A stretch of 64,000 bases of DNA, taken from NCBI RefSeq assembly GCF_006351965.1, contig NZ_CP040932.1:744001-808000 (forward strand), written 5' to 3'. The position numbers were made by a program, and so were the translations under genes. Each line of letters begins with the position of its first letter. Position 1 is the first letter of the stretch. The notes beneath the pieces were generated by a model. The model was not told the DNA's origin, searched no databases, and worked only from the letters and a program-made list of their open reading frames with translations. The stretch comes from Oceanicola sp. D3. Its GTDB lineage: Bacteria; Pseudomonadota; Alphaproteobacteria; Rhodobacterales; Rhodobacteraceae. This document shows, piece after piece, positions 1 through 64,000 of the stretch.

Positions 1-408
1 GTCATCCTCCGGAATGTCGAACTCGGGAAAGGTGGGGCCCTTCACCGCCCGGCCCGCCTTGGCGGTGCTCTGCGGGTCGCCGGTGACAAGCGGATGCCAG
101 CGGGGCAGAGGCTTGCCCTCATGGCGCAGCCGATAGGCGCAGCTCTCGGGCATGAAATAGGCGGTCTTGTCCATGGTCTCGGGGCGCAGCACCACGCATT
201 CCGGCACGATCTTCAGGCGCACGTCGTAGTTCGAGCAGCGGCACTTGCTGTCATCAAACAGCCGGCAGGCGATGCGGGTAAAGACAACCTCGCCGGTCTC
301 CTCGTCTTCCAGCTTGTTCAGGCAGCACTTGCCGCAGCCATCGCACAGCGCCTCCCACTCGTCGCCGGTCAGCTCGCCCAGCGGGCGCTCCCAGAAGCGC
401 GGCCTCAT
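1..408 (-). CDS. YcgN/UPF0260 family cysteine cluster protein (partial, C-terminus outside window)
   Basis: The visible 136 residues start MRPRFWERPLGEL and carry the cysteine cluster of the YcgN (UPF0260) family: CDGCGKCC near residues 22-29, then further cysteines in CRLFDDSKCRC and PESCAYR. The family binds a metal or iron-sulfur centre by inference; its role is not known. The start ATG (408-406) overlaps the TGA stop of ribF upstream as ATGA, so the two are probably co-translated. The reading frame is still open at base 1, so the last residues lie outside the window. The call rests on the cysteine pattern and the conserved sequence around it. Confidence 0.85.
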   Translation of the reverse strand, partial: MRPRFWERPLGELTGDEWEALCDGCGKCCLNKLEDEETGEVVFTRIACRLFDDSKCRCSNYDVRLKIVPECVVLRPETMDKTAYFMPESCAYRLRHEGKPLPRWHPLVTGDPQSTAKAGRAVKGPTFPEFDIPEDD

Positions 409-1340
409 AACGAGGCCAGAATGTCGCGCGCGCGGGCCTCGTCGCGCTGCATCTGCTCGATCAGCGCAGGCAGCCCGTCGAACTTTGCCTCGGGCCGCAG
501 AAACTCGACAAGCCCGATCGAAAGATGGGCACCATAAAGATCACCGGTGAAGTCAAACAGGAAGGTTTCGAGGTTGGGCGCATCCCCCTCGAACATCGGG
601 CGAATGCCAAGGCTGGCCACACCCCGGTGCTTCCCCCTGTGCGGCCCGTCCAGCACCTCTGCCAGCACGGCATACACCCCAAAGGCGGGCCGATGAAGCC
701 GGGGCAAGCCCATGTTGGCCGTCGGATAGCCCAACTCGCGGCCCCGCTTGGCCCCGTGAATCACCGGCCCCTCGATCCGGTGCCAATGGCCCAGCATCGC
801 GGCGGCCTCGCGCGGGCGGCCCTCGGTGAGCGCCTCACGGATCGCGGTGGAGCTGATCTCGCCCACACCCGGCAGCGCTTTCAGCTCGGCGACACTGACG
901 CCAAAGCCCATTTCGGCCCCGTCACGCGCGAGCGAGCCGACATCGCCGGCGCGGCCCTTCCCATAGCGAAAATCAGACCCGACCGTGACATGCGCCGCGC
1001 CGATGCCCTCGGCAAGCACCTCCCGGCAAAAGGCAACATCGGTGAGCGAGCGAAAGGTCTCGTTGAAAGGCAGTTCCACCAGCAGATCCACGCCCAGCTT
1101 TTCCAACCGGTGCGCGCGGGCCTCGGCGTTCATCAGGCGAAAGGGCGGGGCGGCGGGCTGGAACACTTCGCGCGGATGCGGCTCGAAGGTAAGCACGCCC
1201 AGCGGCGCGCCCGGCGCGGCGGCCCGGGCCTGCTCCAGCACAGCCTGATGGCCCAGGTGGACCCCGTCAAAATTGCCGATGGCAAGGCTGGCACCGCGCA
1301 GGTCGGGCGGGAAATCGGAGAGGCTCTGGATAGTCCGCAT
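405..1340 (-). CDS. ribF: Bifunctional riboflavin kinase / FAD synthetase
   Basis: A 311-residue protein that phosphorylates riboflavin to FMN and then adenylates FMN to FAD. The N-terminal FAD synthetase domain shows the nucleotidyltransferase motif GNFDGVHLGH near residues 22-31. The C-terminal riboflavin kinase domain has RGRELGYPTANM and a typical ending with LRPEAKFDGLPALIEQM. Length fits the family (about 310). The ATG at 1340 (MRTIQSL) is chosen because the conserved domain starts shortly after it; a longer in-frame extension is low-complexity. The stop overlaps the start of the YcgN-like gene, suggesting an operon on the minus strand. Confidence 0.95.
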   Translation of the reverse strand: MRTIQSLSDFPPDLRGASLAIGNFDGVHLGHQAVLEQARAAAPGAPLGVLTFEPHPREVFQPAAPPFRLMNAEARAHRLEKLGVDLLVELPFNETFRSLTDVAFCREVLAEGIGAAHVTVGSDFRYGKGRAGDVGSLARDGAEMGFGVSVAELKALPGVGEISSTAIREALTEGRPREAAAMLGHWHRIEGPVIHGAKRGRELGYPTANMGLPRLHRPAFGVYAVLAEVLDGPHRGKHRGVASLGIRPMFEGDAPNLETFLFDFTGDLYGAHLSIGLVEFLRPEAKFDGLPALIEQMQRDEARARDILASL

Positions 1341-1440
1341 GGGGTCTGAGGTAGCGCCGGGGGCGGGGGAGCGCAAGCACAGGCAGGCGTTCAGTGGCCT
1401 CGCTGCGCTCTGCACAGGGGCCGCTTGGGCGGCGGCCCCG

Positions 1441-1947
1441 TCAGTTCACGATCACCCGCTCCGAGCGCCCGCCGCGGACCCTGAAGAATTCGGCCAGCGC
1501 CCCGCCCTCGGGGACTATCTGGTTCGGCACCTCCCAGAGAATACCGGAGAAGATGTAGTAGTCGCCATTCGGCACCGCCCTGAATTCAAAGTCCCCCTCC
1601 GCATCGCAGGTCGCCTTGCGCTGGTACTGAGCAAAGGCTGGCGGGTGCTTGATCTTGGGCATGAGGATCACGGGGATCGACCCGCCCTGCACATTGCCAA
1701 AGGCCCGGGTGACGAACTCTTTGGCATAGCCCCCCGCCGGCACCAGCAGCACATCGTAACCCGCACAGGTCACAACTCCGCCGCCGCGCTGCCGAAAGAA
1801 GGCCTGCCCGGTGACCGTCGCGCTGCCGGGCCGTTTGATATAGTCCACCTCGCGGGCGCTGAACGGCTTGGAAACCTCGATCGCAGGGCCGCATCCGGTG
1901 AGCCACAGGAGGGGCAGGGCGAGCAAGGCAAGGACAGATCGGCACAT
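1441..1947 (-). CDS. Predicted lipoprotein of unknown function
   Basis: A 168-residue protein starting MCRSVLALLALPLLWLTGC, a lipoprotein signal with lipobox LTGC at Cys19. The mature part is all polar with a carboxypeptidase-regulatory-like feel (KATCDAEGDFEFRAVPNGDYYIFSG), a pattern seen in small periplasmic beta-sandwich domains; this is inference. GGAG lies just upstream of the ATG at 1947, which decides the start over an upstream in-frame one. A perfect CtrA-type box (2014-2029) sits about 67 bases upstream, so cell-cycle or motility-linked control by CtrA is possible. Confidence 0.75.
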   Translation of the reverse strand: MCRSVLALLALPLLWLTGCGPAIEVSKPFSAREVDYIKRPGSATVTGQAFFRQRGGGVVTCAGYDVLLVPAGGYAKEFVTRAFGNVQGGSIPVILMPKIKHPPAFAQYQRKATCDAEGDFEFRAVPNGDYYIFSGILWEVPNQIVPEGGALAEFFRVRGGRSERVIVN

Positions 1948-2013
1948 TCGGGACTCCACTGGCAACAGGCGGCGCAGGGCCGTCAAGGTGGCCTAAGTGG
2001 AGCGGATAAGTGG

Positions 2014-2029
2014 TTAACGGCAGGTTAAC
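2014..2029. promoter_or_regulatory. Perfect CtrA-type box TTAAC-N6-TTAAC
   Basis: TTAAC at 2014-2018 and TTAAC at 2025-2029 are separated by GGCAGG, which matches the established CtrA consensus TTAA-N7-TTAAC exactly. It lies between the lipoprotein gene (start 1947, minus strand) and the MaoC gene (whose 3' end is at 2141), so the lipoprotein is the only likely target. Function is inferred from the motif only. Confidence 0.55.
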
Positions 2030-2069
2030 GACGTCCCGGCGATCCGCCAGTCACGTGCCTCAGGGACGC

Positions 2070-2090
2070 GTAGGCTGGGTGAAACCCACC
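2070..2090 (+). repeat. REP-like element, GTAG plus hairpin (variant)
   Basis: GTAG is followed by GCTGGGT, loop GAA, and ACCCACC. It differs from the copy at 3757 by one base in the left arm. It is one of the dispersed GTAG-hairpin elements in this window that match the form of REPs mobilised by RAYT transposases. It lies in the 154-base gap between the lipoprotein and MaoC genes. Confidence 0.6.
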
Positions 2091-2140
2091 GTCCGAACCC
2101 ATCAATCGCCCACCCCCGGCACAGGAACGAACGCCACCCC

Positions 2141-2584
2141 TCAGTCGAACTTGGCCGAGGGCGCCAGCACCATGGCCTCCCCCTTCAGCACCACCTTGCC
2201 CTCCACCATGCAGCGGGTGTCGAGCTGCACACGCCGCTTGCGGTGGTCAATCTCCATCACCTCCACCTCGGCCAGCACCATATCTCCGGGGCGCACCGGC
2301 GCGAGAAACTTCAGCGACTGGCCAAGATACACCGTGCCGTGGCCCGGAAGCTGCTCCCCGATCACCGCCGAGATCAGCCCCGCCGTCAGCATCCCGTGGG
2401 CAATACGACCCTCAAAAATGGTGTCCTGCGCATAGGCGTCATCGAGGTGCACCGGGTTATGGTCGGTCGAGACCTCGGCAAAAAGCTCGATATCGCGGTC
2501 GGTGACAACCTTGCGCAGGCTGCGCGTCATCCCGATCTCGATATCTTCGATGCAAATCGTCCCGCGGGGCATGTTGTCGAGCAT
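2141..2584 (-). CDS. MaoC family dehydratase / (R)-enoyl-CoA hydratase-like
   Basis: A 147-residue hot-dog fold protein. The hydratase-2 motif is present as FAEVSTDHNPVHLDDAYA followed by GRIAHGMLTAGLISAV, with the catalytic Asp and His of (R)-specific enoyl-CoA hydratases (D in STDHNP, H in NPVH). The probable reaction is hydration of a short or medium trans-2-enoyl-CoA, linked to fatty acid or polyhydroxyalkanoate metabolism. The start at 2584 (MLDNMPRG) is picked because GGAGGAG lies about six bases upstream; an ATG at 2602 is in frame but lacks this. It stands alone between the lipoprotein gene and the SoxR-type regulator. Confidence 0.85.
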   Translation of the reverse strand: MLDNMPRGTICIEDIEIGMTRSLRKVVTDRDIELFAEVSTDHNPVHLDDAYAQDTIFEGRIAHGMLTAGLISAVIGEQLPGHGTVYLGQSLKFLAPVRPGDMVLAEVEVMEIDHRKRRVQLDTRCMVEGKVVLKGEAMVLAPSAKFD

Positions 2585-2701
2585 CTCGGTCTCCTCCGTC
2601 ATGCGGTCGATATAGCGCCTCCGCTGCAATGCGGCAATATGGCGAAGCAAGATAATTCCGAAATCAACACTAATGTCGCAATTATCCTGCGCACCCAATC
2701 C

Positions 2702-3187
2702 TCACGCCCCGGTCTCGCTGATCTCATCCGAGCGGTCCCCCATCAGGTAGCGTGGCCCGGCCCCGCGCGTGGCGGCCTTGTCCTGCTGGTTGTAGAGCTT
2801 GCACTTTTCGAGGCTGAGGCAACCGCAGCCAATGCAGCCGTCCAGATCATCCCGCATCTTGCGCAACGTCTCGATCCTCTGGTCCAGCGTGTCACGGAAC
2901 AGCGCCGAAATATCCCGCCAGTCCTTCGCCGTCGGGGTGCGCCCCTCCGGTAGCCCCGCCATCAGCGCCTTGATCTGCGGCAGCGTATAGCCAAACTGCT
3001 GTGCAATCCGAATAAAGCTGACCCGCCGAATGTCGGCCCGCCTGAAGCGCCTCTGCCCCGAGGGTGCCCGCATCGGTGCAATCAGCCCCTCCGCCTCGTA
3101 GTACCGCAGCGCACTCACCGCCAGCCCGGCCCGCTGGGCGAATTGCCCGATGCTCAGCACATCTCCCGCACGCAGTTTTCCTGCCAT
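2702..3187 (-). CDS. soxR: SoxR-type redox-sensing MerR family regulator
   Basis: A 161-residue MerR protein: winged helix near residues 11-80 (LSIGQFAQRAGLAVSALRYYE), a dimerisation helix, then the [2Fe-2S] cluster motif with Cys118, Cys121, Cys123 and Cys129 (CX2CXCX5C). That spacing is diagnostic for SoxR, which senses redox-cycling compounds and superoxide. The ATG at 3187 begins just before the DNA-binding domain. It is divergent from the VOC gene, and a MerR-type promoter lies between them. Not to be confused with the unrelated ArsR-type SoxR of the sox cluster at 60185. Confidence 0.93.
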   Translation of the reverse strand: MAGKLRAGDVLSIGQFAQRAGLAVSALRYYEAEGLIAPMRAPSGQRRFRRADIRRVSFIRIAQQFGYTLPQIKALMAGLPEGRTPTAKDWRDISALFRDTLDQRIETLRKMRDDLDGCIGCGCLSLEKCKLYNQQDKAATRGAGPRYLMGDRSDEISETGA

Positions 3188-3199
3188 CCCGAACACCTC

Positions 3200-3230
3200 T
3201 TGATCTAAAGCTAACTTTAGCTTGTAGGGT
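3200..3230 (+). promoter_or_regulatory. Predicted SoxR-controlled promoter with 19-base spacer
   Basis: TTGATC (3200-3205) as -35 and TAGGGT (3225-3230) as -10 are separated by 19 bases, the over-long spacing typical of MerR-family promoters. The spacer holds the dyad CTAAAG-CTAA-CTTTAG (3205-3220), centred as in SoxR boxes. It points toward the VOC gene at 3262 and overlaps the 5' side of soxR, so autoregulation is also likely. Inferred from spacing and symmetry. Confidence 0.65.
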
Positions 3231-3261
3231 CCGAATCGCACCATAGCAAGGAGAACCCCCA

Positions 3262-3642
3262 ATGGCCGCCCAACTGGAACATGTGAATGTCACCGTCTCC
3301 GACCTCGATCGCGCAGTGGCGCTGCTTGATGATCTCTTCGGCTGGAAGCAGAGCTGGCGCGGCAGCTCGATCCACGGCGGCGAAACGGCCCATGTGGGCG
3401 GCAAGGAAAGCTACGTGGCGCTCTATCGGCACCACGATCAGGAGGCCGCAACCCAATCGACCTACCATGTCACCGGCGGGCTCAACCATATCGGCGTGGT
3501 GGTGGAAGATCTCGATGCCGTCGGAGCCCGGGTAAAGGCGCATGGCCTCACCCCCCATGCCCACGCCGATTACGAGCCGGGCCGCCGCTTCTATTTCGAC
3601 GACTGGGACGGGGTGGAATACGAGGTCATCAGTTACGCATAA
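3262..3642 (+). CDS. VOC family (glyoxalase/bleomycin-resistance fold) protein
   Basis: A 126-residue single-chain VOC protein with the paired beta-alpha-beta-beta-beta units: LEHVNVTVSDLDRAVALLDDLFGW at the N-terminus and LNHIGVVVEDLDAVGARVKAHGL in the second half. His7, His near residue 75 and the Glu in GVEYEVIS are plausible metal ligands. The substrate cannot be read from sequence; lactoylglutathione-like or toxic aldehyde adducts are possible. AAGGAGA stands about eight bases before the ATG. Its promoter looks controlled by the divergent [2Fe-2S] SoxR, which suggests a role against redox-cycling agents. Confidence 0.85.
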   Translation: MAAQLEHVNVTVSDLDRAVALLDDLFGWKQSWRGSSIHGGETAHVGGKESYVALYRHHDQEAATQSTYHVTGGLNHIGVVVEDLDAVGARVKAHGLTPHAHADYEPGRRFYFDDWDGVEYEVISYA

Positions 3643-3650
3643 ACCGAATC

Positions 3651-3669
3651 TTTACGCCCCGGGCGTAAA
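3651..3669. other. Perfect 9+1+9 palindrome after the VOC gene
   Basis: TTTACGCCC, one C, then GGGCGTAAA begin nine bases after the VOC stop codon. A one-base centre is too tight for an RNA hairpin at full length, so this looks more like a protein-binding dyad or a weak terminator stem. No T-run follows. Confidence 0.4.
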
Positions 3670-3721
3670 CAGGCCCTAACGGCTCGGTCCTTCCCCCCAA
3701 GGCCCGTCACAGAGCCGCAGC

Positions 3722-3749
3722 GGCGCGGGCCTTTCCCTCGGCCCGCGCC
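3722..3749 (+). terminator. Strong GC hairpin, possible terminator
   Basis: GGCGCGGGC (3722-3730) pairs with GCCCGCGCC (3741-3749), extended by one more C-G pair, around an eight-base pyrimidine-rich loop. No U-run follows, so it may work as a Rho-associated or transcript-stabilising hairpin at the end of the VOC transcript. Confidence 0.4.
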
Positions 3750-3756
3750 AACTCAA

Positions 3757-3777
3757 GTAGGGTGGGTGAAACCCACC
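3757..3777 (+). repeat. REP element, GTAG plus hairpin
   Basis: GTAG is followed by GGTGGGT, loop GAA, and ACCCACC, a perfect seven-base stem. The inverted partner at 3824-3844 makes this a BIME-like pair between the VOC and DUF1801 genes. Confidence 0.7.
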
Positions 3778-3823
3778 ACCGTGTCGCACCGCATCACGCG
3801 CTCCCCAGGCACGGGCCCCAAAT

Positions 3824-3844
3824 GGTCGGCAGAACCCACCCTAC
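3824..3844 (-). repeat. Inverted REP element (degenerate)
   Basis: Read on the minus strand it begins GTAGGGTGGGTT, the same 5' end as the copy at 3757, but the distal arm is degenerate (GGTCGG against ACCCACC). It faces the 3757 copy about 46 bases away. Confidence 0.55.
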
Positions 3845-3895
3845 ACTTGGCCCCCGTGTTGACGGGTCGCCCGGCCCTCGGCCATGCTTCCGGCC

Positions 3896-4357
3896 ATGGC
3901 CAAAACCACCCAAAAAACAAACGCCACCCAGCCAACCAACGCCACCCAGCCAACACAGGCCGACCCACGCGCCTTCTGCAACAGCGTCACCCACCCGGGC
4001 CGCCGTGAAGACGCCCTGCGCCTGCTCGATCTGTTCAGCAAAACCACCGGCTACGCGCCCACAATGTGGGCCCCCTCCATCATCGGCTTCGGGCGCTACC
4101 ACTACACCTACGCTTCGGGCCGCGAAGGCGACCACCTCGCCACCGGCTTCTCGCCGCGCAAGGCCAACATGGTCGTCTACATCATGCCCGGCTACACCGA
4201 TTTCTCCCACATCCTCGCCCGCCTCGGCCCCCACAAGCTTGGCAAATCCTGCCTCTACCTCGGGCGGCTCTCCAAGATTGACGAGGCCGTGCTGGCCGAA
4301 CTCATCCGCGCCGGGCTGGAAGACCTCGCCACCCGTTGGGCCATTCATCCCCAGTAA
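3896..4357 (+). CDS. DUF1801 domain-containing protein
   Basis: A 153-residue protein. After a Thr/Gln/Pro-rich leader with a duplicated NATQPT unit, the DUF1801 domain runs from about residue 25 to the end (RREDALRLLDLFSKTTG, MWAPSIIGFGRYHYTY, and KLGKSCLYLGRLSKID). DUF1801 folds resemble small phosphate- or metal-binding domains, but no function is established. The start at 3896 (MAKTTQ) is chosen over 3884; no clear ribosome binding site is visible for either. The inverted REP pair lies just upstream, and gltX follows. Confidence 0.75.
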   Translation: MAKTTQKTNATQPTNATQPTQADPRAFCNSVTHPGRREDALRLLDLFSKTTGYAPTMWAPSIIGFGRYHYTYASGREGDHLATGFSPRKANMVVYIMPGYTDFSHILARLGPHKLGKSCLYLGRLSKIDEAVLAELIRAGLEDLATRWAIHPQ

Positions 4358-4436
4358 GCTCCTCGTAAGCCCCACCAAGGTTGTGCGCCCGCCCCGCATG
4401 GCGTAAATCGCGGCCTTGACCCGCAAGGACATCGCC

Positions 4437-5759
4437 ATGACCACCACCCGTTTCGCCCCTTCTCCCACCGGCTACCTGCACGTTGGCAACCTGCGCACCG
4501 CGCTGTTCAACTGGCTCATCGCCCGCAAGGCCGGCGGCACCTTCATCCTGCGGCTCGACGATACCGACCCGGAGCGTTCCAAGCCCGAATACGCCGACGC
4601 GATCCAGCAGGATCTCGAATGGCTCGGCCTCACCTGGGACCGGGTCGAAACCCAGTCCTCCCGGCTGGACCGCTACGCCAAGGCCGCCGACAAGCTGCGC
4701 GAGGCGGGCCGCTTCTACGAGTGCTTCGAAACCCCCACAGAGCTGGACCTCAAGCGCAAGAAGCAACTCAACATGGGCAAGCCGCCGGTCTACGACCGCG
4801 CCGCGCTGGAGCTGACCGAGGTGCAAAAGCAGGCATACCGCGACGAGGGCCGCAGCGGCCACTGGCGCTTCAAGCTCGACCACGAACGCATCGAATGGGC
4901 CGATGGCATCCTTGGCGACATCTCGATCGACGCCGCCTCCGTCTCCGACCCGGTGCTGATCCGCGGCGACGGGCAGGTGCTCTACACCATCGCCTCGGTG
5001 GTCGACGATACCGAGATGGGCATCACCAACGTGGTGCGCGGCTCCGACCACGTGACCAACACCGCGACCCAGATCCAGATCATCGAGGCGCTCGGCGGCA
5101 CCGTCCCCAGCTTCGCCCACCACTCGCTGCTCACCGGCCCGCAGGGCGAGGCGCTCTCCAAACGCCTCGGCACGCTCGCCCTGCGTGACCTGCGCGAACG
5201 CGGAGTGGAGCCGATGGCGCTGCTCTCGCTCATGGCCCGCCTCGGCTCGGCTGACCCAGTGGAGCTGCGCAGCACCCATGACGAGCTGATCGAGGGCTTC
5301 GACCTCTCCAAGTTCGGCTCCGCCCCCACCAAGTTCGACGTGGAAGACCTCTTCCCCCTCACCCACCGCCACCTCGCCGCCCAGCCGCTCTCTGCGGTGG
5401 CGGGCGAAATCGCCGCGCTGGGCGTGCCGGAAGCCGAGCAAGAGCGGTTCTGGTCCGTGGCGAAAGACAACATCACCGTGCGTGCCGACCTCGCCGACTG
5501 GTGGCAGCTCTTCACCGAAGGCGCCACCCCGCTGGTGGACGACGAGGATGCCGATTTCGTGGCCGAGGCCTTCGCCATGCTGGGCGAGCCGCCCTACACA
5601 GACGCCACCTGGAGCGAGTGGACCTCCGCCGTGAAAGAGGCAACAGGCCGCAAGGGCAAGGGTCTCTTCATGCCGCTCCGCAAGGCCGTCACGGGCCGCC
5701 AGCGCGGGCCGGAAATGGCAGATGTCATGGCCTTGATGCAGGTGAAACCGGGCTCTTAA
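4437..5759 (+). CDS. gltX: Glutamyl-tRNA synthetase
   Basis: A 440-residue class I synthetase that charges tRNA-Glu (and tRNA-Gln in the indirect route used by most alphaproteobacteria). The HIGH-type motif is PSPTGYLHVGN near residues 8-18 and the KMSKS-type motif is ALSKRLG near 240. The Rossmann insert LRLDDTDPERSKPEY is typical. At 440 residues it is slightly short for the family (about 465), as in alphaproteobacterial second-copy enzymes, so a second gltX may exist elsewhere. The ATG at 4437 begins the conserved MTTTRFAPSPTG; an in-frame ATG at 4416 would add seven residues. Confidence 0.95.
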   Translation: MTTTRFAPSPTGYLHVGNLRTALFNWLIARKAGGTFILRLDDTDPERSKPEYADAIQQDLEWLGLTWDRVETQSSRLDRYAKAADKLREAGRFYECFETPTELDLKRKKQLNMGKPPVYDRAALELTEVQKQAYRDEGRSGHWRFKLDHERIEWADGILGDISIDAASVSDPVLIRGDGQVLYTIASVVDDTEMGITNVVRGSDHVTNTATQIQIIEALGGTVPSFAHHSLLTGPQGEALSKRLGTLALRDLRERGVEPMALLSLMARLGSADPVELRSTHDELIEGFDLSKFGSAPTKFDVEDLFPLTHRHLAAQPLSAVAGEIAALGVPEAEQERFWSVAKDNITVRADLADWWQLFTEGATPLVDDEDADFVAEAFAMLGEPPYTDATWSEWTSAVKEATGRKGKGLFMPLRKAVTGRQRGPEMADVMALMQVKPGS

Positions 5760-5883
5760 GCCACCCAAGCCGGGCCGTGCCGTCCCGCGGGGTGGCGCAT
5801 CTTTCGCCCGTTTGGGAGCGCTTTATGGTGCGGTAGTCATCTTACCTCGGAAGGGGGCGTAACTGTCACCGAAGCGCCGCCCT

Positions 5884-5905
5884 GGGCAGCGGGACGGTGC
5901 TGCCC
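5884..5905. terminator. Hairpin between convergent gltX and cyclotransferase genes
   Basis: GGGCAGC (5884-5890) pairs with GCTGCCC (5899-5905) around an eight-base loop. It lies in the 180-base gap where two genes converge. Without a U-run it is only a candidate bidirectional terminator. Confidence 0.4.
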
Positions 5906-5939
5906 GGCCCCTTCGGCGCGTATCGGGCAGGTGCATCGC

Positions 5940-6500
5940 TCAACCCGCACGCACCCCAACCCCCAGCCGCCTGAGCCCCTCGTCCACAAAGGCCCGCTCC
6001 GCCGCGCTCACCTCGGTGGCGCGCGGATAGACTGGCGCAGCCCGGTCATCCATCACCGCAGGCGGCCAGCCCGCCGTGGTCTCGAAAAATCCAAGCGCCC
6101 CGGCCTCGCCAAACACGTCACGAAAGCCCTGCACCACCGTGTCCACGTAACTCAGCAGCACCGGGTGCGCCGCATCCGCTGCCATATGCTCGGGCGCCAC
6201 GGCATAAACCTCCACCCGCACATTCCCGGCCTCATGTTCGCAGGCGGCAGAAACCTCATGCCGCCCATAGGCCCGCTCGCGCAGGTCCAACGCCGCCCAG
6301 TCTCCGCCGGGCACATGCGCCACCAGCCCCTCCATCACCGCGCCGTCCCACGGCTCGGCGCTCAAAAAGGCCACCTCGCGCAACACGGTGGAGCGCCAGA
6401 CGCGCCGCCAGCCTTTCAGTTTCGCCGGAAAAGCGGGCGCGTGGCTGTGGGTGGCGCGATTCACAAGGCTGCCATAGCCAAAAAAATAGGCGTCATTCAT
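5940..6500 (-). CDS. Gamma-glutamylcyclotransferase family protein
   Basis: A 186-residue protein with the family fingerprint FFGYGSLVNRATH at residues 5-17; the YGSL turn binds the gamma-glutamyl carboxylate. The fold (GGCT-like) releases 5-oxoproline from gamma-glutamyl amino acids or glutathione in characterised relatives; whether this enzyme does so is not certain. The catalytic acid of the family is normally a Glu in the region after AYGRHEVSA. The ATG at 6500 is favoured over a TTG three codons upstream. It is divergent from the glycine riboswitch and converges with gltX. Confidence 0.75.
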   Translation of the reverse strand: MNDAYFFGYGSLVNRATHSHAPAFPAKLKGWRRVWRSTVLREVAFLSAEPWDGAVMEGLVAHVPGGDWAALDLRERAYGRHEVSAACEHEAGNVRVEVYAVAPEHMAADAAHPVLLSYVDTVVQGFRDVFGEAGALGFFETTAGWPPAVMDDRAAPVYPRATEVSAAERAFVDEGLRRLGVGVRAG

Positions 6501-6567
6501 GGCCGCCAACCTGTCTGTCCCGTGCCATCTTGTCCAGCCGCCCGCGCCGCGCTAACCATGGGCCACC

Positions 6568-6722
6568 CGTTCGTGGAGAATCTGGCCCCGCGCCAGTGCC
6601 GAAGGAGCAACCGCCCCGGTAAACTCTCAGGCACCCGGACCGGACGGTTGATAAACTCTGGAGAGAGGCCGCGCGCGGCCCGCCGAAGGGATAGCGATCT
6701 CAGGCGAAAGGACAGAGGGGGC
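6568..6722 (+). promoter_or_regulatory. Tandem glycine riboswitch upstream of gcvT
   Basis: Two glycine aptamers lie back to back. Aptamer 1 (about 6570-6645) has the conserved GTGCCGAAGGAGCAA and CTCTCAGGCAC core. Aptamer 2 (about 6650-6720) has CTGGAGAG, GCCGAAGGG, ATCTCAGGCGAAAGGACAG. These are the well-known conserved blocks of the gcvT motif. The element sits 50 bases upstream of gcvT; in characterised cases glycine binding turns expression on so that excess glycine is cleaved. Confidence 0.95.
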
Positions 6723-6771
6723 ACAGAAACGGGCGCAAACTGCGCTTCACTGTGGCTTGAGGGGATCGCAC

Positions 6772-7875
6772 GTGACCGAAGAAAAACGCACACCGCTCTT
6801 TGCGCTGAACGCAGAGCTGGGCGGCAAGATGGTGCCATTCGCGGGCTGGGAAATGCCGGTGCAATTCGCCCCCGGCGTGATGAAAGAGCACCTGCACACC
6901 CGCGCCGCCTGTGGCCTCTTCGACGTGAGCCACATGGGCCAGGTCGTGCTGCGCGGGGCAGGGGCCGCCGAGGCGCTCGAGGCGCTGGTGCCGGTCGATG
7001 TGATCGGCCTCAAACCCGGCCGCCAGCGCTATGCGCTATTCACCAACGATCAGGGCGGCATCCTCGATGACCTGATGGTCGCCAACTACGGCGACCGCCT
7101 CCTGCTGGTGGTCAACGCCGCCAACGCCGAAGCCGATATCGCCCACATGCGCCGTGCGGGCCTCGAGATTGAGCCGCTGGAAGACCGCGCCCTCATCGCC
7201 CTGCAAGGCCCCATGGCCGAAGCGGTGCTCGCCTCCGTCACCGGCGCCGTGCCCGACCGCTTCATGGACGTGGCCGAAATCGAATCCCCCTTTGGCGACC
7301 TCTGGATCTCCCGCTCCGGCTACACCGGCGAAGACGGCTTCGAGGTGTCTGTGCCCGCCCGCCATGCCGAAGACTTCGCCCGCAAGCTCCTCGCTCACGA
7401 GGCCTGCGAACCCATCGGCCTCGGCGCCCGCGATTCGCTGCGCCTTGAAGCGGGCCTGCCGCTCCACGGCCACGACATCGACACCACAACCACCCCCGTC
7501 GAGGCCGCCCTCACCTTCGCGCTCTCCAAGGCCCGCCGTGCAGGCGGAACCCGCGCGGGCGGCTATCCGGGCGCAGCCACCATCGAGGACCAACTGGCAA
7601 ACGGCCCCGCCCGCCTGCGCACCGGCCTGCTGCCCGAAGGCCGCGCCCCGATGCGCGAAGGCGTGCAACTCTTCGCCTCCGCCGACGCACCCGATCCCAT
7701 CGGCACCATCACCTCCGGCGCCTTCGCGCCCAGCCTCCAGCGCCCCGTGGCGATGGGCTATCTGCCCACCGACCTCGCCGCGCCGGGCACCACCGTCACC
7801 GCCGAACTGCGCGGCAAGCGCTTGCCCCTTGCCACCGCGCCGATGCCCTTTCAACCTTCCACCTATAAACGCTGA
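6772..7875 (+). CDS. gcvT: Glycine cleavage system T protein (aminomethyltransferase)
   Basis: A 367-residue folate-dependent aminomethyltransferase that moves the methylene carbon from aminomethyl-lipoyl GcvH to tetrahydrofolate and releases ammonia. Typical features are PLFALNAELGGKMVPFAGWEMPVQF at the N-terminus, LFDVSHMGQ near residue 50, and SRSGYTGEDGFEVSVP near 183. The start is GTG at 6772, because GAGGGGA sits six bases before it; the TTG further up has no such site. It leads gcvT-gcvH-gcvP and is preceded by the glycine riboswitch. Confidence 0.96.
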   Translation: MTEEKRTPLFALNAELGGKMVPFAGWEMPVQFAPGVMKEHLHTRAACGLFDVSHMGQVVLRGAGAAEALEALVPVDVIGLKPGRQRYALFTNDQGGILDDLMVANYGDRLLLVVNAANAEADIAHMRRAGLEIEPLEDRALIALQGPMAEAVLASVTGAVPDRFMDVAEIESPFGDLWISRSGYTGEDGFEVSVPARHAEDFARKLLAHEACEPIGLGARDSLRLEAGLPLHGHDIDTTTTPVEAALTFALSKARRAGGTRAGGYPGAATIEDQLANGPARLRTGLLPEGRAPMREGVQLFASADAPDPIGTITSGAFAPSLQRPVAMGYLPTDLAAPGTTVTAELRGKRLPLATAPMPFQPSTYKR

Positions 7876-7892
7876 CCAACAGGACCGACCCG

Positions 7893-8252
7893 ATGAAATA
7901 CACCGAAGATCACGAATGGCTCCGCACCGAAGACGAGCTGATTGTCGTGGGCATCACCGAACATGCCTCCACCCAGCTTGGCGACGTGGTGTTCGTCGAA
8001 CTGCCCGAGGTTGAAACCGTCGTTGCCAAGGGCGACGAGGTGGTGGTGATCGAAAGCGTCAAGGCCGCCTCCGACATCACCGCGCCGCTCGATGGCGAGA
8101 TCGTCGAGGTCAACGAAGCCCTCACCGACAACCCCGCGCTGGTCAACGAAGACCCGCTTGGCGAGGCCTGGTTCTTCAAGATCAAGCCCACCGACATGGC
8201 CGAGTATGACAGCTACATGGATGAAGACGCCTATCAGGATCTGATCTCCTAA
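7893..8252 (+). CDS. gcvH: Glycine cleavage system H protein
   Basis: A 119-residue lipoyl carrier. Lys57 in [11 protein letters not shown] is the lipoylation site. The surrounding barrel-sandwich hybrid fold ([27 protein letters not shown] at the start) is typical, and length equals the family norm. It shuttles the aminomethyl group from GcvP to GcvT and then to lipoamide dehydrogenase. It follows gcvT by 17 bases; a 98-base gap with a hairpin separates it from gcvP. Confidence 0.97.
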
Positions 8253-8281
8253 CACATCGGCTCATCCGTCCTTCGAGACGT

Positions 8282-8308
8282 CTTCGCCCCCGCGACGAGG
8301 GGGCGAAG
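8282..8308 (+). other. Perfect 10-base-pair hairpin in the gcvH-gcvP gap
   Basis: CTTCGCCCCC (8282-8291) pairs with GGGGGCGAAG (8299-8308) around a seven-base loop. It lies inside the gcvTHP transcript 43 bases before gcvP and has no U-run. It could stabilise the upstream gcvTH message or reduce read-through. Confidence 0.5.
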
Positions 8309-8350
8309 CCCCACGAGGAGCGGCCCCCCAAACCCAACCCGGAAGCCCCA

Positions 8351-11185
8351 ATGCCCTACACCCCCACCGACTATGATCCCTATGATTTCGCCAACCGCCG
8401 CCACATCGGCCCCTCGCCAGAGGAAATGGCCGAAATGCTCTCGGTGCTGGGCGTCTCCTCCCTTGATGAGCTGATCGAGCAAACGGTGCCCGGCCGCCTG
8501 CGCCAGTCCGAGCCGCTGCCGTGGGCACCGATGACGGAGGGCGACCTGCTGGTGAAGATGCGCAAGATCGCCAGCAAGAACCGGGTGATGACCAACCTCA
8601 TCGGGCAGGGCTACTACGGCACCATCACGCCCCCCGCGATCCAGCGGAACATCCTTGAAAACCCCGCGTGGTACACCGCCTACACCCCCTACCAGCCCGA
8701 AATCGCCCAAGGCCGGCTGGAGGCGCTGCTGAACTTCCAGACCATGGTGAGCGACTTGACCGGGCTCGAGGTCGCCAACGCCTCCCTGCTTGATGAAGGC
8801 ACGGCGGCGGCGGAAGCCATGGTGATGTCCCAGCGCGTCGCCAAGTCCAAGGCCACCGCCTTCTTCGTCGACGAAAACTGCCACCCCCAAACCATCGCCG
8901 TGGTCCAAACTCGCGCCCGCCCGCTCGATATCGAAGTGGTGGTCGGCAATCCCGATGACCTGAAACCAACCGAGGTCTTCGGTGCTCTCTTCCAGTATCC
9001 CGGTACCACCGGCACCCTGCGGGACTTCTCCGCAGAATGCGCCGCGCTCAGCGAGGCCAAAGCCGTCTCCACCGTGGCCACCGATCTGCTGGCCCTGACG
9101 CTTCTGAAAGCCCCCGGCGAAATGGGCGCCGACATCGCCGTTGGCACCGCCCAGCGCTTCGGTGTGCCCCTCGGCTACGGCGGCCCCCACGCCGCCTTCA
9201 TGTCCTGCCGCGACGCCTTCAAACGCCAGATGCCCGGCCGCATCGTCGGGGTTTCGGTCGATGCGCGCGGCAACCAGGCCTACCGCCTCAGCCTGCAAAC
9301 CCGCGAGCAGCACATCCGCCGCGAGAAGGCCACCTCCAACGTCTGCACCGCGCAGGCGCTGCTCGCCGTCATGGCCAGCTTCTACGCGGTGTTCCACGGC
9401 CCAAAGGGGTTGCGCGCCATTGCCGAGCGCGTCCACCTCTCCTGCGCCGAAATCGCCTCCGGCCTGCGCGAGGCGGGCTTCACCGTGACGCCCGAAAACC
9501 CGTTTGATACCATCGTGGTCGAGGCCGGCCCGCTCCAAGGCGCCATCCTGCGCGCCGCCGAAACCGAGGGCATCAACCTGCGCCAGCTGCCCGAAGGCCG
9601 CATTGGCATCAGCACTGATGAAACCGTCGGGCCGGAGATCATCGAGGGCGTCTGGCGCGCCTTCGGCCTCAGTGAAACCGCCAAGGGCGGCACCCCCGCG
9701 CTTCCCGAGGCGCTGCTGCGCACGTCAGACTACCTCACCCACCCCATCTTCCAGATGAACCGGGCCGAGGCCGAGATGATGCGCTACATGCGCCGTCTGG
9801 CCGACCGTGACCTCGCGCTCGACCGCGCAATGATCCCCCTCGGCTCCTGCACCATGAAGCTTAACGCTGCCGTGGAGATGGACCCTATCAGCTGGCCCGC
9901 CTTCGCCAACATGCACCCCTTCGCCCCCAAGGCGCAGGCCGCGGGCTACACCGAAATGCTCGAAAGCCTCTCAGAACGCCTCTGCAAGATCACCGGCTAT
10001 GATGCCATGTCGCTCCAGCCCAACTCCGGCGCCCAGGGTGAATATGCGGGCCTTCTCACCATCGCCGCCTACCACGAGGCCAATGGCGAAGATCGCGACA
10101 TCTGCCTCATCCCCACCTCCGCCCACGGCACCAACCCGGCCTCCGCCCAGATGGCGGGGATGAAGGTGGTGGTGGTGAAGTCGGCGGAGAACGGCGACAT
10201 CGACCTTGAGGATTTCACTGCCAAAGCCGAGGCCGCCGGCGACAAACTCGCCGCGGTGATGATCACCTATCCTTCCACCCACGGCGTCTTCGAGGACACC
10301 GTGCGCGAGGTCTGCGACATCACCCACAAGCACGGCGGGCAGGTCTATCTCGACGGCGCCAACCTCAACGCCATGGTCGGGCTAGTAAAGCCCGGCGAGA
10401 TCGGCTCTGACGTATCGCACCTCAACCTACACAAAACCTTCTGCATCCCCCACGGCGGCGGCGGCCCCGGCATGGGGCCCATCGGCGTCAAAGCGCACCT
10501 CGCGCCCTATCTCCCCGGCCACCCCGAAACCGGCGGCACCACCGGCCCCGTGTCGGCGGCGCCCTTCGGCTCCGCCTCCATCCTCCCCATCAGCTATGCC
10601 TACTGCCTGCTGATGGGCGGGGCAGGGCTGACGCAGGCCACCAAGGTCGCCATCCTCTCGGCCAACTACATCGCCGCACGTCTTTCGGGCGCCTACGATG
10701 TGCTCTTCAAAGGCCGCAACAACCGCGTTGCCCACGAGTGTATCCTCGACACCCGCCCATTTGCGGAGGCCGGGGTGACCGTCGATGACATCGCCAAACG
10801 CCTGATGGATTGCGGCTTCCACGCCCCAACCATGAGCTGGCCGGTGGCGGGCACCCTGATGGTGGAGCCGACCGAGTCCGAAACCAAGGCCGAGCTTGAC
10901 CGCTTCATCACCGCCATGCTCGCCATCCGCGAAGAGATCGCGGCGGTGGAGGCGGGCGACATGCCCGCCGATGACAACCCGCTCAAGCACGCCCCCCACA
11001 CGGTGAACGACCTCGTGGCCGACTGGACCCGCCCCTATCCCCGCGAGCAGGGCTGCTTCCCGCCCGGCGCCTTCCGGGTCGACAAGTACTGGCCCCCCAT
11101 CGGCCGGGTCGACAACGTGGCGGGCGACCGCAACCTGATCTGCACCTGCCCGCCGGTCGAAAGCTACGCCGAGGCCGCCGAGTAG
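8351..11185 (+). CDS. gcvP: Glycine dehydrogenase (decarboxylating), single-chain P protein
   Basis: A 944-residue pyridoxal-phosphate enzyme that decarboxylates glycine and loads the aminomethyl group on GcvH. The two homologous halves of the single-chain form are present. The PLP lysine is Lys695 in [17 protein letters not shown], and the second half has the [15 protein letters not shown] and [11 protein letters not shown] segments. Length matches single-chain GcvP (about 950), not the split GcvPA/PB form. The stop codon TAG at 11183-11185 is contained in the GTAG of a REP hairpin, so the repeat supplies the end of the reading frame. Confidence 0.97.
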
Positions 11186-11204
11186 GGTGAGCAATCTGCC
11201 CACC
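11182..11204 (+). repeat. REP element overlapping the gcvP stop codon
   Basis: GTAG (TAG is the gcvP stop) is followed by GGTGAGCA, loop ATC, TGCCCACC. One arm position is mismatched against the copies at 34855 and 35449. The element could also act as a transcript 3' hairpin for gcvP. Confidence 0.7.
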
Positions 11205-11220
11205 GCCGATGCAACGTCAT

Positions 11221-11276
11221 CCTCGGGCCAGACCCGAGGACCTCTTTCCACAAGGCCCTCGGGGCAGGCCCGAGCA
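11221..11276. repeat. Two short CTCGGG/CCCGAG hairpins in tandem
   Basis: CCTCGGG..CCCGAGG (11221-11239) and CTCGGG..CCCGAG (11258-11274) form two small hairpins about 20 bases apart. Together with the REP they follow gcvP, so they may end the gcv transcript. Their similarity to each other suggests a dispersed palindromic repeat family. Confidence 0.45.
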
Positions 11277-11289
11277 CAACGACAGCCCA

Positions 11290-11322
11290 CCGCGCGGTGC
11301 ATTGATTAATCCGCGCGGTGCA
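11290..11322. repeat. Direct repeat CCGCGCGGTGCA (two copies)
   Basis: CCGCGCGGTGCA occurs at 11290-11301 and 11311-11322, nine bases apart, with an AT-rich TTGATTAAT between. Downstream TGCAT is repeated three times (to about 11360). It lies in the 284-base gap between gcvP and tRNA-Ala, which otherwise holds only the REP and the two hairpins. No function is evident. Confidence 0.4.
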
Positions 11323-11469
11323 AAACTCGTATGCATAGGATGTGCATGGACTGTGCATCACTTGTTGCCCCTCGCTTTCCCGGGTTAACCGCCAGTCCTT
11401 ACCCCACCGCGCGCTGCCCGGCCCTCCGGCTTGACTCCGCCGCTGCCCTCGGCCAAACACCCCGCCAGT

Positions 11470-11545
<76 letters not shown>

Positions 11546-11672
11546 GATCTCCCCGAAAATATCATAAAAACTTAGGCTCCCGGCGTAGTTTCGCCCCATT
11601 TCGGCCCAAGCAAATACCCCATCGGCGGGCAGAACGGTTGGCGATACGCAGCACATCCCGGGAGCCGGACCA

Positions 11673-11930
11673 ATGAAGAAATTCGCCACCATCTCAGCCC
11701 TCGCCGTCGCCGCCGCCCTCGCCCTTTCAGGCAGCGCCTCCGCCTTCGGCAAAGGCAAATCCAACCCCCGCCCCCCCGCGGGCTATCAGGGCCAGTGGTA
11801 CACCACGCCAGCGGGCTGTTCCTACTCCAAGGCACAGGCCCCCGGTGAGCCTGTGAAGTGGTATCTGATCCTGAACCCGCATCACATCGGCAAGCCCAAC
11901 GCCAAGAAGTCCTGCCCCTCGCGCCTCTAG
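11673..11930 (+). CDS. Small secreted protein of unknown function
   Basis: An 85-residue protein with a classical signal peptide (MKKFATISALAVAAALALSGSASA) and likely cleavage after SASA near residue 24. The mature 60 residues are basic, rich in Pro and Gly, with two cysteines (AGCSYSK and KKSCPSRL) that could form a disulfide. GGGAG lies nine bases before the ATG. I do not recognise the family. It stands alone between tRNA-Ala and a convergent allantoinase gene. Confidence 0.7.
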   Translation: MKKFATISALAVAAALALSGSASAFGKGKSNPRPPAGYQGQWYTTPAGCSYSKAQAPGEPVKWYLILNPHHIGKPNAKKSCPSRL

Positions 11931-11952
11931 CGCGAGCGCGGGCAGCGAGGGG

Positions 11953-11987
11953 AGGCCGGGCCGGTGTGGCAGCACCGCGCCCGGCCT
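11953..11987. terminator. Long hairpin between convergent genes
   Basis: AGGCCGGGC and CGGTG pair with CACCG and GCCCGGCCT, giving a 14-base-pair stem with one bulged C and a six-base loop. It ends both the small secreted-protein gene and the allantoinase gene on the other strand. No U-run. Confidence 0.5.
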
Positions 11988-12085
11988 GTGATTTCATGGG
12001 GTTGATAGGCCATTGCTGGCCTTGCCGAAGCACGCTGGGCCATGGCCGTAAGGCCTGCGCAGGGGCGCGACGTTGCGGTTAAAGG

Positions 12086-13507
12086 TCAGCTCCAATCCAT
12101 CGCGTACAGCCGATGCAGGGCGATCCGCTCAACCTGATAGCAGGCCTCGGCCATCTCCTCGCCCTTGGTGTTATTCATTCGTTCATGAAACTTGCGGATG
12201 ATACCGGCCTTGTCGTGGTCTTTCACCGCGATGATGAAGGGAAAGCCGTTCTTGGCCATGTAGCGCTCGTTAAGGTCCATCAGCTCGCGGCGCTCTTCGT
12301 CTGTCAGCGCGGTCAGCCCCGCGCCCTGCTGTTCGGCGTTGGAGTGCTCGGTCAGCCGGTCGGCCCTGGTGATCGCATCGCCAAGGTCAGGGTGCGCGCG
12401 CAGCACGTTCAGCCGCTCATCCTCGCTGGCGCGGCGGAACACGCGAGCCATCGCGTTGTGGATGCCCTCGGGCGTATCGTGCGCCGGGCCAAGCTCCAGC
12501 TTGTGGGCGCGTTCGGCCACCCACGCAGAGTGCTCGAACACTTCGCCAAAGCGGTTGGTGAAGGTGGTCAGGTCCATCTGGCTCGGGCGGGCCGACATGC
12601 GCTTGGGCGGGTGCGTCATCGTCCAGTGGCGGGCAATGTCGATCCGCCGGGCAAACCAAACGCCCTCCTTGGCCATCGCATGGTCGATAAAGCGTTTGAT
12701 CGCCATAAGCCGCCCCGGACGGCCCGCAAGGCGGCAATGCAGGCCGATGTTCATCATCTTGGCCGAGCCCGCCGAGCCCTCGGCATAGAGCACGTCGAAG
12801 GTATCCTTGAGGTAGTTCAAAAACTCCTGCCCATCACCAAAACCCGATGCGGTGGTGAAGCGCATGTCATTGGCCTCCAGCGTGTAAGGAATGATCAGCT
12901 GATCCTTGCCGGAAATATGCACCCAATAGGGCAGATCGTCAGCGTAACTGTCTGACAAATAGGCAAAACCGCCCATCTCCGTGGCGATCTGCACGGTATT
13001 CTCCGAGCAGCGCCCCACGTACAGTCCACGAGGCCGCGCGCCCACCACCTCGCGGTGCAGGGCAATCGCCTTTTCCAGATGCTCGCGCTCTTCGGCTTCG
13101 TAGAAGTCTCTGTAATCAATCCATTTATAGCCGTGGCTCGCAATCTCCCACCGCGCCTCGCGCATCGCCGCAACCTGATCGGGCGAGCGGGCCAGCGCGG
13201 TGGCCACGCCATAAACGGTCAGCGGAATCTTCATCGCGGTGAACAGCCGATGCAGCCGCCAAAACCCCGCGCGGGCCCCGTATTCATACATCGATTCGAT
13301 GTTCCAGTGCCGCTGGTTGGGCCATGGCTCCGCGCCGATCACATCGCTCAAGAACGCTTCCGATGCCTCATCGCCATGCAAGATATTGTTCTCGCCGCCT
13401 TCCTCGTAATTCAGCACGAACTGCACCGCGATCTTTGCGCCATTCGGCCATGCTGCATTAGGCGGGCGGGGGCCGTAGCCTCGCATATCCCGGTCGTAAC
13501 GGTCCAT
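12086..13507 (-). CDS. puuE: Fused allantoinase (PuuE type) and OHCU decarboxylase
   Basis: A 473-residue two-domain protein. Residues 1 to about 300 are a polysaccharide-deacetylase-fold PuuE-type allantoinase (RDMRGYGPRPPNAAWPNGAKIAVQF, HGYKWIDY, GLHCRLAGRPGR). Residues from about 315 are an OHCU decarboxylase with the catalytic RAHPDLGD, SNAEQQGAGL and NGFPFIIAVK motifs. OHCU decarboxylation yields S-allantoin and the first domain opens it to allantoate, so one chain covers two successive purine-breakdown steps. The ATG at 13507 has GGAG upstream. It is divergent from an ABC ATPase gene. Fusions of this kind are known in related bacteria. Confidence 0.92.
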   Translation of the reverse strand: MDRYDRDMRGYGPRPPNAAWPNGAKIAVQFVLNYEEGGENNILHGDEASEAFLSDVIGAEPWPNQRHWNIESMYEYGARAGFWRLHRLFTAMKIPLTVYGVATALARSPDQVAAMREARWEIASHGYKWIDYRDFYEAEEREHLEKAIALHREVVGARPRGLYVGRCSENTVQIATEMGGFAYLSDSYADDLPYWVHISGKDQLIIPYTLEANDMRFTTASGFGDGQEFLNYLKDTFDVLYAEGSAGSAKMMNIGLHCRLAGRPGRLMAIKRFIDHAMAKEGVWFARRIDIARHWTMTHPPKRMSARPSQMDLTTFTNRFGEVFEHSAWVAERAHKLELGPAHDTPEGIHNAMARVFRRASEDERLNVLRAHPDLGDAITRADRLTEHSNAEQQGAGLTALTDEERRELMDLNERYMAKNGFPFIIAVKDHDKAGIIRKFHERMNNTKGEEMAEACYQVERIALHRLYAMDWS

Positions 13508-13667
13508 CTGGCGTCTCCAATCCTCAAGTGGCCCAATCGCACGGCCTGTCCGCCCAAGTTTTTACCCCCGCCGGGCGAATGGCAAGCGCCTGCCGTCACG
13601 CCATGTGTGTCAGGCATTGAGAATTGCGTGGCATGGCATAAGCTTGGGCGAAACAAGGGGGCCGCGC

Positions 13668-15497
13668 ATGTTGGACGAGACCGAAAAGAAACCGCTGGTA
13701 GATGTCAGCCACCTCAGGGTGGAATTTGATACCAACGACGGGCTCGTTGTGGGCGTTGAAGACGTGTCGTTTCAAATCGACCCGGGCGAAACCCTTTGCG
13801 TTGTGGGTGAGAGTGGCTCGGGCAAGTCGATCTCCTCGCTCTCGCTCATGCGGCTGGTCGAGTTCGGCGGCGGGCGCATTGCGAATGGCACGCTGAACTT
13901 CCGGCGCGAAGACGGCGAAGCGATCGACGTATCCAAGGCCGAAAACAAGCTGATGCGCGATATTCGCGGCAACGAGATCGCGATGATCTTTCAGGAGCCG
14001 ATGAGCGCGCTGAACCCGGTGTTCACCATCGAGCGTCAGCTCACCGAGGGGCTGCGCGTCCACAAGAAAATGAGCAAGTCAGCCGCTGCCGCCGAGGCGC
14101 TGGAGCTGCTCCGGCGCGTGCGCATCCCCGAGCCCGAGCGGCGGCTCAAGCAGTATCCTCACGAGCTTTCCGGCGGCATGCGCCAACGCGTCGTGATCGC
14201 CATGGCCCTCGCCTGCGAGCCGCGCCTGCTCATCGCCGACGAGCCCACCACCGCGCTGGACGTGACGATTCAGGCCGAGATCCTCGCCCTGATCGACCGC
14301 CTCAAACGCGAAACCGGCGCCGCCGTGCTGTTCATCACCCACGATATGGCAGTGGTAGCGCAGGTGGCTGATCGCGTGGTTGTCATGCTCAAGGGCAACA
14401 AGGTTGAGGAAGGCCCCGTTGAGCAAATCTTCGAGGCCCCCCAGCACCCCTACACCCAGGCACTCCTTTCCGCTGTGCCCAAGCTGGGCGAGATGGAAGG
14501 CAAGGCCGAACCCGAGCCGCTCAAAATCCTCGGGCGCGAGATCGAGGCCCACCCGGTGGTTCCGGCGGCAGATCGCAAGGTGCTGCTGGAGGTGAAAAAC
14601 CTCACCACCCGCTTCCCGGTCAAGGGCGGGCTACTGCGGCGCACGCAGGCCTACGTTCATGCCGTTGAGGATGTATCCTTTGAGCTGAAAACATCCGAAA
14701 CCCTTTCGCTGGTTGGCGAATCCGGTTGCGGCAAGTCATCCTGCGGCCGCTCGATCCTGCGGCTGGTCGAGCCGCAGTCGGGCGAGGTGCGCCTTGGCGG
14801 CAAGGACGTCATCGCCATGAGCCAGCGCGAGCTGCGGCGGGCGCGTGCCGACATGCAGATGGTGTTTCAGGATCCCTTTGCATCGCTCAATCCGCAGATG
14901 CGCTTGATGGATCAGGTCGCCGAGCCGATCCTCAACTACGGGCTGGCCAAGGGCTCCGAGGTGCAAGACCGCGTTACAGCGCTCTTCGACAGGGTGGAAC
15001 TGCCCCGCAGCTTCCTGCGCCGCTTCCCGCATGAAATGTCAGGCGGCCAGCGCCAGCGCGTCGCCATCGCCCGCGCCCTCGCGCTCAACCCCAAGCTCAT
15101 CATCGCAGATGAGGCGGTCTCGGCGCTCGACGTGTCGATACAGGCCCAAGTGCTCAACCTGCTGATCGAGCTGCAGGCCGAGCTTGGCATCTCGCTGCTG
15201 TTCATCAGCCACGATATGGCCGTTGTGGAGCGGGTGAGCCATCAGGTCGGCGTCATGTACCTGGGCCGGATCGTCGAGATCGGCCCCCGCGCCGCCATCT
15301 TCGAAAACCCGCAACACCCCTACACCCGCGACCTGATGAAGGCCGTGCCCGTGGCCGACCCACGCCAGCGCAAGAGCGAGCACGAGCTAAACTTCAAGCC
15401 CATCCCTTCGCCGGTTTTCCCCGTGGGCCACGAACCCGCGCCATCCGTTTACGATGAGGTAGCACCTGGGCATTACGTTCTGAAGCCGCTGGACTAG
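13668..15497 (+). CDS. Dipeptide/oligopeptide-type ABC transporter, two-domain ATP-binding protein
   Basis: A 609-residue tandem ABC ATPase of the DppD-DppF/GsiA kind. Domain 1 has Walker A GESGSGKS (47-54), signature LSGGMRQR, and Walker [13 protein letters not shown]. Domain 2 has [17 protein letters not shown] and [12 protein letters not shown]. Each ends with an oligopeptide-type HPY segment ([20 protein letters not shown]). It drives uptake of peptides or related solutes across the inner membrane. No permease or binding protein is next to it here; the divergent neighbour is the ureide enzyme. The ATG at 13668 follows AGGGGG. Only three bases separate it from the SRAP gene. Confidence 0.92.
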
Positions 15498-15500
15498 CCG

Positions 15501-16112
15501 ATGCCCGGTCGGCTCTTACTCACCCGACCGGCGGAAGAGGTGGGCGCGGCCTTCGGGGTCGAGATGCCGAAAGGGCAGGGGCCTCGGGCCAACATCGCGC
15601 CCGGGCAAGAGATCGTGGTGTGGGACGGTGCGGCGCTGCGGCTGATGCGCTGGGGGATGATCCCGGTAGGCCGGGTGAACGCGCGGGGCCGCCCGGTGAT
15701 GGAAACCATCGTTAACGCCCGCTCCGAGACGGTCTTTGCCAAATCCGCCTTCACCGGGGTGCGGCGCGGTGTCGTGCCCTGCGATGGCTGGTATGAGTGG
15801 ACAGGCAAGGCGCGGCGCAAGCAACCGTGGCGGATTGCGCCAAAGGACGGCGGGCTTCTGGGCTTCGCGGCCATCTGGGATGTGTGGAAGGCCCCCAACG
15901 GGGCCGAGCTTGCAGAGGTCGCCACGGTGACCTGCGAACCCAACGGCGATGTCGCCCCGATCCATCACCGCATGGGCGTCATCCTTGCGCCGCACGAGTG
16001 GCTCATCTGGTGTGCGGGCAACATGGCCGAGGCCGTGAACCTCTGTCACCCATGGCCAGACGGGCGGCTGAAGCTCGCCCATGCCGAAGGCGTCGACTGG
16101 ACCGGCGCCTGA
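15501..16112 (+). CDS. SRAP (HMCES/YedK-like) domain protein lacking catalytic Cys2
   Basis: A 203-residue SOS-response-associated peptidase fold. The family motifs are present: the NIAPGQ loop, MRWGMIP, NARSET, RRGVVPCDGWYEWTG, and PIHHRMGVI near residue 155. SRAP proteins normally begin Met-Cys-Gly-Arg, and Cys2 makes the covalent bond to abasic sites in single-stranded DNA. Here the start reads Met-Pro-Gly-Arg (ATG CCC GGT CGG), so the cysteine is missing while GR and the rest are kept. If this start is right, cross-linking chemistry should be lost. It is nearly overlapping with the upstream ATPase gene. Confidence 0.85.
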   Translation: MPGRLLLTRPAEEVGAAFGVEMPKGQGPRANIAPGQEIVVWDGAALRLMRWGMIPVGRVNARGRPVMETIVNARSETVFAKSAFTGVRRGVVPCDGWYEWTGKARRKQPWRIAPKDGGLLGFAAIWDVWKAPNGAELAEVATVTCEPNGDVAPIHHRMGVILAPHEWLIWCAGNMAEAVNLCHPWPDGRLKLAHAEGVDWTGA

Positions 16113-16153
16113 CGCGGCCTAGGTTTTACCCCTTGAAACCAAGGGAGAGAGAC

Positions 16154-16357
16154 ATGTCTGTTGCACGCGTTACCGAAATTATCTCATCGTCGACCAAGTC
16201 TTTCGAGGACGCCACCGAGAAGGGTGTCGCCCGCGCATCCGAGACGCTCAAGAACGTTCAGGGCGCATGGGTGAAAGACATGAAGGTGACGGTCGACGAC
16301 GGAAAGATTTCCGAATACCGCGTCGGCCTCATGGTCACCTTCGTGCTTGACGACTAA
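16154..16357 (+). CDS. Dodecin family flavin-binding protein
   Basis: A 67-residue protein matching dodecin: MSVARVTEIISSSTKSFEDATEKGVARASETLKNVQGAWVKDMKV with the Trp that stacks on flavin (W38 region) and a closing beta strand ISEYRVGLMVTFVLD. Dodecins form dodecameric shells that store riboflavin, lumichrome or FMN. GGGAGAGA lies six bases before the ATG. It may be co-transcribed with the SRAP gene, 41 bases upstream. Confidence 0.9.
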   Translation: MSVARVTEIISSSTKSFEDATEKGVARASETLKNVQGAWVKDMKVTVDDGKISEYRVGLMVTFVLDD

Positions 16358-16360
16358 GCC

Positions 16361-16822
16361 TCAGGAAACGGCCGCCGGCTTGGCCTTCGGGCGCTTGATA
16401 AAGCGCGGCTTGGCCTGCGTGGCCCCCCGGATCTCGTCAACCGCCTTGAAGCACTCCTCCAGCGCGTGCTCAAGGCCCTGCCAATCCAGCTTGGCCTTGT
16501 CCAGCCGCACGGTGCGCTGCTGGCCATTGCCGCTGACGATGCAGATTTCGCGCTTACCAAAGGTGACAAACTGCACCCGGATGTCGATCTTCGGAGGGTT
16601 GGCGTCATGGGCGCGGATCTTCTTGGCCATGTCCCGCGCGCCCTTGTTGCCATAGCCGCTTTCCCCCAGCTTCGCTTCGCCCTTGCGGGCAGCCTGGAAC
16701 GCGGCGGTATGGTCGTACATCGTCACTTCTTCACCCCAACGCTCCATGCCGTCGGTGATAAACATGCCCAGCATCATCCCCTTGCCGGAGACTGCGAGCG
16801 AAAACCCCTGTTGTGTGGTCAT
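16361..16822 (-). CDS. Hypothetical protein, conserved length
   Basis: A 153-residue soluble protein without signal peptide or membrane segment. The N-terminal half is Met/Gly-rich (GKGMMLGMFITDGMERWGEEV), the middle has basic stretches (ARKGEAKLGESGYGNKGARDMAKKI) and the C-terminus is Lys/Pro/Ala-rich. I do not recognise the family. The ATG at 16822 has AGGAA upstream. It converges with the dodecin gene, whose stop lies three bases away, and lies downstream of cspA on the same strand with a terminator between. Confidence 0.6.
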   Translation of the reverse strand: MTTQQGFSLAVSGKGMMLGMFITDGMERWGEEVTMYDHTAAFQAARKGEAKLGESGYGNKGARDMAKKIRAHDANPPKIDIRVQFVTFGKREICIVSGNGQQRTVRLDKAKLDWQGLEHALEECFKAVDEIRGATQAKPRFIKRPKAKPAAVS

Positions 16823-16989
16823 TTTCCTGAATTCCTTGTGCTTTCAAAATGAATGACAGGGAGTTTAGCCGCCCAGAGGCACGGAGCAAGAAAATAAGGC
16901 CAACGCTCGCATTTGGGCCTGTGGCGTTCGTGCAAAGATGGCGTCTGGTAGCATAGCCCGAAGGCGGCCTTGCTCACCGCTTCCAACGC

Positions 16990-17019
16990 AAAAAGGGCAC
17001 CCGCTAAGGGGCGCCCTTT
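16990..17019 (-). terminator. Rho-independent terminator of the cold-shock gene
   Basis: On the minus strand AAAGGGCGCCCC, loop TTAGC, GGGTGCCCTTT is followed by a run of T. This is a classical intrinsic terminator placed about 40 bases downstream of the cold-shock stop codon. Confidence 0.8.
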
Positions 17020-17056
17020 CCAATTCCTTACTTGTGGCCAGCGGCCAATCGGTGGC

Positions 17057-17263
17057 TCAGGCCAGCGACAGGTTGGTCGCGCTCTGGCGGCCATCACGGC
17101 CGGACTCGAGGTCGTAGGTAACCTTCTGGTCGTCCTTCAGGCCGGTGAGGCCGGCACGCTCGACTGCGGAGATGTGCACGAACACGTCTTTGCCGCCCTC
17201 GTCGGGTGCGATGAAGCCGAAGCCTTTGGTGGGGTTAAACCATTTCACGGTGCCATTGGGCAT
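17057..17263 (-). CDS. Cold-shock domain protein (CspA family)
   Basis: A 68-residue cold-shock domain. RNP1 is KGFGFI (13-18) and RNP2 is VFVHI (27-31), the nucleic-acid-binding aromatic patches. It works as an RNA chaperone by family knowledge. AGGAGA precedes the ATG. The 5' region to the next gene is about 200 bases, long enough for the structured 5' leader common in cold-shock genes; I do not see a clear conserved structure in it. An intrinsic terminator follows. Confidence 0.93.
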   Translation of the reverse strand: MPNGTVKWFNPTKGFGFIAPDEGGKDVFVHISAVERAGLTGLKDDQKVTYDLESGRDGRQSATNLSLA

Positions 17264-17464
17264 TCCGGTGTCTCCTAAGTAGTGTTCCGCCCGCGGAGTG
17301 CGGCGGCGTGGCGTCGGTAGCGGATCGGTCGTGACGCCTTTTGGAAGGGAGACAGTGGATCGAATAGCGGTAGCGGTCGCGGGCGTTGTATCGCAGGTTG
17401 TGCGGATTCGGGCAAGGGGTGCCGTGTTTACCGGCAGTTAATCGCTTTTGGGCAAGCTAGGCGC

Positions 17465-18028
17465 ATGCAACGAAATATTCGCCCCCAGCTTGCCGCAGCG
17501 CCCGTGTTCTTCACCGTCTGTCTCGCAGAGCGTGGCACCACCCTGCTGATCGACGGCCTCGCGGTGCTGCGAGATGCCGTGCGGCATGTAAAGTCCTACC
17601 GCCCCTTCGACATCCTCGCCTTCGTTGCCCTGCCCGACCATCTCCATTGCGTGCTGGCGTTCCCCGAGGACGATCCGAATTACTCCCAACGCTGGGGCAG
17701 CATCAAGGCCCGCTTCAGCCGCGAGGCCCGAAAGGCGGGGCTCGTCCCGCCATGGCCGACGGCGGATGCCGAGGCGCAGCGCGGGCTGTTCCGCAAGGGC
17801 GAGACGGGGCTATGGCAAAAGCGCTTTCGGGAGCATCACTGCCGTGACGAGGCGGATCTGCAAAACCATGTTCGCTATTGCTGGAACGATCCCGTGAAGC
17901 ATGGGCTTGTGGAGAGGCCGCAGGACTGGGCAGCAAGCTCGTTCCATCGGGAGGTCCGGGCGGGGAAGGTTGGCGCGAGCTGGCAAGGACGCGGCGCAAA
18001 CTCGGCGCGATGCGGGCAAGCCGCCTAG
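17465..18028 (+). CDS. REP-associated tyrosine transposase (RAYT), first copy
   Basis: A 187-residue single-domain Y1 transposase of the RAYT group. The HUH motif is LPDHLHCV (His59, His61) and the catalytic tyrosine is Tyr138 in HVRYCWNDPVKHGLV. FFTVCLAERG at the N-terminus and WAASSFHREV near the C-terminus are family traits. It is intact. Unlike the copy at 34928, no GTAG-hairpin element lies next to it, and no good ribosome binding site precedes the ATG at 17465. RAYTs are usually single-copy domesticated genes, so two divergent ones in 18 kb are worth noting. Confidence 0.88.
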   Translation: MQRNIRPQLAAAPVFFTVCLAERGTTLLIDGLAVLRDAVRHVKSYRPFDILAFVALPDHLHCVLAFPEDDPNYSQRWGSIKARFSREARKAGLVPPWPTADAEAQRGLFRKGETGLWQKRFREHHCRDEADLQNHVRYCWNDPVKHGLVERPQDWAASSFHREVRAGKVGASWQGRGANSARCGQAA

Positions 18029-18049
18029 GCTCGCCGCGCTTCGGCACGT

Positions 18050-19126
18050 TCAGCGAAACACGTCGCTGTCGTCCAGCACGTGCAGCCGGTGCCAGCCGAA
18101 CTGTTTGAACAGTGGCCCCACGAAGGCTTCGGGAAAGGTCACACCAGCGTGGCCGGTGTTCATCTCATAAACCCAAGGTGTGCCATCGGGGGCGATGCCA
18201 ACGTCCCAACCGACATAGCGCACATGGGGCAGTTGGTCATGCAGGCGGGCCATCTCTTCGGCGGCGCGGCGCACGCCCGGCACCTTCTGCCCTTCAAAGC
18301 GCAGCCCGCTATCGGGGTGCTGCGTGGTTGCGCTCCAGTCCGGCATGCAGCCGACCGGCCCCAGCTCTTCTGCCTCGATTTCGAGGATGACCTTCAGCGC
18401 AGAGGCCGAGCGTATGTGCGAATCTCCTGTCCGCCCAAGCCGGATGCCAGCCGAAACCGCGCGTGCCGGCTCCGTTCCGGGGTGAACGGTGGTGATGCGC
18501 AGAGTGGTTGTCCCACCTGCCGAAAGCGCGGCGAACTCAGGGTCAAGTTGCACCTCGCTCTGGATGACGAAATCGCGGCGCGGCAGATCCTCCAGCTTGA
18601 AGCTTTCCCGCGTCAACCGCGTCACGCCCTTTCCCTGCAGGCCACACGTTTCCTTGACGTAGACCAATGAGGCCTCGGCAAAGATCACATCGGCCAGCTC
18701 TTCCGGCCTTATCCGCTCCATCGACAGGCCGTAAAACTGGCCTGCGATATGGTAGGCGATGTCGGGCAAGGTGGCGGCAGGCATGGTCCGACGAAGAAGG
18801 GTGGGGCCGGTGATGTCACCGTAGGTGCTGATGCTGTAGGGCACGAGGTGACGGCGCACGTAGTTGTCGGGCAGGCACCCCTCCACAAACCGGCCGCGCA
18901 GGGCCGCGTAGGTTTCGAGCCAAGGCGCATAGGCAATGTGCCCAAAGGCTTCCCGCGCGTAGGTCGCAATGCGGCGTCGCGTTTTGCTGTCGAGCGCCCG
19001 GCTCGGATCGGCAGTCGTTATCGCCGCATAGGCCGCACGGGCGGTGTTGTTCTGCGACGGATCTATCGCCGAAATGTCCCGGCCCAAAACGCGGTAAGGG
19101 CCAGGGGTGCGCCGCGGTTTGGCCAA
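18050..19126 (-). CDS. Sugar-transfer-associated-type ATP-grasp protein
   Basis: A 358-residue ATP-grasp fold. Typical pieces are VIFAEASLVYVKETCGLQGKGV (ATP-binding lysine region), FVIQSEVQLDPEFAALS, TTTLRITTV, and GWDVGIAPDGTPWVYEMNTGHAG with the metal-binding D/E/N. It probably ligates a carboxylate to an amine or transfers phosphate; the substrate is unknown. The start is TTG at 19126, because a stop lies three codons upstream in frame and no ATG is near. The TTG comes one base after the ettA stop codon, so translation may be coupled. Confidence 0.75.
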   Translation of the reverse strand: MAKPRRTPGPYRVLGRDISAIDPSQNNTARAAYAAITTADPSRALDSKTRRRIATYAREAFGHIAYAPWLETYAALRGRFVEGCLPDNYVRRHLVPYSISTYGDITGPTLLRRTMPAATLPDIAYHIAGQFYGLSMERIRPEELADVIFAEASLVYVKETCGLQGKGVTRLTRESFKLEDLPRRDFVIQSEVQLDPEFAALSAGGTTTLRITTVHPGTEPARAVSAGIRLGRTGDSHIRSASALKVILEIEAEELGPVGCMPDWSATTQHPDSGLRFEGQKVPGVRRAAEEMARLHDQLPHVRYVGWDVGIAPDGTPWVYEMNTGHAGVTFPEAFVGPLFKQFGWHRLHVLDDSDVFR

Positions 19127-19127
19127 T

Positions 19128-20783
19128 TTACCTCACGAACTTCTTGTACTTCACCCGCTTGGGCTCCAGCGCGTCCGGCCCCAGCCTGCGCGCCTTATCC
19201 TCTTCATAGGCTTCGAAGTTGCCTTCGAACCACTCCACATGCGCCTCGCCCTCGAAGGCAAGGATGTGCGTGCAGAGTCGGTCGAGGAAGAAGCGGTCGT
19301 GCGAGATGATCACCGCGCATCCTGCAAAGTCTTCCAGCGCGTCTTCGAGCGCCCGCAGGGTTTCCACGTCGAGGTCGTTGGTCGGTTCGTCGAGCAGCAG
19401 CACGTTGCCGCCGCTCTTCAGCAGCTTGGCCATATGCACCCGGTTGCGTTCACCGCCCGAGAGCAGGCCAACCTTCTTCTGCTGGTCGCCGCCCTTGAAG
19501 TTGAAGGCCGAGCAATAGGCGCGCGAGTTCATCGAGGCATCGCCCAGTTCGATCACCTCGGCCCCGCCCGAGATTTCCTCCCAAACGGTGGCGCCCGCGT
19601 CCAGTGCATCGCGCGACTGGTCGACGTAGCTCAGCTTCACCGTGTCACCGTATTCCACCGAGCCGCTATCGGGCTGCTCCTGCCCGGTGAGCATGCGGAA
19701 CAGCGTCGATTTACCGGCGCCGTTCGGCCCGATCACGCCCACGATCCCGCCCGGCGGCAGGGCAAAATCCAGCCCCTCGATCAGCAGCTTGTCGTCATAG
19801 GCCTTTTGCAGCCCCTCTACCTCGATCACCTTCTGCCCAAGGCGCGGGCCGTTGGGAATAACGATCTGGGCGCGAGAGATCTTCTCGCGCTCCGACTGCG
19901 CCGCAAGATCCTCATAGGCGTTGATCCGGGCCTTCTGCTTGGCCTGCCGGGCCTTCGCCCCGGCGCGGATCCACTCCAGCTCGCGCTCCAGCGTCTTCTG
20001 GCGCGACTTGTCCTCGCGGGCCTCCTGCTCCAGCCGCTTGGCCTTCTGCTCCAGCCATGCCGAGTAATTTCCCTCGTAGGGAATGCCCCGGCCCCGGTCG
20101 AGCTCAAGGATCCAGCCTGTGATGTCGTCAAGGAAATAACGGTCGTGAGTGACGATCAGGATGGTGCCCTTGTAGTCGATAAGGTGCTGCTGCAGCCAAG
20201 CGATCGTTTCGGCATCAAGGTGGTTGGTCGGTTCGTCGAGCAGCAGCATGTCGGGCGCTTCGAGCAGCAGCTTGCACAGCGCCACGCGGCGGGCCTCGCC
20301 GCCCGAAAGGTTCTCGGGCATGGCGTCGTCGGGTGGGCAGCGCAAGGCTTCCAGCGCCACGTCGATCTGGCTGTCGAGATCCCACAGGTTGCTCGAGTCG
20401 ATCTCATCCTGCAGCTGGGCCATCTCGTCGGCGGTCTCGTCGGAGTAGTTCATCGCCAGCTCGTTGTAGCGATCCAGAATGGCCTTCTTTGCGGCCACGC
20501 CTTCCATCACGTTCTCGCGGACGGTTTTGCTCTCGTCGAGCTGCGGCTCCTGCGGCAGGTAGCCTACCTTGGCCCCCTCGGCGGCCCAGGCCTCGCCGGT
20601 GAAATCCTTGTCGATCCCGGCCATGATACGCATCAGCGTGGATTTACCCGCGCCGTTCACGCCCACGACGCCGATCTTCACGCCGGGCAGAAAGCTCAGG
20701 CGGATGTTTTCAAAGCACTTCTTGCCACCGGGGTAGGTCTTGGAGACACCATCCATGTGGTAGACGTATTGATAGCTGGCCAT
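19128..20783 (-). CDS. ettA: Energy-dependent translational throttle protein EttA (ABC-F)
   Basis: A 551-residue ABC-F ATPase with two nucleotide-binding domains: GVNGAGKST and LSGGEARR in the first, GPNGAGKST and LSGGERNR in the second, plus Walker [12 protein letters not shown] and [11 protein letters not shown]. The linker with [15 protein letters not shown] and the arm [23 protein letters not shown] are those of EttA. It binds the ribosomal E site and tunes translation to the energy state. It carries no membrane domain, as expected. The ATG at 20783 ([15 protein letters not shown]) is the conserved start. Confidence 0.95.
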
Positions 20784-20882
20784 GCGATCCTCCGGTCTGG
20801 TTGCGGCACATCTAGGGGAGGCGGCGGCAAAGGGCAATCGGGCGGAAATCTGCGAGCTTTCAGGAGGCCGACCTGCGGCGGG

Positions 20883-20911
20883 TTGTCGCGCCGGGCTTTT
20901 GCCGCTAAAGA
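20883..20911 (+). promoter_or_regulatory. Candidate sigma-70 promoter of the tandem small ORFs
   Basis: TTGTCG (20883-20888) and TAAAGA (20906-20911) are 17 bases apart. They lie 37 bases before the 15-codon ORF at 20949. Inference from sequence match only. Confidence 0.4.
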
Positions 20912-20948
20912 AGCCGCACCGAAGCAATTTCGGACCAAGGAGCAAACC

Positions 20949-20996
20949 ATGATGACTTTCCGAACCGCCTTTCTCGCCGGGGTATCCCCCCAGTAG
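20949..20996 (+). CDS. 15-codon small ORF, truncated paralog of the next small gene or leader peptide
   Basis: The ORF reads [15 protein letters not shown] and ends in TAG. It has a good ribosome binding site (AAGGAG seven bases before ATG). Its upstream and coding sequence resemble those of the 65-residue ORF at 21126: both have GACCAA(A)GGAG before the start, then Met-Thr-x-Phe ... Phe-Leu-x-Gly. An intrinsic terminator follows at 21028. It may be a decayed tandem duplicate, or a leader peptide for attenuation. It has no regulatory codon run. Confidence 0.5.
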
Positions 20997-21027
20997 CGGC
21001 TCGGTTTGCACATCATCGCATGACCCG

Positions 21028-21055
21028 AAGGCCGCTCTCCGACGCGGCCTTTTTC
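21028..21055 (+). terminator. Intrinsic terminator between the two small ORFs
   Basis: AAGGCCGC (21028-21035) pairs with GCGGCCTT (21044-21051) around an eight-base loop and is followed by TTTTC. It separates the 15-codon ORF from the 65-codon ORF at 21126, either ending the first gene or acting as an attenuator. Confidence 0.75.
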
Positions 21056-21125
21056 ATGTCTTTCTTCCTGCTCATGTCTCTGTCTGTCTCGGTGCGCGGC
21101 TTTCCTGACCAAAGGAGAGCACAAC

Positions 21126-21323
21126 ATGACCCTCAGTTTCGGAACGTTTCTCACCGGGCCAGTGCAGGCCTGGAGCAGGCTCAGTTTCACGCTATGGCGC
21201 GGCAAGCCAAACCTGCCATCGGCAGATGCGGCGGAGGTGCCCGAGTATCTGCGGCGTGACCTTGGGCTGCTGCCACCCGAAGCGCCCCCTTACCCGGCGC
21301 CCGACAGGGTGACCTTCCTGTAA
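21126..21323 (+). CDS. Small protein of 65 residues, weakly DUF1127-like
   Basis: The sequence starts MTLSFGTFLTGPVQAWSRL and ends in YLRRDLGLLPPEAPPYPAPDRV. The basic LRRDLGL segment resembles the end of DUF1127 proteins. AAGGAGAG precedes the ATG by eight bases, and the gene has its own leader. The relation to the 15-codon ORF upstream suggests a tandem duplication. Function unknown. Confidence 0.6.
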   Translation: MTLSFGTFLTGPVQAWSRLSFTLWRGKPNLPSADAAEVPEYLRRDLGLLPPEAPPYPAPDRVTFL

Positions 21324-21380
21324 GGCGCACCCGGCAACCCGGCCCCCGTTCCGCCCCCAAGCGGAGCGGGGCCACACCAC

Positions 21381-22181
21381 TCAGGCCGCGCGCCCAAGTG
21401 GCTGAGAAAGCCAAAGCTCCAACCGGCCTTGCTTGGAAAACGCGCCAAGCCGCGTGAAGTCGCGCACATAGATCGGCGTATCCGGGTGCAGCCCGTGGAT
21501 CGTTTGTGCAAGGTCGATGGCGGCCTGCCGGTCTTCGACCTTGAAATAGCGCACCTCATTGGTTTCTGGCCCGTCCTGCACCTGCGCGCCGCCCGCCTTC
21601 CAATCCTCAACGTCCCAGTCCAGGCCAGCGAGGGCTTCCGCAAGCCTCACAGCCTCAACTTGCCCAATCTGCTGGGTGTATTGCATCGTCACCTGCCCGG
21701 TATGATCGGTCGGCTCAGGCGTGGCGCCCTCCTGCGCCCGCCAGAGCCGCTCAGGCCCATCTAGTGGCGCAAGCACCGGCGCGGCGCTGCCGATCCGCAC
21801 GTCGTTCTCGGTGTTGCGCAGGTTCTGGATGCAGGTGTCAGGAAGCTCAAAGAGGATGCGCAGGTAGCAGGGCGTTGGCGGCAGCGAGGGCGGGATCCGA
21901 AAGACCGAGCCGACCAGCCCGAGCACGAACATGCCGAAGGCGGCAACGAGGATCCACGAGAGCACCGTGGTCATCCGGTTGTTGCGGGCGATGAAGGCCA
22001 GCAGCGTGACCACCGAGGCAAAAATCAACACGTAGATTGCGCCGAGGCGCAGGTCTTCGAGGTTGCTGCCCCAACTGATGAGGATGGCGGCCGCGGCCAG
22101 AACGCCGAGCCCGGCGGAGATGAGCTTGGCGGCGGCCGGGTTGATCTTGAGGGTCTGTGAGAAGGCATCAATCGGGTTCAT
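21381..22181 (-). CDS. Membrane protein with two N-terminal helices and a soluble C-terminal domain
   Basis: A 266-residue protein. Membrane helices run near residues 20-38 (LISAGLGVLAAAAILISWG), 45-65 and 70-95 (TVLSWILVAAFGMFVLGLVGSV). The soluble C-terminal part (from about residue 140) has repeated beta-alpha pieces including VEAVRLAEALAGLDWDVEDW and YFKVEDRQAAIDLAQTIHGL, which look like a LytR_C or SPOR-like periplasmic fold. This is inference. It stands apart from its neighbours and I do not recognise the family. Confidence 0.6.
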   Translation of the reverse strand: MNPIDAFSQTLKINPAAAKLISAGLGVLAAAAILISWGSNLEDLRLGAIYVLIFASVVTLLAFIARNNRMTTVLSWILVAAFGMFVLGLVGSVFRIPPSLPPTPCYLRILFELPDTCIQNLRNTENDVRIGSAAPVLAPLDGPERLWRAQEGATPEPTDHTGQVTMQYTQQIGQVEAVRLAEALAGLDWDVEDWKAGGAQVQDGPETNEVRYFKVEDRQAAIDLAQTIHGLHPDTPIYVRDFTRLGAFSKQGRLELWLSQPLGRAA

Positions 22182-22267
22182 GGCGTGCTCCCGGGGTCAA
22201 ATGGCGAGGGGTCAATGCACGGCATGGTAGCACGAGTCGCGGCTTCCCTGCCGTTACGGCAGCGTGA

Positions 22268-22882
22268 TTAGCGCGGGAAATATGAGGGTAAATCGCCCCC
22301 GGAGAACCAGCCGAAGCTCAAGGCGGCGACGATGAAGGCCAGAAAGCACATGGCACCGATCAGGGCGAACCTATCGATGTTTGATGGCGCGGGCATATCC
22401 CGCAGATCCTTGTAGGCAACGACATGCCGCTCTTTCTTATCCAGCTGGGTGGCGTAGCCCATCGTGGTAAAGAATGCGCGGGAGATGGTGTTGCCCGGCC
22501 AGATCAGCGCCACAACGCCATGGCCGCCTTGCTGGGCCACCCTGCCTTCCGCCGCCGCAACCAGAGATCGACCCACGCCATACCCCCGATCCCCCGCCCT
22601 CACGGAAATATCGGAGATATGAGAGACCGGCCCCGCCTTGTTGTGCTCAAACGGGTGCAACGCGATGTGCCCGGCAAAATGCCCGCCCAATTCGGCCACG
22701 AGCACGGTAAAACCATGCGGGTTCTGGCTCGGGTCAGTGAGGTGGCCGGTGATCTGCTCGTCCCATGGCGCGTCATCGTAGCCGTCGATCCGGGCGCGAT
22801 GCTCTGCATGGGTGGCACGGTGGTTGGTGGCGATGGCCTCCACGTCAGCCGCTCGGGCGTCACGTATGGTGATGCTGCTCAA
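22268..22882 (-). CDS. GNAT N-acetyltransferase with a C-terminal membrane helix
   Basis: A 204-residue protein. The GNAT domain (residues 1-155) has VSHISDISVRAGDRGYGVGRSLVAAAE, the acetyl-CoA-binding motif A. The C-terminal tail (FALIGAMCFLAFIVAALSFGWF) is one membrane helix. The start is TTG at 22882, overlapping the stop of the MarR-GNAT gene as TTGA; no ATG is close. A membrane-anchored acetyltransferase coupled to a MarR-GNAT protein is unusual; its substrate is unknown. Confidence 0.75.
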   Translation of the reverse strand: MSSITIRDARAADVEAIATNHRATHAEHRARIDGYDDAPWDEQITGHLTDPSQNPHGFTVLVAELGGHFAGHIALHPFEHNKAGPVSHISDISVRAGDRGYGVGRSLVAAAEGRVAQQGGHGVVALIWPGNTISRAFFTTMGYATQLDKKERHVVAYKDLRDMPAPSNIDRFALIGAMCFLAFIVAALSFGWFSGGDLPSYFPR

Positions 22883-23757
22883 AGCGCCTTCTCGAAGAAG
22901 TGGTCGGGGTAGGGGTCGTCATTGAAACGGTCGATCTCGGTCCAGCCGGCCTTGCGATACATGGCAACCGCTTCGGGCAGGGCAGAGTTTGTATCCAGCC
23001 GCAGCACCGTCATGCCGAGGGTCCGGGCGCGGGCTTCCAGCGCCTCCATCAGCCGGGTGGCCAGCTTCAGCCCACGGGCGGCGGGCGACACCCAGAGGCG
23101 TTTGACCTCTCCAAACGCCTGCCCGCCTTTCAGGCCCACGCAGCCAATCGGCAGCCCGTCAGACCGGGCCACGAAAAAGCTGCCCACCGGCGGGCGCATT
23201 GAGGCGGCGTCAGGGTCGCGCGAGAGGTTCACGTCAAAGCCCGTTTCGAAGCGGCGGGCCAGTTCTGCATAGTATTCGCCAAGGCAGTATCGGCTGTCTG
23301 GCGAGGCTGGATCATCCTCGGTCAGCGCAATGCGGTGCTGGCCAAGGGCCGAGGCCACAAGGTCCATTGCGTCCAGCAGGGCAGCCGGGCGCGGGTGGTG
23401 GGCAAGCAGGCGTTCGGCCCGTTGGTCAGAGAGGGTTTCGTAGGCGGCAAACTCCTCACGGCCCGCCGCCGTAAGCCGGGCCAGCCGCTTGCGCCCGTCC
23501 TGCGGATGCGGGCCAACCGTCACCAGCCCGTCGCCCTCAAGCCCGCGCAGCAACCGCGAGAGCAGCCCGCTGTCGAGCCCCAAAAATTCGCGCACCTCGC
23601 CCAGCTCGCGGCCCGCATCGCCCGCTTGCCCGATGGCGTTGAGCACCCGCGCCGCGCCAAGCGGGCGGCCACGGCCCAAAAAGCTGTCATCCAGCGCCCC
23701 CACCTCGGTGGTAACGGCACGATTGAAGCGGCGGATGCGGGCAATGTCATTCAGCAT
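22879..23757 (-). CDS. MarR-family regulator fused to a GNAT acetyltransferase
   Basis: A 292-residue protein. Residues 1 to about 145 are a MarR winged helix (LGEVREFLGLDSGLLSRLLRGLEGDGLV ... PQDGRKRLARLTAAG) and residues 150-292 are a GNAT domain (FFVARSDGLPIGCVGLKGGQAFGEVKRLWVSPAARGLKLATRLMEALEARA). MarR-GNAT fusions are a known architecture, probably acetylating small molecules or proteins under ligand control. A 14-base dyad 6 to 19 bases upstream of the ATG (23757) suggests autoregulation. The stop overlaps the start of a second acetyltransferase. Confidence 0.88.
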   Translation of the reverse strand: MLNDIARIRRFNRAVTTEVGALDDSFLGRGRPLGAARVLNAIGQAGDAGRELGEVREFLGLDSGLLSRLLRGLEGDGLVTVGPHPQDGRKRLARLTAAGREEFAAYETLSDQRAERLLAHHPRPAALLDAMDLVASALGQHRIALTEDDPASPDSRYCLGEYYAELARRFETGFDVNLSRDPDAASMRPPVGSFFVARSDGLPIGCVGLKGGQAFGEVKRLWVSPAARGLKLATRLMEALEARARTLGMTVLRLDTNSALPEAVAMYRKAGWTEIDRFNDDPYPDHFFEKAL

Positions 23758-23762
23758 GGTGG

Positions 23763-23776
23763 CTGACTTTAGTCAG
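23763..23776. promoter_or_regulatory. Candidate MarR operator
   Basis: CTGACT-TT-AGTCAG is a perfect 6-2-6 inverted repeat six bases upstream of the MarR-GNAT start codon. It fits an autorepression site. nadD begins 76 bases further on the other strand, so it might also be affected. Confidence 0.5.
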
Positions 23777-23851
23777 GTAAAATTGGCGGTCAATCCGAAA
23801 AATGCCTGAAACACATTGACTTGGGGCCTCGGCCCCGCGCAACAAACCCTG

Positions 23852-24457
23852 ATGAGATGGGATATTCCATATGCGGCACCCGGTCAGACGGTGGGGCTTT
23901 TGGGCGGCAGCTTTGACCCGGCCCACGAGGGCCATGTGCATGTTACCCGCGAGGCGCTCAAACGTTTCGGGCTGGATGCCGTGTGGTGGCTGGTGAGCCC
24001 CGGCAACCCCCTCAAGTCCCGAGGCCCTGCGCCTATGGGGGAGCGGATCGCCGAGGCCCGCGCGCTCTTGGCCGACCCGCGCGTAGTCGTCACCGGTATC
24101 GAGGCCCGGCTTGGCACGCGCTACACGGCAGAAACCCTCGCCGGCGTGCAACGGCTTTACCCACGCGTCCACTTCACCTGGCTCATGGGGGCCGACAACC
24201 TTGCCCAGTTTCACCTCTGGGACCGCTGGCAAGATATCATGGCCACCGTGCCTGTGGGCGTCATCGCCCGGCCCGGCCAGCGTCTCTCTGCGCGGATGTC
24301 GAAAGCCGCAGAACGCTTCGCCCGCAGCCGCCTGCCCGCCGCTGCCTCCCATACGCTGCCCCGCGCCACGCCGCCCGCGTGGTGCTTCATCAACATCCCG
24401 ATGAGCCACCAATCCTCCACCGCGATCCGGGCAAAGCGGGCGGCTGCAAAGAAGTGA
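23852..24457 (+). CDS. nadD: Nicotinate-nucleotide adenylyltransferase
   Basis: A 201-residue nucleotidyltransferase. The HIGH-like motif is [15 protein letters not shown] near residues 17-31 and the ISST-like C-terminal motif is SHQSSTAIR near residue 190. It converts nicotinate mononucleotide and ATP to deamido-NAD in NAD synthesis. The ATG at 23852 ([11 protein letters not shown]) is chosen over a TTG upstream. A PBP4-type gene follows 58 bases later. In many alphaproteobacteria nadD sits beside rsfS, but not here. Confidence 0.93.
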
Positions 24458-24515
24458 TCACGCACAAGCGCACAGAGGCTTGAGCCCCGCCGCCGGTTTT
24501 GCTTTCTTCGCCGTC

Positions 24516-26015
24516 ATGGATGCCCCCACCCTCTCCCGCCGCTTCGTTCTGGCCGGCCTGCTGACCTCAGCCGCCTCCTGTTCTTTGGCGGAGGCGCCTG
24601 AGCGCTCTCTGCGGCCTGTCGCCAAGCCGACCGGCAGCAACGGGCAGGCACGCCACTCCACCGCCGCCGAGGCGCTGATCAACGCGGCAAAGCTCGATGG
24701 CAAGATGGGCTTCGTGGTGGCCGACGCCCGCTCGGGGCAGGTGCTTGAAGCGCACAACCCGCTCCTGCCCCTGCCGCCCGCATCCACCGCCAAGGCTATC
24801 ACCGCGCTTTATGCGATGGAGCGGTTGGGCCCGGGCTTTCGGTTTTCCACAGATGTCATCGCCACCGGCCCCGTGTCGGGCGGGGTGGTGCAGGGCGATA
24901 TCGTGCTGTCCGGCACCGGCGATCCGACGCTGGATACCAACAAGCTGGCCGAACTCGCCGCGCGGATGCGTCAGGCCGGGGTGAGCGGTGCCACTGGCCG
25001 CCTGCGTATCTACGAGGGCGCCCTGCCGCATCTGCGCACCATTGATCCCGAACAGCCCGACCATGTGGGCTACTCCCCCGGCATTTCCGGGCTGAACCTC
25101 AACTACAACCGGGTGCATTTTGAGTGGAAGCGTGCCGGCAGCGGCTATTCGGTGGCGATGGACGCACGCTCCGACAAGTATCGCCCCACCGTCCGAACGG
25201 CGCGCATGGACGTCGCAAACCGCAGTATGCCCGTCTACACATATGAGCAGCGCGGCGGGGTGGATCGCTGGACGGTGGCGAGCAAGGCGCTGGGCAAGGG
25301 CGGCTCGCGCTGGTTGCCGGTGCGCAACCCCGGGGCCTATGCCGGCGAGGTGTTTCAGGCGCTGGCCGCGGCGCAGGGCGTGCGGGTTGAACTGGGTGAT
25401 CCGGTCGCACGCCGACCCGATGGCAAGGTGCTGGCGCGGGTCTTGTCAGACGAACTGTCGACCGTGATGCGCGACATGCTGAAATGGTCCACCAACCTCA
25501 CCGCCGAGGTCGTCGGCATGACGGCCTCTGCGCGCGGCGGCAGGGTGCCCCGCAGCCTGCGCGATTCTGCGGGCGACATGAGCCGCTGGCTCTCTGCCCG
25601 GGTCGGAACAAACAAGGCGCGGTTTGTCGACCACTCCGGGCTTGGCGACGCGTCGGAGATCTCGTGCCGAGAGATGGTTGAGGCGCTCACAACGCTGGCT
25701 CCCAAACTGGGCCTGCGCTCGTTGCTCAAGCCCATCCCGATGCGCAACTCGGCTGGCAAGGTGCTTGATGGCCACCCGCTCCAGATCGTCGCCAAAACCG
25801 GAACGCTCAACTTCGTGTCCGCGCTGGCGGGTTACGTGCGTGCACCCGATGGCACAGACCTCGCCTTTTCGATGTTCATGGCCGATGAGCCACGCCGCCG
25901 CCGCCTGAGCAAGGCCGAGCGGGAACGGCCAGAGGGCGGCGCAGCGTGGAACAAGCGGGCAAAGAACCTGCAGCTACGGCTGATCGAGCGCTGGGCGGCG
26001 CTTTATACCGGCTGA
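24516..26015 (+). CDS. dacB: D-alanyl-D-alanine carboxypeptidase/endopeptidase (PBP4, class C)
   Basis: A 499-residue low-molecular-mass penicillin-binding protein. The catalytic serine motif is STAK (90-93), the second motif is KWSTNLTAE (SxN) and the third is VAKTGTL (KTG). An insert of about 200 residues between the first two motifs is typical of the PBP4 family, which trims peptidoglycan stem peptides. The N-terminus (LSRRFVLAGLLTSAASC) combines a twin-arginine-like motif with a weak lipobox near Cys22, so it may be Tat-exported or a lipoprotein. The ATG at 24516 is chosen over a TTG upstream. Confidence 0.9.
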   Translation: MDAPTLSRRFVLAGLLTSAASCSLAEAPERSLRPVAKPTGSNGQARHSTAAEALINAAKLDGKMGFVVADARSGQVLEAHNPLLPLPPASTAKAITALYAMERLGPGFRFSTDVIATGPVSGGVVQGDIVLSGTGDPTLDTNKLAELAARMRQAGVSGATGRLRIYEGALPHLRTIDPEQPDHVGYSPGISGLNLNYNRVHFEWKRAGSGYSVAMDARSDKYRPTVRTARMDVANRSMPVYTYEQRGGVDRWTVASKALGKGGSRWLPVRNPGAYAGEVFQALAAAQGVRVELGDPVARRPDGKVLARVLSDELSTVMRDMLKWSTNLTAEVVGMTASARGGRVPRSLRDSAGDMSRWLSARVGTNKARFVDHSGLGDASEISCREMVEALTTLAPKLGLRSLLKPIPMRNSAGKVLDGHPLQIVAKTGTLNFVSALAGYVRAPDGTDLAFSMFMADEPRRRRLSKAERERPEGGAAWNKRAKNLQLRLIERWAALYTG

Positions 26016-26108
26016 TCTGACTGTCGTTAATCAAACGAAAAGGCTCTTCGCGTAAGGCTGTGGCAACGGGGCGAGTCTCTGCGCTCCTGTCGTATCGGCG
26101 GAGGCCCA

Positions 26109-27395
26109 ATGACCGAACCCCAAAGCCAAGCGCAACGCCCGACCACGGGAGAGGCCCCCTTCGGGTTTGACGAAATTTTCTTTTCGCGCACCGATGAACG
26201 GGGGGTCATCCAGGCTGGCAACCAGATCTTTCAACGGGTGTCGGCACATCCCTGGTCCAAGCTGATCGGCGCCCCGCACAAGGTCATCCGCCACCCGGAT
26301 ATGCCCAAGGGCTTTTTCCACCTGTTCTGGGAGCGGCTGAAGGCCGAGCGTTTGGTTTCTGGCTACGTCAAAAATCGCGCAGCCGACGGGCTCTACTACT
26401 GGGTCTACGCCGTGGTTTCACCCATGCCCGGCGGCGGCTACATTTCCGTGCGCATCAAGCCGTCGAGCGAACTCTTCGATCACTGCGCGCAGGAATATGC
26501 CCGCATTCTCAAGCTGGAGCAGGAGCAAGGCCTCACCCCGGCTGAAAGCGCGGACCTGATCGTCAAACGCTTGAACGAACTCGGCTATACCAATTTTGAG
26601 CATTTCATGGCCTCAAGCCTCGCCCAAGAGCTTGCCGCGCGTGACGTCAAGCTGGGCCGCAAGGCCAGTGAGCGGGCGCGGAGTTTCGCCGATGTCGCCA
26701 CCGCTGTGCGCGAGGCAAGAGCCCACACCGATGCACTGTGCGAGACCTTCAGCGCGATTGAGGCAGTGCCGCACAACATGCGCATCCTCGCCTCCCGCCT
26801 TGAGGCTTCCGGCGGGCCGATTGCGGCGATTTCCTCCAACTATGGGTCGATGTCCAAGGAGATATCCGACTGGGTCGACAAGTTCATTCTCGGCAAAGAC
26901 AGTGCCTTTTCCTCCCTGCGCCACGCCGTTAGCCGCAGCCGGATGCTGAGCGCCACGGCGCGTGTGATGGAAGAGGCGCAGGTGCAGTTTGATTCCGAGG
27001 CCGACGACATGCTGGAGGGTGGCGACCGGCTCGCGGAAAAGGACCGGCTGCATGAGGTTTCGCAGAAATACCGCAAGCTTTCTGATGAATACCTGAACAC
27101 CGTAGAGCGCGAGGCAACAACCTTCGGGCGCGCGGTTGGCGACATGAAGCGCCTGATCGCGGGCCTCTCTACGACCCGGATGATGTGCAAGATCGAAAGC
27201 GCCCGGTTGCCCGACCATAACGAGAGCCTGATGGCGATCATCGACCAGCTCGACAGATTTCAATCCGAGCTTGAAGACCGGCTCGACAAGATCGGTGCCA
27301 TCACCAGCGCTGTCCTCAAAGCCGCCCGCTCGCTGGAAGTGGGGGGCGTTGCTGGTGCCCCGCAGCCCGCCAGTGCCCCCACAGAGGCGGCCTGA
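26109..27395 (+). CDS. PAS-domain protein, aerotaxis-receptor-like, without a chemoreceptor signalling tip
   Basis: A 428-residue soluble protein. Residues about 18-130 form a PAS domain similar to that of Aer (FFSRTDERGVIQAGNQIFQRVSAHPWSKLIGAPHKVIRHPDMPKGFFHLFWERLKAERLVSGYVKNRAADGLYYW is read with the HPDMP element). The rest is helical coiled coil (to residue 400) that lacks the conserved methyl-accepting hairpin of chemoreceptors and has no membrane segment. It may sense redox or FAD state and signal through an unknown partner. GGAGG is five bases before the ATG. Confidence 0.8.
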   Translation: MTEPQSQAQRPTTGEAPFGFDEIFFSRTDERGVIQAGNQIFQRVSAHPWSKLIGAPHKVIRHPDMPKGFFHLFWERLKAERLVSGYVKNRAADGLYYWVYAVVSPMPGGGYISVRIKPSSELFDHCAQEYARILKLEQEQGLTPAESADLIVKRLNELGYTNFEHFMASSLAQELAARDVKLGRKASERARSFADVATAVREARAHTDALCETFSAIEAVPHNMRILASRLEASGGPIAAISSNYGSMSKEISDWVDKFILGKDSAFSSLRHAVSRSRMLSATARVMEEAQVQFDSEADDMLEGGDRLAEKDRLHEVSQKYRKLSDEYLNTVEREATTFGRAVGDMKRLIAGLSTTRMMCKIESARLPDHNESLMAIIDQLDRFQSELEDRLDKIGAITSAVLKAARSLEVGGVAGAPQPASAPTEAA

Positions 27396-27450
27396 AGGCA
27401 TTAACCCTTGCCCAGTCCGCCGCTTGGGGCCGGCCACCCAAAGCCGCTGA

Positions 27451-27873
27451 TTACATGGTCAGGTGCCGCGCCCTCGCGCCGCGCTCGATCGCGGCGCCAT
27501 GCAGCCTGTCAATGTTGAGCTCGTAGCGCATCTCCTGAAGGAAGGCCAACTCGGCCTCCTGCAACTTGCCGTCCGAGGCTGCAACATCACAGGCCAGCGC
27601 ATAGGCTGTTTCATAGAGCCGCGCCGGCAGCCCGTCGCGGATCAGGCCAAACAGCGCATCCAGCCCGTCCTCGTTCTCGAACAGGTCAAACACCGTGGCC
27701 GAAACGCCGCGCACCCGGTCGAGGTCGTAGTCGGCGAAAACGGGCAGGTGGTTCACGATGCGCTCGATGGTGAGCAGCTCGGTGGTTCGGATGGCCTCAT
27801 CGGAAGCCGAAACCGCGATCATCACCGCCACAAGGCAGTCCTGCGACGTCATCGAGGAGGTATCTTCGCTCAC
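27451..27873 (-). CDS. TerB-like tellurite resistance family protein
   Basis: A 140-residue all-helical TerB/DjlA-like protein: ASDEAIRTTELLTIERIVNHLPVF near the start and AYALACDVAASDGKLQEAELAFLQEMRYEL near the end carry the paired Asp-based metal-binding pattern. The GTG at 27873 is preferred because AAAGAGG stands seven bases upstream, while the in-frame ATG at 27852 has none. It converges with the PAS gene and is divergent from lysS. The function of TerB folds outside tellurite resistance is unclear. Confidence 0.82.
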   Translation of the reverse strand: MSEDTSSMTSQDCLVAVMIAVSASDEAIRTTELLTIERIVNHLPVFADYDLDRVRGVSATVFDLFENEDGLDALFGLIRDGLPARLYETAYALACDVAASDGKLQEAELAFLQEMRYELNIDRLHGAAIERGARARHLTM

Positions 27874-27998
27874 GTGGGGCCTCTTTCTGCTGTGCGGGCA
27901 TTGCAATGCGCCTGTTTTATTGACCTTGCCGCGGTGCCGCAATAGCAAGCACCGGCGGGCGGCACATGGGGTGCCCCCGGAAAGGAAAGCACGAACAG

Positions 27999-29573
27999 AT
28001 GTCCGAACTGCGGCAAATCGCGATGGAAAGTAAAGCCTGGCCCTTCGAAGAAGCGCGGGCCGTGCTCAAACGCATCGAGAAGACCCCGCCGAAGAAAGAC
28101 CACGTGCTGTTCGAAACCGGCTATGGCCCCTCCGGCCTGCCGCATATCGGCACCTTCGGCGAAGTCCTGCGCACCACCATGATCCGCCGCGCCTTCGAGG
28201 TGATCTCGGACATGCCGACCAAGCTCATCTGCTTCTCCGATGACATGGACGGTATGCGCAAGGTGCCGGGCAACGTGCCCAATCAGGAGCGCATGGCCGA
28301 AGACATGCAGCGCCCGCTCACCTCGGTCTTCGACCCCTTCGAAACCCACGAGAGCTTTGGCCACCACAACAACGCCATGCTCCGCCGCTTCCTCGATACC
28401 TTCGGCTTTGATTACGAGTTCATCTCCGCCACCGAATTTTACAAAGATGGCCGCTTTGACGAGGTGCTGCGCCGCGCCGTCGAGCGCTATGACGATGTGA
28501 TGAAGGTCATGCTGAAGAGCCTGCGCGAAGAGCGCCAGCAGACCTATTCGATCTTCCTGCCGATCCACCCCGAGACGGGCCGGGTGCTTTATGTGCCGAT
28601 GAAGCACGTCGACGCTAAGGAGCACACGATCACCTTCGACGACGAAGAGGGCCGCGAATGGACGCTGCCGGTGACCGGCGGCAATGTGAAGCTGCAATGG
28701 AAGCCCGATTTTGGCGCCCGCTGGGCCGCGCTCGACGTCGACTTCGAGATGTATGGCAAGGACCACTCCACCAACACGCCGATCTACGACCGGATCTGCG
28801 AGATCCTCGGCGGCAAGAAGCCCGAGCATTTCACCTACGAGCTGTTCCTCGACGACAAGGGCCAGAAAATCTCCAAGTCCTCGGGCAATGGCATCAGCAT
28901 CGACGAATGGCTGACCTATGCGGCGACCGAGAGCCTCAGCTACTTCATGTATCAAAAGCCCAAAACGGCAAAGCGCCTGCATTGGGATGTGATCCCCAAG
29001 ATGGTGGACGAATACCACCAGCAACTCCGCGCCTTCCCCGATCAGGAGGCCAAGGCACAGCTGGCCAACCCGGTCTGGCACATCCACGAGGGCAAGCCGC
29101 CGGTGTCGAACATGGTGGTGCCCTTCTCCATGCTGCTCAACCTCGCTTCGGTCTCCGGCGCGCAAGACAAGGAAACCCTCTGGGGCTTCATCCGCCGCTA
29201 CGCCCCGGGTGCCGAGCCAGAAACCCACCCCGATCTCGACGCCGCAGCAGGCTTCGCGGTGAAATATTTCGAAGATTTCGTCGCCCCCACCCGCCAATTC
29301 CGCGCCCCGACCGACAATGAGCGCGAGGCGCTCGAAGAGCTGCGCGACAAGCTGAAGGCATGGGACGGCGGGCAGGATGCAGAAGGCCTGCAAGGTATCG
29401 TCTACGACGTTGGCCGCGAGCGGTTCGACCCGATGCGCGACTGGTTCAAGGCGCTCTATCAGGTGCTGCTGGGGGCCGACCAAGGCCCGCGCTTTGGTGG
29501 CTTCATCGCGCTCTACGGCGTGGATGAAACCGTGGCACTGATCGACAAGGCACTGGCGGGCGAGCTGGCCTGA
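27999..29573 (+). CDS. lysS: Lysyl-tRNA synthetase, class I
   Basis: A 524-residue class I lysyl-tRNA synthetase, the archaeal-type enzyme that replaces class II LysRS in many alphaproteobacteria. The HIGH-like motif is [12 protein letters not shown] near residues 44-55, the KMSKS motif is KISKSSGNG near residue 290, and the C-terminal domain is helical. GGAAAG lies eight bases before the ATG at 27999 ([12 protein letters not shown]). A small DUF4864 gene follows. Confidence 0.95.
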
Positions 29574-29627
29574 TTTGCCGAACAACTGCGCAGAGCTATC
29601 TTCCTTGAGGTCAAGGGAGGTAGCCTC

Positions 29628-30041
29628 ATGCGTATTCTGGTCGTCATTCTCACCCTTCTGTTCGCCGCGCCCGCCGCGCCCGCCGCGCAGGCGCAGGAGC
29701 CAAGCGCCATCCCTGATGTGATCGGGCAGCAGCTTGAGGCCTTCGAGGCCGACGACTACGCCCGCGCCTTCACCTTCGCCTCCCCGATGATCAAAGGCTA
29801 CTTCCAAACACCCGAGAACTTCGGCGCGATGGTCCGCGAGGGCTATCCCATGGTCCACCGCCCCGATGCCGTAACCTTCGGCACCCGGCGCGCCGAGGGC
29901 AGCAGCATCTATCAAACGGTCACGATCCGCGATGCCGAAGGCCGCTATCACGCGCTGGAATACGAGATGATCCCAGACGGGCACGGCGGCTGGCTGATTG
30001 ATGGCGTAAGCTTTATCCCCGCGCCGGATGTTGCCGCCTAA
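29628..30041 (+). CDS. DUF4864 domain-containing secreted protein
   Basis: A 137-residue protein with a signal peptide rich in Ala-Pro (LLFAAPAAPAAQAQ) and cleavage near residue 23. The mature part (VIGQQLEAFEADDYARAFTFASPMIKGYFQTPENFGAMVREGY) is an NTF2-like cone fold of the DUF4864 family. Function unknown. AGGGAGG lies seven bases before the ATG. It is 54 bases after lysS and may share its transcript. Confidence 0.85.
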   Translation: MRILVVILTLLFAAPAAPAAQAQEPSAIPDVIGQQLEAFEADDYARAFTFASPMIKGYFQTPENFGAMVREGYPMVHRPDAVTFGTRRAEGSSIYQTVTIRDAEGRYHALEYEMIPDGHGGWLIDGVSFIPAPDVAA

Positions 30042-30222
30042 GGTGCGCACGCCAAGGTTACCAACCCTTTAACCTTACCCCTTAAACCCAACTGCGCACC
30101 GGCATCGCGCCGGACCATTCCGCACTCACGACGACAATCGAGACCTGCCCCGCCCCATGCCGCGGGCGCCGGGTGGTGGCCGCATGTCTGAAGCGGCCCA
30201 GAGCAGACAAAGGGGTTTTGCG

Positions 30223-32514
30223 ATGAACAAGGCTATCACCGACGGGATCGTCTTCATGCCGCCGCCGTTTTCGGGCGGGCTGGATGTGTGGTCCAAGGAA
30301 AACGGCACGCCCGGCAGCGCCACCTATGATGGAGACCCGAGTGCCGCGCAGGTGCCGTCGGATTCCGATTTCGCCGGCTGCCTTGAGCTGACCAAAACCA
30401 CCAGCACCCAAAAGCTGCGCTACATGGGTGAAACCCCGATCCTGCCGGGCTGTTACCTCCGGGTGACGGCGCGGGTGAAGGCGGTGGCAGGCAACCTGCC
30501 CGCGGTGCGCATTGCGGCATGGGCCGGTGGGGCGGGCAGCGCTCACGTGACCGGCCTCGATGAAACCGGCCCCTCCGTCAGCCTCACTTCCTACGGCGAG
30601 GTGGTAGAAGTCTCCGCCATCATCGGCACCGCCAATCGCACCGGTGTGCACATGCCATGGACAACCGATGTGCTCTACGCCCACATCGGCCTCGATCTCA
30701 CCGGCCCCAACGGCGGCACCGTGCGCATTGATGATCTTGTGGTCGAAGACATTACCTCCGCCTTCCTGCGCGACATGATGGATTGGGTCGACGTCCGAGA
30801 TTTTGGCGCCGTGGGCGACGGGGTGGCCAACGATACCGCCGCCTTCAACGCCGCCGATAATGCTGCAAACGGTCGGGCCGTGCTTGTGCCGGAGGGCACC
30901 TATTACATCGGCAGCACTATCACCATGGATAACCCCGTTCGCTTTGTCGGCACCCTCGTGATGCCCGACGACAAGCGCCTGTCGCTGAAGAAAAACTTCG
31001 ACCTACCCACCTATATCGACGCCTTCGGCGATGAGCGGCTGGCCTTCGAGAAGGCGATCCAGTCGCTGTTCAACTTCAACGACCACGACAGCCTCGACAT
31101 GGGCGGTCGCAAGGTCGACCTTACCGAGCCAATCGACATTCGCGCCGCCGTCGACAATCAAGATGCCTTCCTGATCCGCCGGGTTATCCGCAATGGCCAG
31201 TTTCAGGCATCAACCTCCACAGCCTGGGATGATACGGTTGTCACCTCCCAAGCCACCTACACCACGTCCGATAGCAAAACCCTCACCGGCGTCACCAACG
31301 TGGCCAACATCGAGCTGGGCAGCCTTGTGACCGGCGCGGGCGTGGGCCGCGAGGTTTACGTGAAGTCCAAGAACGTCGGTGCTCAAACGGTGACGCTCAA
31401 CAAGTCGCTCTACGGCGCGGCGGGCACCCAGAACTTCACCTTCACCCGGTTCAAATACATGCTCGACTTTTCCGGCATGGTGAACATGGACAAATTCGTT
31501 TTTGCCGACATCGAGTTTCAGTGCTCATCCAAGGCCTCGGCCATCATGCTGCCGCAGGACGGGCTGAACTTTCACATCCGCGATTGCTTCATCACCGCCC
31601 CGAAAGATCGTGGCATCACCTCCATCGGCGGCGCGTGCCAAGGCATGCAGCTGGACCGCTGCCAGTTTCTCAGCTCCGAGCAGAGCGAAGATGTGCAGGA
31701 CCGCACCACCATCGCCGTCAACATCAATTCCAACGATGCCAAGGTCCGCGATTGCCGTGCCGTGCGCTTCCTGCACTTCCTCGTGTTGGGCGGCAGCAAC
31801 TACATCATCCAAGGCAACCACTGGTTTCAGGGCGACGGCGTCAATCAGGGCCTGCGCTCGGCAGGGGTCGTCTTTACCACGGTCAATGTCTCATCGACGA
31901 TCAACTCCAACTACGTCGACAACAACTTCATCGAGTGGACCAACGAGCATGATGCCACGCCCGATTACAACTCGGGCTATTCCTTCGGCGCGCTCACGGT
32001 GCAAAACAACGTCTTCTTCTGCACCAACGCCGCGCCGTGGTTCACCTTCTTCGTCGTCAAGCCCTTCGGGGGCGGGCACTTCATCCACGGGCTCACGGTG
32101 ACGGGCAACACCTTCAAAACGGTGAACGGCTCCATCGACCGGGTGGAACAGGTGGATGAAAGCTACGCCGGGTTCGACTATGGCCGGTTCCGCAACATCC
32201 AGTTTCATTCCAACACATTCAATGGAATCAACCAGATGACCGTCAGCCCGGTAATGCTCCAGTTCGATCAGAACACAGCCGCAAGCACCTGGACGTTGAA
32301 CTTTGGCGATTACATGCCCTTTGGCGGACGCATCCGCAACGTCGAGAGCGTGGTGGCCGAGAACTCTATCGACAAGCCCGTGGGCGGCAAGCTCTGGTCC
32401 ATGCCCTACGTGCGGGTCGAGCGCGGGGCGACCCAGCAGGAGGTGGACTTGGAGTGGGAGAGCGCCTGCACCGGCCGCGTTCAGGTCATCGGGCGGGTCG
32501 ACAACCCCAACTGA
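30223..32514 (+). CDS. Right-handed beta-helix protein with pectate-lyase-3 domain
   Basis: A 763-residue protein without a classical signal peptide. Residues 10-180 look like a carbohydrate-binding beta-sandwich (LELTKTTSTQKLRYMGETPILPGC ... GTVRIDDLVVEDI). From about 190 the sequence VDVRDFGAVGDGVANDTAAFNAADNAAN opens a pectate_lyase_3 beta-helix, the core of polysaccharide lyases and of phage tailspikes. Many N-glycan-like NYI and NNF turns follow. It may process a surface polysaccharide or belong to a phage or gene-transfer particle. AGGGG is six bases before ATG 30223. Confidence 0.75.
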   Translation: MNKAITDGIVFMPPPFSGGLDVWSKENGTPGSATYDGDPSAAQVPSDSDFAGCLELTKTTSTQKLRYMGETPILPGCYLRVTARVKAVAGNLPAVRIAAWAGGAGSAHVTGLDETGPSVSLTSYGEVVEVSAIIGTANRTGVHMPWTTDVLYAHIGLDLTGPNGGTVRIDDLVVEDITSAFLRDMMDWVDVRDFGAVGDGVANDTAAFNAADNAANGRAVLVPEGTYYIGSTITMDNPVRFVGTLVMPDDKRLSLKKNFDLPTYIDAFGDERLAFEKAIQSLFNFNDHDSLDMGGRKVDLTEPIDIRAAVDNQDAFLIRRVIRNGQFQASTSTAWDDTVVTSQATYTTSDSKTLTGVTNVANIELGSLVTGAGVGREVYVKSKNVGAQTVTLNKSLYGAAGTQNFTFTRFKYMLDFSGMVNMDKFVFADIEFQCSSKASAIMLPQDGLNFHIRDCFITAPKDRGITSIGGACQGMQLDRCQFLSSEQSEDVQDRTTIAVNINSNDAKVRDCRAVRFLHFLVLGGSNYIIQGNHWFQGDGVNQGLRSAGVVFTTVNVSSTINSNYVDNNFIEWTNEHDATPDYNSGYSFGALTVQNNVFFCTNAAPWFTFFVVKPFGGGHFIHGLTVTGNTFKTVNGSIDRVEQVDESYAGFDYGRFRNIQFHSNTFNGINQMTVSPVMLQFDQNTAASTWTLNFGDYMPFGGRIRNVESVVAENSIDKPVGGKLWSMPYVRVERGATQQEVDLEWESACTGRVQVIGRVDNPN

Positions 32515-32538
32515 CGTGTCTTGGCGCGCGGCTCCGCA

Positions 32539-33036
32539 TCACTCGGTGCGGGGCCGATCGGCCAAGCCCAGATCCTGGGGCGTCAGCCGAAAGGCCTTGC
32601 CGAACCCGCCGTTCAAAAACGCGCCCTGCACCTCCATCGCGACAAAGCCGAAATCCCCGAAATCAATGTAGAGTTTCGCCTTCGGATGGCTCTCCAACCA
32701 CCGCGCTCGCAGGGCGGCATGGGCTTCGCTCTGCCGCTCCACGAACCGCGCCGCGCAGTGCAGCGAAAGCCGAGGATGCGTCAGCGGGTCACCCTTCGGC
32801 CCCGGCTCACCCACCATCAGCGAACACACCGGCTCGGCCCGCAGCGCGCCGGTATGCGCCGAGAGCGATGAAACAAGTGTCACCGGCCCGCCGCCCGCAT
32901 CGGTGCCCACCGCAATCCGGCTGACCATCGGCACCCCGCCGTCCAGCACCCCGAGCGCGCCAAAGCGGGCATCGTCCAGCAGCGCGCGGGCCATGGCGCG
33001 GGCTTCATCGTCGGTCGGGCGGATGGGATCGGTCAT
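32539..33036 (-). CDS. HugZ-like pyridoxamine 5'-phosphate oxidase-fold protein
   Basis: A 165-residue split-barrel FMN-binding domain (FGALGVLDGGVPMVSRIAVGTDAGGGPVTLVSSLSAHTGALRAEPVCSLMVGEPGPKGDPL), the N-terminal part of HugZ heme-degrading proteins. The C-terminal heme-contact domain usual in full-length HugZ is absent, since the protein ends at 165 residues. It may be a stand-alone flavin reductase or FMN-binding protein. It converges with the beta-helix gene and is divergent from the UspA gene. Confidence 0.8.
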   Translation of the reverse strand: MTDPIRPTDDEARAMARALLDDARFGALGVLDGGVPMVSRIAVGTDAGGGPVTLVSSLSAHTGALRAEPVCSLMVGEPGPKGDPLTHPRLSLHCAARFVERQSEAHAALRARWLESHPKAKLYIDFGDFGFVAMEVQGAFLNGGFGKAFRLTPQDLGLADRPRTE

Positions 33037-33109
33037 GATTCAGGTCAAGGCGGCTGCACTCCGCCCAGCCTATCCTGAATCCGACAGCCAGGTAAGGAGG
33101 GCCAAACTC

Positions 33110-33517
33110 ATGTATTCCACAATTCTCGTCCCGATCGCCTTTGAAGAGGGCCGCGACAGCAGCGCCGCGCTCGACATCGCCAAGGCCCTTCTGGCCCCCG
33201 GTGGCACCATCACCGCGCTCCACGTGATCGAGGAGGTGCCGAGCTACGCTTCCACCTATCTCGACGAGTCCCTGATCGTCGAGGCCCGCAAGAGCGTGAT
33301 GCACGCCCTCGCCGCCAAGCTCGGAGACCACAAGGACGTAACCCCCCATGTGGTGACAGGCCACTCCGGCCGCACGATCCTTGAAGAGGCCGGGCGCATG
33401 GGCGCCGATCTCATCGTCATCGCCTCTCACCGCCCCGGCCTGCAGGATTACTTCCTCGGTTCCACAGCGGCCCGGGTGGTGCGCCATGCCAAGTGCTGCG
33501 TGCATGTGATCCGGTAG
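33110..33517 (+). CDS. Universal stress protein (UspA family)
   Basis: A 135-residue UspA domain: ILVPIAFEEGRDSSAALDIAKALLAPGGTITALHVIEEV at the N-terminus and the ATP-binding loop GADLIVIASHRPGLQDYFLGSTAARVVRHAKCCV (G-2x-G-9x-G-like). GTAAGGAGG precedes the ATG at 33110. The stop codon is TAG inside a GTAG hairpin element (33514). It is the first of a set of same-strand genes (UspA, monooxygenase-like, rhodanese) that suggest thiol or oxidative stress. Confidence 0.9.
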   Translation: MYSTILVPIAFEEGRDSSAALDIAKALLAPGGTITALHVIEEVPSYASTYLDESLIVEARKSVMHALAAKLGDHKDVTPHVVTGHSGRTILEEAGRMGADLIVIASHRPGLQDYFLGSTAARVVRHAKCCVHVIR

Positions 33518-33535
33518 GGCAGGACTTGTCCTGCC
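33514..33535 (+). repeat. GTAG-hairpin element overlapping the UspA stop codon
   Basis: GTAG (TAG is the UspA stop) is followed by GGCAGGAC, TT, GTCCTGCC, a perfect eight-base stem. The stem sequence differs from the main REP family (GGTGGGCA), but the layout is the same, so it may belong to a second REP type. Confidence 0.55.
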
Positions 33536-33574
33536 ACTCCGATCGGTTACGCTGAAGGCAAGGGAGGAGACCCC

Positions 33575-33892
33575 ATGCCAACCATCACCACCGACACCAC
33601 CCGCCAGACGGTGCTGACCACCTTCGAGGTCACGCCGGGTACCTGCGAAGACGTGCTCGACGCCCTCAGGGTCGCCTATGCCGAGGTGATCTCGAAGCAG
33701 CCCGGCTTCATCGCCGCCGCACTGCACGTGAACGACGCGCAGACGCGGATCGCCAACTACTCCCAATGGGAGAAGCGCGAGGATTTTCAGGCCATGCTGC
33801 GCACCCCGGAGATGCGCAAGCGCAACCGTGCCATCCACGCCGAGGTCAAAAGCTTCGAGCCGGTGATGATGGACGTGGCGGCGGTCTTCTGA
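33575..33892 (+). CDS. Antibiotic biosynthesis monooxygenase (ABM) domain protein
   Basis: A 105-residue ABM-fold protein (TTFEVTPGTCEDVLDALRVAYAEVISKQPGFIAAALHVNDAQTRIANYSQWEKREDFQAML). These dimeric ferredoxin-like proteins oxidise quinones or degrade heme; the specific reaction is unknown. AGGGAGGAG is seven bases before the ATG. It overlaps the rhodanese gene by one base. Confidence 0.85.
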   Translation: MPTITTDTTRQTVLTTFEVTPGTCEDVLDALRVAYAEVISKQPGFIAAALHVNDAQTRIANYSQWEKREDFQAMLRTPEMRKRNRAIHAEVKSFEPVMMDVAAVF

Positions 33893-34470
33893 TGCGCTGG
33901 CTCGCGCTCCTGCTGCTCGCCAGCCCCGCCATGGCCGATCCGGTCGGCATCACGCCCGACGTGATGTCGGTGACGGTGCAAACCCCCTCCGGCCCCGTCG
34001 AGATCGCCCGCGAGCAGGACAATGCCGCCGTGATCGAAGGCGACTTCGCGCAAATCGCCCGCCCGTGCCCCAACTTCTGCATCCAGCCCATGGTGCCCGC
34101 CCCCGGCGTCACCCCCATCGGCGAGCTGGAGCTTCTGGCGTTTCTGCAAGACCCGGAGGCCGTGGTGATCGACGGCCGCATCCGCCCCGAGTTCGAGGCC
34201 GGCACCATCCCCGGCGCCGTCTCCGTGCCCTACACCGAGGCCGCCGACCGGCTGGGCGAACTGGGCTGCGAGCCCGATTTCGAGGGCTGGATCTGCGAAG
34301 GCACCCACCCGAAGGTCGCCCTCTTCTGCAACGGCCCCTGGTGCGGCCAAAGCCCCAAGGCAGCGCGCCGGATGATCGAGGCGGGCTACCCGGCAGAGCT
34401 GATCCACTACTACCGTGGCGGCATGCAGATGTGGCGGATGCTCGGCCTGACTGTGGTGCCCGGCACCTAG
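33892..34470 (+). CDS. Periplasmic rhodanese-domain protein
   Basis: A 192-residue exported protein: signal peptide MRWLALLLLASPAMA with cleavage near residue 15, then a rhodanese domain with the FLQDPEAVVIDGRIRPEFEAGTIPGAVSVPY substrate-side segment and the active-site loop LFCNGPWCGQSPKAAR with the catalytic Cys in CNGPWC. It would transfer sulfane sulfur in the periplasm, fitting a sulfur-oxidising organism. The start ATG overlaps the monooxygenase stop codon (TGATG), so the pair is translationally coupled. Confidence 0.85.
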   Translation: MRWLALLLLASPAMADPVGITPDVMSVTVQTPSGPVEIAREQDNAAVIEGDFAQIARPCPNFCIQPMVPAPGVTPIGELELLAFLQDPEAVVIDGRIRPEFEAGTIPGAVSVPYTEAADRLGELGCEPDFEGWICEGTHPKVALFCNGPWCGQSPKAARRMIEAGYPAELIHYYRGGMQMWRMLGLTVVPGT

Positions 34471-34554
34471 GGCGGGGCGCTCTGCCGCAGCCTCTTAAAA
34501 CCGGCAGCCCCGGCCCCTACCTGTCCCCAAACGCAATTCGCGAAAGGACAGCCC

Positions 34555-34854
34555 ATGAACTGCCCCCACTGCAACATCCCCCTCTCCATGGCCGACCGCA
34601 CCGGAATAGAGATCGACTTCTGCCCCCAATGCCGCGGCATCTGGCTGGACCGGGGAGAGCTGGACAAGATCATTGAGCGGGCGAGCCAACCGTTAGGCCC
34701 CAATCGCCCCACCCGCTATGACGAGGGCGCGGTGCGCTCAGGCGACGACGGCTACCGGCGCTACGGGAAGAGCTACAAGAGCGGGGAGAAGTATTACGGC
34801 AAGAAGCGCAAGGGCGGAGTGCGGCGCGTGCTAGATGAAATATTCGACTTCTAG
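34555..34854 (+). CDS. zf-TFIIB domain protein
   Basis: A 99-residue protein. The N-terminal zinc ribbon has two CxxC pairs (MNCPHCNIPL and DFCPQCRGIWLDRGEL), the zf-TFIIB family pattern. The C-terminal half is basic and rich in Gly, Tyr and Lys, perhaps nucleic-acid-binding. Function unknown. The TAG stop at 34852-34854 is followed without a gap by a REP element. Confidence 0.82.
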   Translation: MNCPHCNIPLSMADRTGIEIDFCPQCRGIWLDRGELDKIIERASQPLGPNRPTRYDEGAVRSGDDGYRRYGKSYKSGEKYYGKKRKGGVRRVLDEIFDF

Positions 34855-34877
34855 GTAGGGTGGGCAATCTGCCCACC
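34855..34877 (+). repeat. REP element abutting the zf-TFIIB stop codon
   Basis: GTAG then GGTGGGCA, loop ATC, TGCCCACC, an eight-base perfect stem. It starts on the base after the stop codon of the zf-TFIIB gene and lies 51 bases upstream of the RAYT start. Confidence 0.8.
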
Positions 34878-34927
34878 TTCCAAAGCCCCTTCAGGATCCG
34901 TTAACCAAGTCGCGGCAATATCGGCCC

Positions 34928-35452
34928 ATGTCGAACTATCGCCGCATCCGCCAGCGCGCGGGAACCTACTTCTTTACCGTCAAGATCGCGGCACCGGGTT
35001 CCCGGTTGTTGACGGAGCATGTCGACATTCTCCGCCGTGCCTATGCCGCAACCCACGCGGATGCACCTTTCCGGAGCGATGCCATCGTCATCCTGCCCGA
35101 CCATATCCACGCCGTCTGGACCTTACCGGAAGGAGACAGCGACTATTCGGAGCGCTGGCGTCGGATCAAGGGCCGTTTCACGCATTGGATCGGTCAGAAA
35201 AGGGCGCGATCGCTTAGCAAGGAAATCAAGCGCGAGGCGGGAATCTGGCAGCGCCGCTTTTGGGAACACACGATCCGCAACGAAGAGGACTACAGCCGGC
35301 ACCTCGCCTACTGCTGGGGCAATCCAGTGAAACACGGCTTGGTGGAGCGGGCTACGGATTGGAAACTGTCCTCAATCCATCGGGATATCCGCCTTGGCCG
35401 CGTCGATCCCGAATGGTCCGGACGCGTCGAACTCGGAGACTACGGCGAGTAG
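34928..35452 (+). CDS. REP-associated tyrosine transposase (RAYT), second copy
   Basis: A 174-residue Y1 transposase with HUH motif LPDHIHAV (His59, His61) and catalytic Tyr128 in HLAYCWGNPVKHGLV; it is intact. REP elements of identical form flank it on the left (34855) and on the right in direct (35449) and inverted (35495) orientation, the REPtron arrangement. The TAG stop is inside the GTAG of the right REP. The ATG at 34928 is weakly placed: no clear ribosome binding site. RAYT1 at 17465 is a different sequence type. Confidence 0.92.
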   Translation: MSNYRRIRQRAGTYFFTVKIAAPGSRLLTEHVDILRRAYAATHADAPFRSDAIVILPDHIHAVWTLPEGDSDYSERWRRIKGRFTHWIGQKRARSLSKEIKREAGIWQRRFWEHTIRNEEDYSRHLAYCWGNPVKHGLVERATDWKLSSIHRDIRLGRVDPEWSGRVELGDYGE

Positions 35453-35471
35453 GGTGGGCAATCTGCCCACC
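35449..35471 (+). repeat. REP element overlapping the RAYT stop codon
   Basis: GTAG (TAG is the RAYT stop), GGTGGGCA, ATC, TGCCCACC, identical to the 34855 copy. Confidence 0.85.
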
Positions 35472-35494
35472 ACCCGTCTTGCGGCACCCCGGAA

Positions 35495-35517
35495 GGTGGG
35501 CAAATTGCCCACCCTAC
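35495..35517 (-). repeat. Inverted REP element facing the 35449 copy
   Basis: On the minus strand it reads GTAG, GGTGGGCA, ATT, TGCCCACC. With the 35449 copy it makes a BIME-like head-to-head pair with 23 bases between. Confidence 0.82.
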
Positions 35518-35555
35518 GACCACCACTCAGCCAATCCGTGCGACGCTCGTTCAAG

Positions 35556-35804
35556 TCAGCTCCACCAATTGATCGCGTGGGTCTTGGCATCTTGAAGCGT
35601 TTGGGCGCGGGTATGGCCGGAACCTGCGTAATACGGATGACCTCCCGAGTTTCTTGTGGTGTGGGAGTGCCTAGTGTGGAACCAAGCTGACCCGTCAGGA
35701 TCAACCATCTCCACAATGATGGATTCAACTCGGTATTTCTCTCGAGACTCGGCAACTTCAATCGTAGCGCTCAGGACCAGCGCCTTGCGTTCGGTGAGAT
35801 TCAT
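35556..35804 (-). CDS. Small protein of unknown function
   Basis: An 82-residue protein: MNLTERKALVLSATIEVAESREKYRVESIIVEMVDPDGSAWFHTRHSH followed by a Gly/His/Tyr-rich stretch and TRAQTLQDAKTHAINWWS. I do not recognise the family. AAGGAG lies seven bases before the ATG at 35804, which supports expression. It lies between the REP cluster and uvrB. Confidence 0.55.
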   Translation of the reverse strand: MNLTERKALVLSATIEVAESREKYRVESIIVEMVDPDGSAWFHTRHSHTTRNSGGHPYYAGSGHTRAQTLQDAKTHAINWWS

Positions 35805-35892
35805 CTGTGTCTCCTTTCTTGAAATAGACACAGGCAGTCTCGGAGCAAGGTCGGCTTTCTCGCAATGCACCAGAACTAGACACCCTGAGGCG

Positions 35893-38100
<2,208 letters not shown>

Positions 38101-38195
38101 GGGCAGGCTCCTTCATCAGGTCTAAGTTGTGCCATCACCGCCCGGTGTAAAGACCCATGCTGACAACGAACTGTCAGGAGCCGTCAGGAACCGCC

Positions 38196-38564
38196 ATGCC
38201 TTATCGCCCCTTCGCTTTGCTCATCTCGGCCTGTTTTGCCGGAATGGGGCTGTGCCTGCTGGTCACGCCGGGCCTGTTCGTCCTGGTCTTCGACCTGCCT
38301 GCGGAGCCGGGGGCGGCGGTGATGGCGCACCGGGCCGGGGTCGTCTACCTCGGGGTCGCGGGGTTTGCCGCGCTCTCTGCCGGGGCACAGGGGCGGGCAG
38401 AGCAACGGGTGCTGCCGCTCTGCGTGATCGGTATCATGCTGGCGATGGCGGCGCTCGGCGTGGTGGAGGTGCTGCGCGGGGCGGCAGGTCTGCGGCTGCT
38501 GCTGGGCGTGGCGGCAGAGCTGCTGCTGGCTGGCATAGCCCTGTCAGCGCTGCGGCGGGCCTGA
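38196..38564 (+). CDS. Small hydrophobic membrane protein
   Basis: A 122-residue protein with four predicted membrane helices (ALLISACFAGMGLCLLVTPGLFVLVF at the start, then VVYLGVAGFAALSAG, VIGIMLAMAALGVVEVL and LGVAAELLLAGIALSAL). Starts at ATG 38196 (MPYRPFAL) with CAGGA upstream; an in-frame ATG further up has none. It is divergent from uvrB. Function unknown. Confidence 0.65.
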   Translation: MPYRPFALLISACFAGMGLCLLVTPGLFVLVFDLPAEPGAAVMAHRAGVVYLGVAGFAALSAGAQGRAEQRVLPLCVIGIMLAMAALGVVEVLRGAAGLRLLLGVAAELLLAGIALSALRRA

Positions 38565-38666
38565 GCCGGGGCAGGGGGCAGAAGGCAGGATTTTCAACGC
38601 ATCGCCCTTGCGCCGAGCCCCCCTTTTGCCACATATATCAACCGCATCAGCCAGGAGACCTGCCAC

Positions 38667-38978
38667 ATGCGCGCCCGCATCTACCAGCCCGCCCGCAACG
38701 CCATGCAATCCGGCACCGCCAAAACCAAGGGCTGGGTGCTCGATTATGGCCCCTCCGAAAGCCGCGAGCTTGATCCCCTCATGGGCTGGACGGGCTCGGG
38801 CGACACCCAAGCACAGGTGCGGCTGCGGTTTTCCTCCAAGGAGGAGGCACTGGACTATGCCAAGGAGCATGGCATCGACGCGGTGGTGACAGAGCCGCAA
38901 AAGCGCAAGCCCAACATCCGCCCCGGCGGCTACGGCGAAAACTTCTCTACCTCCCGCCGCGAGCCTTGGTCGCACTGA
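38667..38978 (+). CDS. ETC complex I subunit, NDUFS4-like
   Basis: A 103-residue protein of the NDUFS4/AQDQ family: [60 protein letters not shown], and a C-terminus [21 protein letters not shown]. It is the alphaproteobacterial homolog of an accessory subunit of respiratory complex I and is found as an isolated gene in this group. GGAGA lies eight bases before the ATG. Confidence 0.93.
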
Positions 38979-38986
38979 GGTTTTGT

Positions 38987-39053
38987 AAATCGGGGCAAAG
39001 TTGTCTCGGAATCGGGTTGAAGATTCCGCGAAGCCCCAGATTTAGATATTTTT
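38987..39053 (+). ncRNA. Structured non-coding stretch, candidate small RNA or regulatory leader
   Basis: AAATCGGGGC (38987-38996) pairs with GCCCC-A-GATTT (39033-39043) with one bulged A. Inside it GGAATC (39008-39013) pairs with GATTCC (39022-39027) around an eight-base loop. A T-run (39049-39053) follows. This makes a nested stem-loop with a terminator-like end, in a gap without any reasonable ORF. It could be a small RNA, a 3' structure of the NDUFS4-like gene, or a leader for the MYG1-like gene. Not matched to a known class. Confidence 0.45.
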
Positions 39054-39120
39054 GAGCGCGGCGCACAACATTTTGGCGCGCTTCACATCGCCGCCGCCCC
39101 CCCCGAAAACGACTTCCTCA

Positions 39121-39147
39121 GGGCGACCCAACCGGTCGCCCGTTTTA
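39121..39147 (+). terminator. Intrinsic-terminator-like hairpin in front of the MYG1-like gene
   Basis: GGGCGACC (39121-39128) pairs with GGTCGCCC (39134-39141) around CAACC and is followed by GTTTTAT. It lies 27 bases before the MYG1-like gene, so it could end upstream transcription or act as an attenuator. Confidence 0.65.
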
Positions 39148-39173
39148 TATCCAGACCTGCCAGAGTGCCCATC

Positions 39174-40109
39174 ATGATCATTACCCATCTCGTCACTCAC
39201 AATGGCGGTTTTCACGCGGATGAACTTCTATCCTCGGTCATCCTGACCCGCCTGTATCCGCAGGCCGATGTGGTGCGTACCCGTGACGCCGCATGGATCA
39301 CCCCGGGTGAGGGCAAGATCATCTATGATGTGGGGCGCGACTATAACGCCGAGGCGGGCATCTTTGACCACCACCAGCGCCCCAATCCTCTGCGTGAGGA
39401 CGAACAACCCTACAGTTCCTTCGGTCTGATCTGGAAACATTACGGCCTTGATTACCTGCGCGCTTTGGCGATCCCCGAGGCCGATCTGGAAGACATCCAC
39501 GCCAGCTTTGAGCAGAGCTTTGTCCTGCCCATCGATCTGATGGACAATGGCGCGATGAACCCTTCGGTCGCAGGCCCGCTGACGCCTTTGACCCTCTCGG
39601 TCCTGTTGGAAAGCCTGAAGCCCGTCTTCGACAACCGCAGCTCTGACGCGGACGATAAAGCCTTCGCGGAGGCGCTGCCGATCGCGCGGGCGTTTGTCGA
39701 GGCGTCGATTGTTAAGAAAGCCGCCAAGCGTCGTGCCGAGGCCATCGTCAGCAAGGCGATCCACGATGCTGGCACCTCGCGCATTCTGGAATTGCCCATG
39801 GGCATGCCCTTCCGTTCGGCCATTGAGTCAAGTGGCGCGGACCATCTGCTGTTTGTGTTGACCCCCCGTGACACTGATTGGTCCATCGGCGGTATTCGCG
39901 TCAGCGGTGACAGCTTTGAACAACGCGCCGATCTGCCCGCCGCATGGGCTGGCCTGACAGACGAGGCACTGGAAGACGCCAGCGGCGTCAAAGGCGCAAA
40001 GTTCTGTCACAACGGACGGTTCATCGCGGTTGCCAGCAGCCGTGAGGCAGCCCTGAAGATGGCCACACTGGCCGTCGAAGAGGCTGAGCGCACAGGCCCC
40101 ACAGCCTGA
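39174..40109 (+). CDS. MYG1-family (UPF0160) metal-dependent protein hydrolase-like
   Basis: A 311-residue MYG1 protein, with THNGGFHADELLSSVILTRLYP at the start, YDVGRDYNAEAGIFDHHQ in the DHH-like metal site (DHHQ), and SSGADHLLFVLTPRDTDWSIGGIRV near the end. Eukaryotic MYG1 is a 3'-5' RNA exonuclease of nuclei and mitochondria; bacterial homologs have unknown roles. An ATG at 39174 is preferred over a GTG at 39165. Codon use here has more A/T at third positions than in neighbours, consistent with transfer. Confidence 0.88.
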   Translation: MIITHLVTHNGGFHADELLSSVILTRLYPQADVVRTRDAAWITPGEGKIIYDVGRDYNAEAGIFDHHQRPNPLREDEQPYSSFGLIWKHYGLDYLRALAIPEADLEDIHASFEQSFVLPIDLMDNGAMNPSVAGPLTPLTLSVLLESLKPVFDNRSSDADDKAFAEALPIARAFVEASIVKKAAKRRAEAIVSKAIHDAGTSRILELPMGMPFRSAIESSGADHLLFVLTPRDTDWSIGGIRVSGDSFEQRADLPAAWAGLTDEALEDASGVKGAKFCHNGRFIAVASSREAALKMATLAVEEAERTGPTA

Positions 40110-40124
40110 TCTCACGGAGGCACG

Positions 40125-40757
40125 ATGGATTTCCTGCTGAACGGAGACGAAACGGGGCGCACCACGATCCTGCTGGCCCATGGCGCTGGCGCAGCGATGG
40201 ACACCCCTTGGATGAATAGGGTTGCCGAAGGGTTGGCGGCCCAAGGCTTCCGCCTCGCCCGCTTCGAGTTCAGCTACATGTCCGCCCGTCGCTCTGGCGG
40301 CTCTAAGCGGCCACCAGCAAAGGCCGACACCTACGCGCCAGAATTCCTTGCCGCCATTGATGCGCTTGCCTGCGATGGTCCGTTGATCATTGGCGGGAAA
40401 AGCATGGGCGGCCGCGTGGCCAGCCTGATCGCTCAGGAGCTTTATGACGCGGGGCGGATCAAAGGTCTGCTGTGCCTAGGCTTCCCTTTCCACCCGCCGA
40501 AGAAGCCCGGCAATCGGCGTGGTGAAAACCTTGCCGACATCACCTGTCCAACCCTCATCTGCCAAGGCACACGCGATCCTTTCGGCACGCGGGAAGAGGT
40601 GCAGGATTACGACCTGTCCAATGCCGTGACGCTGCACTGGCTGGAAGATGGCGATCACGACCTGAAGCCCCGTAAACGCGTGACTGGCAAGACGCTTGAG
40701 GACCACCTCCTTGAGACCGCTGAGCAAACCAAGGTTTGGGTAAATTCCTGCTGCTGA
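40125..40757 (+). CDS. Alpha/beta-hydrolase-fold protein (Tex30/KANL3-like)
   Basis: A 210-residue hydrolase with the oxyanion turn LLAHGAGAAMDTPWM near residue 18, nucleophile elbow GGKSMGGRVAS near residue 92 (Ser of KSMGG), and ICQGTRDPFGTREEV with the acidic member near residue 145; the His is in DGDHDLKPRK. GGAGG lies before the ATG. It is 15 bases after the MYG1-like gene, so the two are an operon. The last few residues (VNSCC) run toward the insertion sequence and may be altered by it. Confidence 0.85.
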   Translation: MDFLLNGDETGRTTILLAHGAGAAMDTPWMNRVAEGLAAQGFRLARFEFSYMSARRSGGSKRPPAKADTYAPEFLAAIDALACDGPLIIGGKSMGGRVASLIAQELYDAGRIKGLLCLGFPFHPPKKPGNRRGENLADITCPTLICQGTRDPFGTREEVQDYDLSNAVTLHWLEDGDHDLKPRKRVTGKTLEDHLLETAEQTKVWVNSCC

Positions 40758-40812
40758 TTGGCTTCGTCAGTATGCGGCTGGAGAAATCCAGGTGGCAGGT
40801 TTCGGCCGATAC

Positions 40813-42337
40813 TGTGGAAAAACACCCGTTCGCGAGCGCAGAATCCTGGCATCCGAAAGCGGCGCGAGCGCCTTTCCCGTCAGGCTGTCCGCACTTGCTG
40901 CGGTGCAGGAAGTATCCTGGCCAGTTTCCTGAGGTTCTGGGCGGTGGCGGCGAGGAGGAATTCGTCATTTGCTCCGCATGGACCACGTAATCGGAGCCTG
41001 TTCAGGCCGAGGATGCGTTTGAGGTGAGCGAATAGCATTTCGACCTTCTTCCTCAGCTTCATCGAGATCGCGTATTGCTCGGTTTTCGCAATGTCGCGGG
41101 CAACCTGGCGGGCGTCTTCGTGTTCCTCGCGGGTGATCGACCGGAAGTCCATGTTGGGGCAGCAACGCGACTTCGAGGGGCAGGCCTGGCAGGTGTGCTT
41201 CAGGCACCGGTATTTGGCGACGCCCTTGCCGGTCGGCCCGCGGTTCGGATCGGAGTAGTTCCGGCGGAATTGCTTCAGCTCGTGGCCTTCGGGGCAGATG
41301 TATTGATTGTTCTCGGCATCCCACTCGAAGTCGGCCCGGGTCCAGGTCCCGTCGCTGCGCCCCGACTTGTCGAAGACAGGGATGTGCGGGGCAATTTTGC
41401 GGTCAACCAGCCATCCTAACATCGGCGCGGTGCCATAGGCCGTGTCCGCGATCAGGCGCTCTGGGTGCAAGTCGAACTTGGCCTTCACCCGCTCAAGCAT
41501 GGTCTTCGTCGATCCGACCTCGGCTTGACGGATCGACCTCGTGGCCTCCACGTCCACAATCACGCCATGGTCCGTATCGATCAGGTAATTGTCGGAATAG
41601 CTGAAGAACGCCGGACCTTTACGGGCGGCCGTCCACTGGCTGGCCGGGTCGGAATGCGAGGTAAACTTGGGCTGCACCTCGCTGGCCGCGCCAAAGGCGG
41701 CTTCGTCCAGCGTCTCCAGATACTCACGGACGGCCCGGCGCGCGTCGGCAGGGTCGATCTGCCTGGCGTCCCAATCCTCTTTCGGCGTCGAGTTCTGCTT
41801 GTTGGCATCCGCTTCGATCAGACTTGCGTCGACCGCCATGCGCTGCCCGCTGACCAGGCCCTCAGCGATGCACCGTGCGACCGTCACCTCGAACAGATGG
41901 CGCAGCAACTCGCTGTCCCGGAACCGGCCGTGTCTGTTCTTGGAAAATGTCGAGTGATCGGGAACCCGGTCGGCGAGATCGAGGCGGCAAAACCAGCGAT
42001 ATGCCAGGTTCAGATGCACCTCTTCACACAGCCGCCGCTCCGACCGAATGCCGAAGCAATAGCCGACCAGCAGCATGCGGATCAGCAACTCGGGATCGAC
42101 CGAGGGGCGGCCAGTGTGGCTGTAGAAATCTGCAAGATGGGCGCGGATGCTGCTCAGGTCGACAAAGCGGTCGATGGATCGAAGCAAGTGGTCTTGCGGG
42201 ACGTGATCATCAAGCGAGAACTCGTAGAACAACGCCGGTTGCGCCTCCTGCCGCGGTCCCATCATCGCCGATCCTCCCACCCATTGCAGGAATTGAATCA
42301 GCCAGAAGCCCCCCGATCAAGCGTGAGTTTTTCAACA
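40813..42337 (-). mobile_element. IS1182-family insertion sequence (boundaries approximate)
   Basis: The transposase gene at 40880 is bounded by a pair of short inverted ends. The left end reads TGTGGAAAAACACCCG (from 40813). The right end, read on the minus strand, is TGTTGAAAAACTCACG (from 42337). Thirteen of sixteen positions match. The length of about 1.5 kb fits the family. I could not see a clean target-site duplication. Confidence 0.6.
40880..42265 (-). CDS. IS1182 family transposase
   Basis: A 461-residue DDE transposase. Conserved pieces are LYEFSLDDHVPQDHLLRSID-type start (here ALFYEFSLDDHVPQDHLLR), VDPELLIRMLLVGYCFGIRSERRLCEE, SGQRMAVDASLIEADANKQ, and a cysteine-rich segment (CQACPSKSRCCPNMDF) before the last Glu region (AKTEQYAISMKLRKKVEMLFAHLK). 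The frame is open throughout, so the element may be active. The ATG at 42265 has GGAGGATCGG upstream. Confidence 0.92.
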   Translation of the reverse strand: MMGPRQEAQPALFYEFSLDDHVPQDHLLRSIDRFVDLSSIRAHLADFYSHTGRPSVDPELLIRMLLVGYCFGIRSERRLCEEVHLNLAYRWFCRLDLADRVPDHSTFSKNRHGRFRDSELLRHLFEVTVARCIAEGLVSGQRMAVDASLIEADANKQNSTPKEDWDARQIDPADARRAVREYLETLDEAAFGAASEVQPKFTSHSDPASQWTAARKGPAFFSYSDNYLIDTDHGVIVDVEATRSIRQAEVGSTKTMLERVKAKFDLHPERLIADTAYGTAPMLGWLVDRKIAPHIPVFDKSGRSDGTWTRADFEWDAENNQYICPEGHELKQFRRNYSDPNRGPTGKGVAKYRCLKHTCQACPSKSRCCPNMDFRSITREEHEDARQVARDIAKTEQYAISMKLRKKVEMLFAHLKRILGLNRLRLRGPCGANDEFLLAATAQNLRKLARILPAPQQVRTA

Positions 42338-42528
42338 AAATAGGCCCAAAGGAGCCATTCAAGCAAAGACTCCTCCCTTGCAGCGTTTCGCATTAATCGA
42401 CTTCGCATTTGGCGCATTGGCGGTCAGACAACCCCATGGCCCGCTCGCCCGAATGCCGCACTTATGGTATTCCTCATCTCGATCGCTCGCATAAAGCGAC
42501 GTTTCATTTAGACTGATCGGAGGCAACG

Positions 42529-43416
42529 ATGGACAAGCTCTCCGTCATGAACGCCTTTCGCCGCATTGTAGACCGCGGAAGCTTTGCGCGTGCGGCGGAG
42601 GATCTCGGTGTTTCACCCGCCCTCCTCAGCCGCGAGATCAAGCTCTTGGAGGAGAGCCTGGGCACGGTATTGCTCACACGCACGACACGTTCCATGTCAC
42701 TCACCGATGCTGGCCAGCTCTTTTATGACGAGGCATCCGGCATCCTCGATGCTGTGTCCCAGGTCGAGACGCGTATCCGTGACGGTGCCGGGGCGATACG
42801 GGGCCATCTCAAGGTGAACGCTTCGAGCTCTTTCGGACAGACTGTCATTGCGCCGATCCTGCCGGGTTTCCTTGATGCCTATCCCGACCTGCGTCTGACG
42901 CTGTCGATGGATGACAGGGTGATCGACATGGTGGAGGGCGGCTTTGATGTTTCGATCCGGATCCGGGCGGCCATGCCGGATTCCGCGCTTGTGGCGCGCA
43001 AGCTGGGGACGATGCGGCAACAGGTCTTTGCCGCGCCGTCCTATCTGGACAAAGCCGGCGCTCCGGAAACGCCGCAGGACGTAGCCAAGCACCGTGTCAT
43101 CGGGTTCTTGCTGGCCGATCATCTCACCGCCTGGACCCTTCATGGTCCATCCGACACAGTGACCTTGGACCTTGATCCTTCCATCCGCGTCGGCAACAGC
43201 CTTGTCCTGCGCGATCTGTTGATCGCCGGCCAGGGCATCGGGACCTTGCCAGATTTCGTTTCAAGGGATGCGGTTGCGCGCGGCGAGCTGGTCCGCGTGT
43301 TGCCCGATTGGGAACTGCCCGCGCCGGAGATCTACGCGGTGACAGCCTCGCGCCTCGGCATGGATGCAAAGGTCTCGGCGTTTCTCGATCATCTGCGCGT
43401 CGCGCTGCGCCCCTGA
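42529..43416 (+). CDS. LysR-family transcriptional regulator
   Basis: A 295-residue LysR protein: winged helix MNAFRRIVDRGSFARAAEDLGVSPALLSREIKLLEESLGTVLLTRTTRSMSLTDAGQLFYDEA, then a substrate-binding domain (LKVNASSSFGQTVIAPILPGFLDAYPDLRLTLSMDDRVIDMVEGGFDVSIRI). Related regulators control quinone or aromatic stress responses. It stands 107 bases upstream of wrbA on the same strand and probably activates it. GGAGGCAACG precedes the ATG. The flanking IS element is 191 bases upstream. Confidence 0.92.
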   Translation: MDKLSVMNAFRRIVDRGSFARAAEDLGVSPALLSREIKLLEESLGTVLLTRTTRSMSLTDAGQLFYDEASGILDAVSQVETRIRDGAGAIRGHLKVNASSSFGQTVIAPILPGFLDAYPDLRLTLSMDDRVIDMVEGGFDVSIRIRAAMPDSALVARKLGTMRQQVFAAPSYLDKAGAPETPQDVAKHRVIGFLLADHLTAWTLHGPSDTVTLDLDPSIRVGNSLVLRDLLIAGQGIGTLPDFVSRDAVARGELVRVLPDWELPAPEIYAVTASRLGMDAKVSAFLDHLRVALRP

Positions 43417-43523
43417 CATTCTTCAACCCACGTAAAGAGTGAAGTCAAAGCGAGCCGGTTATTCCGGACCGCCGTATCCCCGATCTTCTCAGGTGACGAA
43501 ACACACACCCTAGAGAGGATCCC

Positions 43524-44150
43524 ATGACCCGTGTTCTTGTTCTTTACTATTCCAGCTACGGCCATGTCCGCACGCTCGCCGAGGCCGAGGCCGAAGGCGC
43601 CCGCTCGCTGCCGGGCACCCATGTCGATCTGCGCCGCGTACCCGAAACCGTCCCCGAGGAGATCCGGCAAAAGGCCGGATTCGCCGTGGACGAAACCCCC
43701 GTTGCATCTCCTGTGGATCTTGAAGGCTATGACGCCGTCATTTTCGGCACCCCGACGCTGTTCGGGATGATGGCAGGACAGATGAAGTCTTTCCTCGATC
43801 AGGCTGGCGGTCTGTGGGCGCGGAATGCGCTGGTCGGCAAGGTCGCAGCCGTCTTTACCTCTACTGGCTCGCAGCATGGTGGGCATGAGGCGACACTGCT
43901 GTCCACCCAGATCCCGCTGCAGCATTTCGGAATGCTAATCGCGGGCATGCCCTACACTTTTGCAGGTCAGAAGACGGGCGAGGAAATCGTAGGCGGCGCC
44001 CCCTATGGCGCGGGCACCATCGCCGGGGCCGACGGGTCACGCACACCATCCGAAACCGACCTTGCAGGCGCACGCTTCCAAGGTGCCCATGTCGCCCGGA
44101 TCGCTGCACGCCTTGCCGGGGCAGACTGGCAACAAGAAGAGGCCGCGTGA
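43524..44150 (+). CDS. wrbA: NAD(P)H:quinone oxidoreductase (WrbA)
   Basis: A 208-residue flavodoxin-fold quinone reductase. FMN is bound by [20 protein letters not shown] near the N-terminus and by [54 protein letters not shown] in the middle. It reduces quinones with two electrons and so avoids semiquinone stress. GAGAGGATC stands before the ATG. The stop overlaps the next gene (TGATG). Confidence 0.93.
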
Positions 44151-44788
44151 TGGCATCCCTTACCATAGATTTCTTTCACGACGTCGTCTGCTGCTGGTGC
44201 TTCAACATCTCGTCGCGGATGCGGGCGCTTGAGGAAGAGTTCGATCTCGATGTCCGGCACCGGACCTTCGTCCTACAAGCCAGCCGCGCCGAGATGGCCG
44301 CACGCTGGGGCGCACCCGAGGACGCCCGCGAGACCATCCTCGGCCATTGGGAGGCGTGCCGCGAGGTCAGCGACCAACCAACGCTCGTCGATATCGACGC
44401 CATGCGGGCCGCGCCCTTCGACTATCCTCACGGCATGATCGCCGCGCTTGGCTGCAAGGCTGCCGAACGGATTGGCGGGCAAGCCGCACATTGGGGCATG
44501 TTCGACTGCTTGCAACGGGCGCATCTCGGCGAAGCCCGCAATATTGCCGATATCGAAACTATCCTGGCAGTGGCTCGGGATCTCGGGTTCGAAGCCGCTG
44601 CCTTTCGCGATGCGTTCGACGACCCGGTTACGGCACAGGCGGTCGACGCCGATCGGCGACAGGCCCGCGCGCTTCAGGTCCGCTCTATCCCCACGCTCAT
44701 CGTGCGCGAAACAGGATCGCGCCTCATCAATGGACCGCGAGAGGATTTGGCCGCGCAGCTCCGCGCCTCCCTCCGTCTTGTCGCTTGA
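44150..44788 (+). CDS. DsbA/FrnE-like thiol oxidoreductase
   Basis: A 212-residue DsbA-family protein without signal peptide, as in FrnE. The active site is Cys14-Cys15-Trp16-Cys17 (CXXC from Cys14 to Cys17) with a cis-Pro loop IPTLIV near residue 175. It lies between wrbA and a DUF1127-like small gene and overlaps wrbA by one base, so it should be expressed with the quinone reductase in a redox-stress unit. Substrate unknown. Confidence 0.87.
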   Translation: MASLTIDFFHDVVCCWCFNISSRMRALEEEFDLDVRHRTFVLQASRAEMAARWGAPEDARETILGHWEACREVSDQPTLVDIDAMRAAPFDYPHGMIAALGCKAAERIGGQAAHWGMFDCLQRAHLGEARNIADIETILAVARDLGFEAAAFRDAFDDPVTAQAVDADRRQARALQVRSIPTLIVRETGSRLINGPREDLAAQLRASLRLVA

Positions 44789-44800
44789 AAGGAGCTCCTC

Positions 44801-44950
44801 ATGGCCTTTTTCACCCATCTTTCACGCACCCGGGTTTACCCCCGCAGGCTGTGCGATTTCGCGCAAGACCTCTCGCCGCATATGCGGCGCGATATCGGCC
44901 TCGATAGTTGCACCAAACCACCACGGCTGACTTGTCACCTGCTCTGGTGA
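44801..44950 (+). CDS. Small DUF1127-like protein
   Basis: A 49-residue protein (MAFFTHLSRTRVYPRRL ... SPHMRRDIGLD ... LLW) with the DUF1127-like MRRDIGLD segment. AAAGGAG is seven bases before the ATG. It is too short for usual gene finders but sits in the operon between the thiol oxidoreductase and the EamA transporter. Many DUF1127 proteins take part in stress or RNA-linked regulation; that is inference here. Confidence 0.6.
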   Translation: MAFFTHLSRTRVYPRRLCDFAQDLSPHMRRDIGLDSCTKPPRLTCHLLW

Positions 44951-44974
44951 GCCCCGAAGAAGGAGATACGATCC

Positions 44975-45853
44975 ATGTCACGTACCAGTGATATTTTTCT
45001 GACGGCGCTCGCCCCGGCGGTCTGGGGCAGCACCTATCTTGTCACCACCGAGGCGCTGCCGTCGGGCTATCCCGTGACCCTTGCCGCGCTTCGGGCCCTA
45101 CCGGCCGGACTGCTACTGCTGGCACTTACGCGTTGCCTGCCACCGCGCGCATGGCTAGGCCGCGCCTTGCTGCTCGGGAGCTTCAACTTCGCCCTGTTCT
45201 GGGTGCTTCTGTTCGTGGCCGCCTATCGCCTGCCGGGCGGGGTCGCGGCAACACTCGGATCTTTGCAGGCGATTATAGTAATTCTCATGGCATACGGCTG
45301 GCTCGGCACACCGATCCGAACAGGAGCGGTCGCTGCTGCTGCTGTGGGAATTCTTGGCGTGGCACTGTTGTTGATCGGTCCCGAGGCTGCGCTCGACCCC
45401 ATCGGTATCGCTGCCGGTTTGGGTGGCGCTGCCTCCATGGCGGCAGGTACGGTGCTCAGCCGTAAATGGCGGCCGCAGGTCTCGGCGCTGAGCTTTACCG
45501 CCTGGCAGCTGACGGCTGGAGGTCTCATCCTGTTGCCGCTCGCTTTGATTACTGAGCCGCCCTTGCCGCCGCTGTCAGCGACGAACATCGCCGGACTGGT
45601 CTGGCTTGGCCTTATCGGCGCGGCGGCGACCTACGCGCTCTGGTTTCGGGGGGTTGCTCGAATCGAACCCGGTGCCGTTTCCATGCTTGGTATGATGAGT
45701 CCGGTAACAGCGGTATTGCTTGGCTGGGTGGTGCTGGGGCAATCTCTTTCGCTCCTGCAGGGCCTGGGTGCGGTCGTCGTCCTCGCCTCTGTGTGGGCCG
45801 GTCAGCGGGCAAACCGAACTGGTTCCGGGGGCTCTGTTGCGCAGGTTCGTTGA
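44975..45853 (+). CDS. EamA/DMT-family permease
   Basis: A 292-residue drug/metabolite transporter with ten predicted membrane helices in two EamA repeats (ALAPAVWGSTYLVTTEALPSGYPVTLAALRALPAGLLLLAL and GLVWLGLIGAAATYALWFRGVARIEPGAVSMLGMMSPVTAVLLGWVVLG). It may export an amino acid, thiol or xenobiotic. GAAGGAGAT lies eight bases before the ATG. It is the last gene of the wrbA group; IS5 debris follows it directly. Confidence 0.88.
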   Translation: MSRTSDIFLTALAPAVWGSTYLVTTEALPSGYPVTLAALRALPAGLLLLALTRCLPPRAWLGRALLLGSFNFALFWVLLFVAAYRLPGGVAATLGSLQAIIVILMAYGWLGTPIRTGAVAAAAVGILGVALLLIGPEAALDPIGIAAGLGGAASMAAGTVLSRKWRPQVSALSFTAWQLTAGGLILLPLALITEPPLPPLSATNIAGLVWLGLIGAAATYALWFRGVARIEPGAVSMLGMMSPVTAVLLGWVVLGQSLSLLQGLGAVVVLASVWAGQRANRTGSGGSVAQVR

Positions 45854-45889
45854 GGGATTCATGTCGTGAATTCAGCATGGTAGCCAGAC

Positions 45890-46327
45890 AGCATGGGCAG
45901 CCCCCGACTACAAGGCCAGGAACTGGACCGAGTTTAACGAAGCGCTCAAGAGCCGGGGGGCTCACCATCTGGTTCGACCGCACTTTGAGCTGGCATGCCG
46001 TGCCGCCAGAAACCCCTGGCCGCGCACATCCCGTATCGGGGCTCCTATGGCTCACCGCTTCTGCTGATCCCCGCCTCGTGACATCACTTCGTGATGCACA
46101 GCCGGGCAGTGGACAGCACCGGGATCGACGTCGAAGGCGAAGGCAATTGGCACGCCCGCAAGTGCCATGATGCGATTGCCGAACGCGGACCCCATACCGT
46201 CATCCCGCCCTGCGGGAACACGGAGCCGTCGAAGACCATCACAGTTGGAGCCGCGTCGAAACAAAAATGCTGGGCCAGCGGCTCATGGACCGGGCCTTCG
46301 ACCGTCAAGCCGCCGCGCATCAGCTAG
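45890..46327 (+). pseudogene. IS5-family transposase remnant with frameshift and internal deletion
   Basis: Three pieces of an IS5-type transposase lie in order: YKARNWTEFNEALKSRG (from about 45908), then after a shift GLTIWFDRTLSWHA (from about 45959), then VDSTGIDVEGEGNWHARKCHDAIAERGPHTVIPP (about 46108-46210). The segment from EGNWHAR joins directly to KCHDAIAERG, so a central block is missing. The end MLGQRLMDRAFDRQ is in another frame (46267). No full frame exists. Confidence 0.75.
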
Positions 46328-46689
46328 GCTGGGCTCGGTGCTGCCAAGTTTTGCCGGCGTCCCCGAAAGGCGACCTTTCGCAGCCACGTTACATCCGCGT
46401 CATGCGCGCAGTCGATCCCATAGCTCTTGAATTGGCCGCTGATAAGAAAAGGGACAACCTTGTCGGGGAATTTCACGGACCCTCCGAGGGTCGCGACCTG
46501 CCCCGGTTCTACCGTTTCGCCCAGCCGCGCCAGTCCTGCAAACCCGTCTCGCAAAGAGCCGTCAAGATTGTAAAGGACCAACATAAACACCAACCCGCTT
46601 TGACCGTGACGGTGAAACTGGCGGCATGAAAACCAACCCGGATACACCTTAGACCAGCCGCTGACCTGTCCGAAAAACTGGGACCACTT
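46328..46689. other. Patch without a supported gene between IS debris and the ThDP remnant
   Basis: I see no plus-strand gene here. On the minus strand an 86-residue reading frame runs from about 46584 to 46324 (LVLYNLDGSLRDGFAG), without a ribosome binding site and without a match that I recognise. The stretch probably is another mobile-element remnant, since it joins IS5 debris to the truncated enzyme. Confidence 0.4.
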
Positions 46690-48081
46690 CACTTTTCGGG
46701 CCGGACGCCAACCACCGAACGGGACCGCTTTGGCGCGCGCACGGTGCCGATCGGCTGGGGCTAGGAGATGCGCGACCAGACCGCATTGGTGCGCGAGACG
46801 AGCAAGTGGGATTACGAGCTGCGCTTTCCCGAGCAGGTGGCCGAGGTTGCCGACCGGGCCTGGGCGATTGCAAATTCCACGCCGCGCGGGCCGGTCTATG
46901 TCAGCCTCCCGCGCGAGGTGCTCTGCGAAGAGACCCCGTCCGACGGGCTGGACCTGCCGGCAACGATGCAGCCCACCCGCGGCCATGCCAGCGCCGATAA
47001 AATCGCGAAGGCCGCGCAGATCCTCGCGGCTGCGAAACACCCGGTGATCTTTGCCCAGCACGGCGCAGGCAGCGCCGAGGGGTTTGCCGCGCTTTCTGCG
47101 CTGGCCGAGGACTGGGGCATTCCGGTCTGCCAATACTGGGCCGTGGCGCTTGCCCTGCCCACCGATCACCCGATGGCCACCGCGCCCGATCCGGCCCCGC
47201 TGATCGAAGAGGCGGACGCGATCTTGGTGCTTAACGCGCTGGCCCCCTGGGCACCGGATGCGCACAAGCCCAAGGCCGATTGCAAGATCATTCAACTGGC
47301 GCAGGACCCGCTGAAAACCCGCACCCCGATCCGCAACTTCCGCTCCGACCTCTCTATCGCCTGCGACACGGCAGAGGGGATCCTGGCGCTGAAACAGGCG
47401 ATGGATGGCCTGCGTGACGGCAAGGCAGGCGCGCTCGCGCCCCGTCGCGCCGCGGTTGCCGCGAAGAACGCCGAGGCACGCGCCCGGATCATGGCCGGGG
47501 CGGAAGCCGGCTGTGACGGGCAGATGACCAAGGACTGGGTCTGCCTCTGCCTGTCGCGCGCCATCCAAGACCGCGAGGCCACCGTGCTGTCGGAACTTGG
47601 CTGCCCGATGGCGCCGATGACGCTGAGCCACCACCAGGCGTGGTTTCAGGAACCCCATGCCGGGGGCCTGGGCTGGAGCTTTCCGGCGGCGCTGGGGATG
47701 CAGCTTGCCAATCGCGACAGGCTGATCGTCGCGACCATGGGCGACGGCTCCTACATGTTCTCCAACCCGGTCGTCTGCCACCAGATCGCCGAGGCGCTGG
47801 ACCTGCCGCTGCTCATGGTGATCGTCAACAATGCCGAGTGGGGCGCGGTGCGCCAGTCGGTGCTGGGCATCTACCCCGACAGCTTTGCCGCGCGCACCAA
47901 CGAGATGCCGCCGACCCAGCTGTCGCCCGTGCCCGACTTCACCAAGGTGGCCGAAGGCAGCCGCGCCTGGGCGCAGCGGGTTGAAACCGGGAAAGACCTA
48001 CCAGCCGCGATCAGCGCCGCCCTGGCCCATATTGATGAAAAGCGCGGTCTGGCCCTGCTGGACGTGCGCGTGCGCCCCTGA
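46690..48081 (+). pseudogene. Thiamine-diphosphate enzyme (acetolactate synthase-like), truncated and with a nonsense codon
   Basis: From 46690 the plus frame reads HFSGRTPTTERDRFGARTVPIGWG, then a TAG (46762-46764), then EMRDQTALVRE and on to a complete C-terminus. The N-terminal PYR domain (about 120 residues, with the catalytic Glu) is lost, the joint lies against IS debris, and the TAG stands where a Gln is likely (CAG to TAG). The remaining 437-codon frame keeps the central and PP domains, including GDGSYMFSNPVV and NNAEWGAVRQ, but cannot be catalytic on its own. The family (acetolactate synthase or a related decarboxylase) is certain; the substrate is not. Confidence 0.8.
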
Positions 48082-48092
48082 GGAGAAAAGAC

Positions 48093-48425
48093 ATGGCCGA
48101 AGAACCCACCACCGAATTCTGGCGCGATCTGAAACCGATTGCCAACATCTTCCGCCCCGATGCCAAGCCCGAGGCCTACCTGCCCGACGCGGCCGCGGCG
48201 GGCGACTTCATCTTCGAAAGCCTCGGCGAGAGGCATACGCTGGTGGCCTATGAACATGACGAGCCGATCAATGTGTTCTTCCAAGTCCACGGCCCGTTGA
48301 TCTGGCTCGATGAAGCAGGCGAGCCGGATGGGTTCTTTGATGTGCGCAACGACATCGAGCTATGCCACGCCCATAACGAGAAGGTCGGACTAGGCGCGGA
48401 CTACGTGGACTCCCTGTTCCGCTAG
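48093..48425 (+). CDS. Hypothetical protein downstream of the ThDP remnant
   Basis: A 110-residue acidic protein (MAEEPTTEFWRDLKPIANIFRPDAKPEAYLPDAAAAGDFIFESLGERHTLVAYEHDEPINVFFQVHGPL). The ATG has GAGGAGAA seven bases upstream. It lies 12 bases after the ThDP frame, so it was probably part of the same operon. I do not recognise the family. No gene or clear terminator lies in the 153 bases after it. Confidence 0.6.
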   Translation: MAEEPTTEFWRDLKPIANIFRPDAKPEAYLPDAAAAGDFIFESLGERHTLVAYEHDEPINVFFQVHGPLIWLDEAGEPDGFFDVRNDIELCHAHNEKVGLGADYVDSLFR

Positions 48426-48578
48426 GGTGCCGGTCAAACTGGACGAGGAATGACGCCCGAAAAACCGGTTAGAACAAGCCGGGAGCAGGCGCATCGGGCT
48501 TGCATGAACCACCAGTGGTGAAAGGCTCTTTTGAACCTGGGCAATCTTCAGTAGCGCAGGCAGGTCATCCGCAAAGCC

Positions 48579-49582
<1,004 letters not shown>

Positions 49583-49586
<4 letters not shown>

Positions 49587-50839
49587 GCCGGTTGCGCCTC
49601 CGCATCGAGCCGGCCAGAGAGCAGCGCGGCGAGCGCCACCATGACGGCAGCGGTGCCCAGCACAAGGCCCAGCCCGCCGATCTGGTAGGTGAGGCCAGAA
49701 AGAACGGTGCCCAGCAGCCGTCCGCCAGCATTGGCCATGTAGTAAAACCCCACATCCATCGTCACCCGCTCGACCCGCGTGAAGGCGAGGATGAGGTAGG
49801 AATGCAACGAGGAGTTCACGGCAAAGAGCGCGCCAAAAGCGAGTAATCCCACCACCAGCGTGGCCGTCAGCCACGGTTGCGGCTCGGGCGAGGCGAGCAC
49901 GGCGGCCGTCAGCGCGGCAGGCACCACAAACAGCGCCCCCGCCCAGCCCCGCGCCGCTCGGATCAGGTCGCCCTCGTCACGCTCCGCCGCCCGCAGCAGC
50001 CGGGGCGCGGCGGCCTGCACCGCGCCATAGAGGATCACCCAAACCGCCATGAACGTGCCGATCATGAAAAACGCCGCCCGGTTACCCTCTTCCGTGCCGT
50101 CTGAAAGCACGGCGTAAAAGTAGATCGGGATACCGACGACGAACCACACGTCCCGCGCCCCGAACAGGAACACCCGGGCAGCAGAAAGCCAGTTCACATT
50201 GGCCGATTTCGAGAACACTTCAGAGAATTTCGCCCCCTTGCGCCCGGTCGGCAGTCCGCTCGGCATCAGCGCCGCGATCGCCGCCAATATCACGCCCAGC
50301 ACCACGGCCATCGCCAACACCGCCCCGGTGAACCCGATCACCGCCAGCAGCGCCGCTCCAAGCAGAAAGCCCAGGCCCTTCACTGCGTTCTTCGAGCCGG
50401 TCAGCACCGCAACCCAGCGAAACAACCCGCCCTTCTCCGAAGGCGCCAGAAGCTTCACGGCAGACTTGGAAGACATCTTCGCCAAGTCCTTCGCCACCCC
50501 GCTCGCGCCCTGAACACACATCACGAAGGCCACAGAGGCGCCCACGGCCCAACCCGGGTCAAGCAGCGTCAGCGCCAGCAGCGCCACCACCTGAAGCCCA
50601 AGCCCCGCATAAAGCGTCGCCACCAGCCCGAAGCGCGCGGCGATCCAGCCGGCGGACAGGTTCGTTACCATCCCGGCGATCTCGTAGAGCACAAACAGAT
50701 AGGCCAACTGCACCGGCGAAAAGCCCAGCGTATGAAAGTGCAGCAGCACCAGCATCCGCAGCGCCCCATCCGTCAGCATGAAGGCCCAATAGGCGGCGGT
50801 AACAGCGATATAGGCCGAGAGCCCCTCAGGCTTGCTCAA
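49583..50839 (-). CDS. arsJ: Organoarsenical efflux MFS transporter ArsJ
   Basis: A 418-residue major-facilitator protein with 12 predicted helices: [62 protein letters not shown] is the first repeat, and [53 protein letters not shown] the centre. ArsJ exports 1-arseno-3-phosphoglycerate made by a partner GAPDH, and that partner (50836) is adjacent. The start is TTG at 50839 and overlaps the gap stop codon as TTGA; no ATG is near. Confidence 0.93.
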
Positions 50840-51834
50840 AGCGAGGCCCCCACCATCATCGCCACGTCCACCAGCCGGTGCGCATAGCCCATCTCGTTGT
50901 CATACCACGCATAAATCTTCACCTGCGTCCCGTTCACCACCATTGTGGAGGGCGCATCAACGATGCTGGAGCGGGTGTCATTGGTGTAATCGGTCGAAAC
51001 AAGCGGCCGGGTCTCATAGCCGAGAATGCCCTTCAGCTCCCCTTCAGAGGCCACGCGGAACATCTCGTTCACCTCCTCGGCGTTCGTCTCCCGTTCCACC
51101 TCGAAGACGCAATCGGTCAGCGAGGCGTTCAGCAGCGGCACCCGCACCGCATGGCCATTCAGCCGCCCCTTCAGCTCGGGGTAAATCAGCGTAATCGCCG
51201 TGGCGCTGCCCGTGGTCGTCGGGATCAGCGAGTTCAGCGCCGAGCGGGCCCGGCGCAAGTCCTTAGCGGGCCGGTCCACGATGGTTTGCGTGTTGGTCAC
51301 GTCATGGATCGTGGTGATCGAGCCATGCCTGATGCCCAGCCCCTCGTGAATCACCTTTACCACCGGCGCGAGGCAATTGGTGGTGCAGGAGGCGGCGGTG
51401 ACGATGCTGTGCGCCTCGGCGTCATAGCTCTCGTCATTCACCCCGATCACGATATTCGCCGTCGGCCCGTCCTTCACCGGGGCCGACACCACCACCTTCT
51501 TCACGCCCGCCACGAAGTAGGGCGCCAGCTTGGCCTCGCTCTTGAACACGCCGGTGCAGTCGATCACCACGTCAACGCCCTCAAGCGGCAACTCGCCCAA
51601 GTCGCGCGTGCCGATGAACGGCAGCCGCACGCCATCAATCGTCACGCTCTCCTCATCACTCGCAAATTCCGCATCCCAGCGCCCGTGCACCGTGTCGAAC
51701 TCCAGCAGATGCGCGTGCATCGCCGCATCGCCCACCGCGTCGTTGATCCAGGCAATCTTTGCGCCCTTCTCCAGCAGCGGCTTCAGGGCAAGCTTTCCGA
51801 TCCGGCCAAGGCCGTTCACAGCATAGGCGGTCAT
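50836..51834 (-). CDS. gap: ArsJ-associated glyceraldehyde-3-phosphate dehydrogenase
   Basis: A 332-residue [20 protein letters not shown] nucleotide-binding start, catalytic Cys150 in TAASCTTNC and the His region [35 protein letters not shown]. In arsenic operons this enzyme uses arsenate in place of phosphate and forms 1-arseno-3-phosphoglycerate for ArsJ. It is a variant distinct from glycolytic GAPDH (short NADPH-like loops). The start (51834) overlaps the stop of the ArsR-ArsC gene by one base; the stop overlaps arsJ. Confidence 0.95.
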
Positions 51835-52676
51835 CAGGCGTGGTCCTCTTTCTCGCGGCCAATCTCATCCACAGCCGATTGCAGCGCGATCCGGTCCAGC
51901 GTGGCCAGCGGCAGAGCGGTAAAGGCGGTAATCCGGTGCTTCAGCGCGCCATAGGCCTGCTGAAAGGCCAGCGCCTTCTCGGCGTCCGTGCCCTCCACCT
52001 TCACCGGGTCTTCCATTCCCCAATGCCCGCTCACCGGCTGGCCTTCCCACGCGGGGCATTCCTCGTTGGCGGCCTGGTTGCAGACGGTGAACACGAAATC
52101 GAGGTCCGGCGCATCCGGCCCGGTAAACTCATCCACGTTCTTCGCCCTCAGGTGCCCAACGTCATGCCCCTTTTCCTCCAGCAACCGCACCGCAAAGGGG
52201 TTCAGCTCCGATTGCGGCCGTGTGCCGGCGGAGAACACGTTAAACCGGTCGCCCGCCGCATCGCGCAGCAGGGTTTCGGCAAAGATCGAGCGGGCGGAAT
52301 TTCCGGTGCAGATGAACAGCACGTTGTATTTGCGGTCAGCCATCGGGTCGTTTCCTTGGGTTATAAGGTCAGGGAAAGTGGCGCAAAGCTCCGGGCGGCC
52401 CCGGCAGCAATCAAGCAGGAGATATTCAAAGGTCTGTCGCACGCCTGCCATATCAATCGCATAGAGCAGCGATGTGCCCGCCCGCGTCTGGGTGACAAGG
52501 CCCGCCCCATTCAGCGCCGAAAGATAGGCACTGAGCGTGCTGGCCTTCAGCCCCATCGCCTCCGCGATCTCCCCCGCTGGCAGGCGGTCGGGGTAGCGGC
52601 GCATCAGCAGCCGAAACAGGGCCAGCCGCTGGGGGTGGCCAAGAATTGTCAGACGGTCGGGAATCACTGTTTCCAT
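51834..52676 (-). CDS. arsC: Fused ArsR regulator and arsenate reductase ArsC (low-molecular-weight phosphatase type)
   Basis: A 280-residue two-domain protein. Residues 1-108 are an ArsR/SmtB winged helix ([53 protein letters not shown]) with a cysteine cluster ([13 protein letters not shown], near 89-98) that could bind arsenite. Residues 112-280 are an ArsC reductase with the P-loop [10 protein letters not shown] (Cys123, Arg129). One chain would thus sense and reduce arsenic. An internal ATG at 52343 ([10 protein letters not shown]), with AAGGAAACGA before it, might also give ArsC alone. It is the first gene of the operon; an inverted repeat lies directly before the start. Confidence 0.88.
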
Positions 52677-52696
52677 ATTTCACGAATAAGCGAAAT
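52677..52696. promoter_or_regulatory. Candidate ArsR operator
   Basis: ATTTC..GAAAT, a 20-base imperfect inverted repeat with an AT-rich core, begins one base before the arsRC start codon. It suits the binding site of an ArsR/SmtB dimer that represses its own operon. Confidence 0.5.
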
Positions 52697-52783
52697 AGTG
52701 GCGAGGCCCAAGTGAAACTTTCATGACACCGCCACGCCGCCCGCGTTGACCACTCCCCGCCTGCGGGCTACCACGTCGCAAGC

Positions 52784-52860
52784 GGTCCCATAGCTCAACT
52801 GGATAGAGCAGCTGACTTCTAATCAGCAGGTTCGGGGTTCGAGTCCTCGTGGGATCGCCA
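52784..52860 (+). tRNA. tRNA-Arg (anticodon TCT)
   Basis: A 77-base cloverleaf. The acceptor GGTCCCA pairs with TGGGATC, the anticodon loop is CTTCTAA (anticodon TCT, codon AGA), the T-arm has GGTTCGAGTCC and CCA is encoded at the end. It lies between the ars operon and the sulfotransferase group. Confidence 0.95.
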
Positions 52861-52966
52861 GTTTAGCCGGCATACCGCCGCCAGCCCGTGTCTCACGCGC
52901 CACCCGGCTTCCGGATGGGGCCGCCCCCGGCTATTCTTTGCCTCAAAGACAGGCTAACCAGCAGCG

Positions 52967-53770
52967 ATGAGCCCGATGAACGCCCCTCCCCACACAGCTG
53001 CGCCCTCAAGCGATGCAAACGCGCGCCCGCTCTATTATGTGCTTTCAGCCGGGCGCACAGGCACCGTCTTTCTGGAAAACCTGATAAACCGGCATTTCCC
53101 CGAGGTGTCCATCGCACATGAGCCTGCGCCGACGCGCTCGCTGATGATGCTCGGAAACCTGCGCAATGATTTCGGTGTCATGGGCGCGGCCGCGCGCTGG
53201 CTGTCGCGCCGCCACCAGCGCGCCTTTCACGGGACTTCGGGCAAGCGGATCGAGGTGAACCCCTTTCTCTGCGCAGTGACAGACCTCCTGCCGCATCCCA
53301 CGCGGCCCCTGCGGATCGTGCATGTGGTGCGCGAGCCGGGCGGCTGGGCGCAGTCGATGACCACCTTCAAGGCCTCTAGCCGCTATCGCTACGTGATCGA
53401 CTATGTGCCCTTCGCCAAGCCCTTCCCATCGCCGCGCCCGGCGGGCTGGCGCGGGCTCAGCCCCTTCGAGAAGAGCCTGCACCGCTGGGTCTGGTGCAAC
53501 CGGCGCATCGCCGCGCTTGCCCCCCATGCCGAGGCCTACGCCCTAGTCCGCAGCGAAGATATCTTCTCGGGCGAGGCCGCCCTGCGTGACGCGGCGATGA
53601 GCCGGGTGTTCGACGTGCTGCAACTGGAGCCGCCCGCAAGCGTCGATCCCGAGGAATTCGGCCAGCGGGTCAACCCCGCGCCCCCCGGGGCCGATCTGCG
53701 CAATGCCGCCGCCGAGCGGGCCATTTGCGGCGCGGCGGCGGCGGACTTCGGCTATGATATCAAGGCGTAG
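52967..53770 (+). CDS. Sulfotransferase-fold protein
   Basis: A 267-residue protein with the PAPS-binding P-loop-like SAGRTGTVFLENLINRHFPEVSIAHEP near residue 27 and the 3'-phosphate-binding segment RIVHVVREPGGWAQSMTTFKASSRY near residue 118. It may sulfate a lipid, sugar or metabolite. It overlaps the next gene (flippase-like) by 17 bases, so the two are one transcription unit. No signal peptide. Confidence 0.75.
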   Translation: MSPMNAPPHTAAPSSDANARPLYYVLSAGRTGTVFLENLINRHFPEVSIAHEPAPTRSLMMLGNLRNDFGVMGAAARWLSRRHQRAFHGTSGKRIEVNPFLCAVTDLLPHPTRPLRIVHVVREPGGWAQSMTTFKASSRYRYVIDYVPFAKPFPSPRPAGWRGLSPFEKSLHRWVWCNRRIAALAPHAEAYALVRSEDIFSGEAALRDAAMSRVFDVLQLEPPASVDPEEFGQRVNPAPPGADLRNAAAERAICGAAAADFGYDIKA

Positions 53771-54638
53771 CGCCCTCGCCCTTGCCGTCAGCGCCGGGCT
53801 TCTGGCGCTGGTGCTCTGGGTTGCCGATGTCGGCGCCATCGACCTCTCCGCCATACGCCCCGTGCTGCTGCTGCCCGCTGTCGCGGCCTATGTCGCCGTG
53901 CTGGCGCTGCGGGGCGCACAACTGCGCCTGCTGGCCCCGCCCACCGGCGCGGGCCATGGCCGCTGGGTCGCGCTTGCCGGGCGTCACCAACTGGTGTTCA
54001 TCCTCTCGCCCTCTGGCGCGGGAGACCTGGCTTTTCCACTGCTCGCAAAGCGCATGGTGGGCCTGGCCACCGTCCCGGGAGCGGCGCTCATCGCCGGGGC
54101 GCGGCTGCGTGATATCTGTGCCGTTCTCGGGCTGGGTTGCGCTGGGCTCGCGGGCACCGGGCATGTGCCGCTGCTGGCCGGGGCCGGGGCGGCGGTGTGC
54201 TGCGCTGCGCTCTACTTCTCCGATGTCACCGTGGCGCTCGCCGGGCGTCTCTTGCGCCGCCTTCGCAAAGTGCCGCCACCTGAGCCGGCGCAATTTGCGC
54301 CCACCCGCCTGCTCGCCGCATTGCTCACGCTGCTGCTCTGGCTCACCGCCTCAGGCGGGATTATGGCGGGCTTCGCGGCGGCCGGCTATCCTCTGGGGCC
54401 ATTCGAGGCCTGGGTCATGCTGGCGGGCCTCAACGTGGCCGGCGCGCTGGCGCTCTCGCTGGCCGGGCTTGGTGTGGCCGAAGCCGGCGCGGCAGGCGTG
54501 CTTGTGTTTCTTGGCATGCCTATGGCCGAGGCGGCGGCGCTGGCCATCGTCGCCCGGCCGCTGTTGCTGCTCTCCAACGCTGCAGCCAGCGGTGTGATCG
54601 AGGCCGTCACCCGGCTGACCGGGCGCGCCTTGGCCTGA
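53754..54638 (+). CDS. Lysylphosphatidylglycerol-synthase-TM/flippase-like membrane protein
   Basis: A 294-residue protein of seven or eight helices of the UPF0104/flippase-like group: ALAVSAGLLALVLWVADVGAIDLSAI, LAGRHQLVFILSPSGAGDLAFPLLAKRMVGL and GLGVAEAGAAGVLVFLGMPMAEAAALAIVARPLLLLSNAAAS. It starts at ATG 53754, inside the end of the sulfotransferase gene. Its stop TGA (54636-54638) directly adjoins the TAG of the convergent glycosyltransferase. It may flip a sulfated or glycosylated lipid. Confidence 0.75.
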   Translation: MISRRSALALAVSAGLLALVLWVADVGAIDLSAIRPVLLLPAVAAYVAVLALRGAQLRLLAPPTGAGHGRWVALAGRHQLVFILSPSGAGDLAFPLLAKRMVGLATVPGAALIAGARLRDICAVLGLGCAGLAGTGHVPLLAGAGAAVCCAALYFSDVTVALAGRLLRRLRKVPPPEPAQFAPTRLLAALLTLLLWLTASGGIMAGFAAAGYPLGPFEAWVMLAGLNVAGALALSLAGLGVAEAGAAGVLVFLGMPMAEAAALAIVARPLLLLSNAAASGVIEAVTRLTGRALA

Positions 54639-55706
54639 CTACTGGGTGCCGGTGGCTGCGAGCCTGTCCGGCTCCTTGGCCTTCGCCTTTTCCTTTGCGC
54701 TCGCGCCCATCGGTCGTGCCTTCAGCACCCGAACCCGGGCAATATGTGGATGCACGGCCGGGCGCTGCGAGGCGCTTACGTCATGGCCAAGGAAGTTGAG
54801 CAACATCTGCACCCCCAGTAACACCGGGAAGGCGCTGAGCATGACGGTGCCTGCCGTGGCCGGCACTCCGCTGCGCGCGCTCTCGATCCATTGGGTTACG
54901 CCGTAGATGCCGCCGAAGGCAAACAGCAGCGTGCCCATCATCAGCATCAGCGACGCGGTGGAGAAGCCGCGCAGGAAGTAATTGTAAAACACCCGCGTCA
55001 TCAGGTTGCGGGCATGAAGCCACGGAAACTTCAGCAGCGCGTCCATCTCGCTCAGCCCGCTCTTTTCGTCGCCATAAACGGCCTCCATCGGCACGTCGCT
55101 CACCGCTGCGCCGACGGTGCCGAGGCGAAACAGCAGATCGCTCTCGAAGAAGTAGCGCTTGTGGAGCTTGTCCAGCGGCAGGATCGCAGCCACATCGGCG
55201 TGGATCGCGGTGAAACCGTTGGTCGGGTCGAACAGGTGCCAGAGGCCGGAGGACAGCTTGCTCATGAAAGACAGCCCCGCATTGCCGATCAGCCGCACGG
55301 TGGGCATTTTCTGCACGCCGGCGATGTCGAAGAAGCGGTTGCCCTTCACGTAATCCGCCTCGCCGCGCAGGATCGGCTCGATCAGAGCCGGAATGAGGCG
55401 CGGGTCCATCTGCCCATCGCTGTCGATCTTCACGATCACTTTGGCCCCGCCCTCGATGGCCGCGCGATAGCCGGTGACGGTCGCCGCGCCCACGCCGCCG
55501 TTGACCTCATGGGTCACAACCTGCACGCGCGGGTCTTCGGCGGCGAGCTCGGCCAGCACTTCGGCCAGATTGTCGGGGCTGGCGTCGTTGACGCAGTAGA
55601 TCCGCCCAATCCCCTCGGGCACCTCGGCAACAACGTCTCGGATACTGCCTGCGGCCTTATAACAAGGGATCACGACGGCGGTGTTGGAAAGCGGTGAGCT
55701 GCGCAT
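54639..55706 (-). CDS. Family 2 glycosyltransferase (GtrB/DPM1-like)
   Basis: A 355-residue polyprenyl-phosphate glycosyltransferase. The GT2 nucleotide-sugar site is VVIPCYKAAGSIRDVVAEVP with IYCVNDASPDN and the metal-binding DSDGQMDPRLIP (DSD). Two membrane helices close to the C-terminus (ASLMLMMGTLLFAFGGIYGV and AGTVMLSAFPVLLGVQMLLNFLG) are as in GtrB. It loads a sugar on undecaprenyl or dolichyl-like phosphate. It follows a membrane transferase gene three bases upstream. Confidence 0.87.
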   Translation of the reverse strand: MRSSPLSNTAVVIPCYKAAGSIRDVVAEVPEGIGRIYCVNDASPDNLAEVLAELAAEDPRVQVVTHEVNGGVGAATVTGYRAAIEGGAKVIVKIDSDGQMDPRLIPALIEPILRGEADYVKGNRFFDIAGVQKMPTVRLIGNAGLSFMSKLSSGLWHLFDPTNGFTAIHADVAAILPLDKLHKRYFFESDLLFRLGTVGAAVSDVPMEAVYGDEKSGLSEMDALLKFPWLHARNLMTRVFYNYFLRGFSTASLMLMMGTLLFAFGGIYGVTQWIESARSGVPATAGTVMLSAFPVLLGVQMLLNFLGHDVSASQRPAVHPHIARVRVLKARPMGASAKEKAKAKEPDRLAATGTQ

Positions 55707-55709
55707 GGT

Positions 55710-57266
55710 TCAGGTTCCCTCGGTCAGCTTGAATGCCCGTATGCCTGGCACACAGGAGTTGATTTCTTGATAACCCGACCAGATCCGCGCGAAGGCGGGA
55801 TCCTCGGTGTAGAAAGCTTCAAAATCCATTGGCAGGGTGCCGATCGCGTGGCGGTGTTCGCGGGCGTCGATCAGCACCAGCGCGGGGCGATGGGCCATGT
55901 CTTTCAGCGCAGCGGCGCGTTCGGCCTGCTCGGCCAGTGCCAGCACCCGGGCGGCCTCGGGCGTGGCGGTGCCCTGCGCGCGCAGCCGCACGATTGCTGG
56001 CAGATAGAGCCGGCTGTTGGTGGCCGCGACCCAGCGACGGTGGCTGTAGTTCGCCACAGGGAAGCCGGGGTAGGGGTGCGTCGAGAAGGCCATGAACCCA
56101 CCGCCCTCGGGCACATGCTGCTGCACCATGCCGACGAGGCAGCCGGTGTCGATGCCATACGCCCCCCCGGCCATACGGTGTCTCAGTGCAAGCGTGTTCT
56201 GAAGCGCCGGAAGCGCCAGCCCAAGCACCAAGGCACCAACCGCCACCATCCGGTGCCATGTGGCAACGGGGGCAAGCGTCGTGAGCGCCAGTGAAAGCAG
56301 GGCCAGCGCGGTGACCGGGTAAAAATGATAGCTATAGCCCTTGGCCTGCGCCAAAGCCGCCACCAGAAAACCTGCTGCCGCCAGCGCCATCACCATGGCC
56401 TCGGCAGTGCGCCCGCGCCCAAGCGCCACTGGCAGCGCCACGAGGCACAGGACGGTGGGAGAAATCTGAACCAGAACAACCTGCGCAATTGAATGGCTGA
56501 AGCCCCAGTAAACCTGCGAAATCAGCGGCACCACCTCGGCGAGGTAGGGACGTGCAAACACCCATGTCGCGCCCACATAGGCCACGCCCGTCAGCACGAT
56601 CACCAGGCTCTCGATGCGCAGCACCGGGCGCAAGCTGCGCTGGCGGACCATTGCGTAGAGGCCCACAAAGACCGGAACCGCAAGGAAATGTGGCTTGAAA
56701 CAAAGGCCCACACCCGCCGCCAGCCCTGCCAGCACCGCCGTCAGCCGCGGCACTTGGCGTCCCTCGGCGCGCGCGGCCATCAGCATCAGCCATGGCAGGC
56801 ATAGCGCAACAGCCAGATGTTCTCGCTGGCCAAAGTCACGCCCGGCGCCGAGCGTCAGCAAAAGCGCCAGCCCAGTAAGCAGGACCGCGCGGTGGAGTTG
56901 GTTGAGCGAGGCGGGCAGGGCGCGGTTGAAGGCCGCAAGGCTCAACGCAAGCAGCCCAAGCACCACTACGCGGAAGGTGGCCACCGGATCGCTGCCCAGC
57001 AGCCCGGCCAGTCCGGCCACCGGCGCGTTCAGCCACCAGATCAGCGGCGGATTTGCCGCCACGATCTCGCGCCCAAAGGTGCCGCCCTCCAGCAAACGCT
57101 CCGAAGAGTTGAGCACCCAGGCCACGTCATGGTTGAGATAGGTCAGCCCCTGAACAAATCCGCCGGCAAGCAAGGCAAGCAGAGCTGGCAGCAAGGCAGA
57201 TTGGCCTGCCCGCGCCCATAGAGCACGGCCATGTCCGTCCTGAGCGAGCGTTGAACCCGTCTGCAT
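55710..57266 (-). CDS. Polytopic membrane glycosyltransferase (ArnT/GT39-GT83-like)
   Basis: A 518-residue membrane protein with about 11 helices and a large periplasmic end. The DVAWVLNSSERLLEGGTFGREIVAANPPLIWWL loop after the first helix is the GT-C type signature with an acidic residue (near residue 47). It may move a lipid-linked sugar made by the adjacent GT2 enzyme onto a surface polymer. GAAGGGG precedes the ATG at 57266, chosen over an upstream in-frame start. Confidence 0.8.
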   Translation of the reverse strand: MQTGSTLAQDGHGRALWARAGQSALLPALLALLAGGFVQGLTYLNHDVAWVLNSSERLLEGGTFGREIVAANPPLIWWLNAPVAGLAGLLGSDPVATFRVVVLGLLALSLAAFNRALPASLNQLHRAVLLTGLALLLTLGAGRDFGQREHLAVALCLPWLMLMAARAEGRQVPRLTAVLAGLAAGVGLCFKPHFLAVPVFVGLYAMVRQRSLRPVLRIESLVIVLTGVAYVGATWVFARPYLAEVVPLISQVYWGFSHSIAQVVLVQISPTVLCLVALPVALGRGRTAEAMVMALAAAGFLVAALAQAKGYSYHFYPVTALALLSLALTTLAPVATWHRMVAVGALVLGLALPALQNTLALRHRMAGGAYGIDTGCLVGMVQQHVPEGGGFMAFSTHPYPGFPVANYSHRRWVAATNSRLYLPAIVRLRAQGTATPEAARVLALAEQAERAAALKDMAHRPALVLIDAREHRHAIGTLPMDFEAFYTEDPAFARIWSGYQEINSCVPGIRAFKLTEGT

Positions 57267-57460
57267 GTTTGCCCCTTCTTCGTCGCGTCTCACCGCTGTC
57301 TTTGTCACCAATTTGGAAACAAAAGGTGGCGGGATTGCGTCCTTCGCGGGGCGTTTATGGGTGAAGTTTTGCAAAGGCAGCAGGCATTGCCCGGCCAGCA
57401 ATCAACCGGTCGCCAAGATGCTCTGAGATGAAGTAAATAAAGGGGCGCAGCGGCCCTGTG

Positions 57461-59056
57461 TCAGTCGGGGGCGGCGTCCAGTACGCGCGCCGCCACGCCC
57501 TCGGCCCAGCGGTCGGCGGCGGCTCCGAAACAATCGTGAATCGAGTCCACGGCAATCACGCTTCCGGCAGCCATTCGGCCCAGCACCGCGAGGCCCGGGG
57601 CGGGGCGGCCGTCGCGCATCAGGGCCAACCCGTCTGCTGCGGTGGCCGCGCCCAGCCCATCGGCCAGCGGATGCAGCCATCCGGCCTCGCGCAGCCCGGC
57701 GAGGGCCGGGTCGGTCACCGGGGCGAGGGCAGGGGAGGGCAGCACCGCATCCACCATGGCCTGCGCCGTCAGCGTCGCCGCATCGCCATCCAGCACCCAG
57801 CCCTCCGGCACCAACCGAATGTCCGGGTCGTCCACCGCCCGCAGGTCCACCACGCCCGCGCCGATCAGCGCGAGCAATTCTTCCGCCGAGCGCAGCGGCG
57901 GGCCATACGAGAAGCGCTTCAGCCCATCGTCAAACTTCAGCAGCGCCGCCGCCGTTTCCGGTGCCATGCGCGACGGGTTGAAGCCCTGCCGCAAAGCGTC
58001 CTGCCACTTGCGCCAAAGCTGCCCAAGCGCGTAGCCCACATCCGGCGGCGCGCCCCGCGCCATCGCGACCTGCGCCTGCAGCGCCTCTATGGCGCCGCGC
58101 GTCTCTTGGCTGCCTGGGGCCTCTCGCTCCTTCTCCAGCCATGCCCGCACCTGTGCGCGCTGGGCCTTCGCAAGCCGGGCCACCGGGGCTTCCAGCGTGG
58201 CGCAAACCCGTTTTAGCGCGGCCTCCGCGGCCATCCCAGTCGCCTCTTCCAATCCTGCGAGAAAAGCCTCTGTCTCTGCCTTGTCCGGCGCAAACGCTTC
58301 GTCAATCGCAGCATCGGCGGGCTTGGGGGCAGGCGCGTGCCCGTCCAGCGAAAATGGCACAATCCGCTCCGGCTCCCGCCCCGAGCGCAGGTATCGCTCC
58401 CCCTCAAACCGCCCGCCTTGGCCGAGTGTCAGCAGCCGCAGCACATCCAGCGTCGATAGCCCCAGCCCGCGCACGCCCACCACCTTGCCGGCCCAGTCTT
58501 GCGCCGCCTCGGCCAGCGCGGTGCCGGGGTAGGCGGGGCGCAGCGGCAGATCATGGCGCGCCGCGTGGTCTTTCCACGTCGCAAGCTGCGGATCGGGGGC
58601 AGAGCGCGGCTGGCCCTGAGTCAGCAAAACCTCGGCAAAGGGCCCATGCTCTCCATCCGCACGCAGCCACCAGCCATCGCCCCTGTGCTCAATCGCCTCG
58701 ACGCGGGCGGCATGAAGCTGGGGGCGCAGGCGGGCCTGAAGCGCCTCGAACCGCGCCGCAAAATACCGCCCAAGGTCAGCGCGGGGCGGAAAGCGCTCAG
58801 CATCCGCCTCCCGCAACCAGTCCCCGAAGGCCCCCACCGGGCCGTCGTCGATGCGCACCTCGCGTATGGGCAGGTTCAGCAGGCATAGCTCCGCCTCCAT
58901 AGGCGAAAAGTTCGGCCCAGCACCGCAGGGCCGCACCGGGTCAAAGATCTCAACCCGCGCTTCCGGCAGCCGTGCGGCCAGCGCCTCGGCCGCGCCAAGG
59001 CCCCTTGGCCCCATTCCGATGATGGCAATGCGGCATCCGCCGATCTGGTCTGTCAT
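57461..59056 (-). CDS. FAD/NAD(P)-binding protein (lysine-oxygenase-like fold), associated with sox
   Basis: A 531-residue flavoprotein of the PF13454 kind. The dinucleotide-binding motif is IAIIGMGPRGLGAAEALAARLPEA (GxGPxG near residues 15-20). A second nucleotide site is near VVGVRGLGLSTLDVL. It lies 15 bases downstream of the soxT stop codon, so it is the last gene of the soxR-soxS-soxT unit on the minus strand. Characterised sox clusters do not generally include it; a role in electron transfer or sulfur-compound handling is inferred from position only. Confidence 0.7.
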   Translation of the reverse strand: MTDQIGGCRIAIIGMGPRGLGAAEALAARLPEARVEIFDPVRPCGAGPNFSPMEAELCLLNLPIREVRIDDGPVGAFGDWLREADAERFPPRADLGRYFAARFEALQARLRPQLHAARVEAIEHRGDGWWLRADGEHGPFAEVLLTQGQPRSAPDPQLATWKDHAARHDLPLRPAYPGTALAEAAQDWAGKVVGVRGLGLSTLDVLRLLTLGQGGRFEGERYLRSGREPERIVPFSLDGHAPAPKPADAAIDEAFAPDKAETEAFLAGLEEATGMAAEAALKRVCATLEAPVARLAKAQRAQVRAWLEKEREAPGSQETRGAIEALQAQVAMARGAPPDVGYALGQLWRKWQDALRQGFNPSRMAPETAAALLKFDDGLKRFSYGPPLRSAEELLALIGAGVVDLRAVDDPDIRLVPEGWVLDGDAATLTAQAMVDAVLPSPALAPVTDPALAGLREAGWLHPLADGLGAATAADGLALMRDGRPAPGLAVLGRMAAGSVIAVDSIHDCFGAAADRWAEGVAARVLDAAPD

Positions 59057-59071
59057 GGCGAGAGTTGTCGG

Positions 59072-60142
59072 CTATCCCTGCGCGATGTGGAAGCCTGAAA
59101 TGAGCTGCCGCAGCCCAAGTGCCGCACCGGCAAAGATCGCGGCGAAGGTGACGGGCGCCGACCATGCAAGCACCGAAAACGCGCTTATGCCCTGTCCCAC
59201 AGAGCAGCCCACCGCCAGCACCGCACCCGGCCCCATCAGCGCCGCGCCCGCCATCTGGCGCTTCAGTTCGCGCGGGTCTTCGCAGGCCTCCCAGCGAAAA
59301 TGCCCCTTGATGAGCGAGCCCGCGAAAGCGCCGATGAGCACGCCCGCCACAGAACCCACGCCAAAACTCAGGGTGTTTCCGCTCGCCGTCATGACCCAAA
59401 ACATCGTATCGCCCAACGGCTGCGAAAAGGTGTGCGTGGTGATCCGCTCGCCCGCAAAGCCCGTGTGCGCCACCCAGAATGTGCCCAGCCAGCCTGAAAG
59501 CACCGCCAAGCCCACCGCCACGCCCCAGGCCATGTGCCCGGGCGCGCGCAGCATCTCCCGACTGGCGAGCCCCAGCACCAGAAGCGCCACGCCCACGATG
59601 AGCGCCACCACCACCGGCGAGATCCCGGCCATGCCGCCGAGGCTCTCGGCAAATCCCTGCGGCGCAACCGCCATGTCATCCACCGGAAACAGCCAAACCC
59701 GCGCCCGCGCCAACGGGCCGGACAGCACCGCATAGGCCGAAAGCCCCATCACCAGCACAATGATGAACCCGCGCAAATCGCCGCCGCCCAGCCGGGCCAG
59801 CGCGCCGTAGCCGCAGTTGCCCGCAATCGCCATGCCATAGCCAAACATCAGCCCGCCAAGGATGCTGCCAAGCGGGGTCCAGACGCGGGAGAGGTAAAGG
59901 GTTTCGGCAGGGTCGAAGTGCCCGCCCGCCCTGGCCAGCGCCACGCCGATGACGGCGGTGCCGATGGCCAGCGCCCACATGCGCAAACGGCGGCTGTCAC
60001 CCGCATAAAGCAGGTCTTCAATCGCGCCGAGCGTGCAAAACCGGCCAATCCGCGCGGCCAGCCCCAGCAAAATGCCACCGGCCAGCCCCACGAGGGCCAC
60101 GGCATTGGCATCGCCGATGCGGTCTAGCACTGTGTCGAACAC
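59072..60142 (-). CDS. soxT: Sulfur-compound permease SoxT (YeeE/YedE family)
   Basis: A 356-residue transporter with about ten helices of the YeeE/YedE (TsuA) group. Conserved cysteines are found in RIGRFCTLGAIED, AIAGNCGYGALARLGGGD and LAVGCSVGQGISAF, the pattern of thiosulfate permeases. The start is GTG at 60142 with GGAGGAG upstream. It probably moves thiosulfate or another inducer into the cell so that SoxR can sense it. It follows soxR by 42 bases. Confidence 0.9.
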   Translation of the reverse strand: MFDTVLDRIGDANAVALVGLAGGILLGLAARIGRFCTLGAIEDLLYAGDSRRLRMWALAIGTAVIGVALARAGGHFDPAETLYLSRVWTPLGSILGGLMFGYGMAIAGNCGYGALARLGGGDLRGFIIVLVMGLSAYAVLSGPLARARVWLFPVDDMAVAPQGFAESLGGMAGISPVVVALIVGVALLVLGLASREMLRAPGHMAWGVAVGLAVLSGWLGTFWVAHTGFAGERITTHTFSQPLGDTMFWVMTASGNTLSFGVGSVAGVLIGAFAGSLIKGHFRWEACEDPRELKRQMAGAALMGPGAVLAVGCSVGQGISAFSVLAWSAPVTFAAIFAGAALGLRQLISGFHIAQG

Positions 60143-60184
60143 CCGGCTCTCCTCCCCAAGCCCCGGACGCCCGCAGCGGGCCGG

Positions 60185-60559
60185 TCAGCCCTCCTTGCAG
60201 AACATCTCGTAGACAACTTCCATGATCTTCTTCGGGCGCTCATCCGCAAGGCTGTAGTAAATTGCCTTGCCCTCGCGCCGCGGGGTCACCAGCCCTTCCA
60301 GCCTCAGCCGCGAAAGCTGCTGCGAAACCGCCGCCTGCCGGGCCGAAAGCAGCTCTTCCAGCTCGGTCACCGTCTTCTCGCCCGTCGCGAGGTGGCACAG
60401 GATCATCAGGCGGCCCTCATGGCTGATCGCCTTGAGAAAGTTCGCCGCGTTGGTGGCATTGGCCACCATCCTGTCCATGTCCTCAGCGCACATGTTCTTG
60501 TCAAACACCGGAAGGCCCGGCTTGTCATCCAGCATGTTTTGCGTCCCCTCGGTCCTCAT
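60185..60559 (-). CDS. soxR: SoxR, ArsR-family repressor of the sox genes
   Basis: A 124-residue ArsR-type winged-helix protein (NFLKAISHEGRLMILCHLATGEKTVTELEELLSARQAAVSQQLSRLRLEGLVTPRREGKAIYYSLAD). The conserved cysteines (MCAEDM near residue 23 and LMILCHL near 54) could be modified by sulfur compounds. The start at 60559 overlaps the soxS stop codon (ATGA); an in-frame ATG at 60535 is the other choice. It likely binds the two ATTCA-N6-T(G/T)AAT sites found in the sox promoters. Confidence 0.92.
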   Translation of the reverse strand: MRTEGTQNMLDDKPGLPVFDKNMCAEDMDRMVANATNAANFLKAISHEGRLMILCHLATGEKTVTELEELLSARQAAVSQQLSRLRLEGLVTPRREGKAIYYSLADERPKKIMEVVYEMFCKEG

Positions 60560-60972
60560 CCCTCGGCCCCGGCCTCCTGTGATCCGGCGGGCAGCGCCAC
60601 GCCGTTCTGTTCCATCATCTGCCCCAGCAAGCCCCAAAAGAAGTCCTCGCCCGGATAACCTTCAATCCGCCCCAACTCCGCGCCATCGCGCACCAGCACG
60701 AAGGTCGGCGTAAAGTGTAAGCCACGCTCAAAGGCAATGTCATCCGGCGGCGCGCCGATCATCTCTCGGCGCAGCGGCGCGGCGCGGCCCTCTGGCGTCT
60801 TGCCATAAATCGGGCCGATCTCCTTGTTCCAGCGCGCACACCATGCGCACCCGGCCTCTTCCACCATAACAAGCACCGTCTCGGCCCGTGCCGCAATGGG
60901 CAGGACCGTGAGGGTCAAGCTCAGAAGAAGGGCCGCAAGCCGCAAGGGCACCGATCCCGATTGACGTTCCAT
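60556..60972 (-). CDS. soxS: Periplasmic thioredoxin SoxS
   Basis: A 138-residue exported thioredoxin. The signal peptide ends near ARA (residue 30), and the active site is CAWC (Cys42, Cys45). SoxS keeps the SoxY carrier cysteine reduced. It is the first gene of the minus-strand unit, with soxR overlapping and soxT after it. A putative SoxR operator overlaps its start codon. Confidence 0.93.
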   Translation of the reverse strand: MERQSGSVPLRLAALLLSLTLTVLPIAARAETVLVMVEEAGCAWCARWNKEIGPIYGKTPEGRAAPLRREMIGAPPDDIAFERGLHFTPTFVLVRDGAELGRIEGYPGEDFFWGLLGQMMEQNGVALPAGSQEAGAEG

Positions 60973-60986
60973 TCAACAAACTTAAT
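60971..60986. promoter_or_regulatory. Candidate SoxR operator between soxS and soxV
   Basis: ATTCA-ACAAAC-TTAAT stands in the AT-rich 48-base divergent region and overlaps the soxS start. The same pattern ATTCA-N6-TGAAT recurs in front of soxX (62364-62379 within a longer arm pair). Recurrence in both sox promoter regions supports a real site. Confidence 0.6.
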
Positions 60987-61020
60987 ATGATAATGGGTCT
61001 GAAACAAGGGAGGACGGGCC

Positions 61021-61758
61021 ATGCTGCTCGACGTGGGCATCTGGAGTGCCTTCATAGGCGGGTTGGTGGTGTTCTTCTCCCCCTGCGTGCTGCCGATCGT
61101 GCCGTTCTACCTGTCTTACATGGCCGGGGTCGGCATGTCCGAAATCTCCGCCGATGGCACGCTGGCCCGGGGTGCACGGCTCCGCCTGATCGCTTCGGCG
61201 GTCATGTTCTCGCTCGGCATGATGACGGTGTTTGCCGTGCTCGGGGCAGGGGCCTTTGCCATCTCCGAGCTGTTCAAAACCTATATCGACTACTTCCGCT
61301 ACGCCGCCGGGGCCCTTGTGCTCATCATGGGCCTGCACTTCCTTGGCGTCTATCGCATCGGCTTTCTCGACAGGACGCTCCAGATGGACGCGGGCGACAC
61401 TTCCAACATGACCATATGGTCCAGCTACCTCGTCGGCCTCGCCTTCATGGCTGGCTGGACACCCTGCGTCGGCGGCGTGCTCACCGGCGTCTTCATGATG
61501 GCCTCCACGGATGAAACCGCATGGCGCGGGCTGCTCATGGTCAACGTCTTCGGCGCGGGCATGGTGCTGCCCTTCATCATCGCCGCCCTCTTCACCGCGC
61601 CCTTCATGCAGTTCGCCGGGGCCTTCCGCAAACACCTCGGCAAGATGGAGAAAGTCATGGGCATCTTGCTCATCCTCTTTGCCGTCCTAATTCTCACCGG
61701 GACCGTCAACGCCATCGCATGGTGGCTGATCGAGAAGTTCCCGGCCTTCACCAGCTAG
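61021..61758 (+). CDS. soxV: Membrane thiol-electron carrier SoxV (CcdA-like)
   Basis: A 245-residue protein of six predicted helices related to CcdA/DsbD. The two membrane cysteines are Cys22 (FFSPCVLPI) and Cys149 (GWTPCVGG). It passes reducing power from cytoplasmic thioredoxin through the inner membrane to SoxW. GGGAGG is before the ATG. It opens the plus-strand sox operon 48 bases from soxS. Confidence 0.94.
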   Translation: MLLDVGIWSAFIGGLVVFFSPCVLPIVPFYLSYMAGVGMSEISADGTLARGARLRLIASAVMFSLGMMTVFAVLGAGAFAISELFKTYIDYFRYAAGALVLIMGLHFLGVYRIGFLDRTLQMDAGDTSNMTIWSSYLVGLAFMAGWTPCVGGVLTGVFMMASTDETAWRGLLMVNVFGAGMVLPFIIAALFTAPFMQFAGAFRKHLGKMEKVMGILLILFAVLILTGTVNAIAWWLIEKFPAFTS

Positions 61759-61773
61759 CAACGGGAGAGACCC

Positions 61774-62334
61774 ATGAAACGCCTCCTAACCCTCTTCGCG
61801 GCCCTCTTCATGGCCACCACCACGGCGCAGGCCGAGATCGGTGACGACGGGCTGCACAAGGAGCCTTGGTTCCGCGACACCTTCAAGGACATGTCCGAAG
61901 ACCTTGCCGAGGCAGGCGAGGAGGGCAAACGCTTCATGGTCATCATCGAGCAACGCGGCTGCATCTACTGCAGCAAGATGCATGAAGAGGTGTTCTCCGA
62001 CCCGGCGGTGAAACAGCTGATCGAAGAAAACTACTTCGTCGTGCAGCTCAACATGTTCGGCGACATCGAGGTTGTCGATTTCGACGGCGAGGCAATGGCC
62101 GAGAAAGACATGGTCAAACGCTGGAACGCCCTCTTCACCCCAACGATTCTCTTCTTTCCTGAGGAGGTCGCCGCTGGGCAAACCGGGGCCGAGGCCGCCG
62201 TTGTCACCATGCCGGGCGCCTTCGGCAAATGGACCACGATCAACCTGCTCAACTGGGTGCTGGAAAAGGGCTATGAAGGCGAAGAACCTTTTCAAAAGTA
62301 TCACGCCCGCAAGTTTTCCGAGCAGCAGGGATAG
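61774..62334 (+). CDS. soxW: Periplasmic thioredoxin SoxW
   Basis: A 186-residue exported protein, signal peptide to about residue 20 (TTAQA), thioredoxin fold with active site CIYC (Cys63, Cys66) and cis-Pro in FTPTILFFP. Together with SoxV it keeps the sulfur carrier reduced. It is 15 bases downstream of soxV, in the same transcript. Confidence 0.94.
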   Translation: MKRLLTLFAALFMATTTAQAEIGDDGLHKEPWFRDTFKDMSEDLAEAGEEGKRFMVIIEQRGCIYCSKMHEEVFSDPAVKQLIEENYFVVQLNMFGDIEVVDFDGEAMAEKDMVKRWNALFTPTILFFPEEVAAGQTGAEAAVVTMPGAFGKWTTINLLNWVLEKGYEGEEPFQKYHARKFSEQQG

Positions 62335-62361
62335 GCGAATGCTGCAGTGCAACATAATCAA

Positions 62362-62381
62362 AAATTCAGGTAAATGAATTT
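62362..62381. promoter_or_regulatory. Candidate SoxR operator upstream of soxX
   Basis: AAATTCA and TGAATTT form a perfect seven-base inverted repeat around GGTAAA. It lies in the 129-base soxW-soxX gap, the only AT-rich spot there, and contains ATTCA-N6-TGAAT that matches the soxS-soxV site. Confidence 0.65.
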
Positions 62382-62463
62382 GTTGTTGCGGCCTCGCGCC
62401 TATCTGCGCTACCGTATACAGACGAGGCAGCGGGCTCGCGCCCGGCTACCCAAGGGAGGGACC

Positions 62464-62949
62464 ATGAAAAAAACACTCGGAGCGATCGTCGCCCTGTCTC
62501 TGGCTGCAGCCACAGGCGCGGCCATGGCCGAAACCGTCGCACCCACCGCCGTCGTCTACGACGAATACGGTGCCATCGAGGGGTCGCTGACCGGCGCGCC
62601 GGGCGATGTCGCCAACGGCGCCGTGCTGATGAACAAGGGCTCGGGCAACTGCGTGGCCTGCCACCAAATCTCGGCCCTGCCCGAACTGGCGTTCCAGGGC
62701 GAGATCGGCCCGCCGCTGGACGGCGCAGGCAGCCGCTGGAGCGAAGCCGAACTGCGCGGCATCGTCGCCAACGCCAAGAAAACTTTCGAAGGCACCATGA
62801 TGCCGTCGTTCTACAAGACCGAAGGCTTCATCCGTCTGGGCAATGCCTACACCGGCAAGGCCCATGCTGATGGCGAGGTGGCCCCGCTGCTCACCGCCGA
62901 ACAGATCGAAGACGTCGTCGCCTTTCTGATGACGCTCAAGGACGAGTAA
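62464..62949 (+). CDS. soxX: SoxX cytochrome c subunit
   Basis: A 161-residue periplasmic cytochrome c: signal peptide to about residue 22 (AMA), heme-binding CVACH at Cys63, Cys66 and His67, and a distal methionine in the MMPSFYK region near residue 119. With SoxA it forms the enzyme that links thiosulfate to SoxY. GGGAGGGA is seven bases before the ATG. A separate candidate SoxR operator lies upstream. Confidence 0.95.
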   Translation: MKKTLGAIVALSLAAATGAAMAETVAPTAVVYDEYGAIEGSLTGAPGDVANGAVLMNKGSGNCVACHQISALPELAFQGEIGPPLDGAGSRWSEAELRGIVANAKKTFEGTMMPSFYKTEGFIRLGNAYTGKAHADGEVAPLLTAEQIEDVVAFLMTLKDE

Positions 62950-62995
62950 CAGACCCACAGCCGCGCCCGCACCGGCGGGCCGCATAGGAGGCACC

Positions 62996-63415
62996 ATGAT
63001 CCTGACAAGACGAGACACCCTGCTTCTGGGCGCGGGCGCCGCACTGGCCGCCACGCTGCCCATGCCCGCCATGGCCGACGCCGTGGCCGATCTCATCGCC
63101 GAATTCACTGGCGGGGCCGACGTGGCCGAAGGCGGCGTTGACATCGACGCGCCCGAAATCGCGGAGAACGGTAACACCGTGCCGATCGGCGTGAGCGCCG
63201 AGGGCGCAGAGAGCATCATGGTGCTGGCCACGGGCAACCCCACGCCCGCCGTCGCCACCTTCACCTTCGGCCCGCTGGCCGCCAGCCAGGCCGGGTCCAC
63301 CCGCATCCGCCTCGCCAAGACCCAGGATGTCGTGGCCGTGGCCAAAATGTCCGACGGCAGCTTCAAGCGGGCGTCGGCAACCGTGAAGGTCACCATCGGC
63401 GGCTGCGGCGGCTGA
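62996..63415 (+). CDS. soxY: SoxY sulfur carrier
   Basis: A 139-residue protein ending in the carrier motif GGCGG with Cys137, which bears the growing sulfur chain. The N-terminus RRDTLLLGAGAALAATL is a Tat signal, the usual route for SoxY to export with folded SoxZ. GGAGGCA precedes the ATG. Confidence 0.96.
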   Translation: MILTRRDTLLLGAGAALAATLPMPAMADAVADLIAEFTGGADVAEGGVDIDAPEIAENGNTVPIGVSAEGAESIMVLATGNPTPAVATFTFGPLAASQAGSTRIRLAKTQDVVAVAKMSDGSFKRASATVKVTIGGCGG

Positions 63416-63442
63416 GGCAGAGAGTTAGAGGAGACAAGCAAA

Positions 63443-63772
63443 ATGGCATCTGGTGTCAAACCCCGCGTCAAAGTCCCCAAGTCGGCCTCTGCCGGCGAGG
63501 CGATCACGATCAAAACGCTGATCTCGCACCCCATGGAGAGCGGCCAGCGCAAGGACGGCGACGGCAACGTCATTCCCCGTTCGATCATCAATCAGTTCAC
63601 CTGCACCTTCAACGGCGAGACCGTGATCGACGTGAAGATGGAGCCCGCGATCTCGACCAACCCCTACTTTGAATTCGAGGCCACCGTGCCCGAGTCGGGG
63701 ACCTTCGAGTTCACATGGCAGGACGACGACGGCTCAACCTACACCGAGTCCAAGGAAATCACCGTCGGCTGA
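63443..63772 (+). CDS. soxZ: SoxZ, partner of SoxY
   Basis: A 109-residue immunoglobulin-like protein without signal peptide, since SoxY carries it across by Tat hitchhiking. The typical IRVPKSAKKGEVVTIKTLISHPMESGQRK pattern is visible as VKVPKSASAGEAITIKTLISHPMESGQ. It forms a heterodimer with SoxY. It is 27 bases after soxY. Confidence 0.95.
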   Translation: MASGVKPRVKVPKSASAGEAITIKTLISHPMESGQRKDGDGNVIPRSIINQFTCTFNGETVIDVKMEPAISTNPYFEFEATVPESGTFEFTWQDDDGSTYTESKEITVG

Positions 63773-63802
63773 TCGCCGCCGCGCACGTTCAGGGAGGGAC
63801 GC

Positions 63803-64000
63803 GTGACAAAAGCAAGCAAACGCGCAAGCTACATCGCACTCATAGCGGCTTCCGCCTTCGCGGTGGCCGCCCATGCCGGACCGGATGAAGACAGCCTCGT
63901 CATCAATGGCGAGACCGAGATCGTCACCGAAACGGCCGCCCCCGACCACCTGTCGGATGCCATCGATACGATCTACTCCGGCTGGCGCTTCCGCACCGAC
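63803..64000 (+). CDS. soxA: SoxA cytochrome c subunit (partial, continues past window)
   Basis: The first 66 residues (start GTG 63803, with AGGGAGGGA upstream): signal peptide SKRASYIALIAASAFAVAAHA, then ETEIVTETAAPDHLSDAIDTIYSGWRFRT. The SGWRFR segment is characteristic of SoxA. The heme and catalytic Cys-persulfide motifs lie beyond base 64000. Gene order soxXYZA is the standard arrangement. Confidence 0.93.
   Translation, partial: MTKASKRASYIALIAASAFAVAAHAGPDEDSLVINGETEIVTETAAPDHLSDAIDTIYSGWRFRTD

Follow-up and report, generated by a model that had tools for sequence, protein, structure and literature searches.

A Pro2-type SRAP paralogue clade in Rhodobacteraceae with a second, coupled change in the catalytic pocket

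The Cys residue at position 2 of SRAP proteins is described as absolutely conserved (PMC3765255) and as invariant (PMC9436759). An SRAP gene that begins Met-Pro-Gly-Arg therefore raises the question of whether its start codon has been misread, whether the gene is decaying, or whether it belongs to a stable group of proteins with a different chemistry. Such a gene lies in the window examined here, a stretch of 64,000 nt from Oceanicola sp. D3 (GCF_006351965.1, NZ_CP040932.1, positions 744,001–808,000 of the forward strand). The features that bear on its reading are as follows:

13605..15497, + strand: peptide-type ABC transporter ATPase, the gene preceding SRAP; 3 nt separate its stop codon from the SRAP start
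15501..16112, + strand: Pro2-type SRAP gene, 203 aa (ORF, Pfam, orthologues)
15504..15506, + strand: Pro2 codon CCC where Cys2 is expected (bases; Pro in 113/113 clade proteins)

Reading of the Pro2 gene

The bases at 15501–15512 are ATG CCC GGT CGG, which encode Met-Pro-Gly-Arg; these codons and the 203-aa ORF bear out the first-pass annotation, which had called residue 2 an unambiguous Pro. Because the stop codon of the preceding gene is so close to the ATG, there is no other start for the SRAP gene: a single in-frame codon, CCG, separates the upstream TAG from the ATG. A different upstream start yielding Cys2, named in that annotation as one result that would overturn it, was examined and is excluded by this stop, two codons upstream.

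The same annotation had described the SRAP fold as complete, and NARSET, VPCDGWYEWTG and PIHHRMG were all found in the window protein, which matched Pfam SRAP (PF02586) with 146.8 bits against a curated cut-off of 27.1. It had overlooked that the PIHHRMG motif is itself altered, with Gly159 where the compared Cys2 proteins have Pro. In a Pfam scan at E values up to 0.001, SRAP alone was returned and Fpg/Nei domains were absent; for the two Pro2 proteins scanned against the NCBIfam models, none exceeded its own cut-off. In profile, fold and pocket the window protein is an SRAP protein, and it lacks the Cys2 that defines the thiazolidine-forming SRAPs.

Membership, range and genomic company of the Pro2 clade

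The family search covered 198 Rhodobacteraceae genomes, one per genus, of which 148 gave any match. It returned the window gene and 24 orthologues at 54–63% identity, aligned from residue 1, with the next identity at 42%. All 25 start with Pro2, and the five next-best matches (L029–L033) all carry Cys2. From named genomes, the best 80 of 341 related stretches were fetched, and Pro2 was present in 80/80. Among these best 80, start codons were ATG (66), GTG (12) and TTG (2), the genera included Ruegeria, Sulfitobacter, Tateyamaria, Roseobacter, Silicimonas and Vannielia, and the closest relative was that of Vannielia litorea (90%). The order search gave matches above 300 bits in 42 of 195 genomes (next match, 144 bits), all 42 with Pro2. 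Since the genomes listed in that search belong throughout to the window's family, the class search was used to judge the wider range; there, of 289 genomes, only the 4 Rhodobacteraceae genomes gave matches above 300 bits (next, 143 bits). The fetched loci (132, some fetched twice) comprise 113 distinct clade proteins, every one of which has Pro2.

In the plasmid and phage collections, no match reached 60% identity. A pattern and profile search of 398 phylum genomes found no Pro2 SRAP outside Rhodobacteraceae: the pattern matched 28 times in 27 genomes (reversed-pattern control, 7), and the profile search on all matches fetched recognised SRAP in five only, all from the window's family. Applied to 394 family genomes, a canonical-body pattern matched 5 times in 4 of them (control, 1), and G063 was the only source of a Pro2 SRAP; both patterns are limited to genes that start with ATG and carry a fixed second motif, so that other forms would escape them. 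Two G745 matches, SRAP by profile, were considered as Pro2 candidates and rejected, since the bases show the pattern crossing a stop into a GTG-Cys gene, which makes them Cys2. The Pro2 paralogue clade is confined to Rhodobacteraceae in the samples searched. The open-licence literature searched yielded no report of a Pro2 SRAP, and passages of PMC8041192 offered no information about the roles of individual residues.

Beyond the clade, the comparison set held 126 proteins. Of these, 74 are viral rows found through the string MCGR, those lacking it having been dropped, and L259 was located in the same way; these rows are therefore uninformative on position 2 and informative on residue 159. Residue 2 is Cys in 50 and Pro in one of the 51 non-viral proteins. 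Out of 228 matches, seven plasmid or phage records belonging to other groups were selected, and all seven have Cys2 together with Pro at the position corresponding to residue 159.

The genome of Oceanicola sp. D3 contains three SRAP genes: the window gene, a canonical MCGR copy (L001) about 26 kb upstream of it, and an MCNLY copy (L003). The second, Cys2-bearing SRAP whose existence the first-pass annotation had raised is thus represented by two genes. Within the genus, a Cys2 copy occurs in 7/7 genomes and a Pro2 copy in 6/7, the seventh genome being 87% complete. A second SRAP match was found in 22 of the 25 clade genomes of the family search, and the 20 second copies fetched (own genome and G181 left out) comprise 19 Cys2 proteins and one Pro2 protein, L268. 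The genomes with no second match are G146 and G078 (both 83% complete), which have one SRAP each, and G171, in which a second, partial SRAP is present. G063 has two SRAPs, both Pro2, and no Cys2 SRAP was found there; L303 and L306 are partial SRAP genes in Pro2-bearing genomes. The Pro2 copy is usually accompanied by a Cys2 copy in the same genome.

Conserved pocket, coupled change and phylogeny

The 113 distinct clade proteins were compared residue by residue with 125 distinct Cys2 proteins. The positions of interest map to the window as follows:

15672..15695, + strand: clade-specific Arg-rich loop R58-x-N60-A-R62-G-R64-P65 (alignment)
15714..15722, + strand: Asn72-Ala-Arg74 (YedK Asn75, Arg77; alignment)
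15795..15797, + strand: Glu99 (YedK Glu105; alignment)
15963..15977, + strand: His155-His-Arg157-Met-Gly159, the catalytic His (YedK His160) and the Pro-to-Gly switch (YedK Pro164; alignment)

Asn72, Arg74, Glu99, His155 and Arg157 are invariant in the clade (113/113) and align with Asn75, Arg77, Glu105, His160 and Arg162 of the YedK-like rows; Arg4 is kept in 112/113. In the clade, residue 159, four positions after the catalytic His, is Gly in 102 proteins and Ala in 11, whereas it is Pro in 125/125 Cys2 proteins; it is also Gly in L268, the sole other Pro2 protein. Trp67-Trp68 of the YedK-like rows is replaced by Gly57 (110/113) and Arg58 (113/113), followed by Asn60, Arg62, Gly63, Arg64 and Pro65, each at 113/113. 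By the cut-offs used, 25 positions are diagnostic for the clade, many of them within this Arg-rich loop.

An AlphaFold2 model of the window protein, built with 62 sequences (pLDDT 92.3, pTM 0.90), matched 21 SRAP chains in Foldseek at E values up to 3e-9, with no further match below 0.2. The 15 solved entries listed by VIA-align are all SRAP structures (Z 20.4–24.8) and include PDB 8d2m, the C2A mutant of YedK in its Schiff-base complex. For 14 of these entries the alignment begins with residue 2 of the model, paired with residue 2 of the solved chain.

The tree, computed from 92 chosen rows after removal of columns 2 and 159, recovered the Pro2 proteins as a clade with support of 100/99, a point that the first-pass annotation had proposed to check in related Rhodobacteraceae. 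Its proposal of a paralogue clade with another activity holds as regards the clade, given that support and the Cys2 paralogues in the same genomes; the other activity stands only as likely. L268 (with L291; G063 contig C52) was placed among the canonical family copies (100/98). It has a canonical body with Met-Pro-Gly-Arg and His-Asp-Arg-Met-Gly, and shares with the clade Pro2, Gly159 and some loosely conserved positions (37, 137, 146, 189); the Arg-rich loop is missing. Pro2 and Gly159 hence co-occur in two distinct protein bodies, the second being a singleton from a genus with one genome in the collection searched. The best tree requires two Pro2 changes, and a single origin appeared in 0/200 trees of a bootstrap that was not fully settled; an AU test does not reject a single origin (p 0.36). 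Either Pro2 arose a second time in L268, or L268 is what remains of an intermediate; if it shares the origin of the clade, the coupling of Pro2 with Gly159 would rest on one event.

A single ORF family on the same strand precedes the Pro2 SRAP in 60 of 80 loci (L054–L133), its end lying a median of 4 bases ahead of the start codon. In a set of 21 loci a family occupies that upstream place in 10, and its scanned representative is a GDSL-like esterase; FtsX-like permease and ABC ATPase genes lie upstream on the opposite strand. These arrangements suggest a fixed operon of the Pro2 SRAP with the upstream ORF family, probably a GDSL-like esterase, its identity in the 80-locus set being assigned by position. 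The 21 and 80 neighbourhoods, in which few neighbour families were scanned, revealed no recognisable repair gene as a constant companion. The motif GTTC-N7-GTTC, which we take to be the LexA box, is absent within about 500 bases upstream of the SRAP gene; its single occurrence in the window, at 51082, is close to the count expected by chance.

Other genes near the SRAP locus include a dodecin gene directly downstream (16154–16357, +) and, at 12086–13507 (−), an OHCU decarboxylase fused with a polysaccharide-deacetylase-like domain. The 187-aa protein encoded at 17465–18028 (+) matched no Pfam family at E values up to 0.001 and has an Asp-His-Leu-His motif reminiscent of REP-associated transposases.

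Proposed chemistry and its alternatives

The best explanation, to which we would give an even chance on the sequence evidence, is a stable second SRAP paralogue with an exchanged nucleophile that acts as a reversible crosslinker or AP lyase. Removal of Met1 would leave an N-terminal Pro in an SRAP pocket with retained Asn, Glu and His. By analogy with Glu105 and His160 of YedK, Glu99 and His155 would open the abasic sugar and Glu99 would activate the amine, and the secondary amine of Pro2 would attack C1', forming an iminium (Schiff base). Since residue 2 carries no thiol, a thiazolidine could not form there, so that the adduct would hydrolyse or beta-eliminate; the protein would then crosslink transiently or act as an AP lyase instead of trapping the site stably. 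Gly/Ala159 may accommodate the proline ring or reset the pocket, to go by its coupling with Pro2, and stable crosslinking would be left to the Cys2 paralogue of that cell.

Published work on two proteins provides the parallels. According to work on YedK (PMC9436759), the first nucleophilic attack comes from the alpha-amine of residue 2, and Glu105 drives Schiff-base formation; the C2A mutant forms the Schiff base and cleaves abasic DNA in a Glu105-dependent manner, with no stable crosslink. For Nei2, PMC11323726 states that the N-terminal Pro2 acts on abasic sites in ssDNA, that Met1 was not seen in the crystal and its removal was presumed by the authors, and that P2C is inactive. AP lyase activity through the N-terminal Pro of the clade is thus a prediction drawn from the chemistry and the YedK C2A result, and the clade looks like a natural SRAP-fold counterpart of the Nei2 chemistry. 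The first-pass annotation had offered a peptidase; we found no support for this, and the N-terminal Pro of the Fpg/Nei AP lyases is the fitting parallel. An unprotected AP lyase on ssDNA could be harmful to the cell, which counts against the lyase reading. So do the lack of a recognised repair gene among the few neighbours annotated and the lack of a LexA-like box upstream. Since an Arg-rich loop replaces the Trp67-Trp68 region, the substrate may differ, and the 25 diagnostic differences likewise mean that it may be other than abasic DNA; the loop and the non-repair neighbours leave room for another substrate.

Compared with the SRAP domain of YedK and HMCES (PF02586), the clade has the same fold, the Asn-Arg-Glu-His pocket and residue 2 as N-terminal end, and differs in the exchange of Cys2 for Pro, of YedK Pro164 for Gly/Ala and of the Trp67-Trp68 region for the Arg-rich loop. 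At 203 aa the window protein also differs from most Cys2 proteins seen (213–245 aa). It shares with YedK C2A (8d2m) a residue 2 that has no thiol, and hence would form a Schiff base without a thiazolidine. Unlike that mutant, a published lyase, the clade has a natural, invariant Pro2 with a secondary amine and a second, coupled change, and its lyase activity is predicted. The likeness to the Fpg/Nei AP lyases lies in the Met-Pro N-terminus and the proposed iminium chemistry at C1'; a sequence relation was not seen, Pfam giving only SRAP for the window protein. More tentatively, and with rather less than even confidence, we suggest that an SRAP trap became a lyase by a coupled switch (Cys2 to Pro, YedK Pro164 to Gly) and so converged, from an unrelated fold, on the N-terminal Pro chemistry of Fpg/Nei; this may have happened twice, in the Rhodobacteraceae clade and in L268.

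The other readings fare differently against these data. That the paralogue is decaying or non-functional, as implied by the earlier suggestion of a gene on its way to loss, is scarcely credible: dN/dS was 0.09–0.23 over the 11 pairs listed for the window gene and its five near relatives, of which two are alike, and the catalytic residues are retained in 113/113. The Pro2 clade is under purifying selection, and position 2 is encoded by each of the four Pro codons across the 80 loci (CCG 47, CCC 21, CCT 7, CCA 5). What speaks for decay is L349 (G219 contig C5), a clade gene interrupted after 40 codons by an in-frame TAG, which is a broken copy or an assembly error and is the only such case among the 42 order-search members. 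We also think it unlikely that loss of the thiol left a non-covalent binder that shields or competes for abasic sites or ssDNA without chemistry. Such a binder would fit the loss of Cys2 alongside the retention of Arg4 and Arg74 and the addition of the Arg-rich loop. However, Glu99 and His155 are invariant, and PMC9436759 reports that mutating their YedK counterparts impaired crosslinking and not DNA binding; plain thiol loss would, moreover, permit Ala or Ser at position 2, where Pro alone was seen.

An enzyme acting on another substrate (a free aldehyde, RNA or a modified nucleotide), with the N-terminal Pro as base or nucleophile, seems to us doubtful. Pro1 tautomerases follow a comparable logic. 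In favour of this reading are the conserved place beside a non-repair gene (60/80 loci; esterase representative, 10/21), the peptide-type ABC ATPase next to the gene in the window, and the rebuilt loop near the pocket. Against it stands the core pocket of an abasic-DNA enzyme, which is intact. A split nucleophile, in which the Pro2 iminium and the thiol of Cys145 would give a stable adduct by a new route, is very improbable. Cys145 (window codon 15933–15935) is present in 111/113 clade proteins against 4/126 others, but two clade members and L268 have Thr there, so Cys145 is not obligatory; it directly follows the conserved Thr144 on a strand, and its side chain probably points away.

On the preferred reading of a stable paralogue with an exchanged nucleophile, the clade keeps the SRAP pocket and has Cys2 swapped for the nucleophile of another lyase family, and would thus be a natural test of trapping versus cutting abasic sites. 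The coupled change points out YedK Pro164 as a second residue relevant to that choice. In contrast to the published view of Cys2 as invariant, the Pro2 clade cautions that not every SRAP protein should be annotated as a thiazolidine crosslinker.
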